From NCBI RefSeq assembly GCF_003054225.1, contig NZ_QBKQ01000001.1, forward strand, positions 372,001-436,000: DNA of 64,000 nucleotides. The letters run 5' to 3'. Positions 1 through 64,000 of the stretch are shown piece after piece. Each line of letters begins with the position of its first letter. Position 1 is the stretch's first letter. Below the pieces are notes generated by a model, which was not told where the DNA came from, did not search any database, and saw nothing but the letters and a program-made list of their open reading frames with translations. The stretch comes from Christiangramia gaetbulicola (GTDB lineage Bacteria; Bacteroidota; Bacteroidia; Flavobacteriales; Flavobacteriaceae). Position numbers and translations under genes: made by a program.

Positions 1-1781
1 GGTAATTGCTTTTCGATCACCGGATGGCGTCCTTCTTCTATATCCAATCCGTAAGAATCTGTGATCTCGGGTTTGGAATAATTTTCGGCCTGTGCCTGCT
101 GGGCAAACGAACATAAACAATCCAGTCTGGCTATCAATCTAGCGTTTTGTTGTACTGGATCTATATATTCAGCCATCCAGGAAACAAGTTTCCCGAATAA
201 TTGCTGCTCCAACTGTAAGATCTTTTCTTCGGCACCAAGAATTTTCGATTCATATTCCTTAAGCTCCTCGGTGATATACCTCTCCGCATTCACCAGGGTT
301 TGCTTACGTATCCAGGTTTCGGGAACCTTATCCTTATGAGTATTCCGAACTTCTATATAATAACCGTAAACATTATTGCTCCCGATCTTCAGAGAAGAAA
401 TGCCCGTGGCTTCGGTCTCTCTCTGGATCATATTGTCCAGGTAATCCTTTCCGGAAAATGCGATATCTCTAAGCTCATCCAGCTCTTTGGAAAAACCTCT
501 GGCGATCACATTTCCTTTCTGCACATTTACCGGTGCCTCCTCGCTTATACTTTCCGTGATCTTTTCCCGAAGCAGGTCGCAGGAATGTAAATTATCCCCA
601 ATGATCTTCAGGGCTTCGTTATTGCATTTCAAGGCCAGCTCCTTTACCGGAATGATGGAGTTCAGGGAATTCCTAAGCTGATTCACTTCCCGCGGACTAA
701 TTCTTTGCGTAGCCACTTTGGAGATCAAACGTTCCAGGTCGCTTATCTCACGAATCTGATCCTGGACATCTCCCAGGGTTTCCGGATTTTTGATAAGAAA
801 ATCAACTACCTGCAGCCTCTTTTCGATCATTTCAGCATCCTTAAGAGGCAGGGCCAGCCAGCGCTTTAAAAGTCGGCCACCCATAGGCGAGATCGTCTTA
901 TCTATAACATCTAAAAGGGTAACCGCATTGGCTGCTGTAGAATGATATAATTCCAGGTTTCGGATGGTAAACCTGTCCATCCAGACATATTGCTCTTCAG
1001 CGATACGGTTTATAGAACTTATATGCTGAAGCCGGTGATGCCTGGTTTCTGCCAGGTAATACAACACGGCTCCGGAAGCTATGATGCCTTCCTCCAAATG
1101 ATCTATCCCAAATCCTTTAAGCGACTTGGTCTGAAAATGCCCGTTCAGGGTTTCTTCAGCATAATCTATTTTAAAGATCCAGTCGTCCAGGTAAAAACAA
1201 TGCATGTCTTTCCCGAAACTCTCGTTGAATTCTTTCTTGTACTTCTTCTGAACCAGGATCTCACTAGGCCCGAAGTTCTGAAGTAATTTATCTATATATT
1301 CCCTGTTTCCCTGGGCACATAAAAATTCCCCGGTAGAAACATCTAAAAAGGAAACTCCCAGGTTCTTTTTTCCGAAGTGAACGGCACAAAGAAAGTTATT
1401 GGATTTGCTGCTAAGAATATCGTCATTCATCGCCACCCCGGGTGTCACCAGTTCGGTCACCCCACGTTTTACGATGGTCTTGGTCATCTTAGGATCTTCC
1501 AGCTGATCACAGATCGCCACCCGTTGACCTGCTTTTACCAGTTTTGGCAAATATGTGTTCAGCGAATGATGCGGAAAGCCGGCAAGCTCGGTTCTCTCTC
1601 CTCCATTATTTCGATTGGTAAGAACGATATTCAGGATACGGGCGGCCTTAACGGCATCTTCCCCGAAGGTTTCATAAAAATCCCCGACTCTAAACAGTAA
1701 CATGGCATCAGGATATTTAAGCTTGATGCTATTATACTGCTGCATTAACGGGGTTACCTTCTGAGATTTCTTTGCTGCCAA
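1..1781 (-). CDS. mutS: DNA mismatch repair protein MutS, 3' end cut by window edge
   Basis: About 593 codons of MutS are present, running off the left edge. MutS recognises mismatches and small loops and starts mismatch repair with MutL. The N-terminal mismatch-binding domain is clear, with the Phe-x-Glu wedge in GDFYETF near residue 38 and the conserved stretch RTELAGFPHHSLNTYL following it. The connector, lever and clamp regions follow. The visible part stops at EEGRHPVIEKQLP, just before the Walker A ATPase region, so the ATPase domain lies outside the window. The only usable start is a TTG at 1781: an in-frame TAA lies three codons upstream, and the first in-frame ATG is 12 codons further in, inside the conserved sequence. 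A Bacteroidota-like -7 box (TACTTTAG, 1803-1810) sits 21 bases upstream. No frameshift was seen. Confidence 0.95.
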   Translation of the reverse strand, partial: MAAKKSQKVTPLMQQYNSIKLKYPDAMLLFRVGDFYETFGEDAVKAARILNIVLTNRNNGGERTELAGFPHHSLNTYLPKLVKAGQRVAICDQLEDPKMTKTIVKRGVTELVTPGVAMNDDILSSKSNNFLCAVHFGKKNLGVSFLDVSTGEFLCAQGNREYIDKLLQNFGPSEILVQKKYKKEFNESFGKDMHCFYLDDWIFKIDYAEETLNGHFQTKSLKGFGIDHLEEGIIASGAVLYYLAETRHHRLQHISSINRIAEEQYVWMDRFTIRNLELYHSTAANAVTLLDVIDKTISPMGGRLLKRWLALPLKDAEMIEKRLQVVDFLIKNPETLGDVQDQIREISDLERLISKVATQRISPREVNQLRNSLNSIIPVKELALKCNNEALKIIGDNLHSCDLLREKITESISEEAPVNVQKGNVIARGFSKELDELRDIAFSGKDYLDNMIQRETEATGISSLKIGSNNVYGYYIEVRNTHKDKVPETWIRKQTLVNAERYITEELKEYESKILGAEEKILQLEQQLFGKLVSWMAEYIDPVQQNARLIARLDCLCSFAQQAQAENYSKPEITDSYGLDIEEGRHPVIEKQL

Positions 1782-1802
1782 TTTTCCGGGATTTTAGGAT
1801 TG

Positions 1803-1810
1803 CTAAAGTA
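1803..1810 (-). promoter_or_regulatory. Putative -7 box of mutS
   Basis: TACTTTAG on the minus strand resembles the Bacteroidota TAnnTTTG element. It lies 21 bases before the TTG start of mutS, which would give a leader of about 14 bases. No clear -33 TTG was identified, so this is a weak call that mainly supports the TTG start. Confidence 0.35.
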
Positions 1811-1827
1811 AAGATTAGGCGGTTTGC

Positions 1828-2253
1828 TTAAAAATTATAATCCGAAATTTTAAGGATAAGACTCCCTAAAAATAAAATGGACCAGAAGAAGGTGCGCCAC
1901 CAGTTCTTTTTAACCAGGCTGGTGGTGATCTCCTCGCAGGATTCACCGGGATTAATGGAATTGTGCAAGGGAACGAAGATCAAAAAAGTTAGTATCCAGG
2001 TAATTAGAACAATGACAATGCTCCCCCAGGTATATAAATTCTGTGCCTGCATTAATTGCATTAACGTGACTACAAGCTGCGCGATCATCAAGGGACCTAC
2101 GATCACGCCAATGCGCTGGGTATAGATCTTATGCCATTTCCCCAGGTCTTCATTTTTATAATAGCAAAGCCCAGGATAGATCACCAGTTGTACTATCCAG
2201 ATCAAAACCATCAAACCAAAATCTAGTAAAAGCCTTATAAATAGAAGATCCAC
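1828..2253 (-). CDS. Small four-helix membrane protein, unknown function
   Basis: A 141-residue protein with four predicted membrane helices at roughly residues 5-27, 48-68, 75-97 and 118-137. A charged, aromatic loop between helices 1 and 2 contains WHKIYTQRI, and FVPLHN ends helix 3. No signal peptide or catalytic motif is seen, and the family is not recognised with confidence. It lies between mutS and the ABC exporter gene, all on the minus strand, 33 bases downstream of the exporter stop, so co-transcription with the exporter is likely. Inner-membrane location is inferred from hydrophobicity only. Confidence 0.75.
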   Translation of the reverse strand: MDLLFIRLLLDFGLMVLIWIVQLVIYPGLCYYKNEDLGKWHKIYTQRIGVIVGPLMIAQLVVTLMQLMQAQNLYTWGSIVIVLITWILTFLIFVPLHNSINPGESCEEITTSLVKKNWWRTFFWSILFLGSLILKISDYNF

Positions 2254-2286
2254 ACTTTAAAATTTGGTGTAAAAATAAAGATCCAT

Positions 2287-4119
2287 TTATTGATAACCAG
2301 CCGCCTGCAGGTTAAAAAGTTCGGCGTAGAGCTTATCGTTTGCCATTAACTCCTGATGCGTTCCTATCTCCAGCACAGATCCATCCTTGAGAACCATGAT
2401 CCTGTCTGCAATTCTTACCGTGCTGAACCTGTGCGAAATGATCACCGCGGTCTTGCCCTCGGTAAGCTTGATAAACCTCTGAAAAGCTTCGGTTTCTGCC
2501 CGGGCATCCAGGGCTGAAGTTGGTTCATCCAGGATCAACACTTCAGAATCTTTCATATAAGCCCTGGCGATGGCGATCTTTTGCCACTGCCCACCTGATA
2601 GGTCTTTACCATGCTTGAACCTTTTCCCAAGAGGTTGTTCATAACCTAAAGGCAGATCTTTCACCACCTCCCGGGCGAGACTTTTTTCGGCTGCGCCATC
2701 TATGCGCAATTGATTAGAAATTTCACCGATCTCTCCCATGGCGATATTCTCGCGAAGAGTTAACTCGAACTTCACAAAATCCTGGAAGATCACTCCAAAA
2801 TACTGCTGATAGGCCGCCTGATCATATTTTTTAATGGGGATTCCATCAAGCAGGATCTTCCCTTCGGTTGGTTCATAGAACTGAAGCAGAAGCTTGATAA
2901 GCGTGGTTTTCCCGGCGCCATTCTCACCCACAAAGGCAAGTTTCTCCCCCGCCCTGAGTTCAAAATTGATATTTCGAACCACCCATTTTTCAGATTTGGG
3001 ATATTTAAAGCCCACATTTATAAATTCAAATCCTTTCTCGATCTTTTCGGGCAGATCCAGTTTTCCATCTGTAGCGCTTTCAGCATAGGTAAGATCCAGA
3101 AATTCAAAGTAATCCTGAAGATATAGCGCACTTTCAGTAATGGCCGTAAACCTGGTAAAAAATCCCTGCAGTTTAGACCTTAACCTGTTGAAGGATCCAG
3201 AAAGGAAAGTAAGATCACCCAGGCTGAAAATTCCGGCAACGGTCCTGAAGATTATAAAAATATAAGCGCCATAATAAGCAGCAGTTCCTATAACATTAAA
3301 GATGGAACCCCAGCCAGCACGTTGTTTTGCCAGTCTCTTGCTTTGTAAATAATATTTATCTGAAAGTCCTTTGAAACGGTCTGCCAGGTAATTCGATAGT
3401 CCGAATAATTTCACCTCCTTGGCGGTCACATCGCTGGCCCCGGCATATCTCAAATAATCCAGTTCCCGGCGTTCCTGGGTCCAGCTGCGAGCCAGTGAAT
3501 AGCTGGTTCCACTGAATTTGATCTCATTGATGATAGTCGGGATTATAGAGACCACCAGTAAAATGATAAGCCAGGGTTCGAATGTCACCACTCCGGCTAG
3601 TAAAGTAATAATTACAATTACATCTTCGCCCTGGGTAAGTATATTAGACATAAGTCCTACCCTACCTGTAGTTTGTTGGCGCGCCCTTTCCAGTTTATCA
3701 TAGAATTCTGAATCTTCCAGTTGGGCCAGGTTCAATTCTGAAGTCTTTTTAATGATCTTTACGGAAGTATCTATGGAATACTGGTCACCTAAAAGTGCAT
3801 CGCTAAGACTGATACCTCTACTAAGAAGATCTGATAGAATAGCAAGACCGAATTCCGCAGCAACCAGGATCCATAATCTATCCAGATCTTTCACCTCTGC
3901 CCCGATCTGCACCACTACCTCATCGATGATCAATTTTCCCAGCCAGAGCATGATCACGGGAAGTACGGCATTTAAAATCCTCCCCAGCACGTTGGTATAA
4001 AAAAGCAGGGGATTCACTTTCCTGATCTCCTTGAAAAAACGAGGTACGAATTTTAAAGAAGCAAAGCTCTCCCGGAAATTGATATTATTGGTTTCGAATG
4101 ATTTTTTAGGTCTGGGCAC
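2287..4119 (-). CDS. ABC exporter half-transporter, fused membrane and ATPase domains
   Basis: A 610-residue half-transporter, probably acting as a homodimer in the inner membrane to export a lipid, peptide or drug. The membrane domain covers about residues 35-335. The nucleotide-binding domain follows, with Walker A GENGAGKTT at 398-406, Q-loop VIFQDF, signature LSGGQ, Walker B VLILDEPTS and the H-loop in VIISHRFS. All ATPase motifs are intact, so it should be active. No accessory periplasmic or outer-membrane partner lies next to it, and the substrate cannot be read from the sequence. It precedes the small membrane protein gene on the same strand and starts about 150 bases from a decayed gene. 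Confidence 0.9.
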   Translation of the reverse strand: MPRPKKSFETNNINFRESFASLKFVPRFFKEIRKVNPLLFYTNVLGRILNAVLPVIMLWLGKLIIDEVVVQIGAEVKDLDRLWILVAAEFGLAILSDLLSRGISLSDALLGDQYSIDTSVKIIKKTSELNLAQLEDSEFYDKLERARQQTTGRVGLMSNILTQGEDVIVIITLLAGVVTFEPWLIILLVVSIIPTIINEIKFSGTSYSLARSWTQERRELDYLRYAGASDVTAKEVKLFGLSNYLADRFKGLSDKYYLQSKRLAKQRAGWGSIFNVIGTAAYYGAYIFIIFRTVAGIFSLGDLTFLSGSFNRLRSKLQGFFTRFTAITESALYLQDYFEFLDLTYAESATDGKLDLPEKIEKGFEFINVGFKYPKSEKWVVRNINFELRAGEKLAFVGENGAGKTTLIKLLLQFYEPTEGKILLDGIPIKKYDQAAYQQYFGVIFQDFVKFELTLRENIAMGEIGEISNQLRIDGAAEKSLAREVVKDLPLGYEQPLGKRFKHGKDLSGGQWQKIAIARAYMKDSEVLILDEPTSALDARAETEAFQRFIKLTEGKTAVIISHRFSTVRIADRIMVLKDGSVLEIGTHQELMANDKLYAELFNLQAAGYQ

Positions 4120-4546
4120 TTGCTTATAATTCTTTGTTGCAAGTTAATAAGCTTCAGGCGCTTTTATGGAATTCGATGCTCTAAATTACACAGAAGTATC
4201 TAGATTTATGGAATAGCAGCCAAAAAAAGACGGCATAAATATCGCCTGAACTTTTTTATTGATTTGGTGGTACCCGGTACCTAGTTCGTCGCACTATATA
4301 AGATATAATTCCGCTATTGGACTTGTAACATTCTTTCCATTCCTTTAGTCCTTCCGTGAAATTCACCCGATGACCTTCTTTACCGTTAACTCCATAATAT
4401 ACCTTATAGGTGGTTCATTTTCCTGACTCCAAACAGCGAATGGAATCATGCATAGTAAAAGCAGTAATCTTCTCATAATTGAGAGGATAGGCTAATTCTG
4501 AAAAAATAAATTTTATAAATTGTCCTGAAAAGCCAATCTGATAAAT
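4120..4546. other. Gene-poor stretch holding a decayed gene
   Basis: This 427-base gap between the exporter and the M24 lipoprotein gene has no intact gene. Its central part (about 4263-4476, minus strand) is recognisable as the 5' part of a dead paralogue of the secreted protein encoded at 20021-20749. The flanks hold an imperfect GGTACCCGGTACC palindrome near 4270 and a T-rich run near 4220 on the minus strand. No strong promoter for the M24 gene was seen. Confidence 0.7.
4263..4476 (-). pseudogene. Frameshifted, truncated paralogue of the secreted protein at 20021-20749
   Basis: From ATG at 4476 the minus strand reads a signal peptide (MRRLLLLLCMIPFAVWSQ) and then the segment MELTVKK, before a TGA. 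Removing one base's worth of frame at the AAGAAG run (near 4377-4382) restores FTEGLKEWKECYKSNSG. The intact paralogue has FQEGMKKWKDCYLENSG at the same distance from its own signal peptide, and spacing matches residue for residue across the break. After SNSG the similarity ends, and a stop comes about 17 codons later, so the remaining ~180 residues are missing. The single-base deletion and lost 3' part are read directly. Paralogy rests on about 50 aligned residues. A short intact peptide is a less likely alternative. Confidence 0.75.
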
Positions 4547-5899
4547 ATGAACAAATTTCTACTGCCCGCACTTTTACTTTTAACTATACTTTTTTCCTGT
4601 AACAATCAAAAAGCACAGGAGGACATGTCTTCAGAAACAAGAGAAAATACTGGAAATACAATTTCCTGGGGTAAAAATCCCTGGCCCGAAATTAGAAAAC
4701 AGCGAATAAACAAATTACTCCCAAAGGCTTTAAAAGCCGCCGAAGTAGATTGCTGGCTGGTAATTTGCCGTGAAAATAACAATGATCCCATTGCCCACCA
4801 TATTGGCGGGGAAAATGCCGGGGGTACCGCTGCTTTTCTTTTTTACAACGACGAAAATGGTTTCCACTCCCTGGTGTTTTCGCCTTCAGGAGAATCAAAA
4901 GCGCTGGATGATCTGAATATTCATGATTCGGTGGCAAGTGTAGAACGAAACGAATCGGCCATGAAGCAGGCTGCCACTTTTATTCAGGAAAAAGATTTTA
5001 AGACCATTGCTGTAAACTCTTCCCAAACCAATTCCATGGCAGATGGTTTGTCTTACACTCAGCGACAGGAACTTGAAGCCTACCTGGGTGATCACGCAAA
5101 AAGGCTAACACCTTCTACCGAGATGGTCTACGAATGGCTGGCCATAAAACTCCCGGAAGAGGTGGAAATCCTAAAAAAAGCGGCTACCCTTACTGCTGAG
5201 TGGCAGGTCGAAGCCTATCAACAAGTGGTTCCGGGCGAATCTACCGATGCCGATATCGCCAGGTTCCTGAAAAAGAAAATGGCTGAAAATGGCGTGACCG
5301 ATGGATGGGCAGCAGACCAGAATCCCAATGTGAATTCGGGACCAGATCGAGGGCATTCTCATGCGACAGATAAGGTGATCATGCCCGGAGATGTGATCCA
5401 GATAGATTTTGGCATCAAGGTATACGACAGGTGGGTAAGCGATATCCAAAGATTTGCTTATGTCTTAAAAGATGGCGAAAAAGAGGCTCCGAAGGATATA
5501 AAACATTACTGGGAAAGTGCAAAGACTGGTAACCGTGCTGCACTGGCCGCCATGAAACCCGGTACTAAAGGAGTTGAGGTAGACAGGGCTCAACGTGTAC
5601 TAATGAAAGAGGCAGGATCTGAATACGTGATGTGGAGTACCGGGCATCCGGTGGGGTATGTCGCTCATGATGTTGGTCCTAACCTTGGCGGATCACAGGC
5701 TTCACATGTTAGACCGGCGGCTGAAAAAGAATTAAAGCCTGGGATGACCTTCGCATTTGACGGTTTCCACGCATGGAAACTTCCGGATGGAAATTTGAAG
5801 ACCATTTCAGTAGAAGAAATGGCCGTGGTCACCCAGGATGGCGCCGAATACCTTATAGAGCCACAGGAAGAGTTGGTACTCATCAAAGGCCGGAAATAG
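4547..5899 (+). CDS. M24 (Xaa-Pro aminopeptidase/creatinase fold) lipoprotein
   Basis: A 450-residue lipoprotein with a type II signal peptide (lipobox LFSC, Cys18), probably anchored on the periplasmic or outer membrane. The N-terminal half (about 45-200) is a creatinase-type domain and the C-terminal half (about 205-445) a pita-bread M24 domain. Metal-ligand positions can be placed: D287 and D299 (IDFG to VSD), H367 (STGHPVGYVAH) and E423 (SVEEMAVVT). The fourth ligand, normally Glu in a motif like EPG, is Asp405 here (FAFDGFH). The enzyme probably removes N-terminal residues from Xaa-Pro peptides, but the substitution leaves activity uncertain. It is monocistronic and followed by a hairpin terminator. 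Confidence 0.85.
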   Translation: MNKFLLPALLLLTILFSCNNQKAQEDMSSETRENTGNTISWGKNPWPEIRKQRINKLLPKALKAAEVDCWLVICRENNNDPIAHHIGGENAGGTAAFLFYNDENGFHSLVFSPSGESKALDDLNIHDSVASVERNESAMKQAATFIQEKDFKTIAVNSSQTNSMADGLSYTQRQELEAYLGDHAKRLTPSTEMVYEWLAIKLPEEVEILKKAATLTAEWQVEAYQQVVPGESTDADIARFLKKKMAENGVTDGWAADQNPNVNSGPDRGHSHATDKVIMPGDVIQIDFGIKVYDRWVSDIQRFAYVLKDGEKEAPKDIKHYWESAKTGNRAALAAMKPGTKGVEVDRAQRVLMKEAGSEYVMWSTGHPVGYVAHDVGPNLGGSQASHVRPAAEKELKPGMTFAFDGFHAWKLPDGNLKTISVEEMAVVTQDGAEYLIEPQEELVLIKGRK

Positions 5900-5985
5900 A
5901 ACCTTATTCCCTTATGCCGCTTTATGAATACCTGATTGATAATTACAATCGTTTCTAATATCTATATAGTTTTTGCTTAAACTTG

Positions 5986-6018
5986 AAAATGGACATTCAG
6001 GAGGCCCATTTTTTTATG
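5986..6018 (+). terminator. Rho-independent terminator after the M24 lipoprotein gene
   Basis: AAAATGG pairs with CCATTTT across a short loop and runs into seven T residues. The stem is short and AT-rich, so strength is moderate. Confidence 0.5.
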
Positions 6019-6113
6019 CCTGGTTTTCTTATTTCAGAAATTTAGATGATTGATCACAAAGATTTCCTAGTATGCCTCAATAAAAGCTTACCGGACTTCA
6101 TTAGGATTCCCGC

Positions 6114-7154
6114 TTATTCCAAAACTTCAAAAATAGTTACCGGTTGCACTTTATTCTTCAAATTAAATTTCCCTAATTCCCGGCATTTGAAATATTCCTT
6201 TATTTTCTCATAGCAGGATTCCCCAATGATGATCTGGTTCTCCTTGGCGATATCCTGGAACCGTGCAGCTGTATTCACCGTATCACCAATCACGGTGTAA
6301 TCCAGTCGCTTTAAACTTTCAGAACCTATATTTCCGGAGGTCATCTCCCCGCTTTTGATCCCTATGGAAACCTTGGGTTTAAAATCTGAATTCTCATCTG
6401 GAGGATCCAGGGCACTAATTTTATTTCTTACGGCAAGTGCTGCATCTATAGCCCGGTCCAGATGATAATCACCCCGGAAAACAGCCATTACGGCATCTCC
6501 TATGAATTTATCTATAAAACCTTTCTGGGCTATGATCTCCTTCGCCATAATATCAAAATAGGTATTGATCATTTTCACTACGGTATTGGGAGGAGCAGTT
6601 TCGCTTATCCTGGTAAAACCTACCATGTCGATAAAAACAACGCTGCCTTCTATGGTTTCATTTTCCATTAAGGACGACTCATATTCCCTACTATTCATGA
6701 ATTTAAGAACATTTTCATCCACGTACATTTTAAGGATATCATTCTCTTTAATGGCAATCAGGGTATCTTTTAATTGCCTCGCATGCTGAATCGTTTTTTC
6801 AACGGTGATAGAAAGATCTTCAAAATTTATAGGTTTGGTTATAAAGTCGAATGCACCACGATTCATGGCGGTACGGATATTTTCCATATCCCCATAGGCT
6901 GAAACGATCACCGCCTTGATCAGAGGATTCTTCTCGTTCAACTTAGTTAGTAAAGTTAGGCCGTCCATTTCTGGCATATTGATATCGCTCAAAACAATAT
7001 CTGTATCGGGTTCTTCCGAAATTTTCTCTAGCGCATCACGGCCGTTCAGGGCAAAACGGAAATCATACTCATTTTCCCGGATCTTCTTCCTGAACTTCTG
7101 CTTGATCAAAATCTCAAGATCAGCTTCGTCATCGACTACCAGTATTTTGACCAT
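6114..7154 (-). CDS. Response regulator with class III adenylate cyclase output
   Basis: A 346-residue cytoplasmic protein. The receiver domain (about 1-120) has the acidic pocket VVDDE, phospho-acceptor D57 (LSDINMPEMDG) and K107 (TKP). A helical linker leads to a class III nucleotidyl cyclase domain (about 165-345). Metal aspartates are D176 (VVFIDMVGFT) and D220 (KFIGDAVMAVF). Lys216 and Thr287 occupy the purine-selecting positions, and N294 and R298 (VNTAAR) bind ribose and stabilise the transition state. This pattern fits class IIIb adenylate cyclases, so cAMP is the expected product. It is the last gene of the five-gene operon, 18 bases after the lone receiver, and the only recognisable output domain there. 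Phosphorylation-controlled cyclase activity is inferred. Confidence 0.92.
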   Translation of the reverse strand: MVKILVVDDEADLEILIKQKFRKKIRENEYDFRFALNGRDALEKISEEPDTDIVLSDINMPEMDGLTLLTKLNEKNPLIKAVIVSAYGDMENIRTAMNRGAFDFITKPINFEDLSITVEKTIQHARQLKDTLIAIKENDILKMYVDENVLKFMNSREYESSLMENETIEGSVVFIDMVGFTRISETAPPNTVVKMINTYFDIMAKEIIAQKGFIDKFIGDAVMAVFRGDYHLDRAIDAALAVRNKISALDPPDENSDFKPKVSIGIKSGEMTSGNIGSESLKRLDYTVIGDTVNTAARFQDIAKENQIIIGESCYEKIKEYFKCRELGKFNLKNKVQPVTIFEVLE

Positions 7155-7172
7155 TTTTAGAGATTTATTTGT

Positions 7173-7553
7173 TTAGTTTAAAGCACCAAGTTTTCTTAAC
7201 TCATTCCTCAAAGACTCAAAATCGATTGGTTTGGTGAAAAATTCCTTGGCTCCAGAATTTATAGCCTTGTTATAATTCTCTGAATCGCCATAAGCCGAGA
7301 TCATACTTACCGGGATCTTAGGGAACTGCTTTTTTATTTTTTCAAGGAGCTCCAGGCCCGTCATTCCAGGCATATTGATATCAGAAAAAACATAAACCAC
7401 TTCTGGCGGATCTTTTCTTTTAAGGATCTCCAAAGCTTCTTTACCCGAAAATGCAAATTCTATTTCCAGGTCATCGTTCTTGATCTCCTTTCTGAACTTC
7501 TGCCGGAAAAGATCTTCTACATCTTTTTCATCATCTACAATTAGTATTTTCAT
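7173..7553 (-). CDS. Single-domain response regulator (CheY-like receiver)
   Basis: A 126-residue stand-alone receiver with IVDDE at the N terminus, phospho-acceptor D58 (FSDINMPGMTG), the switch Ser in MISAYGD and K108 (FFTKP). Nothing follows the receiver fold, so it can act only by protein contact or as a phosphate shuttle or sink. Its start overlaps the stop of the upstream kinase gene as ATGA, implying translational coupling, and the cyclase-linked receiver follows 18 bases later. The two receivers share IVDDE/VVDDE, SDINMP, SAYGD and TKPI/TKPINF, so they are probably paralogues that read the same kinases. Confidence 0.92.
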   Translation of the reverse strand: MKILIVDDEKDVEDLFRQKFRKEIKNDDLEIEFAFSGKEALEILKRKDPPEVVYVFSDINMPGMTGLELLEKIKKQFPKIPVSMISAYGDSENYNKAINSGAKEFFTKPIDFESLRNELRKLGALN

Positions 7554-8881
7554 TGTCTTAATTTCTTTAATTGAACAATAAACCTGGAATAGGTTTTATT
7601 ATCTGTTTTAGATTCTACTTTTAATTCTCCCCCGTGAGCTTTAATGATGTCATTGGTAATAGACAGCCCAAGTCCGGTTCCCTCTGTTCCCTTTTTTGTG
7701 GTAAAAAAAGGCTGAAGGATCTTAGATCTATATTCATCAGATATACCCGGGCCATTATCTTCAATTTCAAGCATAATTTTATCGCCCTCACGATACGTAC
7801 GGATGCTAAGTTTTGGGGAGTATTCGCATTCAGCTTTAGTCATATTGAGCTTTTCATGCATGGCATCGAAGGCATTATTACATAGGTTTAAAATGACCCT
7901 GCTAAAGTCTTCATGGATAATAGAAACCTCATCTATCTCCTCATCCAACTGATAATCTATACTCACATTTATTGGCTTTTTACCTGCTCTCATCCCATGA
8001 AAGGCTAGATTAACATACTCCTTTATAAGCCCATTGAAATCTACTTTTTCAGCTTTGCCATTGCCACCGCGACTGTGTTGTAGCATTGATTTTACAATAC
8101 TATCTGCTCGTGATCCATGCTGTTTTATCTTTTCCAGGTTAGACTTTACATCTTCCAGAATTTCCCTGGCCTCGCTTAGGGCAGCTGAGCTCTCTAATTT
8201 ATTGAGTTCTTCAAAGGTCTCCTCGATCAGCTCCACGTTCAGGTCTGAAAAATTATTAACGAAATTGAGCGGATTTTTGATCTCGTGAGCGATCCCGGCA
8301 GTTAATTCTCCAAGGCTGGCCATTTTTTCTGAATGAATAAGTTGTTCCTGGGTAGCCCTTAAACGGTTTAAAGATTCTTCGAGCTGGGAAGTTCTTTTCT
8401 TAACTTCCTCTTTTAATTCTTCATTCTTCTTTTTAAGATGCTCTATTCCAAAAGTATCTACTTCGCTATCCACAAATTCAGGTTTAGATCCATGGAAATG
8501 AACAAGCAACCACTTCTCTCCTGAATACTCATAAACACCGGTATACCTCATATACATTTCGATCTTCTCCCTATTGGCTGTTGGAGAGAAAAATTTCACA
8601 TCATCACAAAGAACCGCCACGGTATCGTTAGCCAGCATCCTGTATGAAAAAGGCTCTGAATTCCATTCCAAACGATAATTCTCCAGTTGATTCCGGGTAT
8701 TTTCCAGGATCCAGAGGTAATCTTTCTTCGAGAGAATTTTTTCATCCCAGGTTGTTCCAAAACCACTTATTTCCTCATCGATAAATTTTACGGCTTCCTT
8801 CTCAGATAATTTCCCGGAAAAGATTATCTCGAAAATTCTTTGATGAGTTTGATGAAGTAAATCTTTCTTTGTATCCATCAT
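7550..8881 (-). CDS. Soluble sensor histidine kinase with NTF2/SnoaL-like N-terminal domain
   Basis: A 443-residue kinase without signal peptide or membrane segment, so cytoplasmic. Residues about 1-140 resemble an NTF2/SnoaL-like alpha+beta fold (KWLLVHFHGS near its end). A coiled coil (about 143-185) leads to the dimerisation and phospho-acceptor helix (GELTAGIAHEIKNPLNF, His199). The ATPase domain has N-box NLCNNAFDAM, DNGPGI and GTGLGLSI. All catalytic motifs are intact. It starts 12 bases after the TPR kinase gene ends and overlaps the receiver gene by ATGA, which makes that receiver its likely partner. The ligand of the NTF2-like domain is unknown. Confidence 0.9.
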   Translation of the reverse strand: MMDTKKDLLHQTHQRIFEIIFSGKLSEKEAVKFIDEEISGFGTTWDEKILSKKDYLWILENTRNQLENYRLEWNSEPFSYRMLANDTVAVLCDDVKFFSPTANREKIEMYMRYTGVYEYSGEKWLLVHFHGSKPEFVDSEVDTFGIEHLKKKNEELKEEVKKRTSQLEESLNRLRATQEQLIHSEKMASLGELTAGIAHEIKNPLNFVNNFSDLNVELIEETFEELNKLESSAALSEAREILEDVKSNLEKIKQHGSRADSIVKSMLQHSRGGNGKAEKVDFNGLIKEYVNLAFHGMRAGKKPINVSIDYQLDEEIDEVSIIHEDFSRVILNLCNNAFDAMHEKLNMTKAECEYSPKLSIRTYREGDKIMLEIEDNGPGISDEYRSKILQPFFTTKKGTEGTGLGLSITNDIIKAHGGELKVESKTDNKTYSRFIVQLKKLRQ

Positions 8882-8893
8882 AAAATCAGAGTG

Positions 8894-11383
8894 TTAAACA
8901 GGTAATAAGATAGTAAATATTGTTCCTTCTCCCTCTTTGGTATCTATTTTTAATTCCCCACCGTGTACCTGAATGATCTCATAACTCAGGTAAAGTCCAA
9001 GTCCGGTACCCTGCCCGCTGGGCTTGGTAGTAAAAAATGGCTGGAATACCTTATCCAGGATATTCTGGGAAATTCCAATGCCATTATCCTTTACCTGTAT
9101 ACAAACCTGATCAAGTTTTTTCCTGGTTAGAATTTCGACTTTCGGGACATATTCCGGGTCGTTGGTATGGCATTTTTTCTGTTGCACAGCATAAAAGGCA
9201 TTAGTGAGTAAGTTCAGGATCACCCTTCCAATCTCCTGCGCCATGATATTGATCTTCTCCACCCCTGGATCAAAATCCTTTTCCAGATGAGCATTAAATG
9301 TTTTATCCTTTGCACGCAATCCATGATATGCTAAACGCAAATATTCATCACACAGAACATTTAGATCTGTAGGTTCTTTTTCAGAATTTTCTTTTCTGCT
9401 ATGCTGCAGCATTCCTTTTACGATCGCATCTGCACGCTTACCATGATGATTTATTTTATTAAGGTTATTCCTGATATCATTTAAAATTACTCTCACCTCA
9501 TCATGGTTTCCTTTTTCAATTTCTTCGCTAACTTCATCGAGCAATTCATTATTTACTTCAGAAAAATTATTCACAAAATTCAACGGATTCTGGATCTCAT
9601 GGGCGATTCCAGCAGTAAGCTCTCCCAGGCTTGCCATCTTTTCAGACTGGATTAGTTGGGATTGGGTAGCCTTGAGCTGATCTAAAGTCTGCTCTATCTT
9701 CTTTTTTTGCCTTTTTAATTGAGCATTGGCTTTTTGCTTGTTCTTATTGTTGCGGTATAAAATTATGGCAAGGACAACCACTGAGATCAAGACAATTAAG
9801 ACACTTATAATAAGCCAGCGCTGAAAAATACTTTCCTTTTCTTTTTCTAATTTTTCTCTTTCTAAAAGATTTATGGTCTTTTCGCTTTCATCTAAAATAG
9901 AGCGAATCTCAGCATCAGCTATTCTGTTTATTTCTTCAGATTTTTCTTTTTCTGACCTTAACAATTGATAGTCTTTTAAATACTGATAAGCCATTGCGGG
10001 ATTATCAAGCTCCTCATGGATCTGGGATAAAAGAAGAGTAGCCTTTTCAGTAGCCTGGGCGTTACTATCCAGATTCAGGGATTGGGTGGCATATTGTAAA
10101 GCCTGGTCAAAATTTTCGATTTGAAAATTACATTCTGCCAGGTATAAATTCATAAATGCAAGAGCCCACTCAACTCCCTCTATTTTTCTGAAACCCTGTT
10201 CAGCTTTCTGAAAATAGGGTATAGCTTCCTTATATCTCCCCTGGCTTTTTAATATCTGGCCCTGGGCGTCGTTATATCTTGCAATGGCCCAGTCTTTACT
10301 TCTTACGGTATCTTTGAGAGAAAGCTGCATATATTTTTTGGCCTCCTCATATTTTTCTATCGCAATAAGGGGAAATACAATGGTCCCATAGGCTATACGT
10401 AATCGTAAGGAATCCTTTTCCTTTTCTAATTCTTCAATTGCAATGCGATAGTTATCTGCAGCCCTGCTGTCCATACCATAATTTTCATAAGCTATAGCCA
10501 GGTTATACTGATCTATTATCCTTAATTCCCGATCTTCGACAGGATCTAATAACTCCAGGGTTTTCAGGTAATATTCAATCGCAAGTGACCACCTGCCCTG
10601 CATCCTGTAACCATTTGCCATAGCGCTATGAATAAGTGCCAGATTATTTTTATCCTGTTCTGCAGACATTAATTTGATCAATTCCAGCTCTATTTTTTTG
10701 GCCTCTTCTTCCTTTTCTAAATAGACCAGGGTTCCCATTTTAATGGTCGATAAATGAAATGCAGGATAGATCTCACCTATTTCTGAGAATAAGTTTATAG
10801 CTTCTGTTAGCTTCGTTAATGCTGTTTCCGGGCTCTCGAGGCGATAATAGGTTCCGGCGATAGCGTATAAAAGATTCGCCTGTATCTCTTTGTTATCTGA
10901 TAATTCATCCCTGGCGAGTGTCTTATTAAATTGATCCTGAAACAGTTCTACATCTAAATTTGAATCAGCCCTCATTATATCTGTAAAATTGCTATTATCA
11001 TCACGCGCTTCTTCTAAGTAATTGGAGATCTGCTGAGCCTTTTTTCTATAATAAATACTAATGGGATTGTCACGATCATAATAGAAATAGGATAAGGTTA
11101 AATAGTACATGGCTTCCCCTTCAGCATAATCCAATTTATCAGAAAGTGCTTTTGCTTCTTGTAGAGCCAGGAAACCATCTTCAAATTCAGGAATTAAAAA
11201 ACACAAACGCGCGAATTCATTCTTTAATCTTATAATTCTTGTTTCGTCCCCGGAAGATTTGTCTATAAGTTGTTTTACACTATCCTTCTTAAATTTATAA
11301 TCCTCTATATCACGGCTAGTCTGGCCTAAACTATTTAGACCTACCGCTAAGAAAAGGAGACATAATAGGTGATTGATTTTCAT
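8894..11383 (-). CDS. TPR-type membrane sensor histidine kinase
   Basis: An 829-residue kinase with a signal peptide (cleavage probably after LNSLGQ, about residue 21). About 450 residues of tetratricopeptide repeats in the periplasm follow, then a membrane helix near 525-545 (WLIISVLIVLISVVVLAII). A cytoplasmic coiled coil carries KATQSQLIQSEKM before the phospho-acceptor helix (GELTAGIAHEIQNPLNF, His595). The ATPase domain has NLLTNAFYAV, DNGIGI and GTGLGLYL. The catalytic half is nearly the same as that of the giant kinase upstream, suggesting duplication. Its start overlaps the stop of the giant kinase gene as ATGA. Members of this architecture usually sense protein or envelope cues through the TPRs, but the ligand is not evident here. 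Confidence 0.92.
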   Translation of the reverse strand: MKINHLLCLLFLAVGLNSLGQTSRDIEDYKFKKDSVKQLIDKSSGDETRIIRLKNEFARLCFLIPEFEDGFLALQEAKALSDKLDYAEGEAMYYLTLSYFYYDRDNPISIYYRKKAQQISNYLEEARDDNSNFTDIMRADSNLDVELFQDQFNKTLARDELSDNKEIQANLLYAIAGTYYRLESPETALTKLTEAINLFSEIGEIYPAFHLSTIKMGTLVYLEKEEEAKKIELELIKLMSAEQDKNNLALIHSAMANGYRMQGRWSLAIEYYLKTLELLDPVEDRELRIIDQYNLAIAYENYGMDSRAADNYRIAIEELEKEKDSLRLRIAYGTIVFPLIAIEKYEEAKKYMQLSLKDTVRSKDWAIARYNDAQGQILKSQGRYKEAIPYFQKAEQGFRKIEGVEWALAFMNLYLAECNFQIENFDQALQYATQSLNLDSNAQATEKATLLLSQIHEELDNPAMAYQYLKDYQLLRSEKEKSEEINRIADAEIRSILDESEKTINLLEREKLEKEKESIFQRWLIISVLIVLISVVVLAIILYRNNKNKQKANAQLKRQKKKIEQTLDQLKATQSQLIQSEKMASLGELTAGIAHEIQNPLNFVNNFSEVNNELLDEVSEEIEKGNHDEVRVILNDIRNNLNKINHHGKRADAIVKGMLQHSRKENSEKEPTDLNVLCDEYLRLAYHGLRAKDKTFNAHLEKDFDPGVEKINIMAQEIGRVILNLLTNAFYAVQQKKCHTNDPEYVPKVEILTRKKLDQVCIQVKDNGIGISQNILDKVFQPFFTTKPSGQGTGLGLYLSYEIIQVHGGELKIDTKEGEGTIFTILLPV

Positions 11384-14300
11384 CGGTTTGTTTTTATTAT
11401 GATTGTGAAGGTTGTTCCTTTGCCTTTTTGAGTTTCTACTTCCAGGACACCTCCATGGGCCTTTACAATATCGTAGCTTAGACTAAGTCCCAAACCAGTT
11501 CCCTGCCCGGTTGGCTTGGTGGTAAAAAATGGCTGAAAGATCTTATCCAGGTTCTTTTTTGGAATTCCACAACCGTTATCTTTAACACGAATAAGCACCT
11601 GGTTCGCTTCCTTATGAGTTGAAATGCTGACTTTTGGTTCATATAAAGGATCATTGGTATTTTTTCTTTTCTGCAATACGGCATAAAAGGCGTTGGTAAG
11701 TAAGTTGAGGATAACCCTTCCAATCTCCTGGGCCATCACAGCGACATTTCCCAGGTCTGGATCAAAATCTGTTTCCAGATCAGCATTAAATGATTTATCC
11801 TTAGCCCGTAAGCCATGATAAGCCAAACGCAGATATTCATCACACAGGACATTAATATCTGTAGGTTCTATTTCTGAATTACCTTTCCTGCTATGCTGCA
11901 GCATCCCTTTTACAATAGCATCTGCGCGCTTGCCATGATGGTTTATTTTATTAAGATTATTCCTGATATCCTTTAAAATTTCTCTTACCTCCTCCAGATC
12001 TCCTTTTTCAATTTCTTCAGCTATTTCATCGAGCAATTCATTGCTTACTTCAGAAAAGTTATTCACGAAATTCAACGGATTCTGGATCTCATGGGCTATT
12101 CCTGCAGTGAGTTCTCCCAGACTTGCCATTTTCTCAGATTGAATTAATTGTTTCTGGGTTTGCTGAAGTTCTGTAAGTGCTCTTTCTGCATTTTCCCTGG
12201 CTGCCTTTATTTCTTTAAGATCCTGCCTGGCTTTGATGGCATTCGCTTCAGCAACTTTCAGATCTTTAAAACGGATATAGGTAAGGTTAAATACTGCCGC
12301 AAAACGTTCCAGCAATTCAAGTGCATCTTCGTCCTGTTCCTCTCCGGAAGCTAAACCAATAAGACCACCAGAAAAATAGGCCATATACTGTATCCTCCTT
12401 TTTTGTTCAAGACCACCCTGGAATGGGATCTTCAATTCCTCATTTAGATACCTGAAATAATTCTGCAATTCCCTGCCTTCCATATCTATTATCTGAGAGG
12501 TCTTTCCCTGCTTCCAGCCGTCTAACATCCGGGCAATAGATCTATTTTTTGAAGCCTCTAACTTAAAGTGATTTGCAAGCCTGGTGCCGTCTTCATTGGT
12601 CGCCCAGGCATCTATGGTGTCCAGGTCACTATCAATTAAACCAATAAATAATCTATTTGGAGAAATACCCAATTCCAGTAGCTGCTCAAAAACGACCATG
12701 GAGGTTTCAGTAAATTCCTGGCTATACTCCATAGCCAGCGTACGGCTTCTCACTTTTTCCAAAGCCGTTTCAACCCTGGCTTCCCTTGCCCGCTGTTCTG
12801 CCTTTTGCAAATCGAGGAAACGGGTATAGGACTGTTCAAAAACCCTGGCGAATCTTTTAAAGATCTCGTAAGATTCCGGGACCGATTCATAGGTGATAAA
12901 AAGGAGATATCCATATTTAAAAAAAGCAACATGATCTATCTGGGAGGTTGGGAAAGAAATTCCCTGTGCTTTCATTTGCAATAATTGATCACCAACTCCC
13001 GGCAGAGTACATAAATATTTGTAATGGGCAGGACACTCGTCTTCACCTATTTCGTTAACCAGCAAGCTTTGGCCTTGCTGTCCCGCTTCATAATATTTAA
13101 GAAAAACCCCTTCTCTTGGTGTTCTGTATTTAGGGAATACACCCTGGCCATTGCTACCCCATTCCAAAGACCCCTTTTCTTCATCGTCATAAATATTGAA
13201 GGCACAAAACCAGGTGGACACTCCCAGTTCCTGAACCTGTTTTACCAGTTCCAGTGAAAGATCTGCCAGATCTTCGCTCTTCTGCATACCTATAGATCTG
13301 CTACGGATCCTTTCCAGAGCAGCTTCAACCTGTGCTTCCCTGGCCTGAAGTTCTGCTTTTTTAAGATCCAGATACCTGGTGTAAGCCTGTTCAAAGACCT
13401 TAGCAAAACGAGGAAGAATATGGGCTTCCTCAAAAACCTGCAAAGCAGAAACCAGTATATATCCATTTTTAAAGGATGCTCCATAGTCAATTTCCCAGGG
13501 AGGTGCCCCGGGCATAGGAGTATCATTTTCTTCCAGATCTTTAAGCACTTTTTGAGCAGAAGGAAGATTGAAAATATCCTGAAAATGTTGTTCAATAAAA
13601 TCCCCCGGTATCTCTATAGAGAATAACTTTTCTCCCTTTTTCCACTGGTTATATCTGTATTCATGAATATAGTCCAGGTCTTTTGGAACAATAAAAGGAC
13701 TCATCATACCAGCCCCTGGAATACTATGCCACTGCTCCACATGATCTTTGTGCTTATCACAAAAAACAATTCCGGTGGCAAATAGATCGCCTCCAAAATT
13801 TCGTAGTTGATTAAACATTTCGGTAGTGACAGAGCTAAAATCCTTGCTATTTTGCATTCCCATAGACCTGCTACGAACTCTCTCCAGCGCCGCTTCAATT
13901 TGAGCCTGTTTGGTTTGAGCTTCGGCATTTTCCAGGTCACGAAACCGGGTATAAGTTTGCTGAAATACCTTACCGAACCTTAGAAGGGTTTTATTTTCTT
14001 CTTCAGAAAAGGGCTCACCTTCAAAATTCTCTATATAAAGCCCCACATCATCCATTAAAACTGTAGATATGGCCAGCCCTTTACAGTTTTGATAATAGCT
14101 TTTTGTTTCTTCTGCTACACCCGGAATAATTTCGAACAACTCCCGATAAAATTTATTTTTTTCTTCAAAAGTGTACAGGTTGCTGAAAAAATTATCACCG
14201 TTCTTTTTAGCCTTTAAAAAACTGTTCCAGTTAGGCGTATCGATATAGGGAACCGTTACTTCAGCAGGAATACTATTTTTATCGGTAAGCCAGATATGCA

Positions 14301-17300
14301 TATCATCATTCTCTTTGTAGTCTATGATAAACCCGGTGTGTTCTATATTAAAATTCAGATGTACCAGTTGATCAAAAACGACCTTTATAACCTCCTCCAG
14401 TTCTGAACTTTTTTGCATCCCCATAGTCCTACTACGCACCCTTTCCAGAGCTGCCTCGATCTGAGCCTCCCTGGCCTGATTTTCGGCTTTTTGAAGATCC
14501 AGAAAACGGGTGTAGGTAAGGCTGAAACTTCTGGCAAAGCGTTTGCAGATTTCAGCATATTCCAGGGTTAGTGGTTCATCAAGGAATACGAACAGGACCC
14601 CATCCTTAAAGGGAAAACTGAAGTGAAAGACAATTTCAGATAAAGTATCCAGATCTATATTCACCGGGTAATCCCTGACCGTATTTAACCTATCGAAATA
14701 TTTGTATTTATCCTTTCCTTTTAATTCATAGGAAAAAGCCGAATCGCCATTTTCCCAGGCCATTTTCACACCTTCCAGCAAAGGATGAAGGCTCATATCT
14801 AAAGTTCCCGTAGTAAGTTTTGCCTGGTGTCCTTTTTTAGTAGAGGCCGTATATAATTGCATGTGTTCAGACTGACTGAGAATTCCAATTCCACATCTGG
14901 TAGATTTCTGAAGTCCCAATCCGCGTAGTTCCTTAAAGAAAGTGATTACGGTGTTTCCTATCTCATCGGTATTATGCATTGCCATCGTCGCGGCCCTGAT
15001 ACGCTCCAAAGCAAGGTTGATTTCAGCTTCCCTGGCCTGTTTTTCAGCTTTCTGAAGGTCTAGAAAACGAGTATAGGTCTGATCAAAAACTTTGGCAAAC
15101 CTGGTGAAAATCTCATGTTCTTCTGTGGCAGGTTCAAGAGTATTGAACATGAGATAACCATGCGTAAAAAAGGCGCAATGCATGATCTGAAAGACAGGCG
15201 GAGATTGTCCTTTTTCTTCCAGCTGATTCAGGATCCTATTAAAAACAGGGATAGAGGCCATATAATCATAATGAGCTTTTAATTCTTCCCCTTTTTGTTC
15301 TTCTACGTACAATTTATCGCCGCGTTTCATCGCTTCATAAATTCGAAGAAAAATGTCTTTGGAGCTCGAGGTTTGAAATGCAGGTTGAAATCTATCCATA
15401 CCGCTCATCCAGGCAGTGGCTTCAGATCTATCATTATTCCATATATTAAAACCACAGCCCATAACATTTATTCCCAGGGCTTGTATTTGATCGAACAAAA
15501 GTGCTGCGGTCTCCTGTAATTCTGAACTATGCTGCATACCCATGGTTCGACTTCTAACACGTTCTAAAGCTGCCTCGATCTGAGCCTCCCTGGCCTGGGC
15601 TTCGGCTTTTTGAAGATCCAGAAAGCGTGTATAGGCCTGTTCGAAGACTCTCCCGAAGCGCTCCAGTATTTCCAGGTCATTTTCAGAAATAGGTTCTTCA
15701 CTTACTGTCTGGAGTCCGCTATATTCAAAAAAAGTAAAGCCTGCTACATATCTTTCAAGAGCCTTATTGGCTTCCTGAACATGCTCAGGGAATCGTCTGA
15801 ATTCAGTTTCTGAATAGAGATATTCATCATATATTTTTTTCTCTTCACCTTCCAGGGTATATATAAATCGCTTTTTCTGAGCTTTCCAGGCATCCCACAT
15901 GGCGTGATGAAAGGGATAATTTTCAAATTTCATATAATAGGATTCTGCATCCTTTCCTGTTTCGGGATTTGCAGCCCATACGGTATTGCTCCTATCCTTT
16001 TCATTAATAAGATTGATAATGCAGAATGTGAGGGTGAATTCCAGATCTGTAAACTCCTTAAGAAGCTTATCTACCACAGAGGACAACTCAGAGGAATGAT
16101 GCATGGCCAGACTGGTTGATCTTACTCTTTCCAGGGCTGCCTCTATCTGAGCCTCCCGGGCCTGGGCTTCAGCCTTTTTAAGATCCAGAAAACGGGTATA
16201 GGTTTGCTCAAATACTTTCCCGAAACGTTTAAAAATCTCATGAGCTTCGGGAACTTCCTCATAGGTGATAAAAAGTAAAAACCCTTTATTGAACCTCACC
16301 AGGTGATTGAACTGTCGTGTGGGTAGATCTAATCCTGCCTCCTGGAATTGCTCAAAGGTCTTTTTTAGTTCCGGCAGAGATGCCAAATAATCATAATGCG
16401 CGACCAGATCCTCACCTTCCTGACCATAAATAAAAAAATCACGGTTTTTAATAATCGTTTCATGCCAGGGAAGCAGACTTTCATGCTCTGTTAAAGGCAA
16501 CACAAAAGGCTCCTGCATTTCCCCTTCGCTACTCATGATACAGGTACTGGATCTTTTATCTTCTGAAAGAATATTATATCCTGCACTCCATGCTGGAATT
16601 CCCAACTTTTGGATTTCCAGAAAAAGTATATTGGCAGCTTCAGGTAACTCCTTAGAATGCTGCATAGCCATGGTTCGACTTCTTACCCGTTCTAAAGCTG
16701 TTTCGATCTGGGCTTCCCTGGTTTGAGCTTCCGCTTTTTTAAGATCCAGGAAACGGGTATAGGCCTGTTCAAACACACTCCCAAATCGTTTTAAAACATT
16801 GTTCTCATGCTCGGTGAATATCCTGCCATGATGATTAATTATAAATATCGAGGTGTTCTTAAAAACGGCACATGAACGGGTATATCCACCTTCGCGTGAA
16901 AAGACTTCTTTTTTATGCGACTCATCGGCATTTAAATATGGAGGGAATTTAAAAAGGTGTTCAAAAAATTCAATTTTCTCCGCCTGGCTGAATTCTTCCG
17001 TGAAAAATCCCGGGCCCTTCTTTATTCCATTAATAAGATTTTTGTAGATAGGTTTATCGATAGGGGGTACATGAACCTTTTGTACATATTCTGCCGTACC
17101 GCCTGCACCCCAGCACCATAGCTCATCCTTTATATCTGAATTGATCGTGATAAAAGCACCTCCGGATAAGGAGAGTTGTAAATTAAGAAGTTCCCGGTGA
17201 ACCGTGTTGATGACATCCTGAAGCTCATTAGTATGTTGCATCTCCAAAGACCTCGCTCTTACCTTTTCTAATCCCATCTCGATTTGTAGTTCCCGGGACT

Positions 17301-17799
17301 TTTCCTCAAGTTCTTTAGTGCGTCTTTGAATGGCCTCTCTCAATTGTAAATTTTCAGCGCTAATCTGGTCAAAGCCTATGGTCTCTCCTTCTTCTGCCTT
17401 GGCATCTGGAATTGAAAAATGCTGATAAATAAATTTCCAGCCATCCTTAGTTTCATGAAGAGCGTTAGAAAACCTGAACCTGCCATAATACGTCCAATCT
17501 CCTTCATCCATGAACCAGGCATCAAAGAGGTGGGTTAAAAAAATGACGTCCCCGAATTTTTCAATGGTGGTAATATTGTTTCTCAGGTCAGTTTTCCCGG
17601 CAAATTGATCGGTGGTTTTTCTAAAAAATTCAGTGGTATCCTTTCGGTTTAGAAACTCTTCATTGTTTGTAGAACCAATGAAATGGTAATTATCATCAAA
17701 ATAGGAATCGTAGGTATCTATATCACCATTCAAATAACTATCAAGCCACTTTTGATAAATATTCAGAATCTCATTTTTCTGTTTTTGAGTTATGCTCAT
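11380..17799 (-). CDS. Giant soluble histidine kinase with nine repeated GAF-like sensor modules
   Basis: A 2139-residue protein without signal peptide or membrane helix. Residues about 1-140 form an NTF2/SnoaL-like domain and 150-185 a coiled coil. Nine copies of a ~188-residue unit follow. Each starts with a helix resembling AALERVRSRTMGMQ-S-EL, continues into an alpha/beta domain of GAF-like length, and ends in RFAKVFEQTYTRFLDL-KAEAQ. The helices begin near residues 170, 357, 547, 735, 920, 1108, 1296, 1483 and 1670. The kinase core has His1903 (GELTAGIAHEIQNPLNF), NLLTNAFYAV, DNGCGI and GTGLGLSL, so it should autophosphorylate. It is the first gene of the operon and overlaps the TPR kinase by ATGA. 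The GAF-like label is inferred from size, position and secondary-structure pattern. Ligands are unknown. Confidence 0.9.
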   Translation of the reverse strand: MSITQKQKNEILNIYQKWLDSYLNGDIDTYDSYFDDNYHFIGSTNNEEFLNRKDTTEFFRKTTDQFAGKTDLRNNITTIEKFGDVIFLTHLFDAWFMDEGDWTYYGRFRFSNALHETKDGWKFIYQHFSIPDAKAEEGETIGFDQISAENLQLREAIQRRTKELEEKSRELQIEMGLEKVRARSLEMQHTNELQDVINTVHRELLNLQLSLSGGAFITINSDIKDELWCWGAGGTAEYVQKVHVPPIDKPIYKNLINGIKKGPGFFTEEFSQAEKIEFFEHLFKFPPYLNADESHKKEVFSREGGYTRSCAVFKNTSIFIINHHGRIFTEHENNVLKRFGSVFEQAYTRFLDLKKAEAQTREAQIETALERVRSRTMAMQHSKELPEAANILFLEIQKLGIPAWSAGYNILSEDKRSSTCIMSSEGEMQEPFVLPLTEHESLLPWHETIIKNRDFFIYGQEGEDLVAHYDYLASLPELKKTFEQFQEAGLDLPTRQFNHLVRFNKGFLLFITYEEVPEAHEIFKRFGKVFEQTYTRFLDLKKAEAQAREAQIEAALERVRSTSLAMHHSSELSSVVDKLLKEFTDLEFTLTFCIINLINEKDRSNTVWAANPETGKDAESYYMKFENYPFHHAMWDAWKAQKKRFIYTLEGEEKKIYDEYLYSETEFRRFPEHVQEANKALERYVAGFTFFEYSGLQTVSEEPISENDLEILERFGRVFEQAYTRFLDLQKAEAQAREAQIEAALERVRSRTMGMQHSSELQETAALLFDQIQALGINVMGCGFNIWNNDRSEATAWMSGMDRFQPAFQTSSSKDIFLRIYEAMKRGDKLYVEEQKGEELKAHYDYMASIPVFNRILNQLEEKGQSPPVFQIMHCAFFTHGYLMFNTLEPATEEHEIFTRFAKVFDQTYTRFLDLQKAEKQAREAEINLALERIRAATMAMHNTDEIGNTVITFFKELRGLGLQKSTRCGIGILSQSEHMQLYTASTKKGHQAKLTTGTLDMSLHPLLEGVKMAWENGDSAFSYELKGKDKYKYFDRLNTVRDYPVNIDLDTLSEIVFHFSFPFKDGVLFVFLDEPLTLEYAEICKRFARSFSLTYTRFLDLQKAENQAREAQIEAALERVRSRTMGMQKSSELEEVIKVVFDQLVHLNFNIEHTGFIIDYKENDDMHIWLTDKNSIPAEVTVPYIDTPNWNSFLKAKKNGDNFFSNLYTFEEKNKFYRELFEIIPGVAEETKSYYQNCKGLAISTVLMDDVGLYIENFEGEPFSEEENKTLLRFGKVFQQTYTRFRDLENAEAQTKQAQIEAALERVRSRSMGMQNSKDFSSVTTEMFNQLRNFGGDLFATGIVFCDKHKDHVEQWHSIPGAGMMSPFIVPKDLDYIHEYRYNQWKKGEKLFSIEIPGDFIEQHFQDIFNLPSAQKVLKDLEENDTPMPGAPPWEIDYGASFKNGYILVSALQVFEEAHILPRFAKVFEQAYTRYLDLKKAELQAREAQVEAALERIRSRSIGMQKSEDLADLSLELVKQVQELGVSTWFCAFNIYDDEEKGSLEWGSNGQGVFPKYRTPREGVFLKYYEAGQQGQSLLVNEIGEDECPAHYKYLCTLPGVGDQLLQMKAQGISFPTSQIDHVAFFKYGYLLFITYESVPESYEIFKRFARVFEQSYTRFLDLQKAEQRAREARVETALEKVRSRTLAMEYSQEFTETSMVVFEQLLELGISPNRLFIGLIDSDLDTIDAWATNEDGTRLANHFKLEASKNRSIARMLDGWKQGKTSQIIDMEGRELQNYFRYLNEELKIPFQGGLEQKRRIQYMAYFSGGLIGLASGEEQDEDALELLERFAAVFNLTYIRFKDLKVAEANAIKARQDLKEIKAARENAERALTELQQTQKQLIQSEKMASLGELTAGIAHEIQNPLNFVNNFSEVSNELLDEIAEEIEKGDLEEVREILKDIRNNLNKINHHGKRADAIVKGMLQHSRKGNSEIEPTDINVLCDEYLRLAYHGLRAKDKSFNADLETDFDPDLGNVAVMAQEIGRVILNLLTNAFYAVLQKRKNTNDPLYEPKVSISTHKEANQVLIRVKDNGCGIPKKNLDKIFQPFFTTKPTGQGTGLGLSLSYDIVKAHGGVLEVETQKGKGTTFTIIIKTNR
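12720..17300 (-). repeat. Nine in-frame tandem DNA repeats encoding the module junctions
   Basis: A stretch of about 120-130 bases recurs near 12730, 13290, 13850, 14410, 14980, 15530, 16110, 16670 and 17240. It codes for the end of one module (YTRFLDL-KAEAQ) and the helix opening the next (EAQIEAALERVRSR). Period is about 555-570 bases. Copies are recognisable at the DNA level, for example GCCTCGATCTGAGCC and variants, while the bodies between them differ widely. The first copy (17240) keeps only the helix half because no module precedes it. Confidence 0.85.
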
Positions 17800-18153
17800 A
17801 TTAAATAAGTTTCTGGAATTGAAGGGATGAACATTGGTTTCAGATATTAATTCCTTACCGCTACAACCAGGAAATAGAATTTTAATTAAAACTATTTGTT
17901 ATTCAGCGGAAATCTCTTAGTTAATATACTCTATTTCAATAAATTAAATTAACAAACAAGATGAAAAGCCTGAAAAACCATATCAGTTGCAACAATTTTT
18001 TAATGGTTTCTATTTAATAAGAGAAAGAAGGGAGTTCAACCTGGGAACTTTTAGCTAAAAAATTTTGTTTCGAAAAGGCTTAAAAGCGCTTTGTTTGCTG
18101 AAAATCACTAACTTAGACGAACTAACTATTACATCAACCTAAAAATTACAACT
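17800..18153. other. Divergent intergenic region, promoters for both sides expected
   Basis: This 354-base AT-rich gap separates the start of the giant kinase operon from the TPR lipoprotein gene, so both promoters must lie here. On the plus strand TAACTTAG (18109-18116) with TTG at 18091-18093 is a weak match to the Bacteroidota promoter, with a 15-base spacer. No convincing minus-strand element, open frame or repeat was found. Confidence 0.4.
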
Positions 18154-19677
18154 ATGATTTATTTAAAAAAACTACCAATATTTTTCATATTGGCGAGCAT
18201 TTTAATGGTTGCTTCCTGTAAGGATTCCAGCAAGGAAAGCGCAGAAGCTGAATTAGAAGATGATTCTTCTAACGTTGAACTACCTGTAAACACAGACTCT
18301 GACGAGGCTTTACAAGCTTTTGAAGAGGGACTGGAATATTTTGATGAAGGTAATTCGAGAAAGGCGCGAGCCAAGTTTGATGAGGCACTTAAATATGATC
18401 CAGATTTCGTATCTGCTCAGATGTACCGAAGCTATTCTGCAAATTCCGCGAAAGACTGGGCCACCAACCGGGATAAATTCCTGGCATTGCGCGATAAAGC
18501 CAACGAAGCAGAGGTAATGATGATAGACATGACCGAAGCCAACATGAAAAGTGATTTGGATAAAGAATTGGAGATGAGTAAAAAAATGGTGGAGAAGTAT
18601 CCTAAATCTGCCAGGGCCATGGACAATCTTGCAGTTTATTATAACAATAACGATCAGGAAGAAAAGGCAAGAGAGCACTGGAAGAAAGCTCTTGAGTTAA
18701 ATCCCGATTTTGTACCTGCCATGGCTAGCCTTGGTAGTTCGTACCTATTCGATTCTCCGCGCGATAAGGACCAGGCTAAAAAATATTTTGAAAGGCTGGT
18801 TAAAACGGCTCCTAACAGTCCGCGGTCGCATATCTTAATGGGAGATTATTATAGAGACCAGGATAATCTGGACCAGGCCCTGGCCAGTTACGAAAAAGCC
18901 GCTTCCCTGGATCCTGAAGATGATGTAGCCCTGGCGAAATCTGGACATGCCAATTCTATTTTGGGTAATTATGAAGAGGCTCGCAAAAATTTCAAAGATG
19001 CCCGTGAAGCAAGTGAATTTGGGACAAATCTTTCTGGCGAAGCAAATACCTATGTATACGAAGGCAATTCCAAAGAGGCTTTAAAATTCCTGGAAGATGG
19101 TATGAATTCTTTCGATTCAATGGATATTCCTGAGAGCAATAAAAATATCGCGAAATATCAGGCAGCCTATTCTGCAGCACATATCGCCATGCATGATGGA
19201 AATGCTAAAAAGCTTGAGGAGATAGTAAATAAAATGAAGCCAATTTCAAAGCAATTGGTCAACGATGCGAACAGTCCTGTAGTAACCGCGAACCAGGAGG
19301 CAATTTTACATTACTGGGATGCCATGGTTCTTGCCAGCAATAAAAAGTACAAGGAAGCCATGAATGAGGCTGAGAAAATCAAAGAGGCGGTTAGTTCTAT
19401 TAATAGTCCAGATAAGTTAGTGCCCTACCATAGAGCGGTGGCCGTGATAAATTATCACATGGGTAATACAGAGCAGGCTATGGAACATATCAAGCAAACG
19501 GAGAAAGATTATATCCATGATAAATACTGGATGGCTAAAATCAACGAAAAGACTGGTAATACCGAGGAAGCGATGAAATTATATGAAGAGATCGCAGAGG
19601 AAAGATTTAACTCGGTTGAATTTGCGTTAATCCGAGATGAAGTGAATAAGAAAGTAGAAAAAAATACGGCTAGTTAA
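18154..19677 (+). CDS. TPR-repeat lipoprotein
   Basis: A 507-residue lipoprotein (lipobox VASC, Cys22) followed by an acidic Ser/Glu-rich linker and then tetratricopeptide repeats from about residue 45 to the end. Examples are the units around EALKYDPDF, ALELNPDFVPAMASLG and AASLDPEDDVALAKSG. No enzymatic domain is present, so it probably scaffolds protein contacts on the periplasmic face of a membrane. It is divergent from the signalling operon, whose second kinase has periplasmic TPRs. A functional link is possible but rests only on this adjacency. A strong terminator follows, so the gene is probably transcribed alone. Confidence 0.85.
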   Translation: MIYLKKLPIFFILASILMVASCKDSSKESAEAELEDDSSNVELPVNTDSDEALQAFEEGLEYFDEGNSRKARAKFDEALKYDPDFVSAQMYRSYSANSAKDWATNRDKFLALRDKANEAEVMMIDMTEANMKSDLDKELEMSKKMVEKYPKSARAMDNLAVYYNNNDQEEKAREHWKKALELNPDFVPAMASLGSSYLFDSPRDKDQAKKYFERLVKTAPNSPRSHILMGDYYRDQDNLDQALASYEKAASLDPEDDVALAKSGHANSILGNYEEARKNFKDAREASEFGTNLSGEANTYVYEGNSKEALKFLEDGMNSFDSMDIPESNKNIAKYQAAYSAAHIAMHDGNAKKLEEIVNKMKPISKQLVNDANSPVVTANQEAILHYWDAMVLASNKKYKEAMNEAEKIKEAVSSINSPDKLVPYHRAVAVINYHMGNTEQAMEHIKQTEKDYIHDKYWMAKINEKTGNTEEAMKLYEEIAEERFNSVEFALIRDEVNKKVEKNTAS

Positions 19678-19705
19678 AGCCCGACCTTATTTTCACAGCA
19701 AGTAT

Positions 19706-19742
19706 ATAACCCTTCAATTTCGATTGGAGGGTTATTTATTTT
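19706..19742 (+). terminator. Strong terminator with UUCG loop after the TPR lipoprotein gene
   Basis: ATAACCCTTCAAT and ATTGGAGGGTTAT pair over 13 positions (one G-T pair) around a TTCG tetraloop, followed by TTATTTTCT. It lies 28 bases after the stop codon. Confidence 0.85.
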
Positions 19743-19968
19743 CTAAATGTTGCAGTCAAAATTTACCAGGAATTCACCTGTCATATTTCCACGAAAAGAT
19801 CTGGAATAGAATTATAGAATTCTGGCTACACCGTAAATCGATAGATTTAGAATCGAGCCTGTTTCCGGGTCCTTCTGAAATTATTGTTGTTATGATTAGT
19901 TCAAATTACTAGGAGACCTGCAACTATCCTATCCATACAGAGGATATCAAACCCTTAAATTTTAGCAT
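19743..19968. other. Non-coding stretch between convergent terminators
   Basis: About 225 bases between the terminators of the convergent genes at 18154-19677 and 20021-20749. Only short, unconvincing open frames occur on either strand. A minus-strand peptide ending in GEFLVNFDCNI looks protein-like for about 20 codons but has a stop upstream. Nothing recognisable was found. Confidence 0.5.
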
Positions 19969-19993
19969 AAAAAAATGACACCTAAAAGGTGCC
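19969..19993 (-). terminator. Terminator after the secreted protein gene 20021-20749
   Basis: On the minus strand GGCACCTTTTAGGTGTC forms a short hairpin (CACCT/AGGTG core) followed by ATTTTTTTA. It lies about 30 bases beyond the stop codon. Confidence 0.75.
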
Positions 19994-20020
19994 ATCTTCT
20001 CTTCAAATAATTAAACTAAA

Positions 20021-20749
20021 CTATTGTGATTGATTACTAAGATCTTCATTTAATTTATACATATAAGCCCACGAATCATCTAAAGCTTCCCTGAACTTAT
20101 CTCTCATTTTGGTCATTTTCTCTTTCCCATGTTTTTGCTCATAAACATCCCATGGTCCATCCCACTCGGCATCCAGGCCGGCAAAATTCTTATAAGGCAG
20201 GCTTACCATATAATCTGGATCATCCTGGCCTCCACCGGCAAAGTCATACCAGTAACCCAGTGGTTCCCCTTTAGCTTCTTTGTAAGTAGAAGAAACATCT
20301 TTGATCACCTCATTGAAAACCGTTGAATTATTGGTCCTGAAAAAGGTCACCCAAACCACTTTGTTTCCAGAAGTTGGAGATTTACTGTAATCGGGCATGG
20401 TAGAAGCAATATTATGATTCATGCTTTCTACATAGGGAAAAACTTCAGACTGAAAAATAGACTGGCAGGCATTATCGGCTTCCTGTGGACCTTCGTCCAT
20501 TTCAGCCCATTTATCCATGAAATAGGTAACGGCAACGACTCCGCCTTCACCCTGTACACGATTCCAGACATTCCAGGTATCGGTTCCGCTATTTTCAAGA
20601 TAGCAGTCTTTCCATTTTTTCATTCCCTCCTGGAACTTTTGTCCCTGGTTCATTTTAATTTTTAATTCGAACATGTGCAGAATTCTGCTTTCTTGCTGAG
20701 CTATTCCCATTAAAGGAAATAACAGAAGAAATAAGATCATTTTTTTCAT
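20021..20749 (-). CDS. Secreted protein of unknown function, intact paralogue of the pseudogene
   Basis: A 242-residue protein with an N-terminal signal peptide (MKKMILFLLLFPLMGIAQ) and no membrane helix, so probably periplasmic. The mature part seems to hold two related halves, each with a strand-helix pattern like dimeric alpha/beta-barrel proteins: a first around FELKIKMNQGQKFQEGMKKW and a second around VVWVTFFRTNNSTVFNEVIK. This fold idea is inference. Trp and Tyr are abundant (GYWYDFAGGGQDDPDY). No catalytic motif is recognised. The gene has its own terminator. A dead, truncated relative lies at 4263-4476, and the small secreted protein at 30466-30903 may share the fold but not the sequence. 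Confidence 0.75.
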   Translation of the reverse strand: MKKMILFLLLFPLMGIAQQESRILHMFELKIKMNQGQKFQEGMKKWKDCYLENSGTDTWNVWNRVQGEGGVVAVTYFMDKWAEMDEGPQEADNACQSIFQSEVFPYVESMNHNIASTMPDYSKSPTSGNKVVWVTFFRTNNSTVFNEVIKDVSSTYKEAKGEPLGYWYDFAGGGQDDPDYMVSLPYKNFAGLDAEWDGPWDVYEQKHGKEKMTKMRDKFREALDDSWAYMYKLNEDLSNQSQ

Positions 20750-20929
20750 AATTGGTTGAATTAGTAGTTAACAGAATGTTAATTTACTCATTTCCAATAA
20801 ACTATAGCCATCAAGTTCAAAAAAAGTGCATATATCCACTAAAATTAATTGACTGAATATCAAAATCTTAGGTTATAACTGAATTTTTGAAGTTCTAGAA
20901 GTAATTAAGAATTGATCTGGAAACCGGGA

Positions 20930-22267
20930 TCATCCAATTGGTGATTCCGGAACAATCGCTGGTTCCGCAGCCTTTCTTCTTAATACATGGTTCTTTTTAT
21001 AGCTAAGATTTCTCCAAACCCACTCCAATGGACCAAAATAGAAATACCTCAACCATATTGGACTTACAATTAGCTGAAATATCCAGATGCCAAATACTAT
21101 AAAAAGAAGTTCGTATCGCTGAAATGCTCCAAAAAGCCCAAAGCCTACGCCGGTAAAAATGAACATGCAAATGACCGAATGCATCACATAATTGGTAAGC
21201 GCCATTTTCCCTACCGCAGACAATGAGTTCTGCAGCCATTTTAGTACCGGTAGTTTACAAAAGATCATAATAAGTCCTACATGTCCCATCGCCACAAAAA
21301 GTCTTCCCAGGTCATAGGTAATTCCGGCTTTAGAGATAGCCTGGAAGGAAAAATTTCCGGCAATAATACTTTTCACCTCGTAATAGTTTACGCTCAAACC
21401 AATTGCGTAACAAACCAGAACGGCAAGCCCGTAAAATTGATAGCTTTTCCCGGCACTTAAAATATTCCATTTAAAGAGCGCTATCCCCAGGAGCATCATG
21501 GAGAGTATGTCCCATACATCATACCTGTAGAACCAGCTTGTATCTGTTTCCATATTTTTTGGCGCCAGGAATGCTACTACAGAGAAATAATCTTTCCGCA
21601 TGTTCTGGGTGGTTTCCATTACCGTTTCTGGAGACCTGCTTTTTTCAATTTCTGCCCAACTCGCTGTTGCTTCCTCCATTTCAGAAGTAAGCGGTTTGCC
21701 CGTAGCTTTATATTCATTAGCTAATTCCACCTGTTCCAGCATTTCCATGTTCTGCTTATATTCAAAATAATTCCATACCGTGCCTATGGAGAATAGCAGA
21801 AGAGCGCTCAGCAACAAGGTTTTCGCTTTTAAATTTCGGAAAGAAAAAACCAGGAACCCCATCAGGGCATAATCGTAAAGGATCTCCCCGGTCCATAAAA
21901 GCAAATACCCGTGAATAAGACCAAATATCAGAAGCCATAGTAATCTCCTGAAGTAAATATCGGCAGCTTTTATCCCGGCTCCCTTTTGTTCCAGTCGGCT
22001 AAGCAGAATGAACATTCCAACACCAAAAAGAAGGGAGAAAAGGGCCCGCATCGTACCTTCAAAGAACATATTGGTTCCAATCCAGGTGTAGAGATTCCAG
22101 CCCGTAGCTCCCCCTGAAACCGTTGGGTCGCCATAGGCGCCGGCGAGGCCAAAACCGTTGATGTTCATTAGTAAAATTCCGAATAGTACGATTCCCCTCA
22201 TGATGTCCAGGGAATGAATTCGTTTTGTAGCCCTTATCGGGGTAAGGGAGGTTGGTTTAGCTTCCAT
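20930..22267 (-). CDS. DUF418 family multi-pass membrane protein
   Basis: A 445-residue inner-membrane protein with about ten hydrophobic helices. The N-terminal SLDIMRGIVLFGILLMNI and the C-terminal part (NYVMHSVICMFIFTGVGFGLFG onwards, about 355-420) are typical of the DUF418 family, which is distantly related to acyltransferase-type membrane proteins. A loop of about 70 residues rich in Glu and Met (about 160-235) interrupts the helices. Function is unknown in the family. It lies downstream of a gene for another acyltransferase-like membrane protein on the same strand, with 241 bases between. Confidence 0.85.
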   Translation of the reverse strand: MEAKPTSLTPIRATKRIHSLDIMRGIVLFGILLMNINGFGLAGAYGDPTVSGGATGWNLYTWIGTNMFFEGTMRALFSLLFGVGMFILLSRLEQKGAGIKAADIYFRRLLWLLIFGLIHGYLLLWTGEILYDYALMGFLVFSFRNLKAKTLLLSALLLFSIGTVWNYFEYKQNMEMLEQVELANEYKATGKPLTSEMEEATASWAEIEKSRSPETVMETTQNMRKDYFSVVAFLAPKNMETDTSWFYRYDVWDILSMMLLGIALFKWNILSAGKSYQFYGLAVLVCYAIGLSVNYYEVKSIIAGNFSFQAISKAGITYDLGRLFVAMGHVGLIMIFCKLPVLKWLQNSLSAVGKMALTNYVMHSVICMFIFTGVGFGLFGAFQRYELLFIVFGIWIFQLIVSPIWLRYFYFGPLEWVWRNLSYKKNHVLRRKAAEPAIVPESPIG

Positions 22268-22508
22268 ACTGTCTTGTTTTTTGATTTTAGAAAATGAATA
22301 TTTCTAATGAGACAGCCTGGGCATTCCCTTAGAACAATTACCGTTAATTAAGAGCACTGGTCGTTCAAGACCGGACTTAAGCCACAGATAATTAAAACTA
22401 AGAATGATCGTATTTCGGGGCGAAAATTAAAAAAGCCTAATCTACTGAATATTAATTATTTAAACTCTAAAAAATCAAATAAAGTGATCTATACTATTTC
22501 ATTTCATA

Positions 22509-23693
22509 CTATAAATAACTCAGCCACCATTTATTCTTGTTCCGAAGTTTATATTCCATATACTTCTTACAGGGAAAATAAAGCAGGAAAACGATAATGA
22601 TCCATATGACGTAGACCACTACCAAAGGATAGCCGTAACCTTCAAGATCGTTATTACTAAATATGTTTTCGGTAATGATCATTTTGGTCCAATCTTCTCC
22701 AGAAATAAGCAATACCAATAGTGCGGCCAGATGTATCAAAAATATATGGAGCAAATAGTAAAAGAAGGGCACCCTGCCGAAAACAAGGAAAAAAGAGGTA
22801 ATGTTGTTTTTTATATTTTCGGTGAGGTACAAAAACAACATTGCCGGGCCCAGGGTGATCAATAAAAAGGAAAGCGATGGCGGGTATTTGGTTACCTTCA
22901 ATATAGAAAGCATCGTAAAAACGGCTGAATCCTGTTTCTCCCAGGGCGAAGGATCTCCATATAGATTAGGAATTCGGAGCAATAGAAATAAGGCAATACT
23001 GCCCAGGCCTAAAAACAATAACCACTTTTTTCTTTTACCACTCGGGTACTCCCAGGCATAAAGGCGACCGAAGATATAACCCGCAGCCATTACTCCAACC
23101 CATGGAATAATAGGATACATAAACCGGATAAGATGATTTGGCAGCCTTATCTGGGCTCTCTGATGGATAATATACCAGAGGATCGAGCTAAATTCCTTAC
23201 CCTCAGCGGTAATCCCATCCAGCAGGTTATGCCCGAAGATCATTAAAAGAGCCACGGCCAGAATGGCCTTATTTGGCAGATAAATAAGTAAGGAAAGAAA
23301 TACCATGCTTATACCAATCGCCCAGATCACCTGTAAATTGATAAACCCATAGGTAGGATCGAACCACCACAAGAGGCTCATGATCGCGATTTCAACGAAT
23401 ATCAGCCACAAACCACGGCTTAATAAAAAATTAAATAGTTCCTTCCGGGTCTTTTTCTGTGCATATAGAAACGCGGAAGTACCTGCCAGGAACACAAAGA
23501 TAGGAGCACAAAAATGGGTTATAAAACGAGTAAAAAACAACTCTGGCGTAGTCGTTTCCAGGTTGGTGGGATTATTAAAAAAGAAAGCGTTTATATGGAA
23601 ATAATCTCTCACATGATCCAATGCCATGATCACCATGACCAGCCCTCTAAGGAGATCTATGGACTCAACCCGCTTAATAATTATCTGCTCCAT
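22509..23693 (-). CDS. HGSNAT-like (DUF1624) multi-pass membrane protein
   Basis: A 394-residue protein with about ten membrane helices. The opening RVESIDLLRGLVMVIMALDHVRDYFH is typical of the heparan-alpha-glucosaminide N-acetyltransferase catalytic domain family (DUF1624), with His26 or His32 as possible acyl-transfer residues. FFTRFITHFCAPIFVFLAG and the C-terminal FGRVPFFYYLLHIFLIH segments also fit. In eukaryotes the family carries acetyl groups across a membrane to a sugar amine. In bacteria the acceptor is usually unknown. Together with the DUF418 gene downstream it suggests envelope modification, but no glycan gene is nearby. Confidence 0.8.
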   Translation of the reverse strand: MEQIIIKRVESIDLLRGLVMVIMALDHVRDYFHINAFFFNNPTNLETTTPELFFTRFITHFCAPIFVFLAGTSAFLYAQKKTRKELFNFLLSRGLWLIFVEIAIMSLLWWFDPTYGFINLQVIWAIGISMVFLSLLIYLPNKAILAVALLMIFGHNLLDGITAEGKEFSSILWYIIHQRAQIRLPNHLIRFMYPIIPWVGVMAAGYIFGRLYAWEYPSGKRKKWLLFLGLGSIALFLLLRIPNLYGDPSPWEKQDSAVFTMLSILKVTKYPPSLSFLLITLGPAMLFLYLTENIKNNITSFFLVFGRVPFFYYLLHIFLIHLAALLVLLISGEDWTKMIITENIFSNNDLEGYGYPLVVVYVIWIIIVFLLYFPCKKYMEYKLRNKNKWWLSYL

Positions 23694-23778
23694 AAACCTC
23701 TATTTAAATTTGAATTATTAAGACTAAAAGGTTGAAAATGGGGCTGGAAATTTCACATCTGACGGTAAACCCTCATCA

Positions 23779-24339
23779 TCATAAAAAAGTGGCTACGATA
23801 TAATAAATTACAATCACCAGCAGTAGCACGAATTGGATAGCTAAAAACTTGAGGGCACGCTGTACATTCTGGAATTTAAGGTTGGCGATCTTGGCATTTA
23901 TAAAAATTTGCTGCCCTAACTGATCGAACAACTGTTCCTCATCCAGACTTATATTAAAAAAGGTTCGAGAAAATTGCTTGATATCCCCGAACTTGGAGAT
24001 CACATCCCCGAAGAAAAATATGTTCTTGTCATATTTAGATTCGATACGCGGCATAAAACACCTGATGCTGTAATAAATAGAGACCACGGCACACGAGAAC
24101 CAGACCGCCAGCAAAATGAAAATGATCGTATCATCATCGAAATGGTCCAGAACCAGGCTAATGTTCTGGTAGACGAAATTCAGCAGGATTCCGTAAAAGG
24201 AAAGTATTAAACCGGCCTTGATCTCTGAGGCCTTGATCAAACTGGAAACATAGCTAATGCTGCCCCAGTAATGGTCAATAAGATCATCTGTATGTTTATT
24301 CTTTAAATGCGGAAAGGTTTTGTTTTCAGATTCTTCCAT
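23779..24339 (-). CDS. PycTM-like (DUF5706) small membrane protein
   Basis: A 186-residue protein with an amphipathic start (HYWGSISYVSSLIKASEIKAG) leading into membrane helices at about 42-62, 72-95 and 162-184. The order of helix, two membrane segments, the FFFGDVI motif, a cytoplasmic helical part (ISLDEEQLFDQLGQQIFINAKI) and a last helix matches the Pycsar effector transmembrane family. In Pycsar defence such proteins open on cyclic pyrimidine nucleotides made by an adjacent cyclase. Here no cyclase is adjacent, so the role may be housekeeping or unrelated. It precedes nothing in an obvious operon and follows the TerB-like gene on the same strand by 133 bases. The assignment comes from pattern memory, not alignment. 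Confidence 0.65.
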   Translation of the reverse strand: MEESENKTFPHLKNKHTDDLIDHYWGSISYVSSLIKASEIKAGLILSFYGILLNFVYQNISLVLDHFDDDTIIFILLAVWFSCAVVSIYYSIRCFMPRIESKYDKNIFFFGDVISKFGDIKQFSRTFFNISLDEEQLFDQLGQQIFINAKIANLKFQNVQRALKFLAIQFVLLLVIVIYYIVATFL

Positions 24340-24472
24340 AGATGTTTCCGGAGTTAGAGCGTTTTAAAATACTGGAACACAGAAAATTTGAATTTTATAA
24401 AAAATAAACCCTGCCGGAAAAATCAGCTTAACGCTTACCGGCTGAAACTACTTATGAGTAATAGGTTCGTTC

Positions 24473-24808
24473 TTAATAAAGTATATTATCCAGGATCTTA
24501 TCCAGGGTATTTTCCATCATGCTGAACTTTTTATCAGAAAAGAAGACCTCAAACATTTCTTTTCTTAACTGTGTAAGCTCTTTATGGGAATATTCATGCA
24601 TCACCAGGTTATCCTGAATTTTCTCCAGACTCTCCTCCTCAGTGTCCCCCTTAAACTCCTCGTACATTTTATCGAAGGTCTTCTTATCTGTTTTAGATTT
24701 TATCAATTCAAGCTCCTCCTCGGTCACATTCGAATCGGCATTCGCGCATAACATCAAGATATAGATCTGAAGTTCGGTTTTGGTCCAGTGTTGCTGTTGG
24801 TCACTCAT
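24473..24808 (-). CDS. TerB-like small acidic protein
   Basis: An all-helical 111-residue cytoplasmic protein. The opening WTKTELQIYILMLCANADSN followed by VTEEELELI resembles the acidic metal-binding helix pair of TerB/DjlA-type domains. It is shorter than typical TerB (about 140-150 residues) and ends in a helix ILDNILY. Function in these families is unclear, often linked to envelope stress or tellurite resistance clusters. No other ter gene is present. Its leader holds a perfect 8-base-pair hairpin (24863-24883). It is upstream of the PycTM-like gene on the same strand. Confidence 0.6.
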   Translation of the reverse strand: MSDQQQHWTKTELQIYILMLCANADSNVTEEELELIKSKTDKKTFDKMYEEFKGDTEEESLEKIQDNLVMHEYSHKELTQLRKEMFEVFFSDKKFSMMENTLDKILDNILY

Positions 24809-24862
24809 AACTATATACTTTTGATTGATTTGAAATGAATTTCCAGTTAAGCATCAACTATC

Positions 24863-24883
24863 CTCTGCTGAAAAACAGCAGAG
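24863..24883 (-). promoter_or_regulatory. Perfect hairpin in the leader of the TerB-like gene
   Basis: CTCTGCTG and CAGCAGAG pair without mismatch around a five-base loop, 55 bases before the ATG. On the minus strand no T-run follows, so it is not a terminator of that transcript. On the plus strand AACATCTTTTT follows, but no plus-strand gene lies upstream. An operator or leader structure is possible. Confidence 0.4.
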
Positions 24884-24979
24884 AACATCTTTTTACATTT
24901 AACTGAAATATCACTTCTAATCTAGTAAATAATTAGCTAACAAACACTTATAGACCTCAGGATATTTTCAATTGATTAA

Positions 24980-25029
24980 AAAGTCAGCCTCCTTCCCGAT
25001 GATTATTGAACAGGAATGAGGCTGACTTT
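24980..25029 (-). terminator. Long-stem terminator after the tricorn-like protease gene
   Basis: AAAGTCAGCCTC and GAGGCTGACTTT form a 12-base-pair stem around a 26-base loop, ending in a T-run on the minus strand (TTTTTAATC). It starts 17 bases beyond the stop codon. Confidence 0.8.
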
Positions 25030-25045
25030 AATTTTTGTGAGAGAT

Positions 25046-28000
25046 CTAATTATTGCCTCGAATTGGATAATCTGGTCTTTCCATTTTTTTAGGCGGATTT
25101 TCTTTCAGCTGTTTCATCACCACTTCAATGGCCTTTTGCAATTGAGGATCATTTCCCTGTATCACTTCTTTAGGAAGTTGTTCTACCTCGATATCTGGCG
25201 GTACTCCCTCATTTTCTACCCTGAAACCTTCTTCAGTATAAAAAGCGACATTTGGTGCGGTGACTATTCCACCGTCTATGAATTCGGGATAACCAAGAAC
25301 GCCCACAAGACCACCCCAGGTTCTTTTCCCTATGATCGTCCCTAAATTGAATTTTCTGAACATCCAGGGTAAATAATCTCCACCAGAACCAGCGGTCTCA
25401 TCGATAAGCATCACTTTCGGCCCCTGTATGGAGGCACTCGGAGATTTTAAATCATCGCCATATCTGAAATTCCAGTAGGCCTGTTGAGGCTTTTTCAGCA
25501 TGTCTATATAATAATCTGCTAACTGGCCGCCTCCGTTAAAACGTTCATCAATAATGACGGCTTTTTTATCGGCTTGTGGATAGAAATACCTTTTGAAATA
25601 TTCATGGCCGGCATCTGCCGTATTTGGCACATATACATAAGCAACCTGGCCGTTGGTCGCCTCATTCACTTTTTTGATATTGCCCTCGATCCAGTCTCGA
25701 TTTCTTAGATCCCATTCATTTTCTACAGGGATCACCTTTTCCTTGCGGGAATCCTTCATATCCGGGCTCGAGCTCACGGTAAGGGTTACGATCTTATTGG
25801 CGGTATTTTCAAAATATTTGAACAGGTTATCGCTGGCAGTAACTTCTTTACCATCAACGGCCAGTATATAATCTCCTTCTTTAATGTTCACCCCAGGCTC
25901 AGTTAAAGGGGAACGCATATTAGGATTCCAGTTTAGCCCACCATAAATTTTACTGATCCTGTAGCGGTTATTTGCTACTTCATAATCTGCACCCAGCAGT
26001 CCGCCCTTTATATTTTCTGAAGTTTCAAATTCATCGCCCCTGTGGGAGAAACGATGGTGCCCTACGCCCAATTCACTGAACATCCACTCCATAACCTCGT
26101 AGAGGTCGCTTCTAGTGGTTACATGAGGTAAAAACTGACTGTATTTTTCTTTCATTTGCTTCCAGTCTGCTCCATGCATATTGGGATCATAAAAATAATC
26201 ACGGTTTACTCTCCAGGCTTCATTGAATATATTCTTCCATTCTTCCCGGGGATCTATTTTAATCTGAAAGCTTCCCAGATCCAGCGCTGGTTTCTCTGGT
26301 TTTTTTCCTAATTCAGCAATTCCTGTTTTCCCGTTTTTTCTGTAAAGAATCTTTTCAGCATTGGCCGAAATCTCGAATTCTGAAGCAGACATGATAAGCG
26401 TATCCTTCTTTTCTTTCAGATCATATTTCCTTAATTCACCAGGGCCATCTTCATGCTGGGAGAACTTTAAATAATACAACTCGCCCTCCTTAGGAGCTTC
26501 CAGACTTTGATAAACCCCAGCAGGAACCGGAACATCGACGATCCTGTTTTCCAGGTTCTCAAAATCTATTTTCAAGGGAGGAGTATCGGGCTTCTTATTT
26601 TCCTCTTCAGCCTTTTTCTTCTTCTCTTCCTCTTCTTCCTTTTTCTGAATCACTTCAACATCATTTTCTTTAAAAAATGGCGAAACCACATCCTTCTGAA
26701 GGGTAACCAGGTAGATAGAACTACTCATCTCCATATCCTGATTGGATTGATCGAACCAGTTTACCACCGGCCCGGCATCTGTTGAAGCCAGCATATAAAG
26801 GTATTTTCCGCTGGGATCAAATTCAGGAGACATCACGTTAGAATAACCATCTGAAATCGGGTAAGATTTATTTTCATCCAGGGAATAGACAAAGGCCTGT
26901 TCAAAATTGGTCCCAGTAATAATGGTATAAGTGATCCATTTTGAATCATGAGACCAGTCACCGAACAATTCCCGGAAAACCCCTGGTGTATAAAGTACAT
27001 CTGAGGCGACCTTTTTTACAGAATTCTTATCCAAATTATATACATACAGACTTCTACTATTGTCTACAAAAGCTATTTTCTTACTATCTGGAGACCAGTG
27101 CAGATAAGCATAAAAACCTGCTCCATCCAGCTCTACCTTTTTTAGCGGGGAATTTTCATTCTGATCGTATAGGTGCAAGGCGTACTCTCCAGATTCATCT
27201 GAAAAATAAGCTATGGTTTTGCCGTCGGGTGACCAGGAAGGATCCTGCTCATGAACCCCTGGAGTGGAGGTAATATTTTTAGGATCGCCTTTTTCTGCAG
27301 GAAAGGTAACAATGTCACCTCTGCAGTCCATAACTACTCTTACCGCAGTTGGCGATACTCCTACGCCCCTAACGTATTCATCTCCCTGCACATAACGCGG
27401 TCTTAATTCCAGCAGGTCTGTGGCAATACCCACTTTTATTTTACTGGTATTACCGGTATTTGGATCTAAAGTATGCAGGTAACCCGCCTGTTCAAAAATG
27501 ATCTGATCCTTATTCGCATAAAGGTCCATCACCGGAAAATCTTCAAAATTTGTATGTTTGGTAACCTCTTTCATTCCGGGTTCATAACTATAGATATTAA
27601 ATTCCCCATCCCGGTCACTTCTGAAAAACACTTTATTATTTAACCATTGTGGATTGGAATCGTTACTTCCACCTGCCGGTTTTGGAATTTCTGAAACTTC
27701 GTATGTTTTTGTATCATAGATCCAGATCCAGGTAGCGGTTCCTCCACGGTAGTTCTTCCACTGTTCAAAACGGTCACTTATGGGAGTATACGCTATAAAA
27801 CTGCCATCAGAATTATAAGCGGCCCAATTAGCATTCGGGATCTCTAAAGGTTCCACATTTCCCTGCTCTATATCTACCTTGAAAAGGCTGGCGTAGCGGT
27901 TTGTGAACACTTTACGCTGAGAAAGAAATAATACATTTTTACCATCTGGAGTAAAATCCCGAACGATATCTGCATAAGGATGCCAGGTGAGTCTTTTTGG

Positions 28001-28312
28001 TATACCACCTTCTGTAGGCACTATAAACACATCGGTATTTCCGTCATATTCCGCACTAAATGCGATGCTTTTTCCATCTGGTGAGAATACGGGGTTTCGC
28101 TCTACTCCTTCATCTACGGTGAGTCTTTTAGGATTTGACCCATCTTTATTGGCTACCCATAGGTCTTCAGCGTATATAAAAGCAATTTTCGAATCGCTTA
28201 TGGCCGGTTGAGATAAAAGACGTGTGTCTTCCTTATTGATTCCCCCGTTCTGGGCGCTACAAATTATTCCAAAAAAAATGCTTAATAATCCGGAGAGTGT
28301 TATTTGTTTCAT
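25046..28312 (-). CDS. Exported tricorn-like protease, S41 family
   Basis: A 1088-residue protein with a cleavable signal peptide (GIICSAQ end), so periplasmic or secreted. The N-terminal ~600 residues carry PD40/WD40-like beta-propeller repeats (for example NPVFSPDGKSIAFSAEYDG, DPSWSPDGKTIAYFSD). A Lys/Glu-rich linker near 555-575 leads to a C-terminal core with a PDZ domain at about 785-870 and an S41 domain at about 890-1060. Nucleophile Ser976 lies in AGSGGDYLPW, and His752/His753 in GVGHHRFSH fits the tricorn catalytic His. Tricorn proteases degrade peptides of about 6-12 residues, and the propellers gate access. The S9 peptidase gene lies 64 bases upstream on the same strand, suggesting joint peptide use. 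Confidence 0.9.
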   Translation of the reverse strand: MKQITLSGLLSIFFGIICSAQNGGINKEDTRLLSQPAISDSKIAFIYAEDLWVANKDGSNPKRLTVDEGVERNPVFSPDGKSIAFSAEYDGNTDVFIVPTEGGIPKRLTWHPYADIVRDFTPDGKNVLFLSQRKVFTNRYASLFKVDIEQGNVEPLEIPNANWAAYNSDGSFIAYTPISDRFEQWKNYRGGTATWIWIYDTKTYEVSEIPKPAGGSNDSNPQWLNNKVFFRSDRDGEFNIYSYEPGMKEVTKHTNFEDFPVMDLYANKDQIIFEQAGYLHTLDPNTGNTSKIKVGIATDLLELRPRYVQGDEYVRGVGVSPTAVRVVMDCRGDIVTFPAEKGDPKNITSTPGVHEQDPSWSPDGKTIAYFSDESGEYALHLYDQNENSPLKKVELDGAGFYAYLHWSPDSKKIAFVDNSRSLYVYNLDKNSVKKVASDVLYTPGVFRELFGDWSHDSKWITYTIITGTNFEQAFVYSLDENKSYPISDGYSNVMSPEFDPSGKYLYMLASTDAGPVVNWFDQSNQDMEMSSSIYLVTLQKDVVSPFFKENDVEVIQKKEEEEEKKKKAEEENKKPDTPPLKIDFENLENRIVDVPVPAGVYQSLEAPKEGELYYLKFSQHEDGPGELRKYDLKEKKDTLIMSASEFEISANAEKILYRKNGKTGIAELGKKPEKPALDLGSFQIKIDPREEWKNIFNEAWRVNRDYFYDPNMHGADWKQMKEKYSQFLPHVTTRSDLYEVMEWMFSELGVGHHRFSHRGDEFETSENIKGGLLGADYEVANNRYRISKIYGGLNWNPNMRSPLTEPGVNIKEGDYILAVDGKEVTASDNLFKYFENTANKIVTLTVSSSPDMKDSRKEKVIPVENEWDLRNRDWIEGNIKKVNEATNGQVAYVYVPNTADAGHEYFKRYFYPQADKKAVIIDERFNGGGQLADYYIDMLKKPQQAYWNFRYGDDLKSPSASIQGPKVMLIDETAGSGGDYLPWMFRKFNLGTIIGKRTWGGLVGVLGYPEFIDGGIVTAPNVAFYTEEGFRVENEGVPPDIEVEQLPKEVIQGNDPQLQKAIEVVMKQLKENPPKKMERPDYPIRGNN

Positions 28313-28376
28313 TGCACTAATTACTTTTTTAATGATTCTAGCTGTGAATTGGTATACTTCGGCTTACCTGGCAAAC

Positions 28377-30398
28377 CTAATCCCTGTACTTTTCAAACCA
28401 GGCCAGCACGCTTGCGATCTTGGCGATAAGATTACTTGGCTTATTGGCAATTCCATGGGAAGCTCCCGGTATTCTCACCATAGCCGTTTCAACTCCTTCC
28501 AGTTTCAAGGCAGTATAGAATTGTTCAGATTCAACAATGGGCGTTCTGTAATCTTCCTCTCCCGTTAACAACATGGTTGGAGTGGAAACATTGCCAACAT
28601 AAGAAATTGGCGATCTCTTTAAATACGGCTCCGGATCTTCCCAGGGCTTATTTGGAAACCAGTATTTACTGAAAAATCCCGGTCCGTCTGCATACAAAAC
28701 AAAACTGTACCAGTTGATCACTGGCTTCGCTACCACCGCTGCACCAAAACGATCTGTCTTTCCTACAATCCAGGCTGTAAGCACTCCGCCACCACTACCG
28801 CCGGTCACGAACAAATTATCTTCATCTATAAATCCTTTGGCAATGGCCGCATCCACTCCAGACATCAGATCTTCATAATCATGGTTGGGATAATCGTGGT
28901 GAATAAGGTTTCCGAATTCCTTTCCATACCCACTGCTCCCTCTAGGGTTTGAATATAATACCACATATCCCGCAGCAGCATAAGCCTGGATTTCTGCGGA
29001 ATATACACTACCATAACTGGCAAAAGGCCCACCGTGAATTTCCAGGATGAATGGATATTTTTTTGAAGGATCAAAGTCTGGCGGAGTCACCAGCCATCCT
29101 TGAATCTCTCGCTCATCAAAAGATGATTTCCAGGTCATTTCTTCCACGTTACCAAGCTTTCGGAAAGCGAAAAGGTCTTCATTCAGATTGGTTAGCCTTT
29201 TCATTTTCTTTCCATCAAGTATGGCCAAATCAGCCGGATTTTGAGTGGTACCATAGGTAAAAGCCAGGTCACCGTTATCTGAAACAGAAAAGGCAGCCGC
29301 ATTATAAGGCCGGCCCAGAGAAAGTCCGCCCAGGTCACTTGTGATCTCCCTGGTATTCCCTTTTAGATCTGCATATCCTATTTTCGTTTTACCGTGGTCG
29401 TTATATTGAAAATAAAGGCCCTTACCTTTACCATCCCATTTTAAATTCTCAATATCCCGGTCAAAATCACCGGTTATTAATTTAGATTCAGAACCGTTAG
29501 CATCCTTTATATAAATATCACTGATCTGGTATCCCAGATATTCATCCACGAATCCTAAATAGGCAATGGTATTATCATTTGGAGAAACTACCGGGTTTAA
29601 GGCCGGCCCCTGCTGACTCGTAACTGCATTAACTTTACCGCTAACTATTTCAAGCTCGTAGATCTCAGAATTCATAGGATCCAGGTCTGCATCCTCATGC
29701 AGGTTGGCCGAGAAGTATAATTTTCGATCGTCTGCAGACCAGACCGGCGTCCCATGATCGAATTCTGAATTTGTTAATTGTCTCGGAGTACCGCCATTAG
29801 TAGAAATGATAAAAATCTGGTCGTTACCATCTTTTACATAGCCTTCACCATCTCCGCGATAATTCAGCTTATCAATGTATTTTGGAGCGTCGTTCCATTT
29901 TGCACCTTCAGGTTTGGCTGGCAGTTTTACTATAGATTCAGATTTAGTGGGTACGAACATGGTAAATGCAAGCTGCTTCCCATCATTAGACCAACTAGCC
30001 TCGCCCGGACTTTGAGTGGAATTTGTTAATGGAAAATATTCTTTCGAGTCCACCCACATAAGGAAAAGCTTCATTTTATCATCCTGCATATTCGACTTAA
30101 AAACCAGTCGCTTTCCGTCACTGGACCAGCGAGGACTCATATCATTTTGATTACCGGTAGTAAGAGGACGATTCTGGGAACCGTCTGAATTTATGATCCA
30201 CAAATTAGAAAGATTCTTATCTGTCATCACATCTTTGAAATTCCGCACGTAAACGATCTTTTCACCATTTGGTGATATCTGCGGATCTGAGACAAATTCA
30301 TAATTGAAAATATCAAGTAGTTCTAATTCAGATTTTTCCTGGGAAATAAGCGGTAAGCATGAGATAAGGAACAGGGTGATAATAAGTAGTTTTTTCAT
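28377..30398 (-). CDS. Exported S9 family peptidase (dipeptidyl/oligopeptidase type)
   Basis: A periplasmic serine peptidase of 673 residues with signal peptide MKKLLIITLFLISCLPLISQ. The N-terminal half is a seven-bladed WD40-like propeller (SPNGEKIVYVRNF, SPRWSSDGKRLVFKSN). The C-terminal half (about 410-673) is an alpha/beta hydrolase with nucleophile Ser535 in GGSGGG, the Asp in GEEDYRTP and His in GASHGIANKP. An ATG ten codons further upstream (30428) would place the signal peptide inside the protein and overlaps a terminator hairpin, so 30398 is preferred. It cleaves small peptides and may hand products to, or complete the work of, the tricorn-like protease encoded just downstream. Confidence 0.9.
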   Translation of the reverse strand: MKKLLIITLFLISCLPLISQEKSELELLDIFNYEFVSDPQISPNGEKIVYVRNFKDVMTDKNLSNLWIINSDGSQNRPLTTGNQNDMSPRWSSDGKRLVFKSNMQDDKMKLFLMWVDSKEYFPLTNSTQSPGEASWSNDGKQLAFTMFVPTKSESIVKLPAKPEGAKWNDAPKYIDKLNYRGDGEGYVKDGNDQIFIISTNGGTPRQLTNSEFDHGTPVWSADDRKLYFSANLHEDADLDPMNSEIYELEIVSGKVNAVTSQQGPALNPVVSPNDNTIAYLGFVDEYLGYQISDIYIKDANGSESKLITGDFDRDIENLKWDGKGKGLYFQYNDHGKTKIGYADLKGNTREITSDLGGLSLGRPYNAAAFSVSDNGDLAFTYGTTQNPADLAILDGKKMKRLTNLNEDLFAFRKLGNVEEMTWKSSFDEREIQGWLVTPPDFDPSKKYPFILEIHGGPFASYGSVYSAEIQAYAAAGYVVLYSNPRGSSGYGKEFGNLIHHDYPNHDYEDLMSGVDAAIAKGFIDEDNLFVTGGSGGGVLTAWIVGKTDRFGAAVVAKPVINWYSFVLYADGPGFFSKYWFPNKPWEDPEPYLKRSPISYVGNVSTPTMLLTGEEDYRTPIVESEQFYTALKLEGVETAMVRIPGASHGIANKPSNLIAKIASVLAWFEKYRD

Positions 30399-30410
30399 AG
30401 AGTATTTATA

Positions 30411-30440
30411 AATAAAAAGATGGGACATAAAATCCCATCT
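30411..30440 (-). terminator. Terminator between the small secreted protein and the S9 peptidase
   Basis: AGATGGGA and TCCCATCT pair on the minus strand around a seven-base loop and run into TTTTTATTT. It follows the stop of 30466-30903 by about 26 bases and lies just before the S9 start, which separates the two transcription units or attenuates the second. Confidence 0.75.
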
Positions 30441-30465
30441 AAGTTATCATTTTTTAATTTATCGC

Positions 30466-30903
30466 TTATTCTTTCCTGGCCAGCGTATTGTCCCAGGTGT
30501 CTACATAAGACATGAATTCCTCAAGCTTGGCCATGGCCTTATCCTGCCCTCCAGCAATCTTGCCCATGGACTTCATCCATTTAACATCATCTGGGGTAGT
30601 TTTCCAGTTCAATGTTTCTATGCCGTCTTTCATCTCCCAGATCACCATCATATCATAATCACCATAGGCTAAATGATATGCGGTTGGCGCGTCTATGCCG
30701 GCATCCTGGTCTGCTTTCGCAAAATAGTTCGCGATAATACCCATTGCAGGTTCCTTTTTCATAGGCTTGAACTTGATATAGGCAATATTTACCCATTCCG
30801 GATTTTCATATTTTTCAGCTTTCATTTCCTGGGCAAAGCCGAAGCTGCTAACAAGTAAAAAAATAAGGATTGCGATAGTTGTTTTGTAAATTTTCATGAT
30901 CAT
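30466..30903 (-). CDS. Small secreted protein of unknown function
   Basis: A 145-residue protein with a signal peptide (IAILIFLLVSSFGFAQ) and no other membrane segment. The mature part (about 25-145) alternates strand and helix (VNIAYIKFKP, MMVIWEMKDG, AMAKLEEFMSYVDTW), compatible with an alpha/beta-barrel like small dimeric domain. This is a loose inference. No cysteine or catalytic motif is seen. Two ATGs lie within three codons (ATGATCATG), so the exact start is uncertain by two residues. It is divergent from the TrmH-type gene and separated from the S9 gene by a terminator. Confidence 0.75.
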   Translation of the reverse strand: MIMKIYKTTIAILIFLLVSSFGFAQEMKAEKYENPEWVNIAYIKFKPMKKEPAMGIIANYFAKADQDAGIDAPTAYHLAYGDYDMMVIWEMKDGIETLNWKTTPDDVKWMKSMGKIAGGQDKAMAKLEEFMSYVDTWDNTLARKE

Positions 30904-31046
30904 TTAGTTTTAGTTAGAAAATAAAACCATCACAAAAACAGGAAGTTCAGAAGGATTAGGGGGATTAAGATGCTATTAAATTTAATAAAATTAAATAACT
31001 CTGATTAACAGGAAGTTGAAAAATTAAATATCAAGCTTCAAATTTC

Positions 31047-31054
31047 TATTTTTG
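31047..31054 (+). promoter_or_regulatory. -7 box four bases before the TrmH-type gene
   Basis: TATTTTTG is an exact TAnnTTTG element and ends four bases before ATG at 31059. The transcription start would fall at or next to the start codon, so the mRNA is probably leaderless or nearly so. Confidence 0.6.
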
Positions 31055-31058
31055 CGGC

Positions 31059-31604
31059 ATGGAAAAGAGAAAACTTCGCAACAGCGAACTGGACAGAAAG
31101 AGCATCAACGAATTTAAGGAAGCTGAAAAGACACCTATTATCGTTATCCTGGATAATGTTAGAAGTTTGAACAATATAGGTTCTGTTTTTCGCACCGCCG
31201 ATGCTTTCCTTATCCAGAAGGTCTATCTCTGCGGAATTACCGCCCAACCACCACATAAAGACATTCAGAAAACGGCCCTGGGAGCTACTGAAACAGTTAG
31301 CTGGGAATATGTAGAAGACAGCCTGGAGTTAGTTCAAAAGTTGAAGAATGAAGGCATCAAAGTTTATTCTATAGAACAGGCAGAAGGCGCAACCATGCTA
31401 AATGATTTCCAGCCGGAAAGCGGGAAAACGATCGCCGTGGTCTTTGGGAATGAGGTTAAAGGAGTACAGCAAAAAGTAGTCTCGGCCAGTGACGGAGTTA
31501 TCGAGATACCTCAACTAGGAAGCAAACATTCCCTGAATATTTCGGTAAGTACCGGAGTAGTTCTTTGGGACCTGTTTTCTAAATTACAGTTGGAAAAGGC
31601 TTAA
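31059..31604 (+). CDS. TrmH/SpoU-family RNA 2'-O-methyltransferase
   Basis: A 181-residue knotted SPOUT methyltransferase. Motif 1 is DNVRSLNNIGSVFRTADAF (the Arg in R-T-A and the Asn are catalytic or binding), motif 2 is VVFGNEVKGV, and motif 3 is IPQLGSKHSLNISVSTGVV, which forms the SAM-binding trefoil knot. It lacks the N-terminal RNA-binding extension of larger family members, so it resembles small tRNA methylases of the TrmL/TrmH group. The exact target (tRNA or rRNA) is not evident. It ends with a four-base overlap on the convergent HPPK-kinase gene. Confidence 0.9.
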   Translation: MEKRKLRNSELDRKSINEFKEAEKTPIIVILDNVRSLNNIGSVFRTADAFLIQKVYLCGITAQPPHKDIQKTALGATETVSWEYVEDSLELVQKLKNEGIKVYSIEQAEGATMLNDFQPESGKTIAVVFGNEVKGVQQKVVSASDGVIEIPQLGSKHSLNISVSTGVVLWDLFSKLQLEKA

Positions 31605-32737
31605 TGAACCGCTTTATCGATTTCAGAAAGTAACCACAAATAATCTTTCCTGTTCGAGACAAAATCGAGCCCGGAAATATCTATCACCTGCACTTTCATA
31701 TTGCTTTGAGACTTGATGAAGTTCAGGTAACTTTTATTGATATCTACCAGGTAATCTGGCTGAATGTTCTGCTCATAATCACGGCCGCGTTTTTTGATGT
31801 TCTCAAGTAAACGCTCGGTATTCTGGTATAGATAAATATAAAGTTCAGGTTTTACCAGCTCCTTATACATCAAGTGAAAAAGCTTATGATAAAGGGAATA
31901 TTCATCCTCGTGCAGCGTGATCTTGGCAAAAATGAGGGATTTAAACACGTCGTAATCTGAGATCACAAAATCCTTAAATAGATCATACTGCGCCAGGTCA
32001 TCTGAAAGCTGCTGATAGCGATCTGCCAGGAATGACATTTCTAACGGAAAGGCATAACGCTCCTTATTCTCATAGAACTTAGGAAGGAAAGGATTATCCT
32101 TAAATCGCTCCAAAATGAGTTTCGCATTGAAATCTTCAGAAACCATAGTAGAAAAACTCGTTTTTCCCGCACCGATATTTCCTTCTACCGCGATATAGTT
32201 ACAGCCGGGAAAATTATAATTTAAGGCTGGCTTCTTTAATTCTGCTGAAGAAACTAAAACCTCAGACTCATCTGAAGTTTCCTTTAGTAACTGGCTTATC
32301 TTTTTACCGGAAACAGGATGTTTCTCAGAAGCTGCAATATCTGCTAATGGATTCAAAACGAACTTACGGTTAGGAATTCCCGGATGCGGGATCTTTAAAG
32401 ATTCGGTTTCTATGATCTCATCCTCGAATAAAAGAATATCCAGGTCTATGGTCCTGTCTTGATAATTGCCAGAATCATTGCGCTCCCTACCCAGCTCGTT
32501 TTCTATTAATAATAGCTCTGTAAGAACCTCCTGAGCTTCCAGTCTTGTAGACACCGAAATACAGGCATTCAAAAATGAATTCCCGGTAAAACCCCAGGCC
32601 GGAGTTTCATAAATTTTAGAAACATCGATGACCCAACCAATGTTTTCATGGATCATTTGCAGGGCTTTTTGCATAAAACCAGGACGGTCACCAAGGTTAC
32701 TTCCCAGTGCTAATTTTACTGTTTTAGGGGATTTCAA
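31601..32737 (-). CDS. folK: Fused HPPK (FolK) and deoxynucleoside kinase
   Basis: A 378-residue bifunctional protein. Residues 1-155 are 6-hydroxymethyl-7,8-dihydropterin pyrophosphokinase, with LALGSNLGD, ETPAWGFTGNSFLNAC and the Mg-binding RTIDLDILLF (D98, D100), followed by the substrate-loop HPGIPNRKFVL. Residues about 180-378 are a deoxynucleoside kinase with P-loop GNIGAGKT (186-193), the ERF signature (LERFKDNPF), and the lid region KKRGRDYEQ. The two act in folate synthesis and nucleotide salvage, both in the cytoplasm. Such a fusion is known in Bacteroidota. A continuous frame through the join shows no frameshift. It overlaps the convergent TrmH-type gene by four bases. Confidence 0.92.
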   Translation of the reverse strand: MKSPKTVKLALGSNLGDRPGFMQKALQMIHENIGWVIDVSKIYETPAWGFTGNSFLNACISVSTRLEAQEVLTELLLIENELGRERNDSGNYQDRTIDLDILLFEDEIIETESLKIPHPGIPNRKFVLNPLADIAASEKHPVSGKKISQLLKETSDESEVLVSSAELKKPALNYNFPGCNYIAVEGNIGAGKTSFSTMVSEDFNAKLILERFKDNPFLPKFYENKERYAFPLEMSFLADRYQQLSDDLAQYDLFKDFVISDYDVFKSLIFAKITLHEDEYSLYHKLFHLMYKELVKPELYIYLYQNTERLLENIKKRGRDYEQNIQPDYLVDINKSYLNFIKSQSNMKVQVIDISGLDFVSNRKDYLWLLSEIDKAVH

Positions 32738-32813
32738 AGCGAATTAATAAAATTTTAATAGGTAGCGCCAAATAATTTCACAGCAAATTAAGCAAAACAA
32801 AAGCACATACTCT

Positions 32814-32821
32814 TAACTTTG
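32814..32821 (+). promoter_or_regulatory. -7 box of the queuosine-precursor transporter gene
   Basis: TAACTTTG is an exact TAnnTTTG match. It ends 22 bases before TTG 32844 and 46 bases before ATG 32868, so it does not decide between these starts. No clear -33 TTG at 17-23 bases was seen. Confidence 0.5.
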
Positions 32822-32843
32822 GAGAAAGACTTAATAAAAAAAT

Positions 32844-33560
32844 TTGGCCAAACTCTACCTGAAAAATATGCTCAAGGCTCAGCAAATTTATATGATCCTG
32901 AGTGCCTTGTTTATCGCCTCCCTGGTTGTATCGAATCTCATTTTTCAAAAGTTCTTTTACTGGGATTTTTTCGGACTCTATACTTTTGAAATTTCTGTTG
33001 GGATATTGCCTTACCCGGTGACATTTTTAATAACCGACATCATCAGTGAAGTTTATGGTAAAAAGAAGGCGAATCTCGTAGTGACCACCGGTATCTTCGC
33101 CTCCTTCTTTTCGCTATTGATCGTTTACGCTTCAGATGCCGTGCCGGCGACTAGCTGGTCTCCCATAAACAACCAATTATTCGGGAAGGTCTTCGGAGCT
33201 ACAGCTATTGCGGTCTTTGCCTCGATGGTAGCTTATCTACTGGCACAATATATAGATATACAGATATTTCATTTCTGGAAAAGACTAACCAAGGGAAAGC
33301 ACTTATGGCTGAGAAACAACTTCTCTACTTTTTTATCCCAATTCGTAGATACGTTTTCGGTCCTGTTTTTGCTTTGTAGCTTCGGGAAGATAGACTGGGA
33401 ACTATTTGGAGGGTTGCTGCTTAGTGGATTCCTATTCAAGGTTTTGATCGCTGCTTTAGATACCCCATTCCTTTATGCCGCGGTCTATGGCCTAAGAAGT
33501 ATGTTTAATTTGAAACCTGCTGAGGAACTAAGGTTCGAAGAAATTAGAAGTGAAGCTTAA
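32844..33560 (+). CDS. Queuosine precursor transporter (YhhQ/VUT family)
   Basis: A 238-residue inner-membrane protein (230 if the ATG at 32868 is used) with six predicted helices. Family marks include FEISVGILPYPVTFLITDIISEVYG, which forms a re-entrant or helix segment with conserved Pro and Asp, and RNNFSTFLSQFVDTFSVLF near the C-terminal half. The family imports queuine or preQ0/preQ1 for tRNA modification. It has no queuosine gene beside it. The TTG start gives a short leader; the ATG gives the start MLKAQQIY, which is just before the first helix and equally plausible. The AsmA-like gene follows 65 bases later. Confidence 0.88.
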   Translation: MAKLYLKNMLKAQQIYMILSALFIASLVVSNLIFQKFFYWDFFGLYTFEISVGILPYPVTFLITDIISEVYGKKKANLVVTTGIFASFFSLLIVYASDAVPATSWSPINNQLFGKVFGATAIAVFASMVAYLLAQYIDIQIFHFWKRLTKGKHLWLRNNFSTFLSQFVDTFSVLFLLCSFGKIDWELFGGLLLSGFLFKVLIAALDTPFLYAAVYGLRSMFNLKPAEELRFEEIRSEA

Positions 33561-33625
33561 AAATCCTATATTAACAGGATAAGCCTAGCAAAAACTAATC
33601 AACAAATAAAAAATTTCATTATCAC

Positions 33626-36328
33626 ATGAAAAAAGCTTTAAAAATACTGGGTATTGTTATACTGACTGTCATTATTTTATTGATAGTCGCACCATTTGTG
33701 TTTGAAACCCAGCTTAAAGAAGTGGTAAAGAAAACCATGAATAAGAACCTGAATGCGCAGGTAGATTTTGAGGATATAGACCTTAGTATGTTCAGGAGTT
33801 TTCCACAGGCGACCCTGGTTATAGAAAACCTCAGCATTATAAACAATGAACCATTTAAGGGGGATACGCTGGCTTTGACAGAAGAAGTTACTCTGGAAAT
33901 GTCCATTAAAGAACTTTTCAAGAGCAGCGACGAACAAAAGGTCATCGACCGTCTTAGCCTGAACAATGCCTACATAAACATCAAGGTAGATTCTCTTGGA
34001 AAGGCAAATTATGATATAGCCTTAGAAGACACTACCACCTCTGGCTCAGATGGCCAGCCTTTTAAACTTGATCTTAAACATTACGAGATCAATAATTCAA
34101 GGGTGAAATATGATGATAAGAGCACTAAGGTATTCCTGGATGTAGAAGATCTGAACCATGAAGGGAATGGGGATTTCTCCCTGGATCAATCTGAACTGAA
34201 AACATATTCTGAAGCTTTGGTTTCTCTCAATTATGATGGGGTAAATTATCTGAATCAAAATTTGATCAGCCTGGACGCGGTTTTCCAGATTGACCTTGAA
34301 AAAATGAGATATACCTTCCTGGAAAATGAAGCCAGGGTAAACCAGTTACCGCTAACCTTTGACGGATACGTGCAGGTGAATGAAGAAAATACCGAGATGG
34401 ACCTCAGCTTTAAAACTCCGTCTTCAGACTTTAAAAATTTCCTCGCGGTTATTCCGGAAATCTATGCTAAAAACATTGAAAATGTAGACACCAAAGGAGA
34501 TTTCGTAGTGAACGGTAGGATCTTTGGAAAAGCAGATGATCTTTATATTCCGAAGATGGATATAAAAATCACCTCTAACAATGCTTCATTCAAATATCCA
34601 GACCTTCCAAAAAGTGTCCAGGATATTAATCTGGATATGGTGGTTCTAAACGATACCGGTCTTGCTGAAGAAACTTATATCAACATTAATAATGCAACCT
34701 TTAGAATAGACCAGGATAGTTTTACTGCAAATGGGAATATTAGCAATATCACCGAAAATATGCTGGTAGATCTTGCGCTTAAAGGCACTATAAATCTTGC
34801 TAATTTAAGCGAGGCTTATCCACTGGAAATGGAACAGGATCTTAACGGAATACTTACTGCCGATGTTAAGACGAGTTTCGATATGAATTCCATTGAAAAA
34901 GAACAATATCAAAATGTAAAAAGCAGCGGAACGGCTTCTATTAAGAATTTCAGCTATTTATCTCCTGAAATTCCTAACGAAGTAAAGATCGCTACTGCCA
35001 ATATGAGCTTTAACCAGGGGAATGTAAGTATCCCTAATCTGAAGCTTACTACGGGACAGACAGACCTTACGGCCGCAGGTTCTCTGCAAAATCTTATCGG
35101 GTTCCTTTTTACAGATCAAGCCCTGAAAGGTAATTTCCAGGTTCAGTCCAACAAATTTTCTGTCAACGATTTTATGGTTGCTGAAACTGAAGAGATTACA
35201 ACTACAGATGATAATGGTAAAGAAAAGACCGTAGCGAAAACTACGGGTAAGGAAGCCATAAAGATCCCATCATTCCTGGATATGGAATTGAAATTTAATG
35301 CGAATACCGTTATCTACGATAACCTGGAACTGAAGAATGCTACAGGAGTTCTGGTAATTAGAGATGAAACTGCCAGGCTGCAGGATATTTCCACTAATAT
35401 TTTTAATGGAAGTATAGGAGCAAACGGGATGGTATCTACCAAAAACCCTACTCCGGTGTTCGAAATGGACCTTAACCTGAATTCGCTGGATATAGCTTCT
35501 TCTTTTAACGGACTGGAATTAATGCAAAACTTGGCTCCATTAGCAAGTGCGCTGGAAGGAAAGATACAGTCTACCGTAAACCTTAAAGGAAATTTGAATG
35601 AAGATTTCACTCCGCAACTAGCAACGATTGCAGGTAATGCATTGGCAGAGATCCTAACAGCTGAAATAAATCCTGAAAAAGCAGCGCTTTTAGCTAAACT
35701 GGATTCTGAACTGAATTTTATAAATTTTGAAGATATCGATCTTAGCAAATTAAAAACCAAGCTTACTTTTAGTGATGGGATGGTGCAAATTGCTCCTTTC
35801 GATTTCAATATCAAGGATATAAAATTCCAGGTTTCCGGAAGTCATGGTTTCGATATGACCATGGATTACGATCTTAAACTCGATGTTCCAGCGAAATACC
35901 TGGGTTCTGAAGTTGGCGGAGCACTAGGTAAATTAAGCGGAGAAAGCATTGCCAATATGAGCGTGCAACTCCCAATATGGATTACCGGGAACTTCAACAG
36001 CCCTCATGTTAAACTGAATATGCAGCAGGCGGTAAATAATCTTACCCAGAAGGTCGTTGCCAAGCAAAGCAAAGATCTTGAAGATAAAGCTGTAGATGCT
36101 ATCAATGATATTCTGCAGGGAAAAAGAGATCCAAAGAAACCTTTCAGTAAGAATGATTCTACAGCCGTAAACACGCAAAAGAAAGATTCTACTTCCGCCC
36201 AGACCCCAACGAAAAGAGATTCTATTAATAAGTCTCAGCAAAAGCAAGTGGAAGATGCGGCAAAGAATATTCTTGGAGGTATTTTAAAAAGCACAAAAAA
36301 GAAAACCGATACAACGAAGCAGAATTAA
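33626..36328 (+). CDS. AsmA-like envelope protein
   Basis: A 900-residue protein with an N-terminal membrane anchor (about 7-27, ILGIVILTVIILLIVAPFVF) and a large periplasmic part of beta-rich repeats. It starts with an AsmA-type region (VDFEDIDLSMFRSFPQATLVIENLSI) and contains an AsmA C-terminal region (about 650-800, FSDGMVQIAPFDFNIKDIKF). The last ~80 residues are Lys/Ser/Thr-rich and low in complexity. AsmA and its relatives (TamB, YhdP) form long lipid-carrying grooves between inner and outer membrane, so a role in phospholipid transfer or outer-membrane assembly is likely. The gene is probably co-transcribed with the transporter gene upstream. Confidence 0.87.
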   Translation: MKKALKILGIVILTVIILLIVAPFVFETQLKEVVKKTMNKNLNAQVDFEDIDLSMFRSFPQATLVIENLSIINNEPFKGDTLALTEEVTLEMSIKELFKSSDEQKVIDRLSLNNAYINIKVDSLGKANYDIALEDTTTSGSDGQPFKLDLKHYEINNSRVKYDDKSTKVFLDVEDLNHEGNGDFSLDQSELKTYSEALVSLNYDGVNYLNQNLISLDAVFQIDLEKMRYTFLENEARVNQLPLTFDGYVQVNEENTEMDLSFKTPSSDFKNFLAVIPEIYAKNIENVDTKGDFVVNGRIFGKADDLYIPKMDIKITSNNASFKYPDLPKSVQDINLDMVVLNDTGLAEETYININNATFRIDQDSFTANGNISNITENMLVDLALKGTINLANLSEAYPLEMEQDLNGILTADVKTSFDMNSIEKEQYQNVKSSGTASIKNFSYLSPEIPNEVKIATANMSFNQGNVSIPNLKLTTGQTDLTAAGSLQNLIGFLFTDQALKGNFQVQSNKFSVNDFMVAETEEITTTDDNGKEKTVAKTTGKEAIKIPSFLDMELKFNANTVIYDNLELKNATGVLVIRDETARLQDISTNIFNGSIGANGMVSTKNPTPVFEMDLNLNSLDIASSFNGLELMQNLAPLASALEGKIQSTVNLKGNLNEDFTPQLATIAGNALAEILTAEINPEKAALLAKLDSELNFINFEDIDLSKLKTKLTFSDGMVQIAPFDFNIKDIKFQVSGSHGFDMTMDYDLKLDVPAKYLGSEVGGALGKLSGESIANMSVQLPIWITGNFNSPHVKLNMQQAVNNLTQKVVAKQSKDLEDKAVDAINDILQGKRDPKKPFSKNDSTAVNTQKKDSTSAQTPTKRDSINKSQQKQVEDAAKNILGGILKSTKKKTDTTKQN

Positions 36329-36761
36329 AGCTGCTGCACAGACCTTATTTCGGAACATATCGATATGTAAAACTTCAAGTTTTTCACTATTGAATGCACT
36401 TCGACAGGCTCAGTGCGACAACGAAACCTGAATTAAGGCCAGTTCCATGATATCAAAAAATGACAACATTCGTCACTCAGTCCCGATGCTTCGGGCATTC
36501 CAATTTGTCAACAGATGCTGAAAGAAGTTTAGCATGAAGGGAAAGTGTGTCATCTCGAACATAGGGAAAGATCTCCTTAGGGGGCAAATGGTTCTATAGA
36601 TTTCTCCTTCGCTTTGCTACGTCGAAATGAAATAAAGACTTAAATTATTTCGAACTAATAAAAATTGATTCTATACCGTCACCCAGTCCCAATGCTTTGG
36701 GAGTTTCAGGGTCTAAACAAATGCTGAAGTGAATTCAGCATGACGTAAATATCTTTGGATG
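36329..36761. repeat. Intergenic repeat cluster R1 (modules A-C'-B-C)
   Basis: This 433-base gap has no gene but four repeat modules. Module A, an imperfect palindrome with GCACTTCGACAGGCTCAGTG, lies at 36396-36416. A C-type module (CCGATGCTTCGGG and AGATGCTGAA/TTAGCATGA) spans about 36482-36540. Module B (TCATCTCGA, then ATAGATTTCTCCTTCGCTTT) spans about 36549-36621. A second C module (CCCAATGCTTTGGG, then ATGCTGAAG/GAATTCAGCATGACG) spans about 36688-36745. The same modules recur in R2 on the other side of the aminotransferase gene. Each is on the same strand in both clusters, but their order differs. Confidence 0.8.
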
Positions 36762-37952
36762 TCAAATCAGGATCTCATCGAGAGCTTCCGTAAATAATTG
36801 CATTTCCTCCATTGTGCCCATGCTCACCCTGCACCAGTCCTTACCCCAGAACTGGAAAGCACGTACAGCCATATTCCTGTCATAAACCTGCTGAAGGAAT
36901 TCGTCCCCGGCTATTTCTAAAGGAAAAATGATAAAATTAGTTTGGGATGGCATATAACTAATCCCTCTTTTACTAAGGTAATTCTTAAAATAGGTTCTTG
37001 TCTCAAAAAACTTCTCTCTGCAATCTGAAAGGAATTCCTCATTATCCAGGTTCGCCGTAGCGGCAGCTATACTTGGCCCTGTGATTCCCATTCCGGAACC
37101 TATAATATCATTTACCTGGTTCAGGGTTTCTTTCTGACCTAACAAGTATCCTATTCTAAGTCCCGCCATACCATGGATCTTCGAAAAAGTTCTGGAGACC
37201 AGGATATTTTTTCCTTCGGCAACAAGTGGCGCCATTGAATCTGCCATTCCATTTTCACTTAGTTCCATATATGCTTCATCGATAAAAACCGGCGTCTTTT
37301 TAGAAACACGATTACAGAAAATCCGCAATTTATCGGCATTGGTAATGGTCGCAGTTGGATTGTTAGGATTGGTGATATATATAAGTCTGGTTGACTCATC
37401 AATAGCTTTTTCCATCGCATCCAGGTCATGTTCGTAAGTGGAGGTTAGTTTTATACTTTTCCAGTTCCCCCCGGCTGCTTTCGCAACAGAAATAAGCGCC
37501 ATGTAACTTGGGTCTGCGCTCACCACATTACCGCCATTCTGAAAAAGAACCACAGCAGTTTTTTCCAATAGGTCTGAAGATCCCGGCCCCAGCAAAACCT
37601 GGTCTTTTGAAACTCCTTCTTTCCTGGCGATCTTTTCTGTTAACTGGTCCAGGCTGTTCGAAGGATAGTGGTTTCCCTTCCAGACACTTTCGGTAAACGC
37701 CTGAGCAGCTTCTTTTGAAGGTCCGTATGGATTCTCATTCCACATCAGCCTCGCTTTCAGGTTGTCCAGGTCTGGAAACTTGGGAGGTGTGAATTCATTA
37801 AACCCAGACGTATTGAATAGAAATCTACTTTTCGAACTAATGGCCTCGTTCACGCGGTTAGCCCAGAGAATTTGAGGGGTAACGGCAAGAGCGCCTACAG
37901 AAAGCAGGCCTTTTTTGATCCATTCGCGGCGGGGAAGAGCATTTGATTTCAT
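36762..37952 (-). CDS. Tat-signal HisC-like PLP aminotransferase
   Basis: A 396-residue class I/II aminotransferase related to histidinol-phosphate aminotransferase. PLP lysine is K258 (SRTFSKIHGMAGLRIGY), with N195 in NPNNPT, D225 in FIDEAY and R254 nearby, so the active site looks complete. Unlike cytoplasmic HisC it begins with a twin-arginine signal (RREWIKKGLL, then a hydrophobic stretch ending ALAVTPQILWA). This suggests folding with PLP in the cytoplasm and export by Tat. No histidine-pathway gene is near, so the substrate is unknown. The gene is isolated between repeat clusters R1 and R2, with no visible terminator. Export is inferred from the signal only. Confidence 0.85.
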   Translation of the reverse strand: MKSNALPRREWIKKGLLSVGALAVTPQILWANRVNEAISSKSRFLFNTSGFNEFTPPKFPDLDNLKARLMWNENPYGPSKEAAQAFTESVWKGNHYPSNSLDQLTEKIARKEGVSKDQVLLGPGSSDLLEKTAVVLFQNGGNVVSADPSYMALISVAKAAGGNWKSIKLTSTYEHDLDAMEKAIDESTRLIYITNPNNPTATITNADKLRIFCNRVSKKTPVFIDEAYMELSENGMADSMAPLVAEGKNILVSRTFSKIHGMAGLRIGYLLGQKETLNQVNDIIGSGMGITGPSIAAATANLDNEEFLSDCREKFFETRTYFKNYLSKRGISYMPSQTNFIIFPLEIAGDEFLQQVYDRNMAVRAFQFWGKDWCRVSMGTMEEMQLFTEALDEILI

Positions 37953-38276
37953 CTGTCTATTTTTAAAGCGAGCTATAAAAATAAGCAGAACAAAGACTGA
38001 AACCTAAATTAAAAAACTGAAAATGAGATAATTGAACATAAACTACCAGTTTAACTGCGCAACCTTGTTCAGAAACTTAGGTAATTTCAGGGTCTAAAAC
38101 AGATGCTGAAACGAGTTCAGCATGACGGAAAAGTGTATGTCATCTCGACCAAAGGGAGAGATCTCTTTGAAGTTCGAATCGTTTTATAGATTTCTCCTTC
38201 GCTTTTTTGACAAGTTTAAAAGGCACTTCGACAGGCTCAGTGCAACAACTTTTCTAAAAGAAGAATCCCTTAAAAT
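37953..38276. repeat. Intergenic repeat cluster R2 (modules C-B-A)
   Basis: A 324-base gap without a gene. Module C (GGGTCTAAAACAGATGCTGA with AGTTCAGCATGACGG) lies at about 38086-38128, module B (TCATCTCGACC, then ATAGATTTCTCCTTCGCTTT) at about 38138-38215, and module A (GCACTTCGACAGGCTCAGTG) at 38223-38243. These match R1 closely but in the opposite order and on the same strand. The aminotransferase promoter must lie at about 37953-38080, where no consensus was recognised. Confidence 0.8.
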
Positions 38277-39074
38277 TTAAACCAGAACTTTCAGTTCCAC
38301 GACCAAACCTTCATTCCCGCGGACGTTAAAAACCGTTCCATCTTCAAAGATCAGGTACTGTCCCTTAATGCCTTTCAGAACTCCTTCGTAAAAAGGATTC
38401 TTGACAAGATTCAAAGACTTTACCTTTTCAGGAAACTGGTGTACCGGAAATTTGATCTCGGTTTCCTTGTTATTTGCGATATAGTATTCTTTCGCTTCTT
38501 CAGGAATAAATTCTTTTAGTTTTTCTCTTTCTTCAGCAAGATCAAGGTCCACAATATCGTTGGTGAGCATCTTTCTCCAGTTGGTCTTATCTGAAACATG
38601 ATCCTTTAAGGCAACCTCGGTGATCCCGGCCAGGTATCGATTAGGCACCTCTACGATCTCGATCGCTTCATGTGCTCCCTGGTCTATCCATCTTGTGGGA
38701 ATCTGACTTTTCCTGGTCACTCCAACTTTCACATCGCTAGAGTTTGCCAGGTATACTACGTGAGGTTGCAGTTGAGCACGTTTTTCATAATCAAGATCAC
38801 GATCTTCTTCATCTAAATGAGCCTTACTAAGTTCCGGATTGATGACCCAATCACCGGCTTGCGGAATGGAAGTAAAACAGTCAAAACAAAAACCCTGTCT
38901 ATATATCTTCTTTTCCAGACCACAATTAAGACATTGATATCTTAGGAAATTCAGGCTGATCTTTTTATCAAGCAACTGGTTAAAGTTGATAAAATCATTT
39001 TCCCAAACCAGGTAATATTGAACCACATCGGTAATTTCGGTCCTCATTTTTGTTAGAACTCCCTCGTATCTCAT
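38277..39074 (-). CDS. DUF2797 family protein
   Basis: A 265-residue cytoplasmic protein with a zinc-ribbon-like CLNCG...FCFDCF near residues 48-67, followed by a GIY-YIG-like segment (HVVYLANSSDVKVGVT, then Arg in RKSQIPTRW) typical of the DUF2797 family. The C-terminal part (about 225-265) forms beta strands (YLIFEDGTVFNVRGNEG). GIY-YIG-like folds act on nucleic acids, but DUF2797 has no settled function. The gene is divergent from the GH3 gene with 112 bases between. Its 3' end lies beside repeat cluster R2. Confidence 0.8.
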   Translation of the reverse strand: MRYEGVLTKMRTEITDVVQYYLVWENDFINFNQLLDKKISLNFLRYQCLNCGLEKKIYRQGFCFDCFTSIPQAGDWVINPELSKAHLDEEDRDLDYEKRAQLQPHVVYLANSSDVKVGVTRKSQIPTRWIDQGAHEAIEIVEVPNRYLAGITEVALKDHVSDKTNWRKMLTNDIVDLDLAEEREKLKEFIPEEAKEYYIANNKETEIKFPVHQFPEKVKSLNLVKNPFYEGVLKGIKGQYLIFEDGTVFNVRGNEGLVVELKVLV

Positions 39075-39186
39075 TTAAATTTTTATTTTAAGACTGAATG
39101 ATTTTTTGCAGGCTTCAAAGTTTCGTTTATTTTTAACCAAATAACCGAACGCCCTTTAATAATAAGCGTTAAAGATAAGAAGAATA

Positions 39187-40698
39187 ATGCCAATTCCATT
39201 AGTCAACTCCATTGCTTCATGGTTCCTCAAAAAGAGGATCCACCAGATGGAATTGTTCATAAAATACCCTAACGAGGTTCAGAATGAATTGCTTAGAAAT
39301 CTTATTTCCAAGGCGAGGAATACGGAATTTGGCAAAAAGTATCATTTCAATGAGATAGATACTTATGAAAAGTTCAGAGAACGTGTTCCTATCCAGAATT
39401 ATGAAGGTTATGAAGCGGTCATAGAACGAAGCCGACTTGGCGAATCTAATATCCTCTGGCCAACACCTATAAAATGGTTCGCCAAATCCAGCGGAACCAC
39501 CAATGCGAAAAGTAAATTTATTCCGGTAAGTCAGGAATCCCTGGAAGATTGCCATTATGCGGCGGGGAAAGACCTGCTATGCATTTACCTGAATAACAAT
39601 CCGCAATCACAATTATTTACCGGCAAGAGCCTGAGGCTTGGCGGAAGCAAGGAATTATACCAGGAAAATGGAACTTCTTATGGAGATCTTTCTGCTATCC
39701 TGATAGATAATATGCCTTTCTGGGCTGAATTCAGCAGTACACCTAGCAACGAAGTTTCCCTGATGCACGACTGGGAGTATAAAATGCAGGCTATTGTAAA
39801 CGAAACCATCAAGGAAAAAGTTTCCAGCCTGGCCGGAGTGCCCAGCTGGATGCTGGTCTTACTGAACAATGTCCTAGAAACAACGGGTAATCAAAATCTC
39901 TTTGAAGTGTGGCCACAACTGGAGGTCTATTTCCATGGAGGAGTTAGCTTTGAACCCTATGCCTCGCAATACCAGAAGATCCTTCCTAAGGAAGATTTCA
40001 GGTTTTACGAGATCTATAACGCTTCTGAAGGGTTCTTTGCCTGCCAGGACCATAACGACACCAAAGATTTACTTTTAATGCTGGACTACGGGATATTCTA
40101 CGAATTCATCCCGATGGAAGATTACGGAACTACAGAAGAAAAGGCTATTCCTCTTTCTGAAGTGGAGATCGGTAAGAATTACGCAGTGGTTATTACCACT
40201 AACGCCGGACTCTGGAGATATAAAATTGGGGATACGGTAAGATTTACAGATATAGACCCATACAGGATTAAAGTTTCCGGAAGAACCAAACATCATATCA
40301 ATGTATTTGGTGAAGAACTCATCATTGAAAATGCCGAAACAGCCCTTAAAAAAGTTTGCCTGGTGACCAATTGTGAGATCATCGATTATACCGTGGCTCC
40401 TATTTTTATGGAAGGCAAGGAAAAAGGCGCGCACGAATGGATCATTGAATTCAAGACACCTCCGAGGGATTTCGATAATTTTCAGAAGCAACTGGATCTC
40501 GCCCTGCAAGAAGTGAACAGCGATTATGAGGCTAAGCGTTATAACAATATGACCCTTAATATGCCGAAGATCCACCAGGCCAGGAAAGATCTTTTTTATG
40601 ACTGGCTGAAGAAGAACAATAAAGTTGGAGGGCAACATAAGGTCCCAAGACTTTCTAATTCCCGAACCTATATCGAGGAATTACTGGAATTGTCATAA
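39187..40698 (+). CDS. GH3 family acyl-adenylate/amido synthetase-like protein
   Basis: A 503-residue cytoplasmic protein of the GH3 auxin-responsive promoter family. It is related to adenylate-forming enzymes: FAKSSGTTNAKSKFIPVS is the P-loop-like ATP signature (about 98-115), YNASEGFFACQD the second adenylate motif, and YKIGDTVRFTDIDPYRIKVSGR the third. In plants these enzymes conjugate acyl acids to amino acids. The bacterial acid and amine substrates are unknown. All three motifs are present, so activity is expected. The acetyltransferase gene follows 16 bases after the stop and is probably co-transcribed. Confidence 0.87.
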   Translation: MPIPLVNSIASWFLKKRIHQMELFIKYPNEVQNELLRNLISKARNTEFGKKYHFNEIDTYEKFRERVPIQNYEGYEAVIERSRLGESNILWPTPIKWFAKSSGTTNAKSKFIPVSQESLEDCHYAAGKDLLCIYLNNNPQSQLFTGKSLRLGGSKELYQENGTSYGDLSAILIDNMPFWAEFSSTPSNEVSLMHDWEYKMQAIVNETIKEKVSSLAGVPSWMLVLLNNVLETTGNQNLFEVWPQLEVYFHGGVSFEPYASQYQKILPKEDFRFYEIYNASEGFFACQDHNDTKDLLLMLDYGIFYEFIPMEDYGTTEEKAIPLSEVEIGKNYAVVITTNAGLWRYKIGDTVRFTDIDPYRIKVSGRTKHHINVFGEELIIENAETALKKVCLVTNCEIIDYTVAPIFMEGKEKGAHEWIIEFKTPPRDFDNFQKQLDLALQEVNSDYEAKRYNNMTLNMPKIHQARKDLFYDWLKKNNKVGGQHKVPRLSNSRTYIEELLELS

Positions 40699-40714
40699 CC
40701 ACAATTTTTCACCT

Positions 40715-41311
40715 ATGGCGACCGAAAAAGAAAAAATGCTTTCCCAAAAGCCATATATCGCCTCAGGAAAGGAACTTTCAAAAGAACGCATTCTTGCCCA
40801 GAAAGCATGTTTCCAGATCAATTCTTTATCTCCTGAACTAGTTAAGGAACGGAATGCTATCCTCAAAGATCTTTTAGGATCCTTCAAAGAAAACTTCTAT
40901 TTCGAACCACCTTTTCATTGTGATTATGGTTACAATATTTCCATTGGCGATAATTTTTATTCCAATTACAATTGCGTCATCCTGGATTGCGGTGAAGTTA
41001 AGATCGGGGACAATGTGATGCTGGCTCCTAATGTGAGCATTTTCACCGCGGGGCATCCTATAGATGCTGAAAAAAGAAATCAGGGTTGGGAATATGCCAT
41101 TCCCGTAACTATTGGAAATAATGTCTGGATAGGTGGAAATGTGGTTATAAACCCGGGTATCACAATCGGGGACAATTGCGTTATTGGATCTGGTAGCGTT
41201 CTCACCAAAGATATCCCCTCAAATATTTTAGCTGCTGGCAATCCCTGCAAGGTGATTAGGGAAATCACCGAAGAAGACAAACAGTATTACTTCAAAAAGA
41301 GAAAGTTCTAA
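40715..41311 (+). CDS. Maltose/galactoside-type sugar O-acetyltransferase
   Basis: A 198-residue left-handed beta-helix acetyltransferase. The maltose-acetyltransferase N-terminal helix (PYIASGKELSKERILAQKA) and hexapeptide coils (IGDNFYSNYNCVIL, IGDNVMLAPNV, IGNNVWIGGNVVINPGITIG) are clear, with catalytic His in FTAGHPID. It transfers acetyl from acetyl-CoA to a sugar hydroxyl, and it lacks a signal peptide. The ATG at 40715 is chosen because longer frames run into the GH3 gene; M8 (40736) is an alternative. It ends before a shared terminator. Confidence 0.9.
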   Translation: MATEKEKMLSQKPYIASGKELSKERILAQKACFQINSLSPELVKERNAILKDLLGSFKENFYFEPPFHCDYGYNISIGDNFYSNYNCVILDCGEVKIGDNVMLAPNVSIFTAGHPIDAEKRNQGWEYAIPVTIGNNVWIGGNVVINPGITIGDNCVIGSGSVLTKDIPSNILAAGNPCKVIREITEEDKQYYFKKRKF

Positions 41312-41346
41312 AAAAGAAAAATCCGGAAAACTGAAGTCTTCCGGAT
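41311..41346 (-). terminator. hemL: Terminator after hemL, possibly bidirectional
   Basis: ATCCGGAA and TTCCGGAT pair around a 10-base loop, with a T-rich run on the minus strand (TTTTTCTTTTTT). On the plus strand the run is weaker, so it serves hemL mainly. Confidence 0.75.
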
Positions 41347-41368
41347 CTGTCATTTTAAGCGGTTATAA

Positions 41369-42658
41369 TTAGAAATCTTTGGTAACCTTATCTACCGCTG
41401 CGATCGTTTTATCAAGATCTTCATAAGATAGTGCATCACTCAGGAACCAGGTTTCAAAGGCACTCGGTGCAATGTAAATTCCGTTCTCCAGCATTCCGTG
41501 GAAGAATTTATTGAACAGGCCAAGATTAGCTGACTTCGCCGCCGAATCGAAATCGGTCACCGGTTCTTTTCCAAAATGTACCGAGATCATCGAACCTTCC
41601 CTGTTAATAGTGAAATCTACATTATTTTGGGTTAGCACTTTGTCCATTCCTTTATGAAGGTATTCTGTCTTCTTTTCGATACTTTCAAAGATCTCTCTTT
41701 TGTTATCCAACTCGGTAAGCATAGCCAATCCTGCAGCCATAGCCAGAGGATTCCCACTAAGAGTTCCTGCCTGATAAACAGGACCAACCGGAGCAAGATA
41801 GTCCATGATCTCATTACGCGCGGCAAAGGCACCTACCGGCAAGCCACCACCGATCACTTTTCCGAAACAGATGATATCTGCCTTCACTCCCGCTCTTTCC
41901 TGAACTCCTCCCGGAGCCAATCTGAACCCGGTCATGACCTCATCGAAAACCAGAAGTATTCCAGTTTCATCACAGATCTCGCGAAGTCCTTCTAAAAATC
42001 CTTCAGCCGGAGGAATACACCCCATATTTCCGGCAACAGGTTCTATAATGATACAGGCTATCTCATCGTTATTTGCCTCTACCAGTTCCTTTACATTTTC
42101 AAGGTCGTTATACTTGGCAAGCAAGGTATCTTTGGCTGTTCCCTGGGTAACCCCCGGGCTATTCGGCGTTCCGAAGGTTACCGCTCCACTACCCGCCTGG
42201 ATAAGGAAAGAGTCACTATGACCGTGATAACAACCGGCAAATTTGATGATCTTTTCCTTTCCGGTAAATCCGCGGGCTAAACGAACCGCACTCATACAGG
42301 CTTCAGTCCCGGAATTAACCATTCTTATCTTATCGATATTCGGAACCATCTTTACCGCCAGTTCAGCGATCCTGGTTTCGATCTCTGTAGGAGTTCCAAA
42401 TGAAGTTCCTTTTTTGGCCTTTTCTATAACCGCATCCAGAACTGGTTTATGGGCGTGACCTAGAATAAGTGGCCCCCACGAATTGATGTAGTCTATCAAT
42501 TTATTTCCATCTTCATCGTACAGATAGGCACCTTCAGCTCTTTCAATAAAGACTGGTTCACCACCAACCGCTTTAAAAGCCCTCACGGGAGAATTCACTC
42601 CGCCTGGGATTACCTTCTGCGCCTCTGCAAATAACTCGCTACTTCTTTTATAAATCAT
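41369..42658 (-). CDS. hemL: Glutamate-1-semialdehyde 2,1-aminomutase
   Basis: A 429-residue class III aminotransferase that converts glutamate-1-semialdehyde to 5-aminolevulinate in the C5 pathway for haem and other tetrapyrroles. PLP lysine is K267 ([18 protein letters not shown]). [18 protein letters not shown] at the N terminus, [16 protein letters not shown] and [14 protein letters not shown] are family hallmarks and appear intact. Length is standard. It seems to be transcribed alone between a repeat-containing gap and the shared terminator. No other hem gene is in the window. Confidence 0.97.
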
Positions 42659-42679
42659 AAATCACTTTTTCTCTTTTTC

Positions 42680-42756
42680 TAACCATTCCCTGAACTCGGG
42701 AAGTTTCAGGATCTTTATTATTGTTAGATTCTGAAATATATTCAGAATGACAAAAC
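42680..42756. repeat. Short intergenic repeat R4, C-type module
   Basis: CCCTGAACTCGGGAAGTTTC followed by GATTCTGAAATATATTCAG and AATGAC resembles module C of clusters R1-R3 (a CCCG/CGGG palindrome followed by a CTGAA/TTCAG palindrome and ATGAC). It lies between hemL and the glucosaminidase lipoprotein gene, with 24 bases to the latter's stop. Confidence 0.6.
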
Positions 42757-42760
42757 ATTT

Positions 42761-43570
42761 TTATTTCACACTTAAGATCTGGCCAATAGAAATCGTATTT
42801 CCGTTAAGGCCATTCATTCTTTTTATTTCCTCAACCGAGGTATCATACTTTTTTGAAATTGAATACAGGGTATCTCCTTTTTTCACCACATGAGTTTCTG
42901 AACCTTCCTGAGGCTTAACCGTATAAGCAGGCGAAGGACGTTTGGTGATATCTGAATCGAATTTGTACAATTCATATCTTTCAATAAGATCTATCAGTTT
43001 ATCGGGGTATCTGCGATCTGTGGCATAGCCGGCCTTTCTAAGTCCTTTGGCCCAACCTTTATAATCATCGGCATCCAGTTCAAAAAGCTCGGCATATCTT
43101 CCGCGACCGGAAAGGAACAAGGAATGATCCCTATACGAATATTTTGCGTGTTTGTATTTTCTGAAACATTCTCCACGGCGATCATCATCATGATATACTT
43201 TTTCGCCCTCCCAGTCATGGCATTTTATCCCGAAATGATTATTCGCTCTCCTGGTAAGTTCTCCATTTCCAGCACCAGATTCCAGAATACCTTGCGCGAG
43301 GGTAATACTCGCCGGGATCTTGTACAATCTCATTTCTTCCTGAGCTATAGGAGCATAATCCCTGATATAATCTTCTACCCGGTAATGGTATGAATTCCGC
43401 GGCATCTCTTCTTTCACGTCATCTACTACTTCCGCAGGAGTTTCACGATTCTCTTCTCCCCTATTATTTATTTCTACATCATCTTTCCTGGTTACTACCT
43501 TTTTTTTACTTCCGCAGGAAGCAGCAAAAACGATGAGCATTAAAAATGATACAAAACGAATGATCTTCAT
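42761..43570 (-). CDS. Glucosaminidase (GH73-like) lipoprotein with LysM domain
   Basis: A 269-residue lipoprotein (lipobox AASC, Cys19) with a Lys- and Glu-rich linker. A lysozyme-like beta-N-acetylglucosaminidase domain spans about 65-205, with catalytic Glu97 in LAQGILESGAG and NNHFGIKC, and a C-terminal LysM domain at about 225-269 (HVVKKGDTLYSISKKYDT). It cuts the glycan strands of peptidoglycan between GlcNAc and MurNAc. The ATG lies one base after the stop of the upstream enzyme gene (43572), showing an operon. LysM binds glycan and places the enzyme on the sacculus. Confidence 0.9.
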   Translation of the reverse strand: MKIIRFVSFLMLIVFAASCGSKKKVVTRKDDVEINNRGEENRETPAEVVDDVKEEMPRNSYHYRVEDYIRDYAPIAQEEMRLYKIPASITLAQGILESGAGNGELTRRANNHFGIKCHDWEGEKVYHDDDRRGECFRKYKHAKYSYRDHSLFLSGRGRYAELFELDADDYKGWAKGLRKAGYATDRRYPDKLIDLIERYELYKFDSDITKRPSPAYTVKPQEGSETHVVKKGDTLYSISKKYDTSVEEIKRMNGLNGNTISIGQILSVK

Positions 43571-43571
43571 A

Positions 43572-44504
43572 TTATCTCGCTATTTGGGGCAGCCCTTTTT
43601 TCTTTAACAACCGGTTCATTCCTTCTATTCCCTGCAAGCCTCCGGTATGGATTGCCAGGATCTTTGAATTATCAGGAAAATATCCCTGTTTTACGAGGTC
43701 AAAAATACCAAAAACTAATTTTCCTGTATAGACAGGATCCAGAATGATTTTATATTTTTCACTGAAATCATTCATAAAATCAATGAGCTCCCGGTTTACC
43801 TTAGCATAACCACCAAAATGATAGTTTAGTATCATCTCCCAGTTTTTCCTGTTTACCAGCAACGAAACTTCCGCTATTAAATAATCTGACTTTAAAGCTG
43901 AAAAGCCCAAAACCTTTTGATCTGGCCTGGAAGAATTTATGAGGCCGGCCAGGGTGCCTCCTGTTCCCACTGAAGAACATATAAAATTGAAATCGCTGTC
44001 CTTGTCTGTGAGTATCTCTTCACAGCCTTTGATGGCAAATTCATTCGTGCCGCCTTCGGGAACCAAATAAAAATCACCGAATTGCCCTTTTAATTCTTGA
44101 ATAAATTCAGGATCTTCTTTTTCTCTATAGGCCTCCCTGCTTACAAAATGAAACTTCATTCCGCAGGCATTGGCATATCTTAAAGTTGGGCTTAATTTAT
44201 CTTTTGAAAGATCTGCAAGTTCATCTCCCCGAATCACCCCAACTGTTTCAAAACCAAAAAGTTTACCGGCAGCTGCAGTGGCGGAAATATGATTGGAAAA
44301 GGCGCCTCCAAAAGTTAATAGCTTTTTATGTTTAAGTTCTCTCGCCTTTGCGATATTGTATTTTAATTTCCTGAATTTGTTTCCGCAGACCTCTTCATGC
44401 AAAAGATCTTCTCTTTTGATCCAAAGCTGAATCCCGCCCGGGAATTCGGTAATAAATTCATTTGGAATTGTTCGAGCTAGCTCGCTTTCAAAAAAGTCCT
44501 GCAT
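43572..44504 (-). CDS. ACC deaminase/D-cysteine desulfhydrase-like PLP enzyme
   Basis: A 310-residue fold-type II PLP enzyme. The PLP lysine lies in VCGNKFRKLKYN, glycine-rich cofactor loop in SSVGTGGTLAGL and the N-terminal IKREDLL is typical. The family includes 1-aminocyclopropane-1-carboxylate deaminase and D-cysteine desulfhydrase. Which one this is cannot be decided, and D-cysteine desulfhydrase-like activity is more common in marine bacteria. An upstream ATG at 44549 adds 15 atypical residues and would remove the promoter. The chosen start at 44504 follows a TATTTTTG box by four bases. It is followed one base later by the glucosaminidase lipoprotein gene. Confidence 0.87.
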   Translation of the reverse strand: MQDFFESELARTIPNEFITEFPGGIQLWIKREDLLHEEVCGNKFRKLKYNIAKARELKHKKLLTFGGAFSNHISATAAAGKLFGFETVGVIRGDELADLSKDKLSPTLRYANACGMKFHFVSREAYREKEDPEFIQELKGQFGDFYLVPEGGTNEFAIKGCEEILTDKDSDFNFICSSVGTGGTLAGLINSSRPDQKVLGFSALKSDYLIAEVSLLVNRKNWEMILNYHFGGYAKVNRELIDFMNDFSEKYKIILDPVYTGKLVFGIFDLVKQGYFPDNSKILAIHTGGLQGIEGMNRLLKKKGLPQIAR

Positions 44505-44508
44505 ACTG

Positions 44509-44516
44509 CAAAAATA
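44509..44516 (-). promoter_or_regulatory. -7 box four bases before the ACC-deaminase-like gene
   Basis: TATTTTTG on the minus strand, an exact TAnnTTTG match, ends four bases before ATG 44504. This is the same geometry as at the TrmH-type gene, and implies a leaderless transcript and the 44504 start. Confidence 0.6.
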
Positions 44517-44559
44517 CCTCTTGGGATTCAGAATACAATCACTAACCAAAATAATATGG

Positions 44560-44652
44560 GAGTCAGGCTGTCCCGAAGCATCGGGAGTTTCAGTTTTTCA
44601 AAAGATCATTAGATAAAAGAGAGATCCTGAAATAAATTCAGGATGACTGAAA
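44560..44652. repeat. Intergenic repeat R3, C-type module
   Basis: CCCGAAGCATCGGG (44572-44585) followed by ATCCTGAAATAAATTCAGG and ATGAC (about 44623-44646) is the C-type pattern of clusters R1 and R2, on the plus strand. It lies in the 3' flank of the small zincin gene (44670-44996). Confidence 0.65.
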
Positions 44653-44669
44653 ATATTAAAAAGATCATC

Positions 44670-44996
44670 CTATAGAAAATTCCGGAAAGCCCAGAATGAG
44701 CGGTTCTTTAAATAATTGAGATCGTTCTCCCGGCGGTAAGCTTCCCGTTCAAAACTTATATTTCTGTAGGCAAGCATTCCGTCTTTACAATCCAGGTATC
44801 TCACAAAGAATTCAATCGCGTACCAAACATAAAAAAAGAGAATGAGCATTTCCAGTTGCTGCCTTAGATGGATCTTTTCATGATTTATAAAGAACACATC
44901 CTGCTTCAAATGCCTGTTCTGTAGTATCACAAAAGGCCAGAGACTTATTCCCTTAAACCTCCCGCTGAGCAGCCATTTGTTGACGATCAAAATCAT
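44670..44996 (-). CDS. Small zincin-like membrane-associated protein
   Basis: A 108-residue protein with HEKIH at residues 39-43, an HExxH zinc-site motif, followed by a hydrophobic segment (MLILFFYVWYAIEFFVRY, about 50-67) and FEREAYRREND at 82-92, where Glu could be the third ligand. The arrangement resembles a stripped-down M56/M48-type membrane peptidase. No signal peptide is present. Catalysis is inferred only, since the protein is much shorter than known members and may be an inactive relative. It is divergent from the DUF5522-hutU operon, with 32 bases between the two start codons. Confidence 0.65.
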   Translation of the reverse strand: MILIVNKWLLSGRFKGISLWPFVILQNRHLKQDVFFINHEKIHLRQQLEMLILFFYVWYAIEFFVRYLDCKDGMLAYRNISFEREAYRRENDLNYLKNRSFWAFRNFL

Positions 44997-45016
44997 GCTT
45001 TCAAGATAAGAAATTG

Positions 45017-45024
45017 TATTTTAG
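45017..45024 (+). promoter_or_regulatory. -7 box four bases before the DUF5522 gene
   Basis: TATTTTAG (one base off TAnnTTTG) ends four bases before ATG 45029. It argues against the earlier TTG (45014) as start and for a leaderless transcript of the DUF5522-hutU operon. Confidence 0.5.
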
Positions 45025-45028
45025 CCCC

Positions 45029-45199
45029 ATGAATTTTCAGAAAAAAAGAATCCCGTTAGAGGATGGAGACTATTATCTGACTCCTGAAGGCTACCGTTGT
45101 TTTACTGAACAATATCACCTAAAAAGAGGTTATTGCTGTGAAAGCGGCTGCAGGCATTGCCCCTACGGATACAATAAGAAAACCAACTCTCAAGAATAA
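45029..45199 (+). CDS. DUF5522 small cysteine-rich protein
   Basis: A 56-residue protein ending in RGYCCESGCRHCPYGYNK. Five cysteines in CC-x3-C-x2-C-like order suggest a metal site (zinc or Fe-S). YYLTPEGYRCFTEQYHLKRG is the rest of the conserved core. Function is unknown. It precedes hutU by six bases and seems to be its operon leader gene. A longer start at TTG 45014 is possible but the promoter box at 45017-45024 speaks against it. Confidence 0.75.
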   Translation: MNFQKKRIPLEDGDYYLTPEGYRCFTEQYHLKRGYCCESGCRHCPYGYNKKTNSQE

Positions 45200-45205
45200 A
45201 GACTA

Positions 45206-47194
45206 ATGAATTTTAAGGATCAGATACTTGAAGGAATCCCAGATGAGCTACCGGCTAAAAAACCTTATGATGAATCTCTAAACCACGCTCCTAAGCGCAA
45301 GGATATTCTGGACAGAGATGAAAAGAAGCTTGCCCTGGAGAATGCTTTGAGATATTTCGATAAAAAGCACCATAAAACCCTGCTTCCGGAATTTAAGGAA
45401 GAACTGGAAAAATATGGGAGGATCTATATGTACCGCTTAAAACCGGATTATGATTTTTATGCCAGGCCTATTGATGAATATCCGGGAAAAAGCGTTCAGG
45501 CGAAAGGAATCATGTTGATGATCCAGAATAACCTTGATCCTGAAGTAGCCCAGCATCCTGAAGAATTGATCACTTACGGTGGTAACGGAGCCGTTTTTCA
45601 AAACTGGGCGCAGTATAGATTATGTATGCAATACCTGGCAGAGATGGATGATAACCAGACCCTGGTGATGTATTCTGGACATCCCATGGGACTTTTTCCA
45701 TCGCATCCAAATGCGCCAAGGGTTGTGGTAACTAACGGTATGATGATCCCTAATTATTCAAAGCCAGATGACTGGGAGAAATTCAATGCCCTTGGAGTAA
45801 CCCAGTATGGACAGATGACCGCCGGCAGCTATATGTATATTGGTCCGCAAGGAATTGTTCATGGGACCACGATCACGGTTTTGAATGCCGGTAGAAAGAT
45901 CGCCAAAGATGGTGAAGACCTGGCAGGCAAACTATTCGTGACCTCCGGGCTTGGAGGCATGAGTGGTGCCCAGCCTAAAGCAGGAAATATTGCCGGGTGT
46001 ATCACGATCTGTGCAGAAGTGAATACTAAAGCCACCCAAACCAGGCATAAACAAGGCTGGGTAGATGAGGTTATCGATAATGTGGAAGCCCTTGCCAAGA
46101 GAGTTAAGAAAGCGAAAGCAGATAAGGAAGTTGTTTCTATTGGCTTCCAGGGTAATGTGGTTGAAGTATGGGAATACTTCGCTGAAAATGATATCTACAT
46201 AGACCTGGGAAGCGACCAGACTTCGCTTCACAACCCATGGGCCGGAGGTTATTATCCGGTTGAACTGAGTTTTGAAGAAGCAAATGAAATGATGGCTTCC
46301 AATCCTGAAAAGTTCAGGGAGAAAGTTCAGGAGAGTTTAAGAAGACAGGCGAGTGCAATAAACAAGCATACGGCTAAGGGCACTTATTTCTTTGATTACG
46401 GAAATGCCTTTTTACTGGAAGCATCCCGGGCGGGTGCCGATATTATGAGCGAAGGTGGCAAGGGCTTCAGGTATCCTAGCTATGTTCAGGATATCATGGG
46501 ACCAATGTGTTTTGATTATGGATTCGGTCCTTTTAGATGGGTTTGTGCTTCAGGAAAAGACGAAGATCTTCAGAAAACCGATGAGATCGCGACAGAGGTT
46601 CTCTATGAACTAAAGAAAAATTCACCAGCTGAAATTCAGCAGCAAATGCAGGATAATATTCAATGGATCAAAGGTGCCCGGGAGAATAAACTCGTTGTTG
46701 GCTCCAAAGCCAGGATCTTATATGCTGATGCTGAAGGAAGGATCGCTATTGCCAAAGCATTTAACGACGCCATTGGCCGCGGGGAGATTGGTCCGGTTGT
46801 GCTGGGGCGCGACCATCATGATGTTTCGGGAACAGATTCACCTTACCGTGAAACCTCTAATATTTATGACGGATCCCGCTTTACAGCAGATATGGCTATA
46901 CAGAACGTTATTGGTGATAGCTTCCGCGGAGCTACCTGGGTAAGCATTCATAATGGCGGTGGCGTTGGCTGGGGAGAGGTTATTAATGGAGGATTCGGCA
47001 TGATTCTTGAAGGAAATAAAGCATCAGAAGACCGTTTAAAATCTATGTTGTTCTGGGATGTAAATAACGGAATAGCTCGTAGATCCTGGGCAAGGAACAA
47101 GGAAGCTATATTTGCCGCGAAGCGCGCGATGGATATGAACCCACAGTTAAAAGTGACGATTCCTAATCTTGTAGACCCGGGTCTTTTGGATTAA
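45206..47194 (+). CDS. hutU: Urocanate hydratase
   Basis: A 662-residue cytoplasmic urocanase, which adds water to urocanate to give imidazolone propionate in histidine breakdown, using a bound NAD+ as electrophile. YGGNGAVFQNWAQYRL, GQMTAGSYMYIGPQGIVHGT, SGLGGMSGAQPKAGNIAGC and MGPMCFDYGFGPFRWVCASG are typical, and the last holds the Cys that corresponds to the active-site Cys of other urocanases. It is longer than the common 550-residue form by an N-terminal segment of about 100 residues. It sits between DUF5522 and DUF4136 genes. Other hut genes are not in the window. Confidence 0.95.
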   Translation: MNFKDQILEGIPDELPAKKPYDESLNHAPKRKDILDRDEKKLALENALRYFDKKHHKTLLPEFKEELEKYGRIYMYRLKPDYDFYARPIDEYPGKSVQAKGIMLMIQNNLDPEVAQHPEELITYGGNGAVFQNWAQYRLCMQYLAEMDDNQTLVMYSGHPMGLFPSHPNAPRVVVTNGMMIPNYSKPDDWEKFNALGVTQYGQMTAGSYMYIGPQGIVHGTTITVLNAGRKIAKDGEDLAGKLFVTSGLGGMSGAQPKAGNIAGCITICAEVNTKATQTRHKQGWVDEVIDNVEALAKRVKKAKADKEVVSIGFQGNVVEVWEYFAENDIYIDLGSDQTSLHNPWAGGYYPVELSFEEANEMMASNPEKFREKVQESLRRQASAINKHTAKGTYFFDYGNAFLLEASRAGADIMSEGGKGFRYPSYVQDIMGPMCFDYGFGPFRWVCASGKDEDLQKTDEIATEVLYELKKNSPAEIQQQMQDNIQWIKGARENKLVVGSKARILYADAEGRIAIAKAFNDAIGRGEIGPVVLGRDHHDVSGTDSPYRETSNIYDGSRFTADMAIQNVIGDSFRGATWVSIHNGGGVGWGEVINGGFGMILEGNKASEDRLKSMLFWDVNNGIARRSWARNKEAIFAAKRAMDMNPQLKVTIPNLVDPGLLD

Positions 47195-47222
47195 AAATTT
47201 ATATAAATTTAAAATCTAACCT

Positions 47223-47765
47223 ATGAAATTTCTAAGATTTACTCCTGTCCTACTGCTCTTTGCAGTGGTATTAACTTCTTGCAGTAGTGTTCGAGTTGCT
47301 TCAGATTACGACCGCGAAGCGAATTTCTCGAATTACGGCACTTACGCTTTTTTTAAGCCGGGAATTGATAAAGCTGAAATCTCTGATCTTGATAAGAAAA
47401 GAATTTTAAGAGCTATAGAAACCGAAATGTCCAAAAAAGGATTTACGAAATCTGAAGATCCGGACCTTCTGGTAAGTATTTTTACAAAGACCAATGAGAA
47501 CATCAACATATACAATAATGTATACCCCTACTGGGGCTATGGTTGGGGATGGAACCCGTGGTACTGGGGTAGCGGTTTCAACACCGTTAGCAGTACCAGC
47601 GAAGGGACTCTTTATATAGACCTTATAGATTCTGAAGGCAAGGAACTTGTATGGCAGGGAATGGGAACGGCCGCTCTTGCCCGCGAAGTAAACAAGAAAC
47701 AGGAACGCATCAACGAGATCGTTTCCAAGATCATGGAAAAATATCCTCCAGGGATGGAGAAATAA
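47223..47765 (+). CDS. DUF4136 lipoprotein
   Basis: A 180-residue lipoprotein (lipobox LTSC, Cys20). The DUF4136 core is seen as ANFSNYGTYAFFKPG, EDPDLLVSIFTKTNENI, an aromatic PYWGYGWGWNPWYWG loop (about 100-115) and TLYIDLIDSEGKELVWQG. Its role is unknown, presumably in the outer membrane or periplasm. It follows hutU by 28 bases and may share its mRNA, but a functional tie to histidine use is not shown. A terminator follows. Confidence 0.87.
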   Translation: MKFLRFTPVLLLFAVVLTSCSSVRVASDYDREANFSNYGTYAFFKPGIDKAEISDLDKKRILRAIETEMSKKGFTKSEDPDLLVSIFTKTNENINIYNNVYPYWGYGWGWNPWYWGSGFNTVSSTSEGTLYIDLIDSEGKELVWQGMGTAALAREVNKKQERINEIVSKIMEKYPPGMEK

Positions 47766-47777
47766 ATAATTGAAATT

Positions 47778-47802
47778 AAGCCCCTTAAGCAGGGGCTTTT
47801 TT
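47778..47802 (+). terminator. Terminator after the DUF4136 gene
   Basis: AAGCCCC and GGGGCTT form a 7-base-pair stem around a seven-base loop, followed by TTTT. It ends the DUF5522-hutU-DUF4136 unit 13 bases after the stop. Confidence 0.85.
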
Positions 47803-47884
47803 ATACCCGGTCGTTAACCAATATCCTTCTGTTTCTCTGCCAAATTTTGTACTTTTAACGCAAACGTTTTAGTTAAACCAAACC

Positions 47885-49642
47885 ATGTTAGATAATATTC
47901 AATCCAACGAAATACTGGACAGGTTACCTGCCCATTTGCAGCAATATATAAAGCCTCAAAACTATGATGATTATACTCCTATTAATCAGGCAGTTTGGCG
48001 ATATGTAATGCGTAAGAACGTGGATTACCTGAGTAAGGTAGCGCATGAATCTTATCTTGATGGATTAAAGAAAACAGGAATATCTATAGATAGCATTCCT
48101 AACATGTATGGAATGAACCGTATCCTGGAAGAAATTGGCTGGGCGGCAGTTGCAGTAGATGGTTTTATCCCACCGGCAGCCTTTATGGAATTCCAGGCTT
48201 ATAACGTTTTGGTGATTGCGAGCGACATCAGGCAATTAGAACATATAGAATATACTCCCGCTCCAGATATTATTCACGAAGGAGCCGGTCACGCTCCTAT
48301 CATCGCAAATCCTGAATATGCTGAATATTTGAGACGTTTCGGAGAAATAGGATGTAAAGCGATTTCCAGCTCCCATGATTACGAAGTTTATGAAGCGATA
48401 AGGGAACTTTCAATTTTAAAAGAGGCTGAAGATACCCCTAAGGAAAAGATCGAAGAAGTCGAAAAAAGAGTAGATGAGCTTCAGAATGCGGACGTCAAGC
48501 CAAGCGAGATGTCCCAGATACGAAATTTGCACTGGTGGACCGTGGAATATGGTCTTATTGGCACTGTTGAAGATCCAAAGATCTATGGCGCCGGATTGCT
48601 ATCATCTATTGGAGAAAGCAAATCCTGCATGACCGATGCTGTAAAGAAATACCCATATACCATAGAAGCAGCCAAAAAGGAATTTGATATCACCAAACCT
48701 CAACCTCAGCTTTATGTAACCCCAGACTTTGCTCATTTGAGTCTAGTCCTGGAAGAGTTTGCTAATAAAATGGCTTTACGAAAAGGCGGACTTGAGGGAA
48801 TTAGGAAACTAATAGATTCAAAGAACCTGGGAACTATAGAATTTAGTACGGGAATTCAGGTTTCTGGTAATTTTTCAAAGGTGATCGAACATGATGGAAA
48901 AGCAGTTTACATCCAAACAGAAGGTGAAACAGCGCTATCCTACCGGGAAAAAGAACTGGTAGGACATGGCGTGTCTACACATCCGGAAGGATTTGGCTCT
49001 CCCATAGGAAGCTTAAAAGGAATAAACCTGGCTATTGAAGATATGAGCCCTAGAGATCTTAGAGCATATGATATCTATGAAGGCGAAAATGTAAGCCTGG
49101 AATTTGAAGGCGGTGTAAAAGTTGAAGGAGAGATCATCACGGGAACACGAAACCTTCAGGGGAAAATTATCATTATCAGCTTTAAGAATTGTACGGTTAC
49201 CTATAACGATGAGATTCTGTTTAAACCCGAATGGGGCCGCTACGACATGGCAGTTGGTAAAGAGATCATTTCGGCATTCGCCGGGCCGGCAGATCACCAG
49301 TCCTTTGACCTTATAACACATACCCCTTCGTCAACTACCATTAAAAGTAAAAAGACACCTGAAAGAGAAGAATTAGAATCGCTTTATAGATCTGTTAGAA
49401 ATATCAGGAATGGTGAAAACACCAAATTCTCACTGAATGCAGCTTTCGATATTGTAAAAAAACATCATCCTAAAGACTGGTTGCTTTCCGTAGAGATCTA
49501 TGAGTTAGCGGTTGAAAATGATCCAAAACTGGCCAAAGAAGTTAAATCGAGATTACAGGAGATCAAAAAAGAAAGACCGGAAGTGGCTCATCTAATCGAT
49601 GACGGTATAGAAATGACCGAATCGAATATGGTCACACCCTAG
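47885..49642 (+). CDS. Aromatic amino acid hydroxylase (phenylalanine 4-monooxygenase family), long form
   Basis: A 585-residue protein of the pterin-dependent hydroxylase family, using tetrahydrobiopterin and iron to hydroxylate an aromatic amino acid, probably Phe to Tyr. Iron ligands appear as H131 and H136 (DIIHEGAGHAPII) and E221 (HWWTVEYGLIG). In usual members the Glu lies about 40 residues after the second His, but here about 85, because of a Glu/Lys-rich insert (about 174-214). The last ~300 residues, from about 285, are a C-terminal extension of unknown role, present in the long Bacteroidota form. It overlaps the convergent DUF4230 gene by four bases. Confidence 0.9.
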   Translation: MLDNIQSNEILDRLPAHLQQYIKPQNYDDYTPINQAVWRYVMRKNVDYLSKVAHESYLDGLKKTGISIDSIPNMYGMNRILEEIGWAAVAVDGFIPPAAFMEFQAYNVLVIASDIRQLEHIEYTPAPDIIHEGAGHAPIIANPEYAEYLRRFGEIGCKAISSSHDYEVYEAIRELSILKEAEDTPKEKIEEVEKRVDELQNADVKPSEMSQIRNLHWWTVEYGLIGTVEDPKIYGAGLLSSIGESKSCMTDAVKKYPYTIEAAKKEFDITKPQPQLYVTPDFAHLSLVLEEFANKMALRKGGLEGIRKLIDSKNLGTIEFSTGIQVSGNFSKVIEHDGKAVYIQTEGETALSYREKELVGHGVSTHPEGFGSPIGSLKGINLAIEDMSPRDLRAYDIYEGENVSLEFEGGVKVEGEIITGTRNLQGKIIIISFKNCTVTYNDEILFKPEWGRYDMAVGKEIISAFAGPADHQSFDLITHTPSSTTIKSKKTPEREELESLYRSVRNIRNGENTKFSLNAAFDIVKKHHPKDWLLSVEIYELAVENDPKLAKEVKSRLQEIKKERPEVAHLIDDGIEMTESNMVTP

Positions 49643-50253
49643 ATCTTAATTTTTTCCAGGCTTTCTGAATTTTCTATTGGCTGATCCTGATATTCCAGTG
49701 TCCAGCCCATAGAACTTGTGAGTATATATATTTTTTGAAGTTCACTCACCAGCCTGTTCTTGGCATTAGATTTCAGCGAGGATTTCTCAATTTTTTCTTT
49801 TAAGCCCTTTTCTATCCGGGATTTGATCTTATTATAGTCTTCGGCTTCAAATTGATTTAGATAATCCTGGGTCACATCGTAATATTTGATATTTGGATTA
49901 ATACTGATCTCCTCCTTCGGAATCTCTTTTATGATCACCCTTTTGCCTTCCTCATCGATCTCTATTTCAAGTTTACTAAGGTCATAGGCTATACTTACTT
50001 CGGCATTAACCACGATCAAAGCCTTTTTCCTGGCCGAAAAGATATCCAGATAAAAGCTTTTGGAGTTCTTATAGGTGAATACCTGGGAAAATGTTCCTTC
50101 GGTTACCACGAGCTTCCCAACGTTCCTGATCTGCTCCTGAATAAGGGCCGTATTTTCTTCCAGACTTTCCTTCTCATCGTTCTTCTGGTCCCAGTACATA
50201 AATCCAAGAATTACGACTGCCACCATCAGGATGGATAATAGAATATTCTTCAT
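49639..50253 (-). CDS. DUF4230 membrane-anchored protein
   Basis: A 204-residue protein with an N-terminal membrane helix (about 4-22), then a Glu-rich stretch and a DUF4230 domain (about 45-190), with VGKLVVTEGTFSQVF, LIVVNAEVSIAYDLSKLEIEI and NPNIKYYDVTQDYLNQF. The C-terminal segment has a short amphipathic helix (RLVSELQKIYI). It probably sits on the periplasmic face of the inner membrane. Function is unknown. It overlaps the aromatic hydroxylase gene by four bases tail to tail. Confidence 0.8.
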   Translation of the reverse strand: MKNILLSILMVAVVILGFMYWDQKNDEKESLEENTALIQEQIRNVGKLVVTEGTFSQVFTYKNSKSFYLDIFSARKKALIVVNAEVSIAYDLSKLEIEIDEEGKRVIIKEIPKEEISINPNIKYYDVTQDYLNQFEAEDYNKIKSRIEKGLKEKIEKSSLKSNAKNRLVSELQKIYILTSSMGWTLEYQDQPIENSESLEKIKI

Positions 50254-50558
50254 GTGTGGAAATTAGAAAAAAAAGAGGAGAGGGAAATAAATATAGGAGG
50301 TGAAAGAAAGTTAAATATATCTTATAAAAAAAACTAAGGGGCGGCCCCACCCGTCCCTTAGTATATTCTAAAATCTACCCCAACAAATTTTAGAAAACAA
50401 ATCATCCATAAATAATTGATTATTCGAGATGTACATCATGATAATCGACAAGTATTTATTTCAAATCTGCTTTGTAAAAATACAAATAATTTGATATAAA
50501 GTATAAAATTTATGTTTCGAGATTATTAAAAATTTAACAACCTCAATAACGACAAGGG
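50254..50558. other. AT-rich gap with a GC-rich hairpin, possible small RNA end
   Basis: This 305-base gap separates the DUF4230 gene start from the stop of the GSCFA gene. It is very AT-rich apart from one hairpin at about 50328-50362 (minus strand), which has a T-run. No open frame is convincing. The hairpin is about 200 bases after the GSCFA stop, so it ends either a long 3' untranslated region or a separate small RNA. Confidence 0.5.
50328..50362 (-). terminator. GC-rich terminator hairpin in the DUF4230/GSCFA gap
   Basis: ACTAAGGG and CCCTTAGT pair, with further GGGC/GCCCC-type pairing inside, and eight T residues follow on the minus strand. It is by far the strongest hairpin in a 305-base gap. 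Confidence 0.7.
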
Positions 50559-51509
50559 TTAAGAAAAGTTAATTTCAGGGTGTTTTTTGTGAATTTCCTC
50601 GATTTTCCTTTGTAATTCTGTAAGAAATTTCCTATGAGACTCTGAGTTTTCTGCGCGCGGAGAGTGTGAAAGTGCCTTTTGAATTTTATCGATTTCCTTG
50701 TTCAGTGAAATGGATTTATCTGACAGCCAGTTCTCTGAAAATAATTTCCAGATATAATTAACTGCTACAGGATTTGGATGCAGCATATCTTCAGCATAAA
50801 ATCTATAATCCCGAAGTTCATCCATCATGATCTCATAAGAAGGAAAATAAACCGATCTATCACTTCCACCCAGAAATTGATGTAAAGCGGTTATTAAATG
50901 TGCCTTACTTTGCTGGTTTTCACTAAAACCATCTTTAAGATGCCTTACCGGAGATACGGTGTAGATGACCTTGGCATCTTTATTCATCTGTGAAACCGAA
51001 TGATCTATAACCTCCAGATCGTTCACGATCTCGGTAACCGATGATAATTCCTTGGTAAATCTTTTTTGCGGGATCTTATGGCAATTTGCCGCAATGGATT
51101 CCTCTCCTTCGAAAACATACCCCCAGGCGGTTCCCAGGCTTATAATAATATGAGAAGTATTTTTAACGAATTCCTGACTTTTCTTAAGAGCTGTATTAAG
51201 ATCCTGCAGACATTTTTCTTTGGTATCCCGTCGCATATCTGAATGCGCTTCCAGGGATTGCCAGCCTCCATTGAATTCCATCACGTCTTTTTCCTGATAC
51301 TCTTCATTGTTAGAGAGCCGCTGAAAGAACTTACGAATTGGAGAGGGATGAAAAATGATCCCGATAGGATTCTGAAGATTTTTAAACCTGAACCATTCCA
51401 GCTTACCGCCAATATTCTCTACAAAGCAGGAGCCAATGAGAAACACTCCAGATGAATGATCAATCTTGGGAGCACCTTCTTTAACGGGAACTTTGGTTCT
51501 GAAATCCAT
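50559..51509 (-). CDS. GSCFA domain protein (SGNH-hydrolase-like)
   Basis: A 316-residue cytoplasmic protein. The name-giving motif IGSCFVENI is at residues 25-33 (Ser27, Cys28), NPIGIIFHPSPI follows, and AEDMLHPNPVAVNYIW at the C-terminal part has the Asp-x-x-His that completes an SGNH-like dyad. Enzymatic function is unproven in the family. It starts only 12 bases after the terminator of alaS, so its promoter must lie inside or upstream of that terminator. The long downstream AT-rich region carries one strong hairpin. Confidence 0.85.
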   Translation of the reverse strand: MDFRTKVPVKEGAPKIDHSSGVFLIGSCFVENIGGKLEWFRFKNLQNPIGIIFHPSPIRKFFQRLSNNEEYQEKDVMEFNGGWQSLEAHSDMRRDTKEKCLQDLNTALKKSQEFVKNTSHIIISLGTAWGYVFEGEESIAANCHKIPQKRFTKELSSVTEIVNDLEVIDHSVSQMNKDAKVIYTVSPVRHLKDGFSENQQSKAHLITALHQFLGGSDRSVYFPSYEIMMDELRDYRFYAEDMLHPNPVAVNYIWKLFSENWLSDKSISLNKEIDKIQKALSHSPRAENSESHRKFLTELQRKIEEIHKKHPEINFS

Positions 51510-51520
51510 AGACTTAAATT

Positions 51521-51550
51521 AAAAAATCCCGGTTAAAAAACCGGGATTTT
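51521..51550 (-). terminator. alaS: Terminator between alaS and the GSCFA gene
   Basis: On the minus strand AATCCCGGTT and AACCGGGATT form a perfect 10-base-pair stem, followed by TTTT. It lies four bases after the alaS stop and 12 bases before the GSCFA start. Confidence 0.85.
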
Positions 51551-51554
51551 CGTA

Positions 51555-54170
51555 TTATTTTATAAAACTTTCTGCTTTTTGAAGCGCTTCGTTGAGACCC
51601 TCAGGTTTCTTACCACCTGCGGTAGCAAAGAATGGCTGGCCTCCGCCTCCACCCTGTATATACTTACCAAGTTCTCTAACAATCTGCCCGGCGTTAAGAT
51701 CTTTATCTTTAACCAGGTTTTTCGAAATATAACATGAAAGCAAAGCCTTTCCATTTTGCTCTGTCCCGAAAAGCAGGAAAAGATCATCCATCTCTTCACC
51801 TAACTGGAAAGCCAGGTCCTTGATACCCGCAGCATCAAGATCTACTCTTTTAGCAAGGAAATTAACTCCATCTACCGGTTTAACTTCCTGTTTAAGCTCA
51901 GATTTCAGGTTTTTAGCCTTATCCCTTAATAAGCTTTCCACCTGCTTCTTTAAAGCAGCATTTTCTTCCTGAAGCATATTTATAGCCTTAACCGGATCGT
52001 TCGCATTCTTCAATCCGCTTTTGATCTCTTCAAGGATATGAGTTTGTTTTTCAAAATATTTCCTGGCAGCTTCACCGGTGATCGCCTCTATTCTTCTAAT
52101 TCCTGATGCAACCGCAGATTCGCCGGTAATTTTGAAATACCATATATTTGAAGTGTTCTGAACATGTGTACCACCACATAATTCCATGGATTCACCAAAA
52201 CGTATCGCTCTAACCGAATCTCCGTATTTCTCACCGAATAATGCAATAGCACCCTGATCTAAAGCTTCCTGGTAAGAAATATTTCTCTGTTCATCCAGGT
52301 TTATTTGTTCGTGGATCCTTGAATTTACAAAATCTTCTACCTTCTCCAATTCTTCAGAGTTTACTTTACTGAAATGAGAAAAATCAAATCTTAAATAGTC
52401 ACTCTGGACCATAGAACCTTTTTGCTCGACATGAGTACCCAAAACACTTCTAAGTGCCTGATGTAATAAATGCGTGGCAGTATGATTGGAAGCAGTCTTC
52501 GATCTATCTGTTTTATTCACGATAGCCTCAAAACTTGCCTCTGTATTAGCTGGTAATTTCTTGGTGAAATGTACAATAAGGTTATTTTCCTTCTTAGTAT
52601 CCATCACCTCAATAACTTCACCATCTGAAGACATGATAATACCTTTATCACCAACCTGGCCTCCGCCTTCAGGATAGAATGGGGTTTTATTTAAAACCAC
52701 CTGATACATCTCCCCTTTTTTCTTGGATTCAACCTTACGGTATTTAGCGATTTTTACTTCAGCTTCTAGTTGATCGTAACCTATGAAAGATTCATCTTCT
52801 ACTTCATTTAATTCCATCCAATCACCAGCGCTTACAGCAGTGGCTTCACGAGAACGATCTTTCTGCTTTTTCAATTCAGCTTCGAATCCCTTCTCATCAA
52901 GGTCATAACCGTTCTCTCTTAATATCAGCGCAGTTAGATCTATAGGAAAACCAAAGGTATCATAAAGTTCGAATGCCTTTTCCCCGGAAATCGTCATATC
53001 CTTTGATCCTTTCATCAAGTTCTCCAGTAAGACCAGTCCTTGGTCCAAAGTTCTCAGGAATGAAGCTTCCTCTTCTCTGATCACATTTTCCATTAGGCTT
53101 TGCTGAGACTTAAGTTCCGGGAAAGTACCTCCCATTTGCTCAGTAAGTATAGGAACCAGATTATAGATAAAAGGTTCTTTGGTATTTAAGAAGGTGAAAC
53201 CATATCTAATGGCTCTCCTTAATATTCGTCTTATTACATATCCCGCTCCAGTATTGCTCGGCAACTGGCCATCTGCTATAGAAAAGGCTACCGCGCGAAC
53301 GTGGTCTGCGATCACTCTCATCGCAATATTAGCCTCCTCAGAATTACCATATTTTGTTCCGGTGATCTTTTCGATCTCCCAGATTAGCGGAGTAAATACA
53401 TCTGTATCGTAGTTGGATTTTTTATCCTGAAGCACCATGCAAAGGCGTTCGAATCCCATCCCCGTATCTATATGCTTTGCCGGCAATTCTTCAAGATCTC
53501 CATTGGCCTTGCGGTTATATTGCATAAAAACCAGGTTCCAAATCTCCACCACCTGCGGGTGATCCATATTTACCAGGTCTCTACCCGGAGTCTTAACTTT
53601 CTCTTCTTCTGAACGAATATCTATATGGATCTCTGAACAAGGTCCGCATGGCCCCTGATCTCCCATCTCCCAGAAGTTATCCTTTTTATTTCCGTAGATG
53701 ATCCTTTCTTCAGGAACGATCTTTTTCCATAGCTCTAATGCTTCGGTATCCAGTCCCAGATTATCCTTATCCTCACTACCTTCAAATACTGAAACATATA
53801 GATTTTCAGGATTGATCTTGTATACTTCAGTTAACAGCTCCCAGGCCCAGCTAATGGCTTCTTCCTTGAAATAATCTCCAAAACTCCAGTTACCAAGCAT
53901 TTCGAACATGGTATGGTGATAGGTATCATGCCCTACCTCTTCCAGGTCGTTATGCTTTCCGCTAACGCGAAGACATTTTTGAGTATCGGTTACCCTGTTA
54001 TTCTTTGGAACTGAATTTCCAAGGAAGAATTCCTTGAACTGGTTCATTCCGGCATTGGTAAACATAAGCGTGGGATCATCTTTTATGACCATAGGCGCAG
54101 ATGGCACAATGCTATGTGATTTCGATTTGAAAAATTCGAGAAACTGTTTGCGGATATCCTGTGACTTCAT
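51555..54170 (-). CDS. alaS: Alanyl-tRNA synthetase
   Basis: An 871-residue class II synthetase that charges tRNA-Ala. The catalytic domain (about 1-450) begins with [19 protein letters not shown] and contains [21 protein letters not shown]. The editing domain has [12 protein letters not shown] (Zn-binding His pair) and CGGTHVQNT. The C-terminal oligomerisation domain ends with [14 protein letters not shown]. All landmarks are intact and the length is normal. It is divergent from the M23 peptidase gene with 131 bases between, and its 3' end is closed by a strong terminator. Confidence 0.97.
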
Positions 54171-54289
54171 TCAGTTATTTTCTTGCAAAATTCATTAAAT
54201 TATGAAGACGGCAAAACAATTCATATATTTGTTCGTTTACCGTATTTATTTACACGGTATTTGAGCCGTTTCTGGACGCAAAAATAGCA

Positions 54290-54297
54290 TAAATTTA
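54290..54297 (+). promoter_or_regulatory. -7-like box four bases before the M23 peptidase gene
   Basis: TAAATTTA, one base off TAnnTTTG, ends four bases before ATG 54302. The spacing matches the TrmH, ACC-deaminase-like and DUF5522 genes. The box alone would be weak, so confidence rests on the geometry. Confidence 0.35.
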
Positions 54298-54301
54298 ACT
54301 C

Positions 54302-55279
54302 ATGTCGAAGGTTAAATATTATTACGATAGCGAGACCCTTTCTTACAAAAAGATCGAGCAAAAGAAAGGCAGGCGTATAGGTATTGTCCTGCTTAGTATT
54401 ACCGGTTCATTTTTGGCCGGTTTTATACTTCTTATTATCTATTTGAATATTCCTCAAATAGAAACACCTAAAGAAAAAGCGCTAAAGCGTGAATTACAGA
54501 ATATGAAACTTCAATATGGTCTTCTTAACAAGAAGATGGACCAGATACAGGATGTGATGGCGAATATTGAAGACAGGGATAATAATATTTACAGGCTTTA
54601 TTTTGAAGCCAACCCGATTCCCGAAGAGCAAAGAAAAGCTGGTTTTGGTGGTATTAACCGCTATCAAAAACTGGAAGGTTTTGACAATAGTAAATTAATT
54701 ACTGAAACTACCAAGAGAATGGATATTCTTACCAAGCGACTGGTAGTACAATCAAAATCCCTGGATGAGATCGCTGAGCTTGCCAAAGAAAAAGGTGAAT
54801 TACTTTCGGCTATCCCGGCCATTCAACCCGTAAACAATGAAGATCTTAGCAGGATCGCTTCTGGTTATGGGTGGAGAACAGACCCATTCACCAAGGTGAG
54901 GAAATTCCACTATGGGATGGACTTTACCGCCCCAAGAGGAACTCCTGTATACGCGACCGGAGATGGTCGTGTGGTAAGAGCAGACAGCAGATCTACCGGG
55001 TATGGGAACCATATAAGAATAGATCATGGCTATGGCTACACCAGTTTATATGCTCATTTATATAAATACAATGTTCGTCGTGGCCAGAAAGTAAAAAGAG
55101 GTGATGTTATTGGATTTGTAGGTAGTACCGGAAGATCTGAAGCTCCTCATTTACATTATGAAATATTCAAGGACGACAACAGGATCAATCCTATAAACTT
55201 CTATTATGGAAATTTATCACCAGAAGAATTCGACGAAGTCCTTGAAAAAGCACAACGTGAAAATCAATCGCTTGATTAA
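54302..55279 (+). CDS. M23 (LytM-type) peptidase, membrane-anchored
   Basis: A 325-residue protein with one N-terminal membrane helix (about 28-48) facing the periplasm, a coiled coil (about 57-95) and a C-terminal M23 domain (about 183-305). Zinc ligands are H203 and D207 (KFHYGMDF) and H285 in PHLHYE, with H252 (YAHLYKY) as general base. All ligands are present, so it should cleave peptidoglycan cross-bridges. The stop overlaps the ATG of the MerR gene (TAATG), so translation is coupled. It is probably involved in cell division or envelope growth. Confidence 0.92.
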   Translation: MSKVKYYYDSETLSYKKIEQKKGRRIGIVLLSITGSFLAGFILLIIYLNIPQIETPKEKALKRELQNMKLQYGLLNKKMDQIQDVMANIEDRDNNIYRLYFEANPIPEEQRKAGFGGINRYQKLEGFDNSKLITETTKRMDILTKRLVVQSKSLDEIAELAKEKGELLSAIPAIQPVNNEDLSRIASGYGWRTDPFTKVRKFHYGMDFTAPRGTPVYATGDGRVVRADSRSTGYGNHIRIDHGYGYTSLYAHLYKYNVRRGQKVKRGDVIGFVGSTGRSEAPHLHYEIFKDDNRINPINFYYGNLSPEEFDEVLEKAQRENQSLD

Positions 55280-55608
55280 TGCACATAGATCTTCCTGAAA
55301 AACGCTATTACAGCATTGGCGAAGTAGCCGAAGCCTTTAAAGTGAACACTTCCCTTATTCGATTCTGGGAAAAGGAATTTGATGCGATCAAACCAAAGAA
55401 AAATGCCAAGGGGAACAGGAAATTTACTCCTGAAGACATCAAGAACCTTAGCCTGATTTATCACCTGGTAAAAGAAAGAGGTTTTACCCTGGAGGGCGCC
55501 AAGACACATTTAAAAGAAGAAAAACATAAAACACTGAGCAACTTCGATATTATTAGAAAACTCGAAGGCGTGAAAGCAGAACTAATCAACCTTAAAAATC
55601 AATTGTAA
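55279..55608 (+). CDS. MerR family transcriptional regulator, short
   Basis: A 109-residue protein with the MerR winged-helix opening RYYSIGEVAEAFKVNTSLIR and FWEKEFDAIKPKKNAKGNRKF, followed by a coiled-coil helix. It lacks the C-terminal effector-binding part of typical MerR sensors, as in RacA- or SoxR-like short forms. No cysteine is present, so it is not a metal or redox sensor of the classical type. It is placed between the M23 peptidase and LemA genes in one operon, so it may control envelope genes. Start overlaps the M23 stop (TAATG). Confidence 0.85.
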   Translation: MHIDLPEKRYYSIGEVAEAFKVNTSLIRFWEKEFDAIKPKKNAKGNRKFTPEDIKNLSLIYHLVKERGFTLEGAKTHLKEEKHKTLSNFDIIRKLEGVKAELINLKNQL

Positions 55609-55609
55609 T

Positions 55610-56206
55610 ATGAAAAAGTGGCTAATTCCATTAATAATAATCGTTATCGGGATCGTGGTGATCTGGAAATTCACCGCAGGATTCAATAACACTGCAGTAA
55701 CCAAAGAAGAGAATGCTAAACTAGCCTGGTCTAATGTAGAAAGTTCTTACCAAAGAAGGAACGACCTTATTGGCAACCTGGTAAAAACTGTAGAAGGTGC
55801 GGCAGATTTTGAAAGAGGAACTTTAAAGGACGTTATAGAGGCAAGAGCTAAAGCAACCTCTATTAATGTGGATGCAGAGAATTTAAGCGCTGCTCAGATT
55901 CAGCAATTCCAGGAGGCGCAACAGGGAGTAACTTCTGCCCTATCCAGATTACTGGTTACCGTAGAAAGATATCCTGAATTAAAAGCTAATCAGAATTTCC
56001 TGCAGTTGCAATCTCAACTGGAAGGAACAGAGAACAGGATTAATGTCGCTAGAGATCGTTTCAATGAAGCAGTTACAGATTACAATACCTATATACGCGT
56101 TTTCCCTAATAATCTTTTTGCAGGTATGTTCGGTTTTGAAAGAATGGAACGCTTCCAGGCAGATGCCGGAGCTGAAGACGCACCAGATGTAGAATTCGAT
56201 TTTTAA
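55610..56206 (+). CDS. LemA family protein
   Basis: A 198-residue protein with an N-terminal membrane helix (about 4-24) and long helices (NAKLAWSNVESSYQRRNDL, FVNLVKTV-like pattern, NVARDRFNEAVTDYNTYIRVFPNNLFAGMFGF) that match LemA. The C-terminal NTYIRVFPNNL is a family hallmark. LemA genes often precede TPM-domain genes, as here, and are thought to act in envelope stress or protein transport. Its exact activity is unknown. It is separated from the MerR gene by one base. Confidence 0.92.
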   Translation: MKKWLIPLIIIVIGIVVIWKFTAGFNNTAVTKEENAKLAWSNVESSYQRRNDLIGNLVKTVEGAADFERGTLKDVIEARAKATSINVDAENLSAAQIQQFQEAQQGVTSALSRLLVTVERYPELKANQNFLQLQSQLEGTENRINVARDRFNEAVTDYNTYIRVFPNNLFAGMFGFERMERFQADAGAEDAPDVEFDF

Positions 56207-56209
56207 AAA

Positions 56210-56653
56210 ATGAGCATTAAGAGCGAAGCTTTTTTAAGCAAAAGAGAGGAAGAGGAAGTTGTTGAGGCCATAAGGCAGGCAGAAAGAAAGACCAGCGGCG
56301 AAATTCGTGTACATCTTGAACCAAGTACCGGCGATCAGGACATCTTTGAAAGAGCCATGGAAGTATTTCATGCCCTTAAAATGGATAACACCAAAGAGTC
56401 TAATGGAGTATTGATCTACGTGGCGGTAGAAGACAGAAATTTTGTTATTTACGGCGACAAAGGCATCAATGACGTGGTTCCAGATGATTTCTGGGAAAGC
56501 ACCAAAGAGCTTATCGTGGGTCATTTTAAGAACGGTAAATTCAAGGATGGGCTGGTAGATGGAGTTTTGAAAGCTGGAGAACAGCTGCAAAAACATTTCC
56601 CCTGGGATGAGAACAATACCAACGAATTATCAGATCAAATTTCAAAAGCATAA
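56210..56653 (+). CDS. TPM domain protein without membrane anchor
   Basis: A 147-residue protein with an unusually short TPM (thylakoid-membrane-protein / phosphatase-like) domain (VVEAIRQAERKTSGEIRVHL, GVLIYVAVEDRNFVIYGDKG, DFWESTKELI). It has no signal peptide or membrane helix, so appears cytosolic. Some members bind Ca2+ or act as acid phosphatases; that is not shown here. It lies between LemA (gap of three bases) and a second, exported TPM gene whose predicted start lies inside it. Confidence 0.85.
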   Translation: MSIKSEAFLSKREEEEVVEAIRQAERKTSGEIRVHLEPSTGDQDIFERAMEVFHALKMDNTKESNGVLIYVAVEDRNFVIYGDKGINDVVPDDFWESTKELIVGHFKNGKFKDGLVDGVLKAGEQLQKHFPWDENNTNELSDQISKA

Positions 56654-57434
56654 GCTTATCAAACGATTCATACTTTTACTGATATTTTTAACGGGATTCA
56701 CCGCATTAGCACAACGTGATATCCCGCCAAGACCATCAGAACAGACCAGTGTTTACGATGAAGCAGATATGCTTTCGGCTCCAGATGAGCAAAGGCTCGA
56801 GCAAAAGCTGATCAATTATGCCGATACCACTTCCACGCAGATTGTAGTTGTCACCATAGAATCGCTGGAGGGCGAATATGAAGGTACTTATGCAGCGCAC
56901 TGGGCTCATGAATGGGGAATAGGTCAAAGTGACAAAGACAATGGTCTTTTAGTACTTGTTGCTCAAAAAGAGCGTAAGATATGGATCACGACGGGTTACG
57001 GTCTTGAAGAATACCTAACAGATGCCAAGACCAAAGAGATCATTGAACTGGTGATCCTGCCTGAATTCAGGAATGGAGATATCTATGCCGGACTCAACAA
57101 GGGAACTACAGCTATTTTCCAGGTGCTTAATGGTACTTTTCAAGGCGCTCCCCAATCCAGAGGTACCGGTGGCGGTATTTCAATGAAGACCATTGTTATA
57201 TTCTTTATTCTCTTTGTCATTCTCGTTTCTCTTTTTAATAAAAAAGGCGGAGGCAGAAATGGCGGAAGAAGAACCGGACGTAGCGTACTATGGGATGCTA
57301 TCATCCTTAGTTCTCTTGGTCGCGGTAGTTTTGGTGGCGGAAGTTCCGGAGGTGGATTCGGTGGCGGCGGAGGCTTTGGAGGAGGCTTCGGCGGTGGTGG
57401 ATTTGGTGGCGGAGGCGCCGGCGGAAGCTGGTAA
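56607..57434 (+). CDS. Exported TPM domain protein with glycine-rich tail
   Basis: A 275-residue protein. After a 17-residue hydrophilic lead and a hydrophobic signal-like stretch (FILLLIFLTGFTALAQ) comes a TPM domain (about 50-185, SVYDEADMLSAPDEQRLEQK, QIVVVTIESLEG, WITTGYGLEEYL). A membrane helix (about 195-213) and a tail with dense FGGGGFGG-type repeats follow. The only usable start codon found is at 56607, which overlaps the previous gene by 47 bases. Members are typical partners of LemA. The glycine-rich tail after the TM helix would lie in the cytoplasm if the N-terminal segment is cleaved. Confidence 0.88.
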   Translation: MRTIPTNYQIKFQKHKLIKRFILLLIFLTGFTALAQRDIPPRPSEQTSVYDEADMLSAPDEQRLEQKLINYADTTSTQIVVVTIESLEGEYEGTYAAHWAHEWGIGQSDKDNGLLVLVAQKERKIWITTGYGLEEYLTDAKTKEIIELVILPEFRNGDIYAGLNKGTTAIFQVLNGTFQGAPQSRGTGGGISMKTIVIFFILFVILVSLFNKKGGGRNGGRRTGRSVLWDAIILSSLGRGSFGGGSSGGGFGGGGGFGGGFGGGGFGGGGAGGSW

Positions 57435-57459
57435 TTCTCAAATCTTAATCTATTGAAGA

Positions 57460-58032
57460 ATGAATGAACAGTTCTTTACCCACGAGCAATTCAGCAACAT
57501 AAATTTCAACCAGAACCAACTTAGCAAAGCAGATTACGAAGGCTGTATTTTTAGCAGCTGCAATCTTTCCAATTGCGACCTAAGCAATTTCAGGTTTACA
57601 GAATGTGAATTTATAGAATGTGATCTGAGCAATTGTAAGTTAGTTAAAACAGCATTTCAGGATTGTCATTTTTCTGGCTGCAAACTTATAGGCTTGAATT
57701 TTGACCTTTGTGAAAGCTTTGGATTTTCATTCTCAGCTGAAAATTCTGTTTTTGATCATTCCATATTACACAATGTAAATCTTTCAAAAACCAGGATCCT
57801 GAATTCCAAATTCAAAAATGCAGATCTCAGCGCTTGTGATTTCAGCCAGTCTGATCTCACCGGGAGCGATTTCCAGGAAGCCATTTTCGACCAAACCAAT
57901 CTTGAAAAAGCAAATTTAAAGTCGGCCAGAAACTATCTTATAGATCCTGAAAACAACAAGATCACAGGAGCTCAATTTTCATTACCAGAAGTCACTGGTT
58001 TATTACATAAGTACAAACTAAAGATCGATTAA
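57460..58032 (+). CDS. Pentapeptide-repeat protein
   Basis: A 190-residue protein made of pentapeptide repeats (A/C-D/N-L/F-x-x pattern, for example CNLSNCDLSNFRFTECEF and ADLSACDFSQSDLTGSDF) from about residue 25 to 165, forming a right-handed quadrilateral beta-helix. About 12 cysteines lie on repeat positions. A C-terminal tail (SLPEVTGLLHKYKLKID) follows. Such proteins can mimic DNA and protect topoisomerases (Qnr/MfpA type), but the residues for that cannot be checked here. The gene follows the TPM gene by 25 bases and ends at a terminator. Confidence 0.9.
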   Translation: MNEQFFTHEQFSNINFNQNQLSKADYEGCIFSSCNLSNCDLSNFRFTECEFIECDLSNCKLVKTAFQDCHFSGCKLIGLNFDLCESFGFSFSAENSVFDHSILHNVNLSKTRILNSKFKNADLSACDFSQSDLTGSDFQEAIFDQTNLEKANLKSARNYLIDPENNKITGAQFSLPEVTGLLHKYKLKID

Positions 58033-58039
58033 TATAAAA

Positions 58040-58070
58040 TAAAAACGCCATCAAATTGATGGCGTTTTTT
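58040..58070. terminator. Bidirectional terminator between the pentapeptide gene and clpX
   Basis: AAAACGCCATCAA and TTGATGGCGTTTT form a 13-base-pair stem; T-runs follow on the plus strand and A-runs give T-runs on the minus strand. Both convergent genes, the pentapeptide gene and clpX, can end here. Confidence 0.85.
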
Positions 58071-58094
58071 ATATGTGGTAAAACTGAAAGTTGA

Positions 58095-59327
58095 TTAAGA
58101 AACAGCTTTCAATTTACTCATTGTAGATTTATTCAATTTATCATCTGCATACTCGCGGGTAACCGTGAAATGACCTTCTTCGCTTTCAGGCATCTCGAAC
58201 ATCGCATCGGTTAGAATAGCCTCACAAAGAGAACGCAAACCACGTGCTCCCAGTTTATACTCTACCGCTTTATCTACTATATAATCCAGAGCGTCATCGG
58301 TGATATCAAATTCGATATCATCCATTTCGAACAGCTTTTTATACTGTTTGATGATCGCGTTCTTAGGCTGGGTTAAAATAGCTCTAAGCGTCTTTTTATC
58401 CAGCGGATTCATATAGGTAAGCGCCGGTAAACGACCAATGATCTCAGGGATCAATCCAAACTCCTTAAGGTCTTTCGGAATGATATACTTTAAAAGATTG
58501 GTTCGCTCGATAGTATCCTCGCTTTTTGAAGCGCTGAATCCAACCGCCTGCATATTCAATCGCTTGCTGATGATCCTTTCAATACCATCAAAAGCACCAC
58601 CGGCGATGAACAGAATATTCTCGGTGTTCACCTCGATAAATTTCTGGTCTGGGTGTTTACGACCTCCTTTTGGCGGCACGTTAACGGTTGTTCCTTCCAG
58701 TAATTTCAATAAAGCCTGTTGAACCCCTTCTCCCGAAACATCACGGGTGATCGAAGGATTATCGCTTTTACGCGCGATCTTATCTATCTCATCGATAAAT
58801 ACGATTCCGCGTTCTGCTTTTTCAGTATTATAATCTGCTGCCTGAAGCAACCTGGTCAAAATACCTTCAACATCTTCACCAACATATCCTGCTTCGGTTA
58901 GCACGGTAGCATCAACAATAGCTAAAGGAACATTCAGCATTCTCGCGATAGTTCTGGCCATAAGGGTTTTCCCTGTTCCGGTCTCTCCTACCATCACGAT
59001 ATTACTTTTCTGGATCTCTACATCATCATCGCTCTCTGGCTGTAACAATCTTTTATAGTGATTGTAAACCGCCACAGACATCACTTTCTTGGTTTCTTCC
59101 TGCCCAATGATATATTCGTCCAAAAACGATTTGATCGATTTTGGTTTGCTCAACATTAGGTCTGAGGAAAGCTCTCTGGCTTCTCCCTGCTTGGATTCTT
59201 CAACCACGATACCATGTGCCTGTTCTATACAACGATCACAAATGTGGGCATCCAGACCTGCAATAAGCAAGTTAGTTTCGGGCTTTTTTCTACCACAAAA
59301 GGAACATTCTAAATCTTCTTTCGCCAT
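58095..59327 (-). CDS. clpX: ATP-dependent Clp protease, unfoldase subunit ClpX
   Basis: A 410-residue AAA+ unfoldase. The zinc-binding N-domain has C8, C11, C30 and C33 (CSFCGRK and CDRC). Walker A GETGTGKT, Walker [15 protein letters not shown] and the sensor/arginine region near [17 protein letters not shown] are present. The ClpP-docking IGF loop seems to be VGF ([13 protein letters not shown]). It forms hexamers that unfold tagged proteins and pass them to ClpP. It starts 46 bases after the clpP stop, with which it is almost surely co-transcribed. Length and motifs are normal. Confidence 0.97.
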
Positions 59328-59373
59328 TATTTAAATTTTCGGTAATTACTATTGCGAAATAGTTAATTACAAT

Positions 59374-60054
59374 TTATCCTTCTCTTGTTAATATCTCGTC
59401 GATCATTCCGTACTCCTTGGCTTTTTCAGCCTTCATCCAGAAGTCACGATCACTGTCTTCATGAACTTTCTCATACGTCTGTCCGGAATGTTTCGCTATG
59501 ATATTATATAATTCTTCTTTTAAAGTAACGATCTCTCTGGCCGTGATCTCTATGTCACTCGCCTGTCCCTGGGCTCCACCCATTGGCTGATGGATCATTA
59601 CTCTACAATGAGGCAGTCCGCTACGTTTACCGGCTTCACCGGCACATAAAAGAACAGCACCCATTGATGCTGCCATACCTGTACAGATCGTCGCTACATC
59701 TGGCTTAATGAACTGCATGGTATCATAAATTCCCAGACCTGCATATACACTACCTCCTGGAGAATTGATATATATCTGAATATCCTTGGAAGCATCTGTA
59801 CTTTCTAAAAACAGTAACTGAGCCTGCACGATATTCGCAACCTGCTCATTGATCCCTGTTCCAAGAAAAATGATCCTGTCCATCATTAGACGGGAAAAAA
59901 CATCCATGGCCACAGCATTCATCTGTCTTTCTTCGATAATATTTGGAGTCATGCCTACTGGCATCATGCTGCTCACAATCTTATCGTAATAGTTGCTGTT
60001 TATGTTATGATCTGAGACAGCATATTTTTGAAATTCTTTTCCGTAATCCATCAA
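59374..60054 (-). CDS. clpP: ATP-dependent Clp protease, proteolytic subunit ClpP
   Basis: A 226-residue serine protease. Catalytic Ser130 (CTGMAASMGAVLL), His155 (CRVMIHQPMGG) and Asp200 (VHEDSDRDFWM) are all present. The N-terminal extension before RQMNAVAMDVFSRLMMD is longer than in many ClpPs and may be processed off. It forms two heptameric rings that digest proteins delivered by ClpX. It lies 108 bases after tig (minus-strand order tig, clpP, clpX), with a terminator between tig and clpP. No consensus promoter was found before clpP, so partial read-through is likely. Confidence 0.97.
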   Translation of the reverse strand: MMDYGKEFQKYAVSDHNINSNYYDKIVSSMMPVGMTPNIIEERQMNAVAMDVFSRLMMDRIIFLGTGINEQVANIVQAQLLFLESTDASKDIQIYINSPGGSVYAGLGIYDTMQFIKPDVATICTGMAASMGAVLLCAGEAGKRSGLPHCRVMIHQPMGGAQGQASDIEITAREIVTLKEELYNIIAKHSGQTYEKVHEDSDRDFWMKAEKAKEYGMIDEILTREG

Positions 60055-60099
60055 TTTTTTATTGTTTTTCTAATCTTAATTAAAATTCCGGTTAAAACC

Positions 60100-60136
60100 A
60101 AAAAAGGCGTTACTCAATAATGAGTTAACGCCTTAA
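60100..60136 (-). terminator. Terminator between tig and clpP
   Basis: On the minus strand AAGGCGTTA and TAACGCCTT form a 9-base-pair stem around a 12-base loop, followed by TTTTTGG. It starts about 27 bases beyond the tig stop codon. Confidence 0.8.
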
Positions 60137-60162
60137 AGATAGGTAATATATCGTAAAAAGGC

Positions 60163-61485
60163 TTACTTATAAATAGCTTTCACAAATTCTTCGTAAGTAA
60201 CTTCTTTTTCGTCGAATTTCATGTTCTCCTTGTAAAACTCAAGAAGTTTTTCATTCATCAACTGCTCAGAAAGTCTCTTCACTTCATCCTGGTTAGATAA
60301 GATCCTGGCCGCAATATCGTCAAGTTCCTTTTCTGAAGGATCCATCTGACCAAATTGTGCCATTTGTTGTTTGATCTTTTCTGTTGTGAAAGATTTTAGA
60401 TCGTTGAAATCTACATTAAGGTTATTGTCATTTACAACTTTTCCTTCGATCAACTGATAACGAAGTCCTTTTTCGCTTTTTTCGTATTCTTCTGCAGCTT
60501 CCTCTTCAGTCAATGGTTTTTCACCAACCGTCTGGATCCACTTCTGAAGAAATTCTTTTGGAAGCTCAAAATTTGTAGCTTCAATAAGCGCTTCAGTGAT
60601 ATCGTTCATCAACTGCTGATCGCTCTGCTGCTCAAATTGCTTAGCCGCATCTTCCTTGATCTTTTCTTTCAATTCGGTTACAGACTTTACTTTATCCTTT
60701 CCGAAAAGTTTGTCGAACAATTCCTGGTCAAGATCCGCAAGTTCTCTTTCGTTGATCTCAGAGATCGTGAATTCAACCTCGATATCAAGATCATGAGCTT
60801 TATCATGTTCGATCTTAAGGTGATTGATCAATGCGTGATCATCTTCAAAAAGACCTTTGGTCTTTAAAGTGATCGTATCTCCAACCTTAGCACCTACAAA
60901 CTTATTCAGGTTGCGTTTACCTTTAATATTAGAAAGTTCGATAGTAGAATCGTTCTCTATCCCTTCTTCTTCATTCTTAAAAGTACCAGCTACCGTATCG
61001 CCTTCTTCAACCACATCTTTGGTCTTAAGCTTACCATATTGTTTCTGGATACTTTCTATCTGATCGTTCACCATTTTCTCATCGGCAACGATGTTATATT
61101 TAGTAACAGGCTTTTTAAGATCAAGATCAACTTCAAACTCTGGTGCAAGACCTAGTTCAAATTCGAAGCTGTAATCATCTTTGTCCCAATCAAAATTTTC
61201 CTGCTCTTTAGGAAGCGGATTTCCAAGAACGTCTAATTTCTCTTCAGTAAGGTACTTGTTAAGGCTATCCTGAAGTAATTTATTTACCTCATCTACCAAT
61301 ACAGCCTGACCGTATTGCTTTTTAACCATCCCCATAGGTACATGACCTTTTCTGAAACCGGGAATATTGGCATTCTTACGGTAATCTTTTAAAATCTTAT
61401 CTACTTTACCGGCATAATCTTCTTTAGCGATATCAACTTTAACTACCGCATTTAATTCATCAATATTCTCTCTGGTAATATTCAT
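60163..61485 (-). CDS. tig: Trigger factor chaperone
   Basis: A 440-residue ribosome-bound chaperone. The ribosome-docking signature NIPGFRKGHVPMGMVKKQYG (about 39-58) is present. The middle (about 145-250) is a degenerate PPIase-like domain (VEEGDTVAGTFKNEEEG; KFVGAKVGDTITLK) that lacks much of the classical active site, as in other Bacteroidota forms. The C-terminal helical arms hold the substrate. It precedes clpP and clpX on the same strand in the usual order of this family, and it has a clear promoter. Confidence 0.94.
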   Translation of the reverse strand: MNITRENIDELNAVVKVDIAKEDYAGKVDKILKDYRKNANIPGFRKGHVPMGMVKKQYGQAVLVDEVNKLLQDSLNKYLTEEKLDVLGNPLPKEQENFDWDKDDYSFEFELGLAPEFEVDLDLKKPVTKYNIVADEKMVNDQIESIQKQYGKLKTKDVVEEGDTVAGTFKNEEEGIENDSTIELSNIKGKRNLNKFVGAKVGDTITLKTKGLFEDDHALINHLKIEHDKAHDLDIEVEFTISEINERELADLDQELFDKLFGKDKVKSVTELKEKIKEDAAKQFEQQSDQQLMNDITEALIEATNFELPKEFLQKWIQTVGEKPLTEEEAAEEYEKSEKGLRYQLIEGKVVNDNNLNVDFNDLKSFTTEKIKQQMAQFGQMDPSEKELDDIAARILSNQDEVKRLSEQLMNEKLLEFYKENMKFDEKEVTYEEFVKAIYK

Positions 61486-61511
61486 TTTGATCTATTATAA
61501 AAATTGGAGTG

Positions 61512-61541
61512 CAAAATTACGTTTTTTCTTAAAGTCTGCAA
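61512..61541 (-). promoter_or_regulatory. tig: Consensus Bacteroidota promoter of tig
   Basis: Minus-strand TTG (61541-61539), a 19-base spacer and TAATTTTG (61519-61512) match the TTG-N19-TAnnTTTG pattern of flavobacterial sigma factors exactly. The box ends 26 bases before the tig ATG. It is the cleanest promoter in the window. Confidence 0.8.
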
Positions 61542-61570
61542 AGTTTCAATTTGTTGAAATTCAGTTAAAT

Positions 61571-61912
61571 CTAATCTGATTTCAGAATTGAAAAGAGCAA
61601 AGATTGCACCAGAGACAGTAACAAACTAAAAATTATGGCAATAAACCATCCGTCGACATCAAATCCTCCTACAAATCCATCGGCCATAAAAATGATAATC
61701 GCGTTGATCACCAGTAAGAATAATCCTAAGGTAAGGATGGTCACGGGCAGGGTAAAAAGGACCAAAAGAGGCTTTACAATAAAGTTTAGCAAGGCTAGCA
61801 CCAGCGCAACGATAATTGCGGTCCAGTAACTGTCTACGCTCACTCCTGGCAAAATTTTGGCCAGTATCACCACGGCAAGTGCCGTAAGCAATAATCTTAG
61901 TATAAAATTCAT
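61571..61912 (-). CDS. Phage-holin-4-like (Phage_holin_4_2) four-helix membrane protein
   Basis: A 113-residue very hydrophobic protein with four membrane helices (about 3-22, 30-50, 52-78, 88-110). PGVSVDSYWTAIIVALVLALLNFIVKPLLVLFTLPVTILTLGLF is typical of the mycobacterial-4-TMS/Phage_holin_4_2 family, common in non-phage genomes. No endolysin is near, so the holin name does not imply a phage. Function is unknown. It lies between the SGNH lipoprotein gene upstream and tig downstream on the same strand. Confidence 0.85.
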   Translation of the reverse strand: MNFILRLLLTALAVVILAKILPGVSVDSYWTAIIVALVLALLNFIVKPLLVLFTLPVTILTLGLFLLVINAIIIFMADGFVGGFDVDGWFIAIIFSLLLSLVQSLLFSILKSD

Positions 61913-61944
61913 AATGTTATAGTGGTTGATTATTTAGTAAAGTT

Positions 61945-61978
61945 GCAAAAAAAAGGCCGGGAAAATCCCGGCCTTTTT
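61945..61978 (-). terminator. Terminator after the SGNH-hydrolase lipoprotein gene
   Basis: AAAGGCCGGGA and TCCCGGCCTTT form an 11-base-pair stem; the minus strand ends in a long T-run. It lies 22 bases beyond the SGNH stop. Confidence 0.85.
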
Positions 61979-62000
61979 AAATTTTATGGCAAATTTAATA

Positions 62001-63572
62001 TTACTGAACGTCCTGACTAAGAGTCACAGTTCCGTATGAACCAACATCTGCTTTAGGAACATTAGATCCATAAGTAGCGTTGATCTCTGTAATAATTTCA
62101 TTAGCAATCACAGCATATCCACGCGGAGTTAAGTGAATTCCGTCTAAAGAAAAAGCACCACCCGTAACGAAGTCTGAAGTAATGACACCTCCGTCAAAAG
62201 GAATTCCCTGATCTTTTAACTGAGATAGTGTTTCATTTACATCTACCAGTCCAAGACCTAAAGTTTCAGCATTTGCTTCAATAGCATCGTTGAAAAGGTT
62301 TGTAGCCTGGCTGATATACTGAAGTTCTTCTGAATCTAAAGCATCTTTATCATCAATACCGCTAACTGCTCCAAATAAGATCTGAGCCTGCTCTGGAGTA
62401 GGACTTCCGCCTGCCTGAAGAATAGCAAGAACTTCTCCAACTTCCTGAGTTAATTGCACAGAACCATATCCTCCAGCCAATGCTGTCTGGTCTATAGTTA
62501 AAAGTAGAAGTTCATTTTCGGTCATTTGACGGAATCCAAGAGGATTTGCCTGAGTAACCGGAACATCTATAAGGAACCTGTTTGGACCTTCGTTAAACTG
62601 AATTGCATATTGTGAAGCTAAAGCCTGTGCCTGCTCTGCAGGTACTCCCTGAGCCATCAATCCACCAGCGAACACTCCGGCAACAGCCTGGAAATATCCG
62701 GTTAATTGAGCTGCAGTGGCAGCATCTAAAGCTAAGGCGTTATTAGGAACCGTTGTAAAATAAGGCGCCGATGTAACATCTGGAATAGTTAAAAGTACTC
62801 CATCTGCAGTTTGAGCCAAGGCTCCAGCGATCTGACCGTATACCATTGAAAAAGCAGTAGGATCTGTAATGTCATTCGCTCCGTAAGAAGCGAAGTCTGT
62901 ATTTCCTAACTGAAATTCACCAGTTCCACCTGAAGTAGCATATCCAAGAACATCATTATTACCGATCCATAAAGTAAAGAAAGTTGGATCCTGTGCTAAA
63001 GCATCAGCTAAAACCGTTGCATTATCTGCACTTGCAAATCTTGCAAAATATGGGTTTGCCAATCCTGAAGGCACTCCTGCAACATTTCCATAACCCGGAG
63101 CAACCAGGTGATAAGATTTTGCTCCCGGAACACCCATGTTGTTGAATGACCCAGAAAGTTTATTGGTAATATCTGTAGTAGGCGCAGCCCCACCATATCT
63201 GGCTGGACGTGGTTGACCGTTAGCTCCTACAGCAAGAACGAATCTGTTTTGAGTAATCTGGGTTCCACCTAATAATAGACCTCCAGCATTATCGTTCATT
63301 AAAGGCTGAGTAAAACCATCGGTTTGCTGAGTCACAGCAAATTTCTGAGCCAGGATATTAGGATAGGAATTTTCCTGTCCTGTAATATAAAGTGCTCCGT
63401 CTGCATACCCCGCAGTTAAAGAGTTACCAACAGCTACATAATTTGAGAAATCTGCCTGTCCATTGGAGTAAACTTCACCATCTTCGATGGCATTTTCTAA
63501 TTCAGGTTCGCAGGATACAACCCCTAAGGCTAATATTGCGATATATTTATAATAGTTCTTCATCGTTCTCAT
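62001..63572 (-). CDS. SGNH/GDSL-hydrolase outer-membrane lipoprotein
   Basis: A 523-residue lipoprotein (lipobox VVSC, Cys21). SGNH motifs are present in order: block I VAVGNSLTAGYADG (Ser in GNSL), block III IGNNDVLGY and block V DGIHLTPRGYAVIANEI (Asp and His). A large insert of Gln/Ala-rich helices (about 250-420) separates blocks III and V. It may act as an esterase on a polysaccharide or lipid. Its start overlaps the FadL-like stop (TAATG), so the two are translationally coupled, which suggests a lipid or hydrophobic substrate. Met4 is another possible start. Confidence 0.88.
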   Translation of the reverse strand: MRTMKNYYKYIAILALGVVSCEPELENAIEDGEVYSNGQADFSNYVAVGNSLTAGYADGALYITGQENSYPNILAQKFAVTQQTDGFTQPLMNDNAGGLLLGGTQITQNRFVLAVGANGQPRPARYGGAAPTTDITNKLSGSFNNMGVPGAKSYHLVAPGYGNVAGVPSGLANPYFARFASADNATVLADALAQDPTFFTLWIGNNDVLGYATSGGTGEFQLGNTDFASYGANDITDPTAFSMVYGQIAGALAQTADGVLLTIPDVTSAPYFTTVPNNALALDAATAAQLTGYFQAVAGVFAGGLMAQGVPAEQAQALASQYAIQFNEGPNRFLIDVPVTQANPLGFRQMTENELLLLTIDQTALAGGYGSVQLTQEVGEVLAILQAGGSPTPEQAQILFGAVSGIDDKDALDSEELQYISQATNLFNDAIEANAETLGLGLVDVNETLSQLKDQGIPFDGGVITSDFVTGGAFSLDGIHLTPRGYAVIANEIITEINATYGSNVPKADVGSYGTVTLSQDVQ

Positions 63573-64000
63573 TAAATTTTAATTGTTACACCTAGACCAG
63601 GAACAAATGCACTTGATTTGTAAGTTCCTTCAAAAGGCACATTCTGACCGTTCTCCTGATAGTAATCGTATGATTCATCTATATCCTTAAATCTACTGTA
63701 AAGGAAAGAAGCATCTATCGCAATTTTATCTGTTACATTTACGGTAAGACCTCCTGTAAAGTTGTTCGAATCATTTCTTGGGGTTTCAGGAGCAAAATAT
63801 CCTGATTGTACCGGAGACTCATCAAAATAATAACCGGCTCTTAAAACGAAAGTTTCATTCGCGGCATATTGAAGACCAAATCTGTAAATAGAAGCGTCTT
63901 TGTAATTTCTTGGGTTCTTAGAATCAGGAATGTTAGGGTTTGCCCAATCTACATCCAGAGACTCATAAACATCCCAGAAAGTACGGTTATAATCAAAAGC
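63572..64000 (-). CDS. OmpP1/FadL-like outer-membrane porin, C-terminal part, cut by window edge
   Basis: The final 142 codons of a beta-barrel are present, with the rest beyond the right edge. Strands alternate with turns: PRNYKDASIYRFGLQYAA, NETFVLRAGYYFDESPV, NFTGGLTVNVTDKIAIDASFLYSRF and a terminal strand ending FVPGLGVTIKI. The WDVYESLDVDWANPNIPD segment and general layout match FadL/OmpP1 proteins, which take up long-chain fatty acids and other hydrophobic compounds. The stop codon TAA shares its final A with the ATG of the SGNH lipoprotein gene (TAATG). The C-terminal residue is Ile and not the Phe common in proteobacterial barrels. Confidence 0.8.
   Translation of the reverse strand, partial: AFDYNRTFWDVYESLDVDWANPNIPDSKNPRNYKDASIYRFGLQYAANETFVLRAGYYFDESPVQSGYFAPETPRNDSNNFTGGLTVNVTDKIAIDASFLYSRFKDIDESYDYYQENGQNVPFEGTYKSSAFVPGLGVTIKI

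What the first reader, a model, noticed from the sequence alone, without database searches (positions are those of the whole stretch)
6114..17799. Five-gene phosphorelay operon with cAMP as the only visible output
Three kinases (giant, TPR-membrane, short soluble), a lone receiver and a receiver-adenylate-cyclase are packed with ATGA overlaps (11380-11383 and 7550-7553) or gaps of 12 and 18 bases. No DNA-binding, GGDEF or protease output is present. The cyclase keeps both metal Asp (D176, D220), Lys216/Thr287 and N294/R298. The set looks like a multi-input switch for cAMP, which is little studied in Bacteroidota.
Basis: partly seen in the sequence, partly recalled or inferred. Interest (0 to 1): 0.8.

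Follow-up and report, generated by a model that had tools for sequence, protein, structure and literature searches.

The report
Multi-kinase switch for a cAMP-type cyclase
Three sensor proteins in a bacterium appear to converge on one enzyme that makes a cyclic nucleotide messenger, and several related bacteria place beside it a membrane protein of a kind known from phage defence, which suggests that a defence-type part may serve an everyday signalling circuit.

Summary
In detail: five packed minus-strand genes (6114-17799) encode three histidine kinases, a lone receiver and a receiver-cyclase with all catalytic residues. It is no strict phosphorelay (no HPt or hybrid receiver), and 'cAMP as the only visible output' is too narrow. 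The kinases and receivers are each other's only close kin in the genome, as in an insulated 3-to-2 circuit. 'Kinase(s), lone receiver, receiver-cyclase' recurs in 36 of 36 loci examined, with changing sensors, and on a rhizobial plasmid. In 11 of 18 family relatives the next gene encodes a short PycTM-family membrane protein; all 19 of 199 family genomes with the full cyclase have such a gene somewhere, against 19 of the other 180. The window's own lies at 23779-24339, 16.6 kb from the cyclase. The cyclase domain is nearest to adenylate cyclases among solved structures, though defence-library PycC models match it too. Against a fixed link: 21 of 26 cyclase genomes across the phylum show no short PycTM. 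Phosphotransfer, product and effector are inferred.

The parts
11380..17799 (-). Giant soluble histidine kinase, 2139 aa: SnoaL_3 (11-132), nine tandem GAF-like repeats (176-1863), HisKA/HATPase (phospho-His H1903)
12211..17274 (-). The nine ~187-aa repeats of the giant kinase; no Pfam match; one unit predicted at pLDDT 95.6 and matched by Foldseek to GAF domains
8894..11383 (-). TPR - one predicted transmembrane span (about residues 517-547) - histidine kinase, 829 aa, H595
7550..8881 (-). Short soluble histidine kinase, 443 aa, SnoaL_3 + HisKA/HATPase, H199; 's' subtype of the core
7173..7553 (-). Lone receiver, 126 aa, type 'a'
6114..7154 (-). Receiver (4-116) - class III cyclase (171-339), 346 aa; D57/K107, D176/D220, K216/T287, N294/R298
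23779..24339 (-). Short PycTM-family membrane protein, 186 aa, orthologue of the gene directly behind the cyclase in relatives; proposed effector, not in the operon here
24473..24808 (-). 111-aa protein (TerB-like match below cut-off) beside PycTM here and in several relatives; role unknown

Best explanation
A many-to-one two-component circuit for a cyclic nucleotide. Three kinases with different inputs (SnoaL_3 plus nine GAF-like repeats; TPRs ahead of one membrane span; SnoaL_3 alone) share one kinase core and phosphorylate two related receivers. Phosphorylation of the receiver fused to the cyclase is expected to activate its class III homodimer, which most likely makes cAMP. The lone receiver is either the special partner of the short kinase or a competing phosphate acceptor that tunes the switch. 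In this family (Flavobacteriaceae, by the nearest named relatives) the cyclic nucleotide most likely acts on a short PycTM-family membrane protein (here 23779-24339), changing membrane behaviour rather than transcription. Shown: gene content, residues, exclusivity of kinase and receiver types in the genome, recurrence in 36 loci, PycTM adjacency in relatives. Inferred: phosphotransfer, cAMP as product, activation by phosphorylation, PycTM as receptor.
For: Three places with this kinase core at E <= 1e-20 in the whole genome (100/77/52% identity) and two receivers of this type (three further matches at 31-36%), all five in this operon. 36 of 36 loci with a full-length orthologue carry at least one such kinase and a lone receiver; in 34 of 36 the lone receiver directly precedes the cyclase. 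Catalytic and receiver residues identical in 36 of 36. Nearest solved structures of the cyclase domain: CyaB 6.3e-24, a photoactivated adenylyl cyclase 1.3e-22, another 1.2e-18, against 1.7e-4 for 7r65 (recalled as a pyrimidine cyclase; the PDB name is adenylate/guanylate cyclase) and 0.18 for 8jsz, named uridylate cyclase. A short PycTM gene follows on the same strand after 17-102 bases in 11 of 18 family relatives and in Seonamhaeicola L116, behind an HD gene in L039, and in a genome of another family, L204; 5 of the 12 family copies were scanned with Pfam, all 5 match PycTM, the rest rest on similarity. All 19 family genomes with the full cyclase have a short PycTM, 19 of 180 others do (Fisher 2e-16, not corrected for kinship). 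Kinases of the short kinase's subtype in 6 of 8 loci with receiver type a, 0 of 28 with type b.
Against: In the window the PycTM gene is 16.6 kb from the cyclase with other genes between, and the genome has four more class III cyclases that could feed it. Across 395 phylum genomes, 21 of 26 with the receiver-cyclase show no short PycTM at E <= 1e-12. Of 17 named loci only L116 has it in the stretch held; Lutimonas (L126), of the same family by taxonomy, does not. In 6 of 18 family relatives it is not in the cluster, and in 5 of these the genome's copy is distant (34-43%). Described PycTMs answer to cyclic pyrimidines (passages of PMC11224242 and PMC12489823). PADLOC PycC models match this cyclase (best 6.9e-25) better than three other class III cyclases (best 2e-14, 2.3e-16, 2.4e-18). 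The PycTM model is weak (pLDDT 71.4, two sequences) and finds no solved relative.
Confidence: 0.5

Rival explanations
1. The circuit makes cAMP, but the receptor is something else (a cNMP_binding protein or an unrecognised one); PycTM is a neighbour by history in some relatives and serves the genome's other cyclases.
For: 21 of 26 receiver-cyclase genomes across the phylum sample show no short PycTM. Of 30 short PycTM loci, 7 lie by other cyclases or TPR-cyclase homologues, 3 by partial matches to such and 1 by a different receiver-cyclase. The genome has five cNMP_binding matches.
Against: 12 of 18 family relatives have PycTM next to the cyclase or one HD gene away, and all 19 family genomes with the full cyclase hold a short PycTM. 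None of the five cNMP_binding proteins shows the canonical CRP motif by a simple pattern (motif recalled).
Confidence: 0.32
2. It is a Pycsar-like defence system under two-component control: the cyclase makes cUMP or cCMP and PycTM damages the membrane on infection.
For: PycTM-family effector. PADLOC PycC models hit the cyclase at up to 6.9e-25, more strongly than three other class III cyclases.
Against: Base-contact residues reported for two pyrimidine cyclases with known metal positions (F100/R142/Q144 and F60/K104/F109), placed here by distance from the metal Asp, give F174, K216, I218 and F174, I218, M223: the Phe is shared, the other two are not. The third set (Y50/D94/R97) could not be placed with certainty. 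Cyclase domain far nearer to adenylate cyclases among solved structures. The PycC models also match other class III cyclases. No match of the window's PycTM in 72,556 plasmid or 50,697 phage records at E <= 1e-5.
Confidence: 0.1
3. The lone receiver is the main output (through a protein partner) and the cyclase only a side branch or feedback.
For: The lone receiver is present in 36 of 36 loci.
Against: The cyclase's catalytic residues are identical in 36 of 36 at 60-77% overall identity, which fits selection on the cyclase.
Confidence: 0.08

Closest known systems
Receiver-class III cyclase response regulators, e.g. on Rhizobium etli plasmid pRetIE4803d (annotated 'adenylate cyclase/signal receiver domain-containing protein')
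   Same: Kinase - CheY-like receiver - receiver-cyclase in the same order with overlapping genes; 36.6% identity over the full query
   Different: One kinase in the stretch seen, three with very different sensors here. Two hypothetical genes follow the cyclase there; I did not examine them. A second rhizobial plasmid (L208) has kinase and cyclase but no lone receiver annotated between.
Pycsar (PycC + PycTM)
   Same: Class III cyclase plus PycTM-family membrane protein, adjacent in relatives
   Different: The cyclase carries adenylate-type residues and a phospho-receiver and sits with histidine kinases; PycTM is not adjacent in the window
CyaB catalytic domain (3r5g; Pseudomonas aeruginosa, organism recalled)
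   Same: Nearest solved relative of the catalytic domain, with the same Lys and Asp-Tyr-Thr pattern
   Different: Regulatory region not a phospho-receiver (recalled)
Kinase - receiver - receiver-SpoIIE clusters in other phyla
   Same: Same kinase core and receiver type, same order in Ignavibacteriae L133
   Different: Output is a SpoIIE phosphatase domain, not a cyclase

Membership tests
Receiver-adenylate cyclase response regulator | Receiver with phospho-acceptor Asp and conserved Lys | tested here: met
   D57 and K107 in 36 of 36
Receiver-adenylate cyclase response regulator | Class III catalytic residues: two metal Asp, Lys/Thr for the base, Asn/Arg | tested here: met
   D176, D220, K216, T287, N294, R298 in 36 of 36; roles of the residues recalled
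Receiver-adenylate cyclase response regulator | Makes cAMP when phosphorylated | not testable with these tools
   needs an assay
Multistep phosphorelay | HPt protein or hybrid kinase with internal receiver | tested here: not met
   Neither among the five proteins; the rest of the genome was not searched for HPt
Pycsar | PycTM- or PycTIR-type effector | tested here: met
   window 23779-24339: PF18967 2.7e-14, PADLOC PycTM 1.7e-28
Pycsar | Effector gene beside the cyclase gene | tested here: not met
   16.6 kb apart in the window; adjacent in 11 of 18 family relatives
Pycsar | Pyrimidine-type cyclase residues | tested here: not met
   1 of 3 residues shared with each of two published sets; a third set could not be placed. 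PycC profile matches point the other way but are not specific
Pycsar | Makes cUMP or cCMP and protects from phage | not testable with these tools
   needs assays

The most novel reading that the evidence does not exclude
A two-component-controlled adenylate cyclase gates a Pycsar-family membrane effector: short PycTM proteins are cAMP-answering parts of everyday signalling in Flavobacteriaceae, fed by several kinds of class III cyclase, and the phage-defence Pycsar systems are one specialised use of the same pair.
Probability: 0.33. Interest if true: 0.82.

Novelty: new variant of a known kind. Interest (0 to 1): 0.62.

Why it matters
My searches of the held open-licence papers, seen only as (partly capped) listings, showed none on a cAMP receptor in Bacteroidota or on this circuit. 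If a PycTM-family protein answers to a kinase-controlled adenylate cyclase, that messenger gains a target, a phage-defence effector is tied to ordinary physiology, and a clean test system results: three kinases, two receivers, one cyclase, one candidate effector, each gene removable.

Tried and rejected
Strict phosphorelay: rejected, no HPt or hybrid receiver in the five proteins. Exact five-gene order as the conserved unit: rejected, only the core recurs. PycTM as a fixed partner of the cyclase: rejected for the phylum (5 of 26), kept for the family. PADLOC PycC hits as proof of a pyrimidine cyclase: weakened, since the models match three other class III cyclases too, though less strongly. 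PF18967 matches in 151 of 199 genomes as support: set aside, because nearly all rows listed have open frames of 384-496 aa, which I take for HD-PycTM fusions (HD part seen by eye in one; not all matches were listed). Fold comparison of PycTM: no match at E <= 0.001. Two Bacteroidota-type promoter patterns (recalled) ahead of the giant gene: none found in 354 bases. cAMP binding by the GAF-like repeats: some of the best matches are cyclic-nucleotide GAFs, but they are weak and general to the fold; not claimed. A first alignment script failed on a wrong pattern and was redone (L113 and L206 dropped there); its result is not used. Loci L053 (partial cyclase of G005, whose genome has a distant PycTM close to it on the same contig) and L054 (distant, larger protein) were left out of the 36. 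The cyclase searches scored only the best 10 or 5 candidates of each genome. Papers: PMC11224242 (outline, passages, section 7 part 1), PMC12489823 and PMC12471899 (passages); all others only as search listings.

Full report
OBSERVATION. The five minus-strand genes are present exactly as described; the ATGA overlaps and the gaps of 12 and 18 bases hold. Pfam assigns histidine kinase parts to three proteins, receivers to two, and a class III cyclase domain to the last. The phospho-acceptor histidines are H1903 (giant), H595 (TPR kinase) and H199 (short kinase) by motif. The five proteins hold no HPt and no hybrid receiver, so 'phosphorelay' fits only loosely.

INPUTS. The giant kinase carries SnoaL_3 and nine repeats of about 187 aa with 25-47% identity to one another. 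Pfam does not name them. A unit modelled on an alignment of 44 repeats (9 of the window, 35 from named loci) has mean pLDDT 95.6; its ten best solved matches are mostly GAF domains, with Foldseek E-values of 8e-4 to 5e-3 and TM-scores near 0.5. I call them GAF-like. The second kinase has TPRs ahead of one predicted membrane span; the third has SnoaL_3 only.

INSULATION. In the window's genome (3.64 Mb, 8 contigs) the kinase core finds three places at E <= 1e-20, all in this operon. The receiver finds itself, the lone receiver (49%) and three others at 31-36% at E <= 1e-12. This fits a closed set of three kinases and two receivers; it is not a test of specificity.

RELATIVES. In 199 genomes of the family, 23 match the cyclase at E <= 1e-30: 19 (own included) over the full length at 69% identity or more, one partial, three distant. 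The window, 18 family loci and these 17 make 36. Each has one to five kinases of this core and a lone receiver; in 34 the lone receiver directly precedes the cyclase gene, in L045 and L051 a kinase lies between (several stretches are cut by contig ends, so kinases may be missed). D9, D57, S85, K107, F174, D176, K216, D220, T287, N294 and R298 are identical in 36 of 36.

WHICH KINASE, WHICH RECEIVER. Loci fall into those with a lone receiver of type a (70% or more to the window's; 8 loci with the window) and of type b only (28 loci). Kinases nearer to the short kinase than to the giant's core occur in 6 of 8 type-a loci and in 0 of 28 type-b loci (Fisher 1.4e-5, not corrected for kinship). This suggests that 7550-8881 and 7173-7553 are a cognate pair.

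PRODUCT. By sequence the cyclase domain is nearest to CyaB and photoactivated adenylyl cyclases, and far from 7r65 (recalled as a pyrimidine cyclase) and from 8jsz, a uridylate cyclase. K216 and T287 are the adenine-type pair (assignment recalled). Of two published pyrimidine-cyclase residue sets that I could place, one residue of three is shared each time. PADLOC PycC models do match it, and more strongly than three other class III cyclases, so a pyrimidine product is not excluded.

OUTPUT. A short PycTM-family gene follows the cyclase gene on the same strand after 17-102 bases in 11 of 18 family relatives and in L116; in L039 an HD gene lies between. Five of these 12 family copies were scanned with Pfam and all five match PycTM; the others rest on similarity. 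The window's orthologue is at 23779-24339 on the same strand, 16.6 kb from the cyclase and 6 kb ahead of the giant kinase gene; it matches PycTM itself. All 19 family genomes with the full cyclase hold a short PycTM (14 at 54% identity or more, 5 at 34-43%), against 19 of 180 others (Fisher). Of 30 short PycTM loci (+-1.5 kb), 12 lie by this cyclase (one behind an HD gene), 1 by another receiver-cyclase, 7 by other cyclases or TPR-cyclase homologues, 3 by partial matches to such, 2 by an HD gene only, and 5, the window's among them, by none of these. In the TPR cases the stretch may not reach the whole catalytic domain, and the L107-type cyclase was named by eye, not by a Pfam scan. Against a general rule: in 395 genomes of the phylum 26 have the cyclase (E <= 1e-80), 8 a short PycTM (E <= 1e-12), 5 both, and of the 17 named loci only L116 shows it. 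The window's PycTM has no match in the plasmid or phage collections.

WIDER KIN. The same order, kinase - receiver - receiver-cyclase, stands on a Rhizobium etli plasmid; a second rhizobial plasmid shows kinase and cyclase without an annotated lone receiver. The same receiver type is fused to SpoIIE phosphatase domains in other lineages (5 of 8 proteins scanned; the other three carry AAA/PAS or kinase parts). So the relay is an old module with exchangeable outputs; the multi-sensor cyclase branch in Bacteroidota and its PycTM partner in one family are the observations I would call new.

LITERATURE. A search for PycTM with response regulator or histidine kinase listed one paper holding all three terms, a genome description seen only in the listing. 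Searches on cAMP and cyclases in Bacteroidetes, Bacteroidota or Flavobacteriia listed none that looked to be on this circuit (listings only, capped at 12 of 358). Only open-licence papers are held; the founding Pycsar paper was not available.

VERDICT. A real and recurring multi-input two-component circuit for a cAMP-type messenger, with a Pycsar-family membrane protein as the likeliest effector in this family. The first half is well supported by sequence; the second is a testable inference.

Noticed in passing
window 24473-24808; L037, L043, L044, L098: A 111-aa protein (TerB match below cut-off) sits beside PycTM in the window and in several relatives, ahead of it here and behind it there.
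   Followed up: partly
L117:11437-12897, L121:11406-12893: HD - YitT - DUF2179 fusion proteins directly behind the receiver-cyclase in two Bacteroidetes MAGs; a candidate off-switch or other output.
   Followed up: partly
L036:10733-14241, L048:11814-13007, L116:2947-5316: FIST sensory proteins upstream of the kinases in relatives; none among the window proteins that I scanned.
   Followed up: partly
G000:C2:735356-735901 (L004): A 2Fe-2S ferredoxin - class III cyclase - globin fusion in the window's genome (Pfam), perhaps a redox- or oxygen-sensing cyclase.
   Followed up: partly
G000:C3:750303-750626: Second PycTM match of the genome, in a 419-aa frame like those common in the family.
   Followed up: no
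window 6114-7154, residue 178: Val in the window's cyclase where the other 35 sequences have Cys.
   Followed up: no
L126:11471-21430: A kinase of at least 3320 aa with 16 of the GAF-like repeats directly behind the receiver-cyclase in Lutimonas halocynthiae.
   Followed up: no
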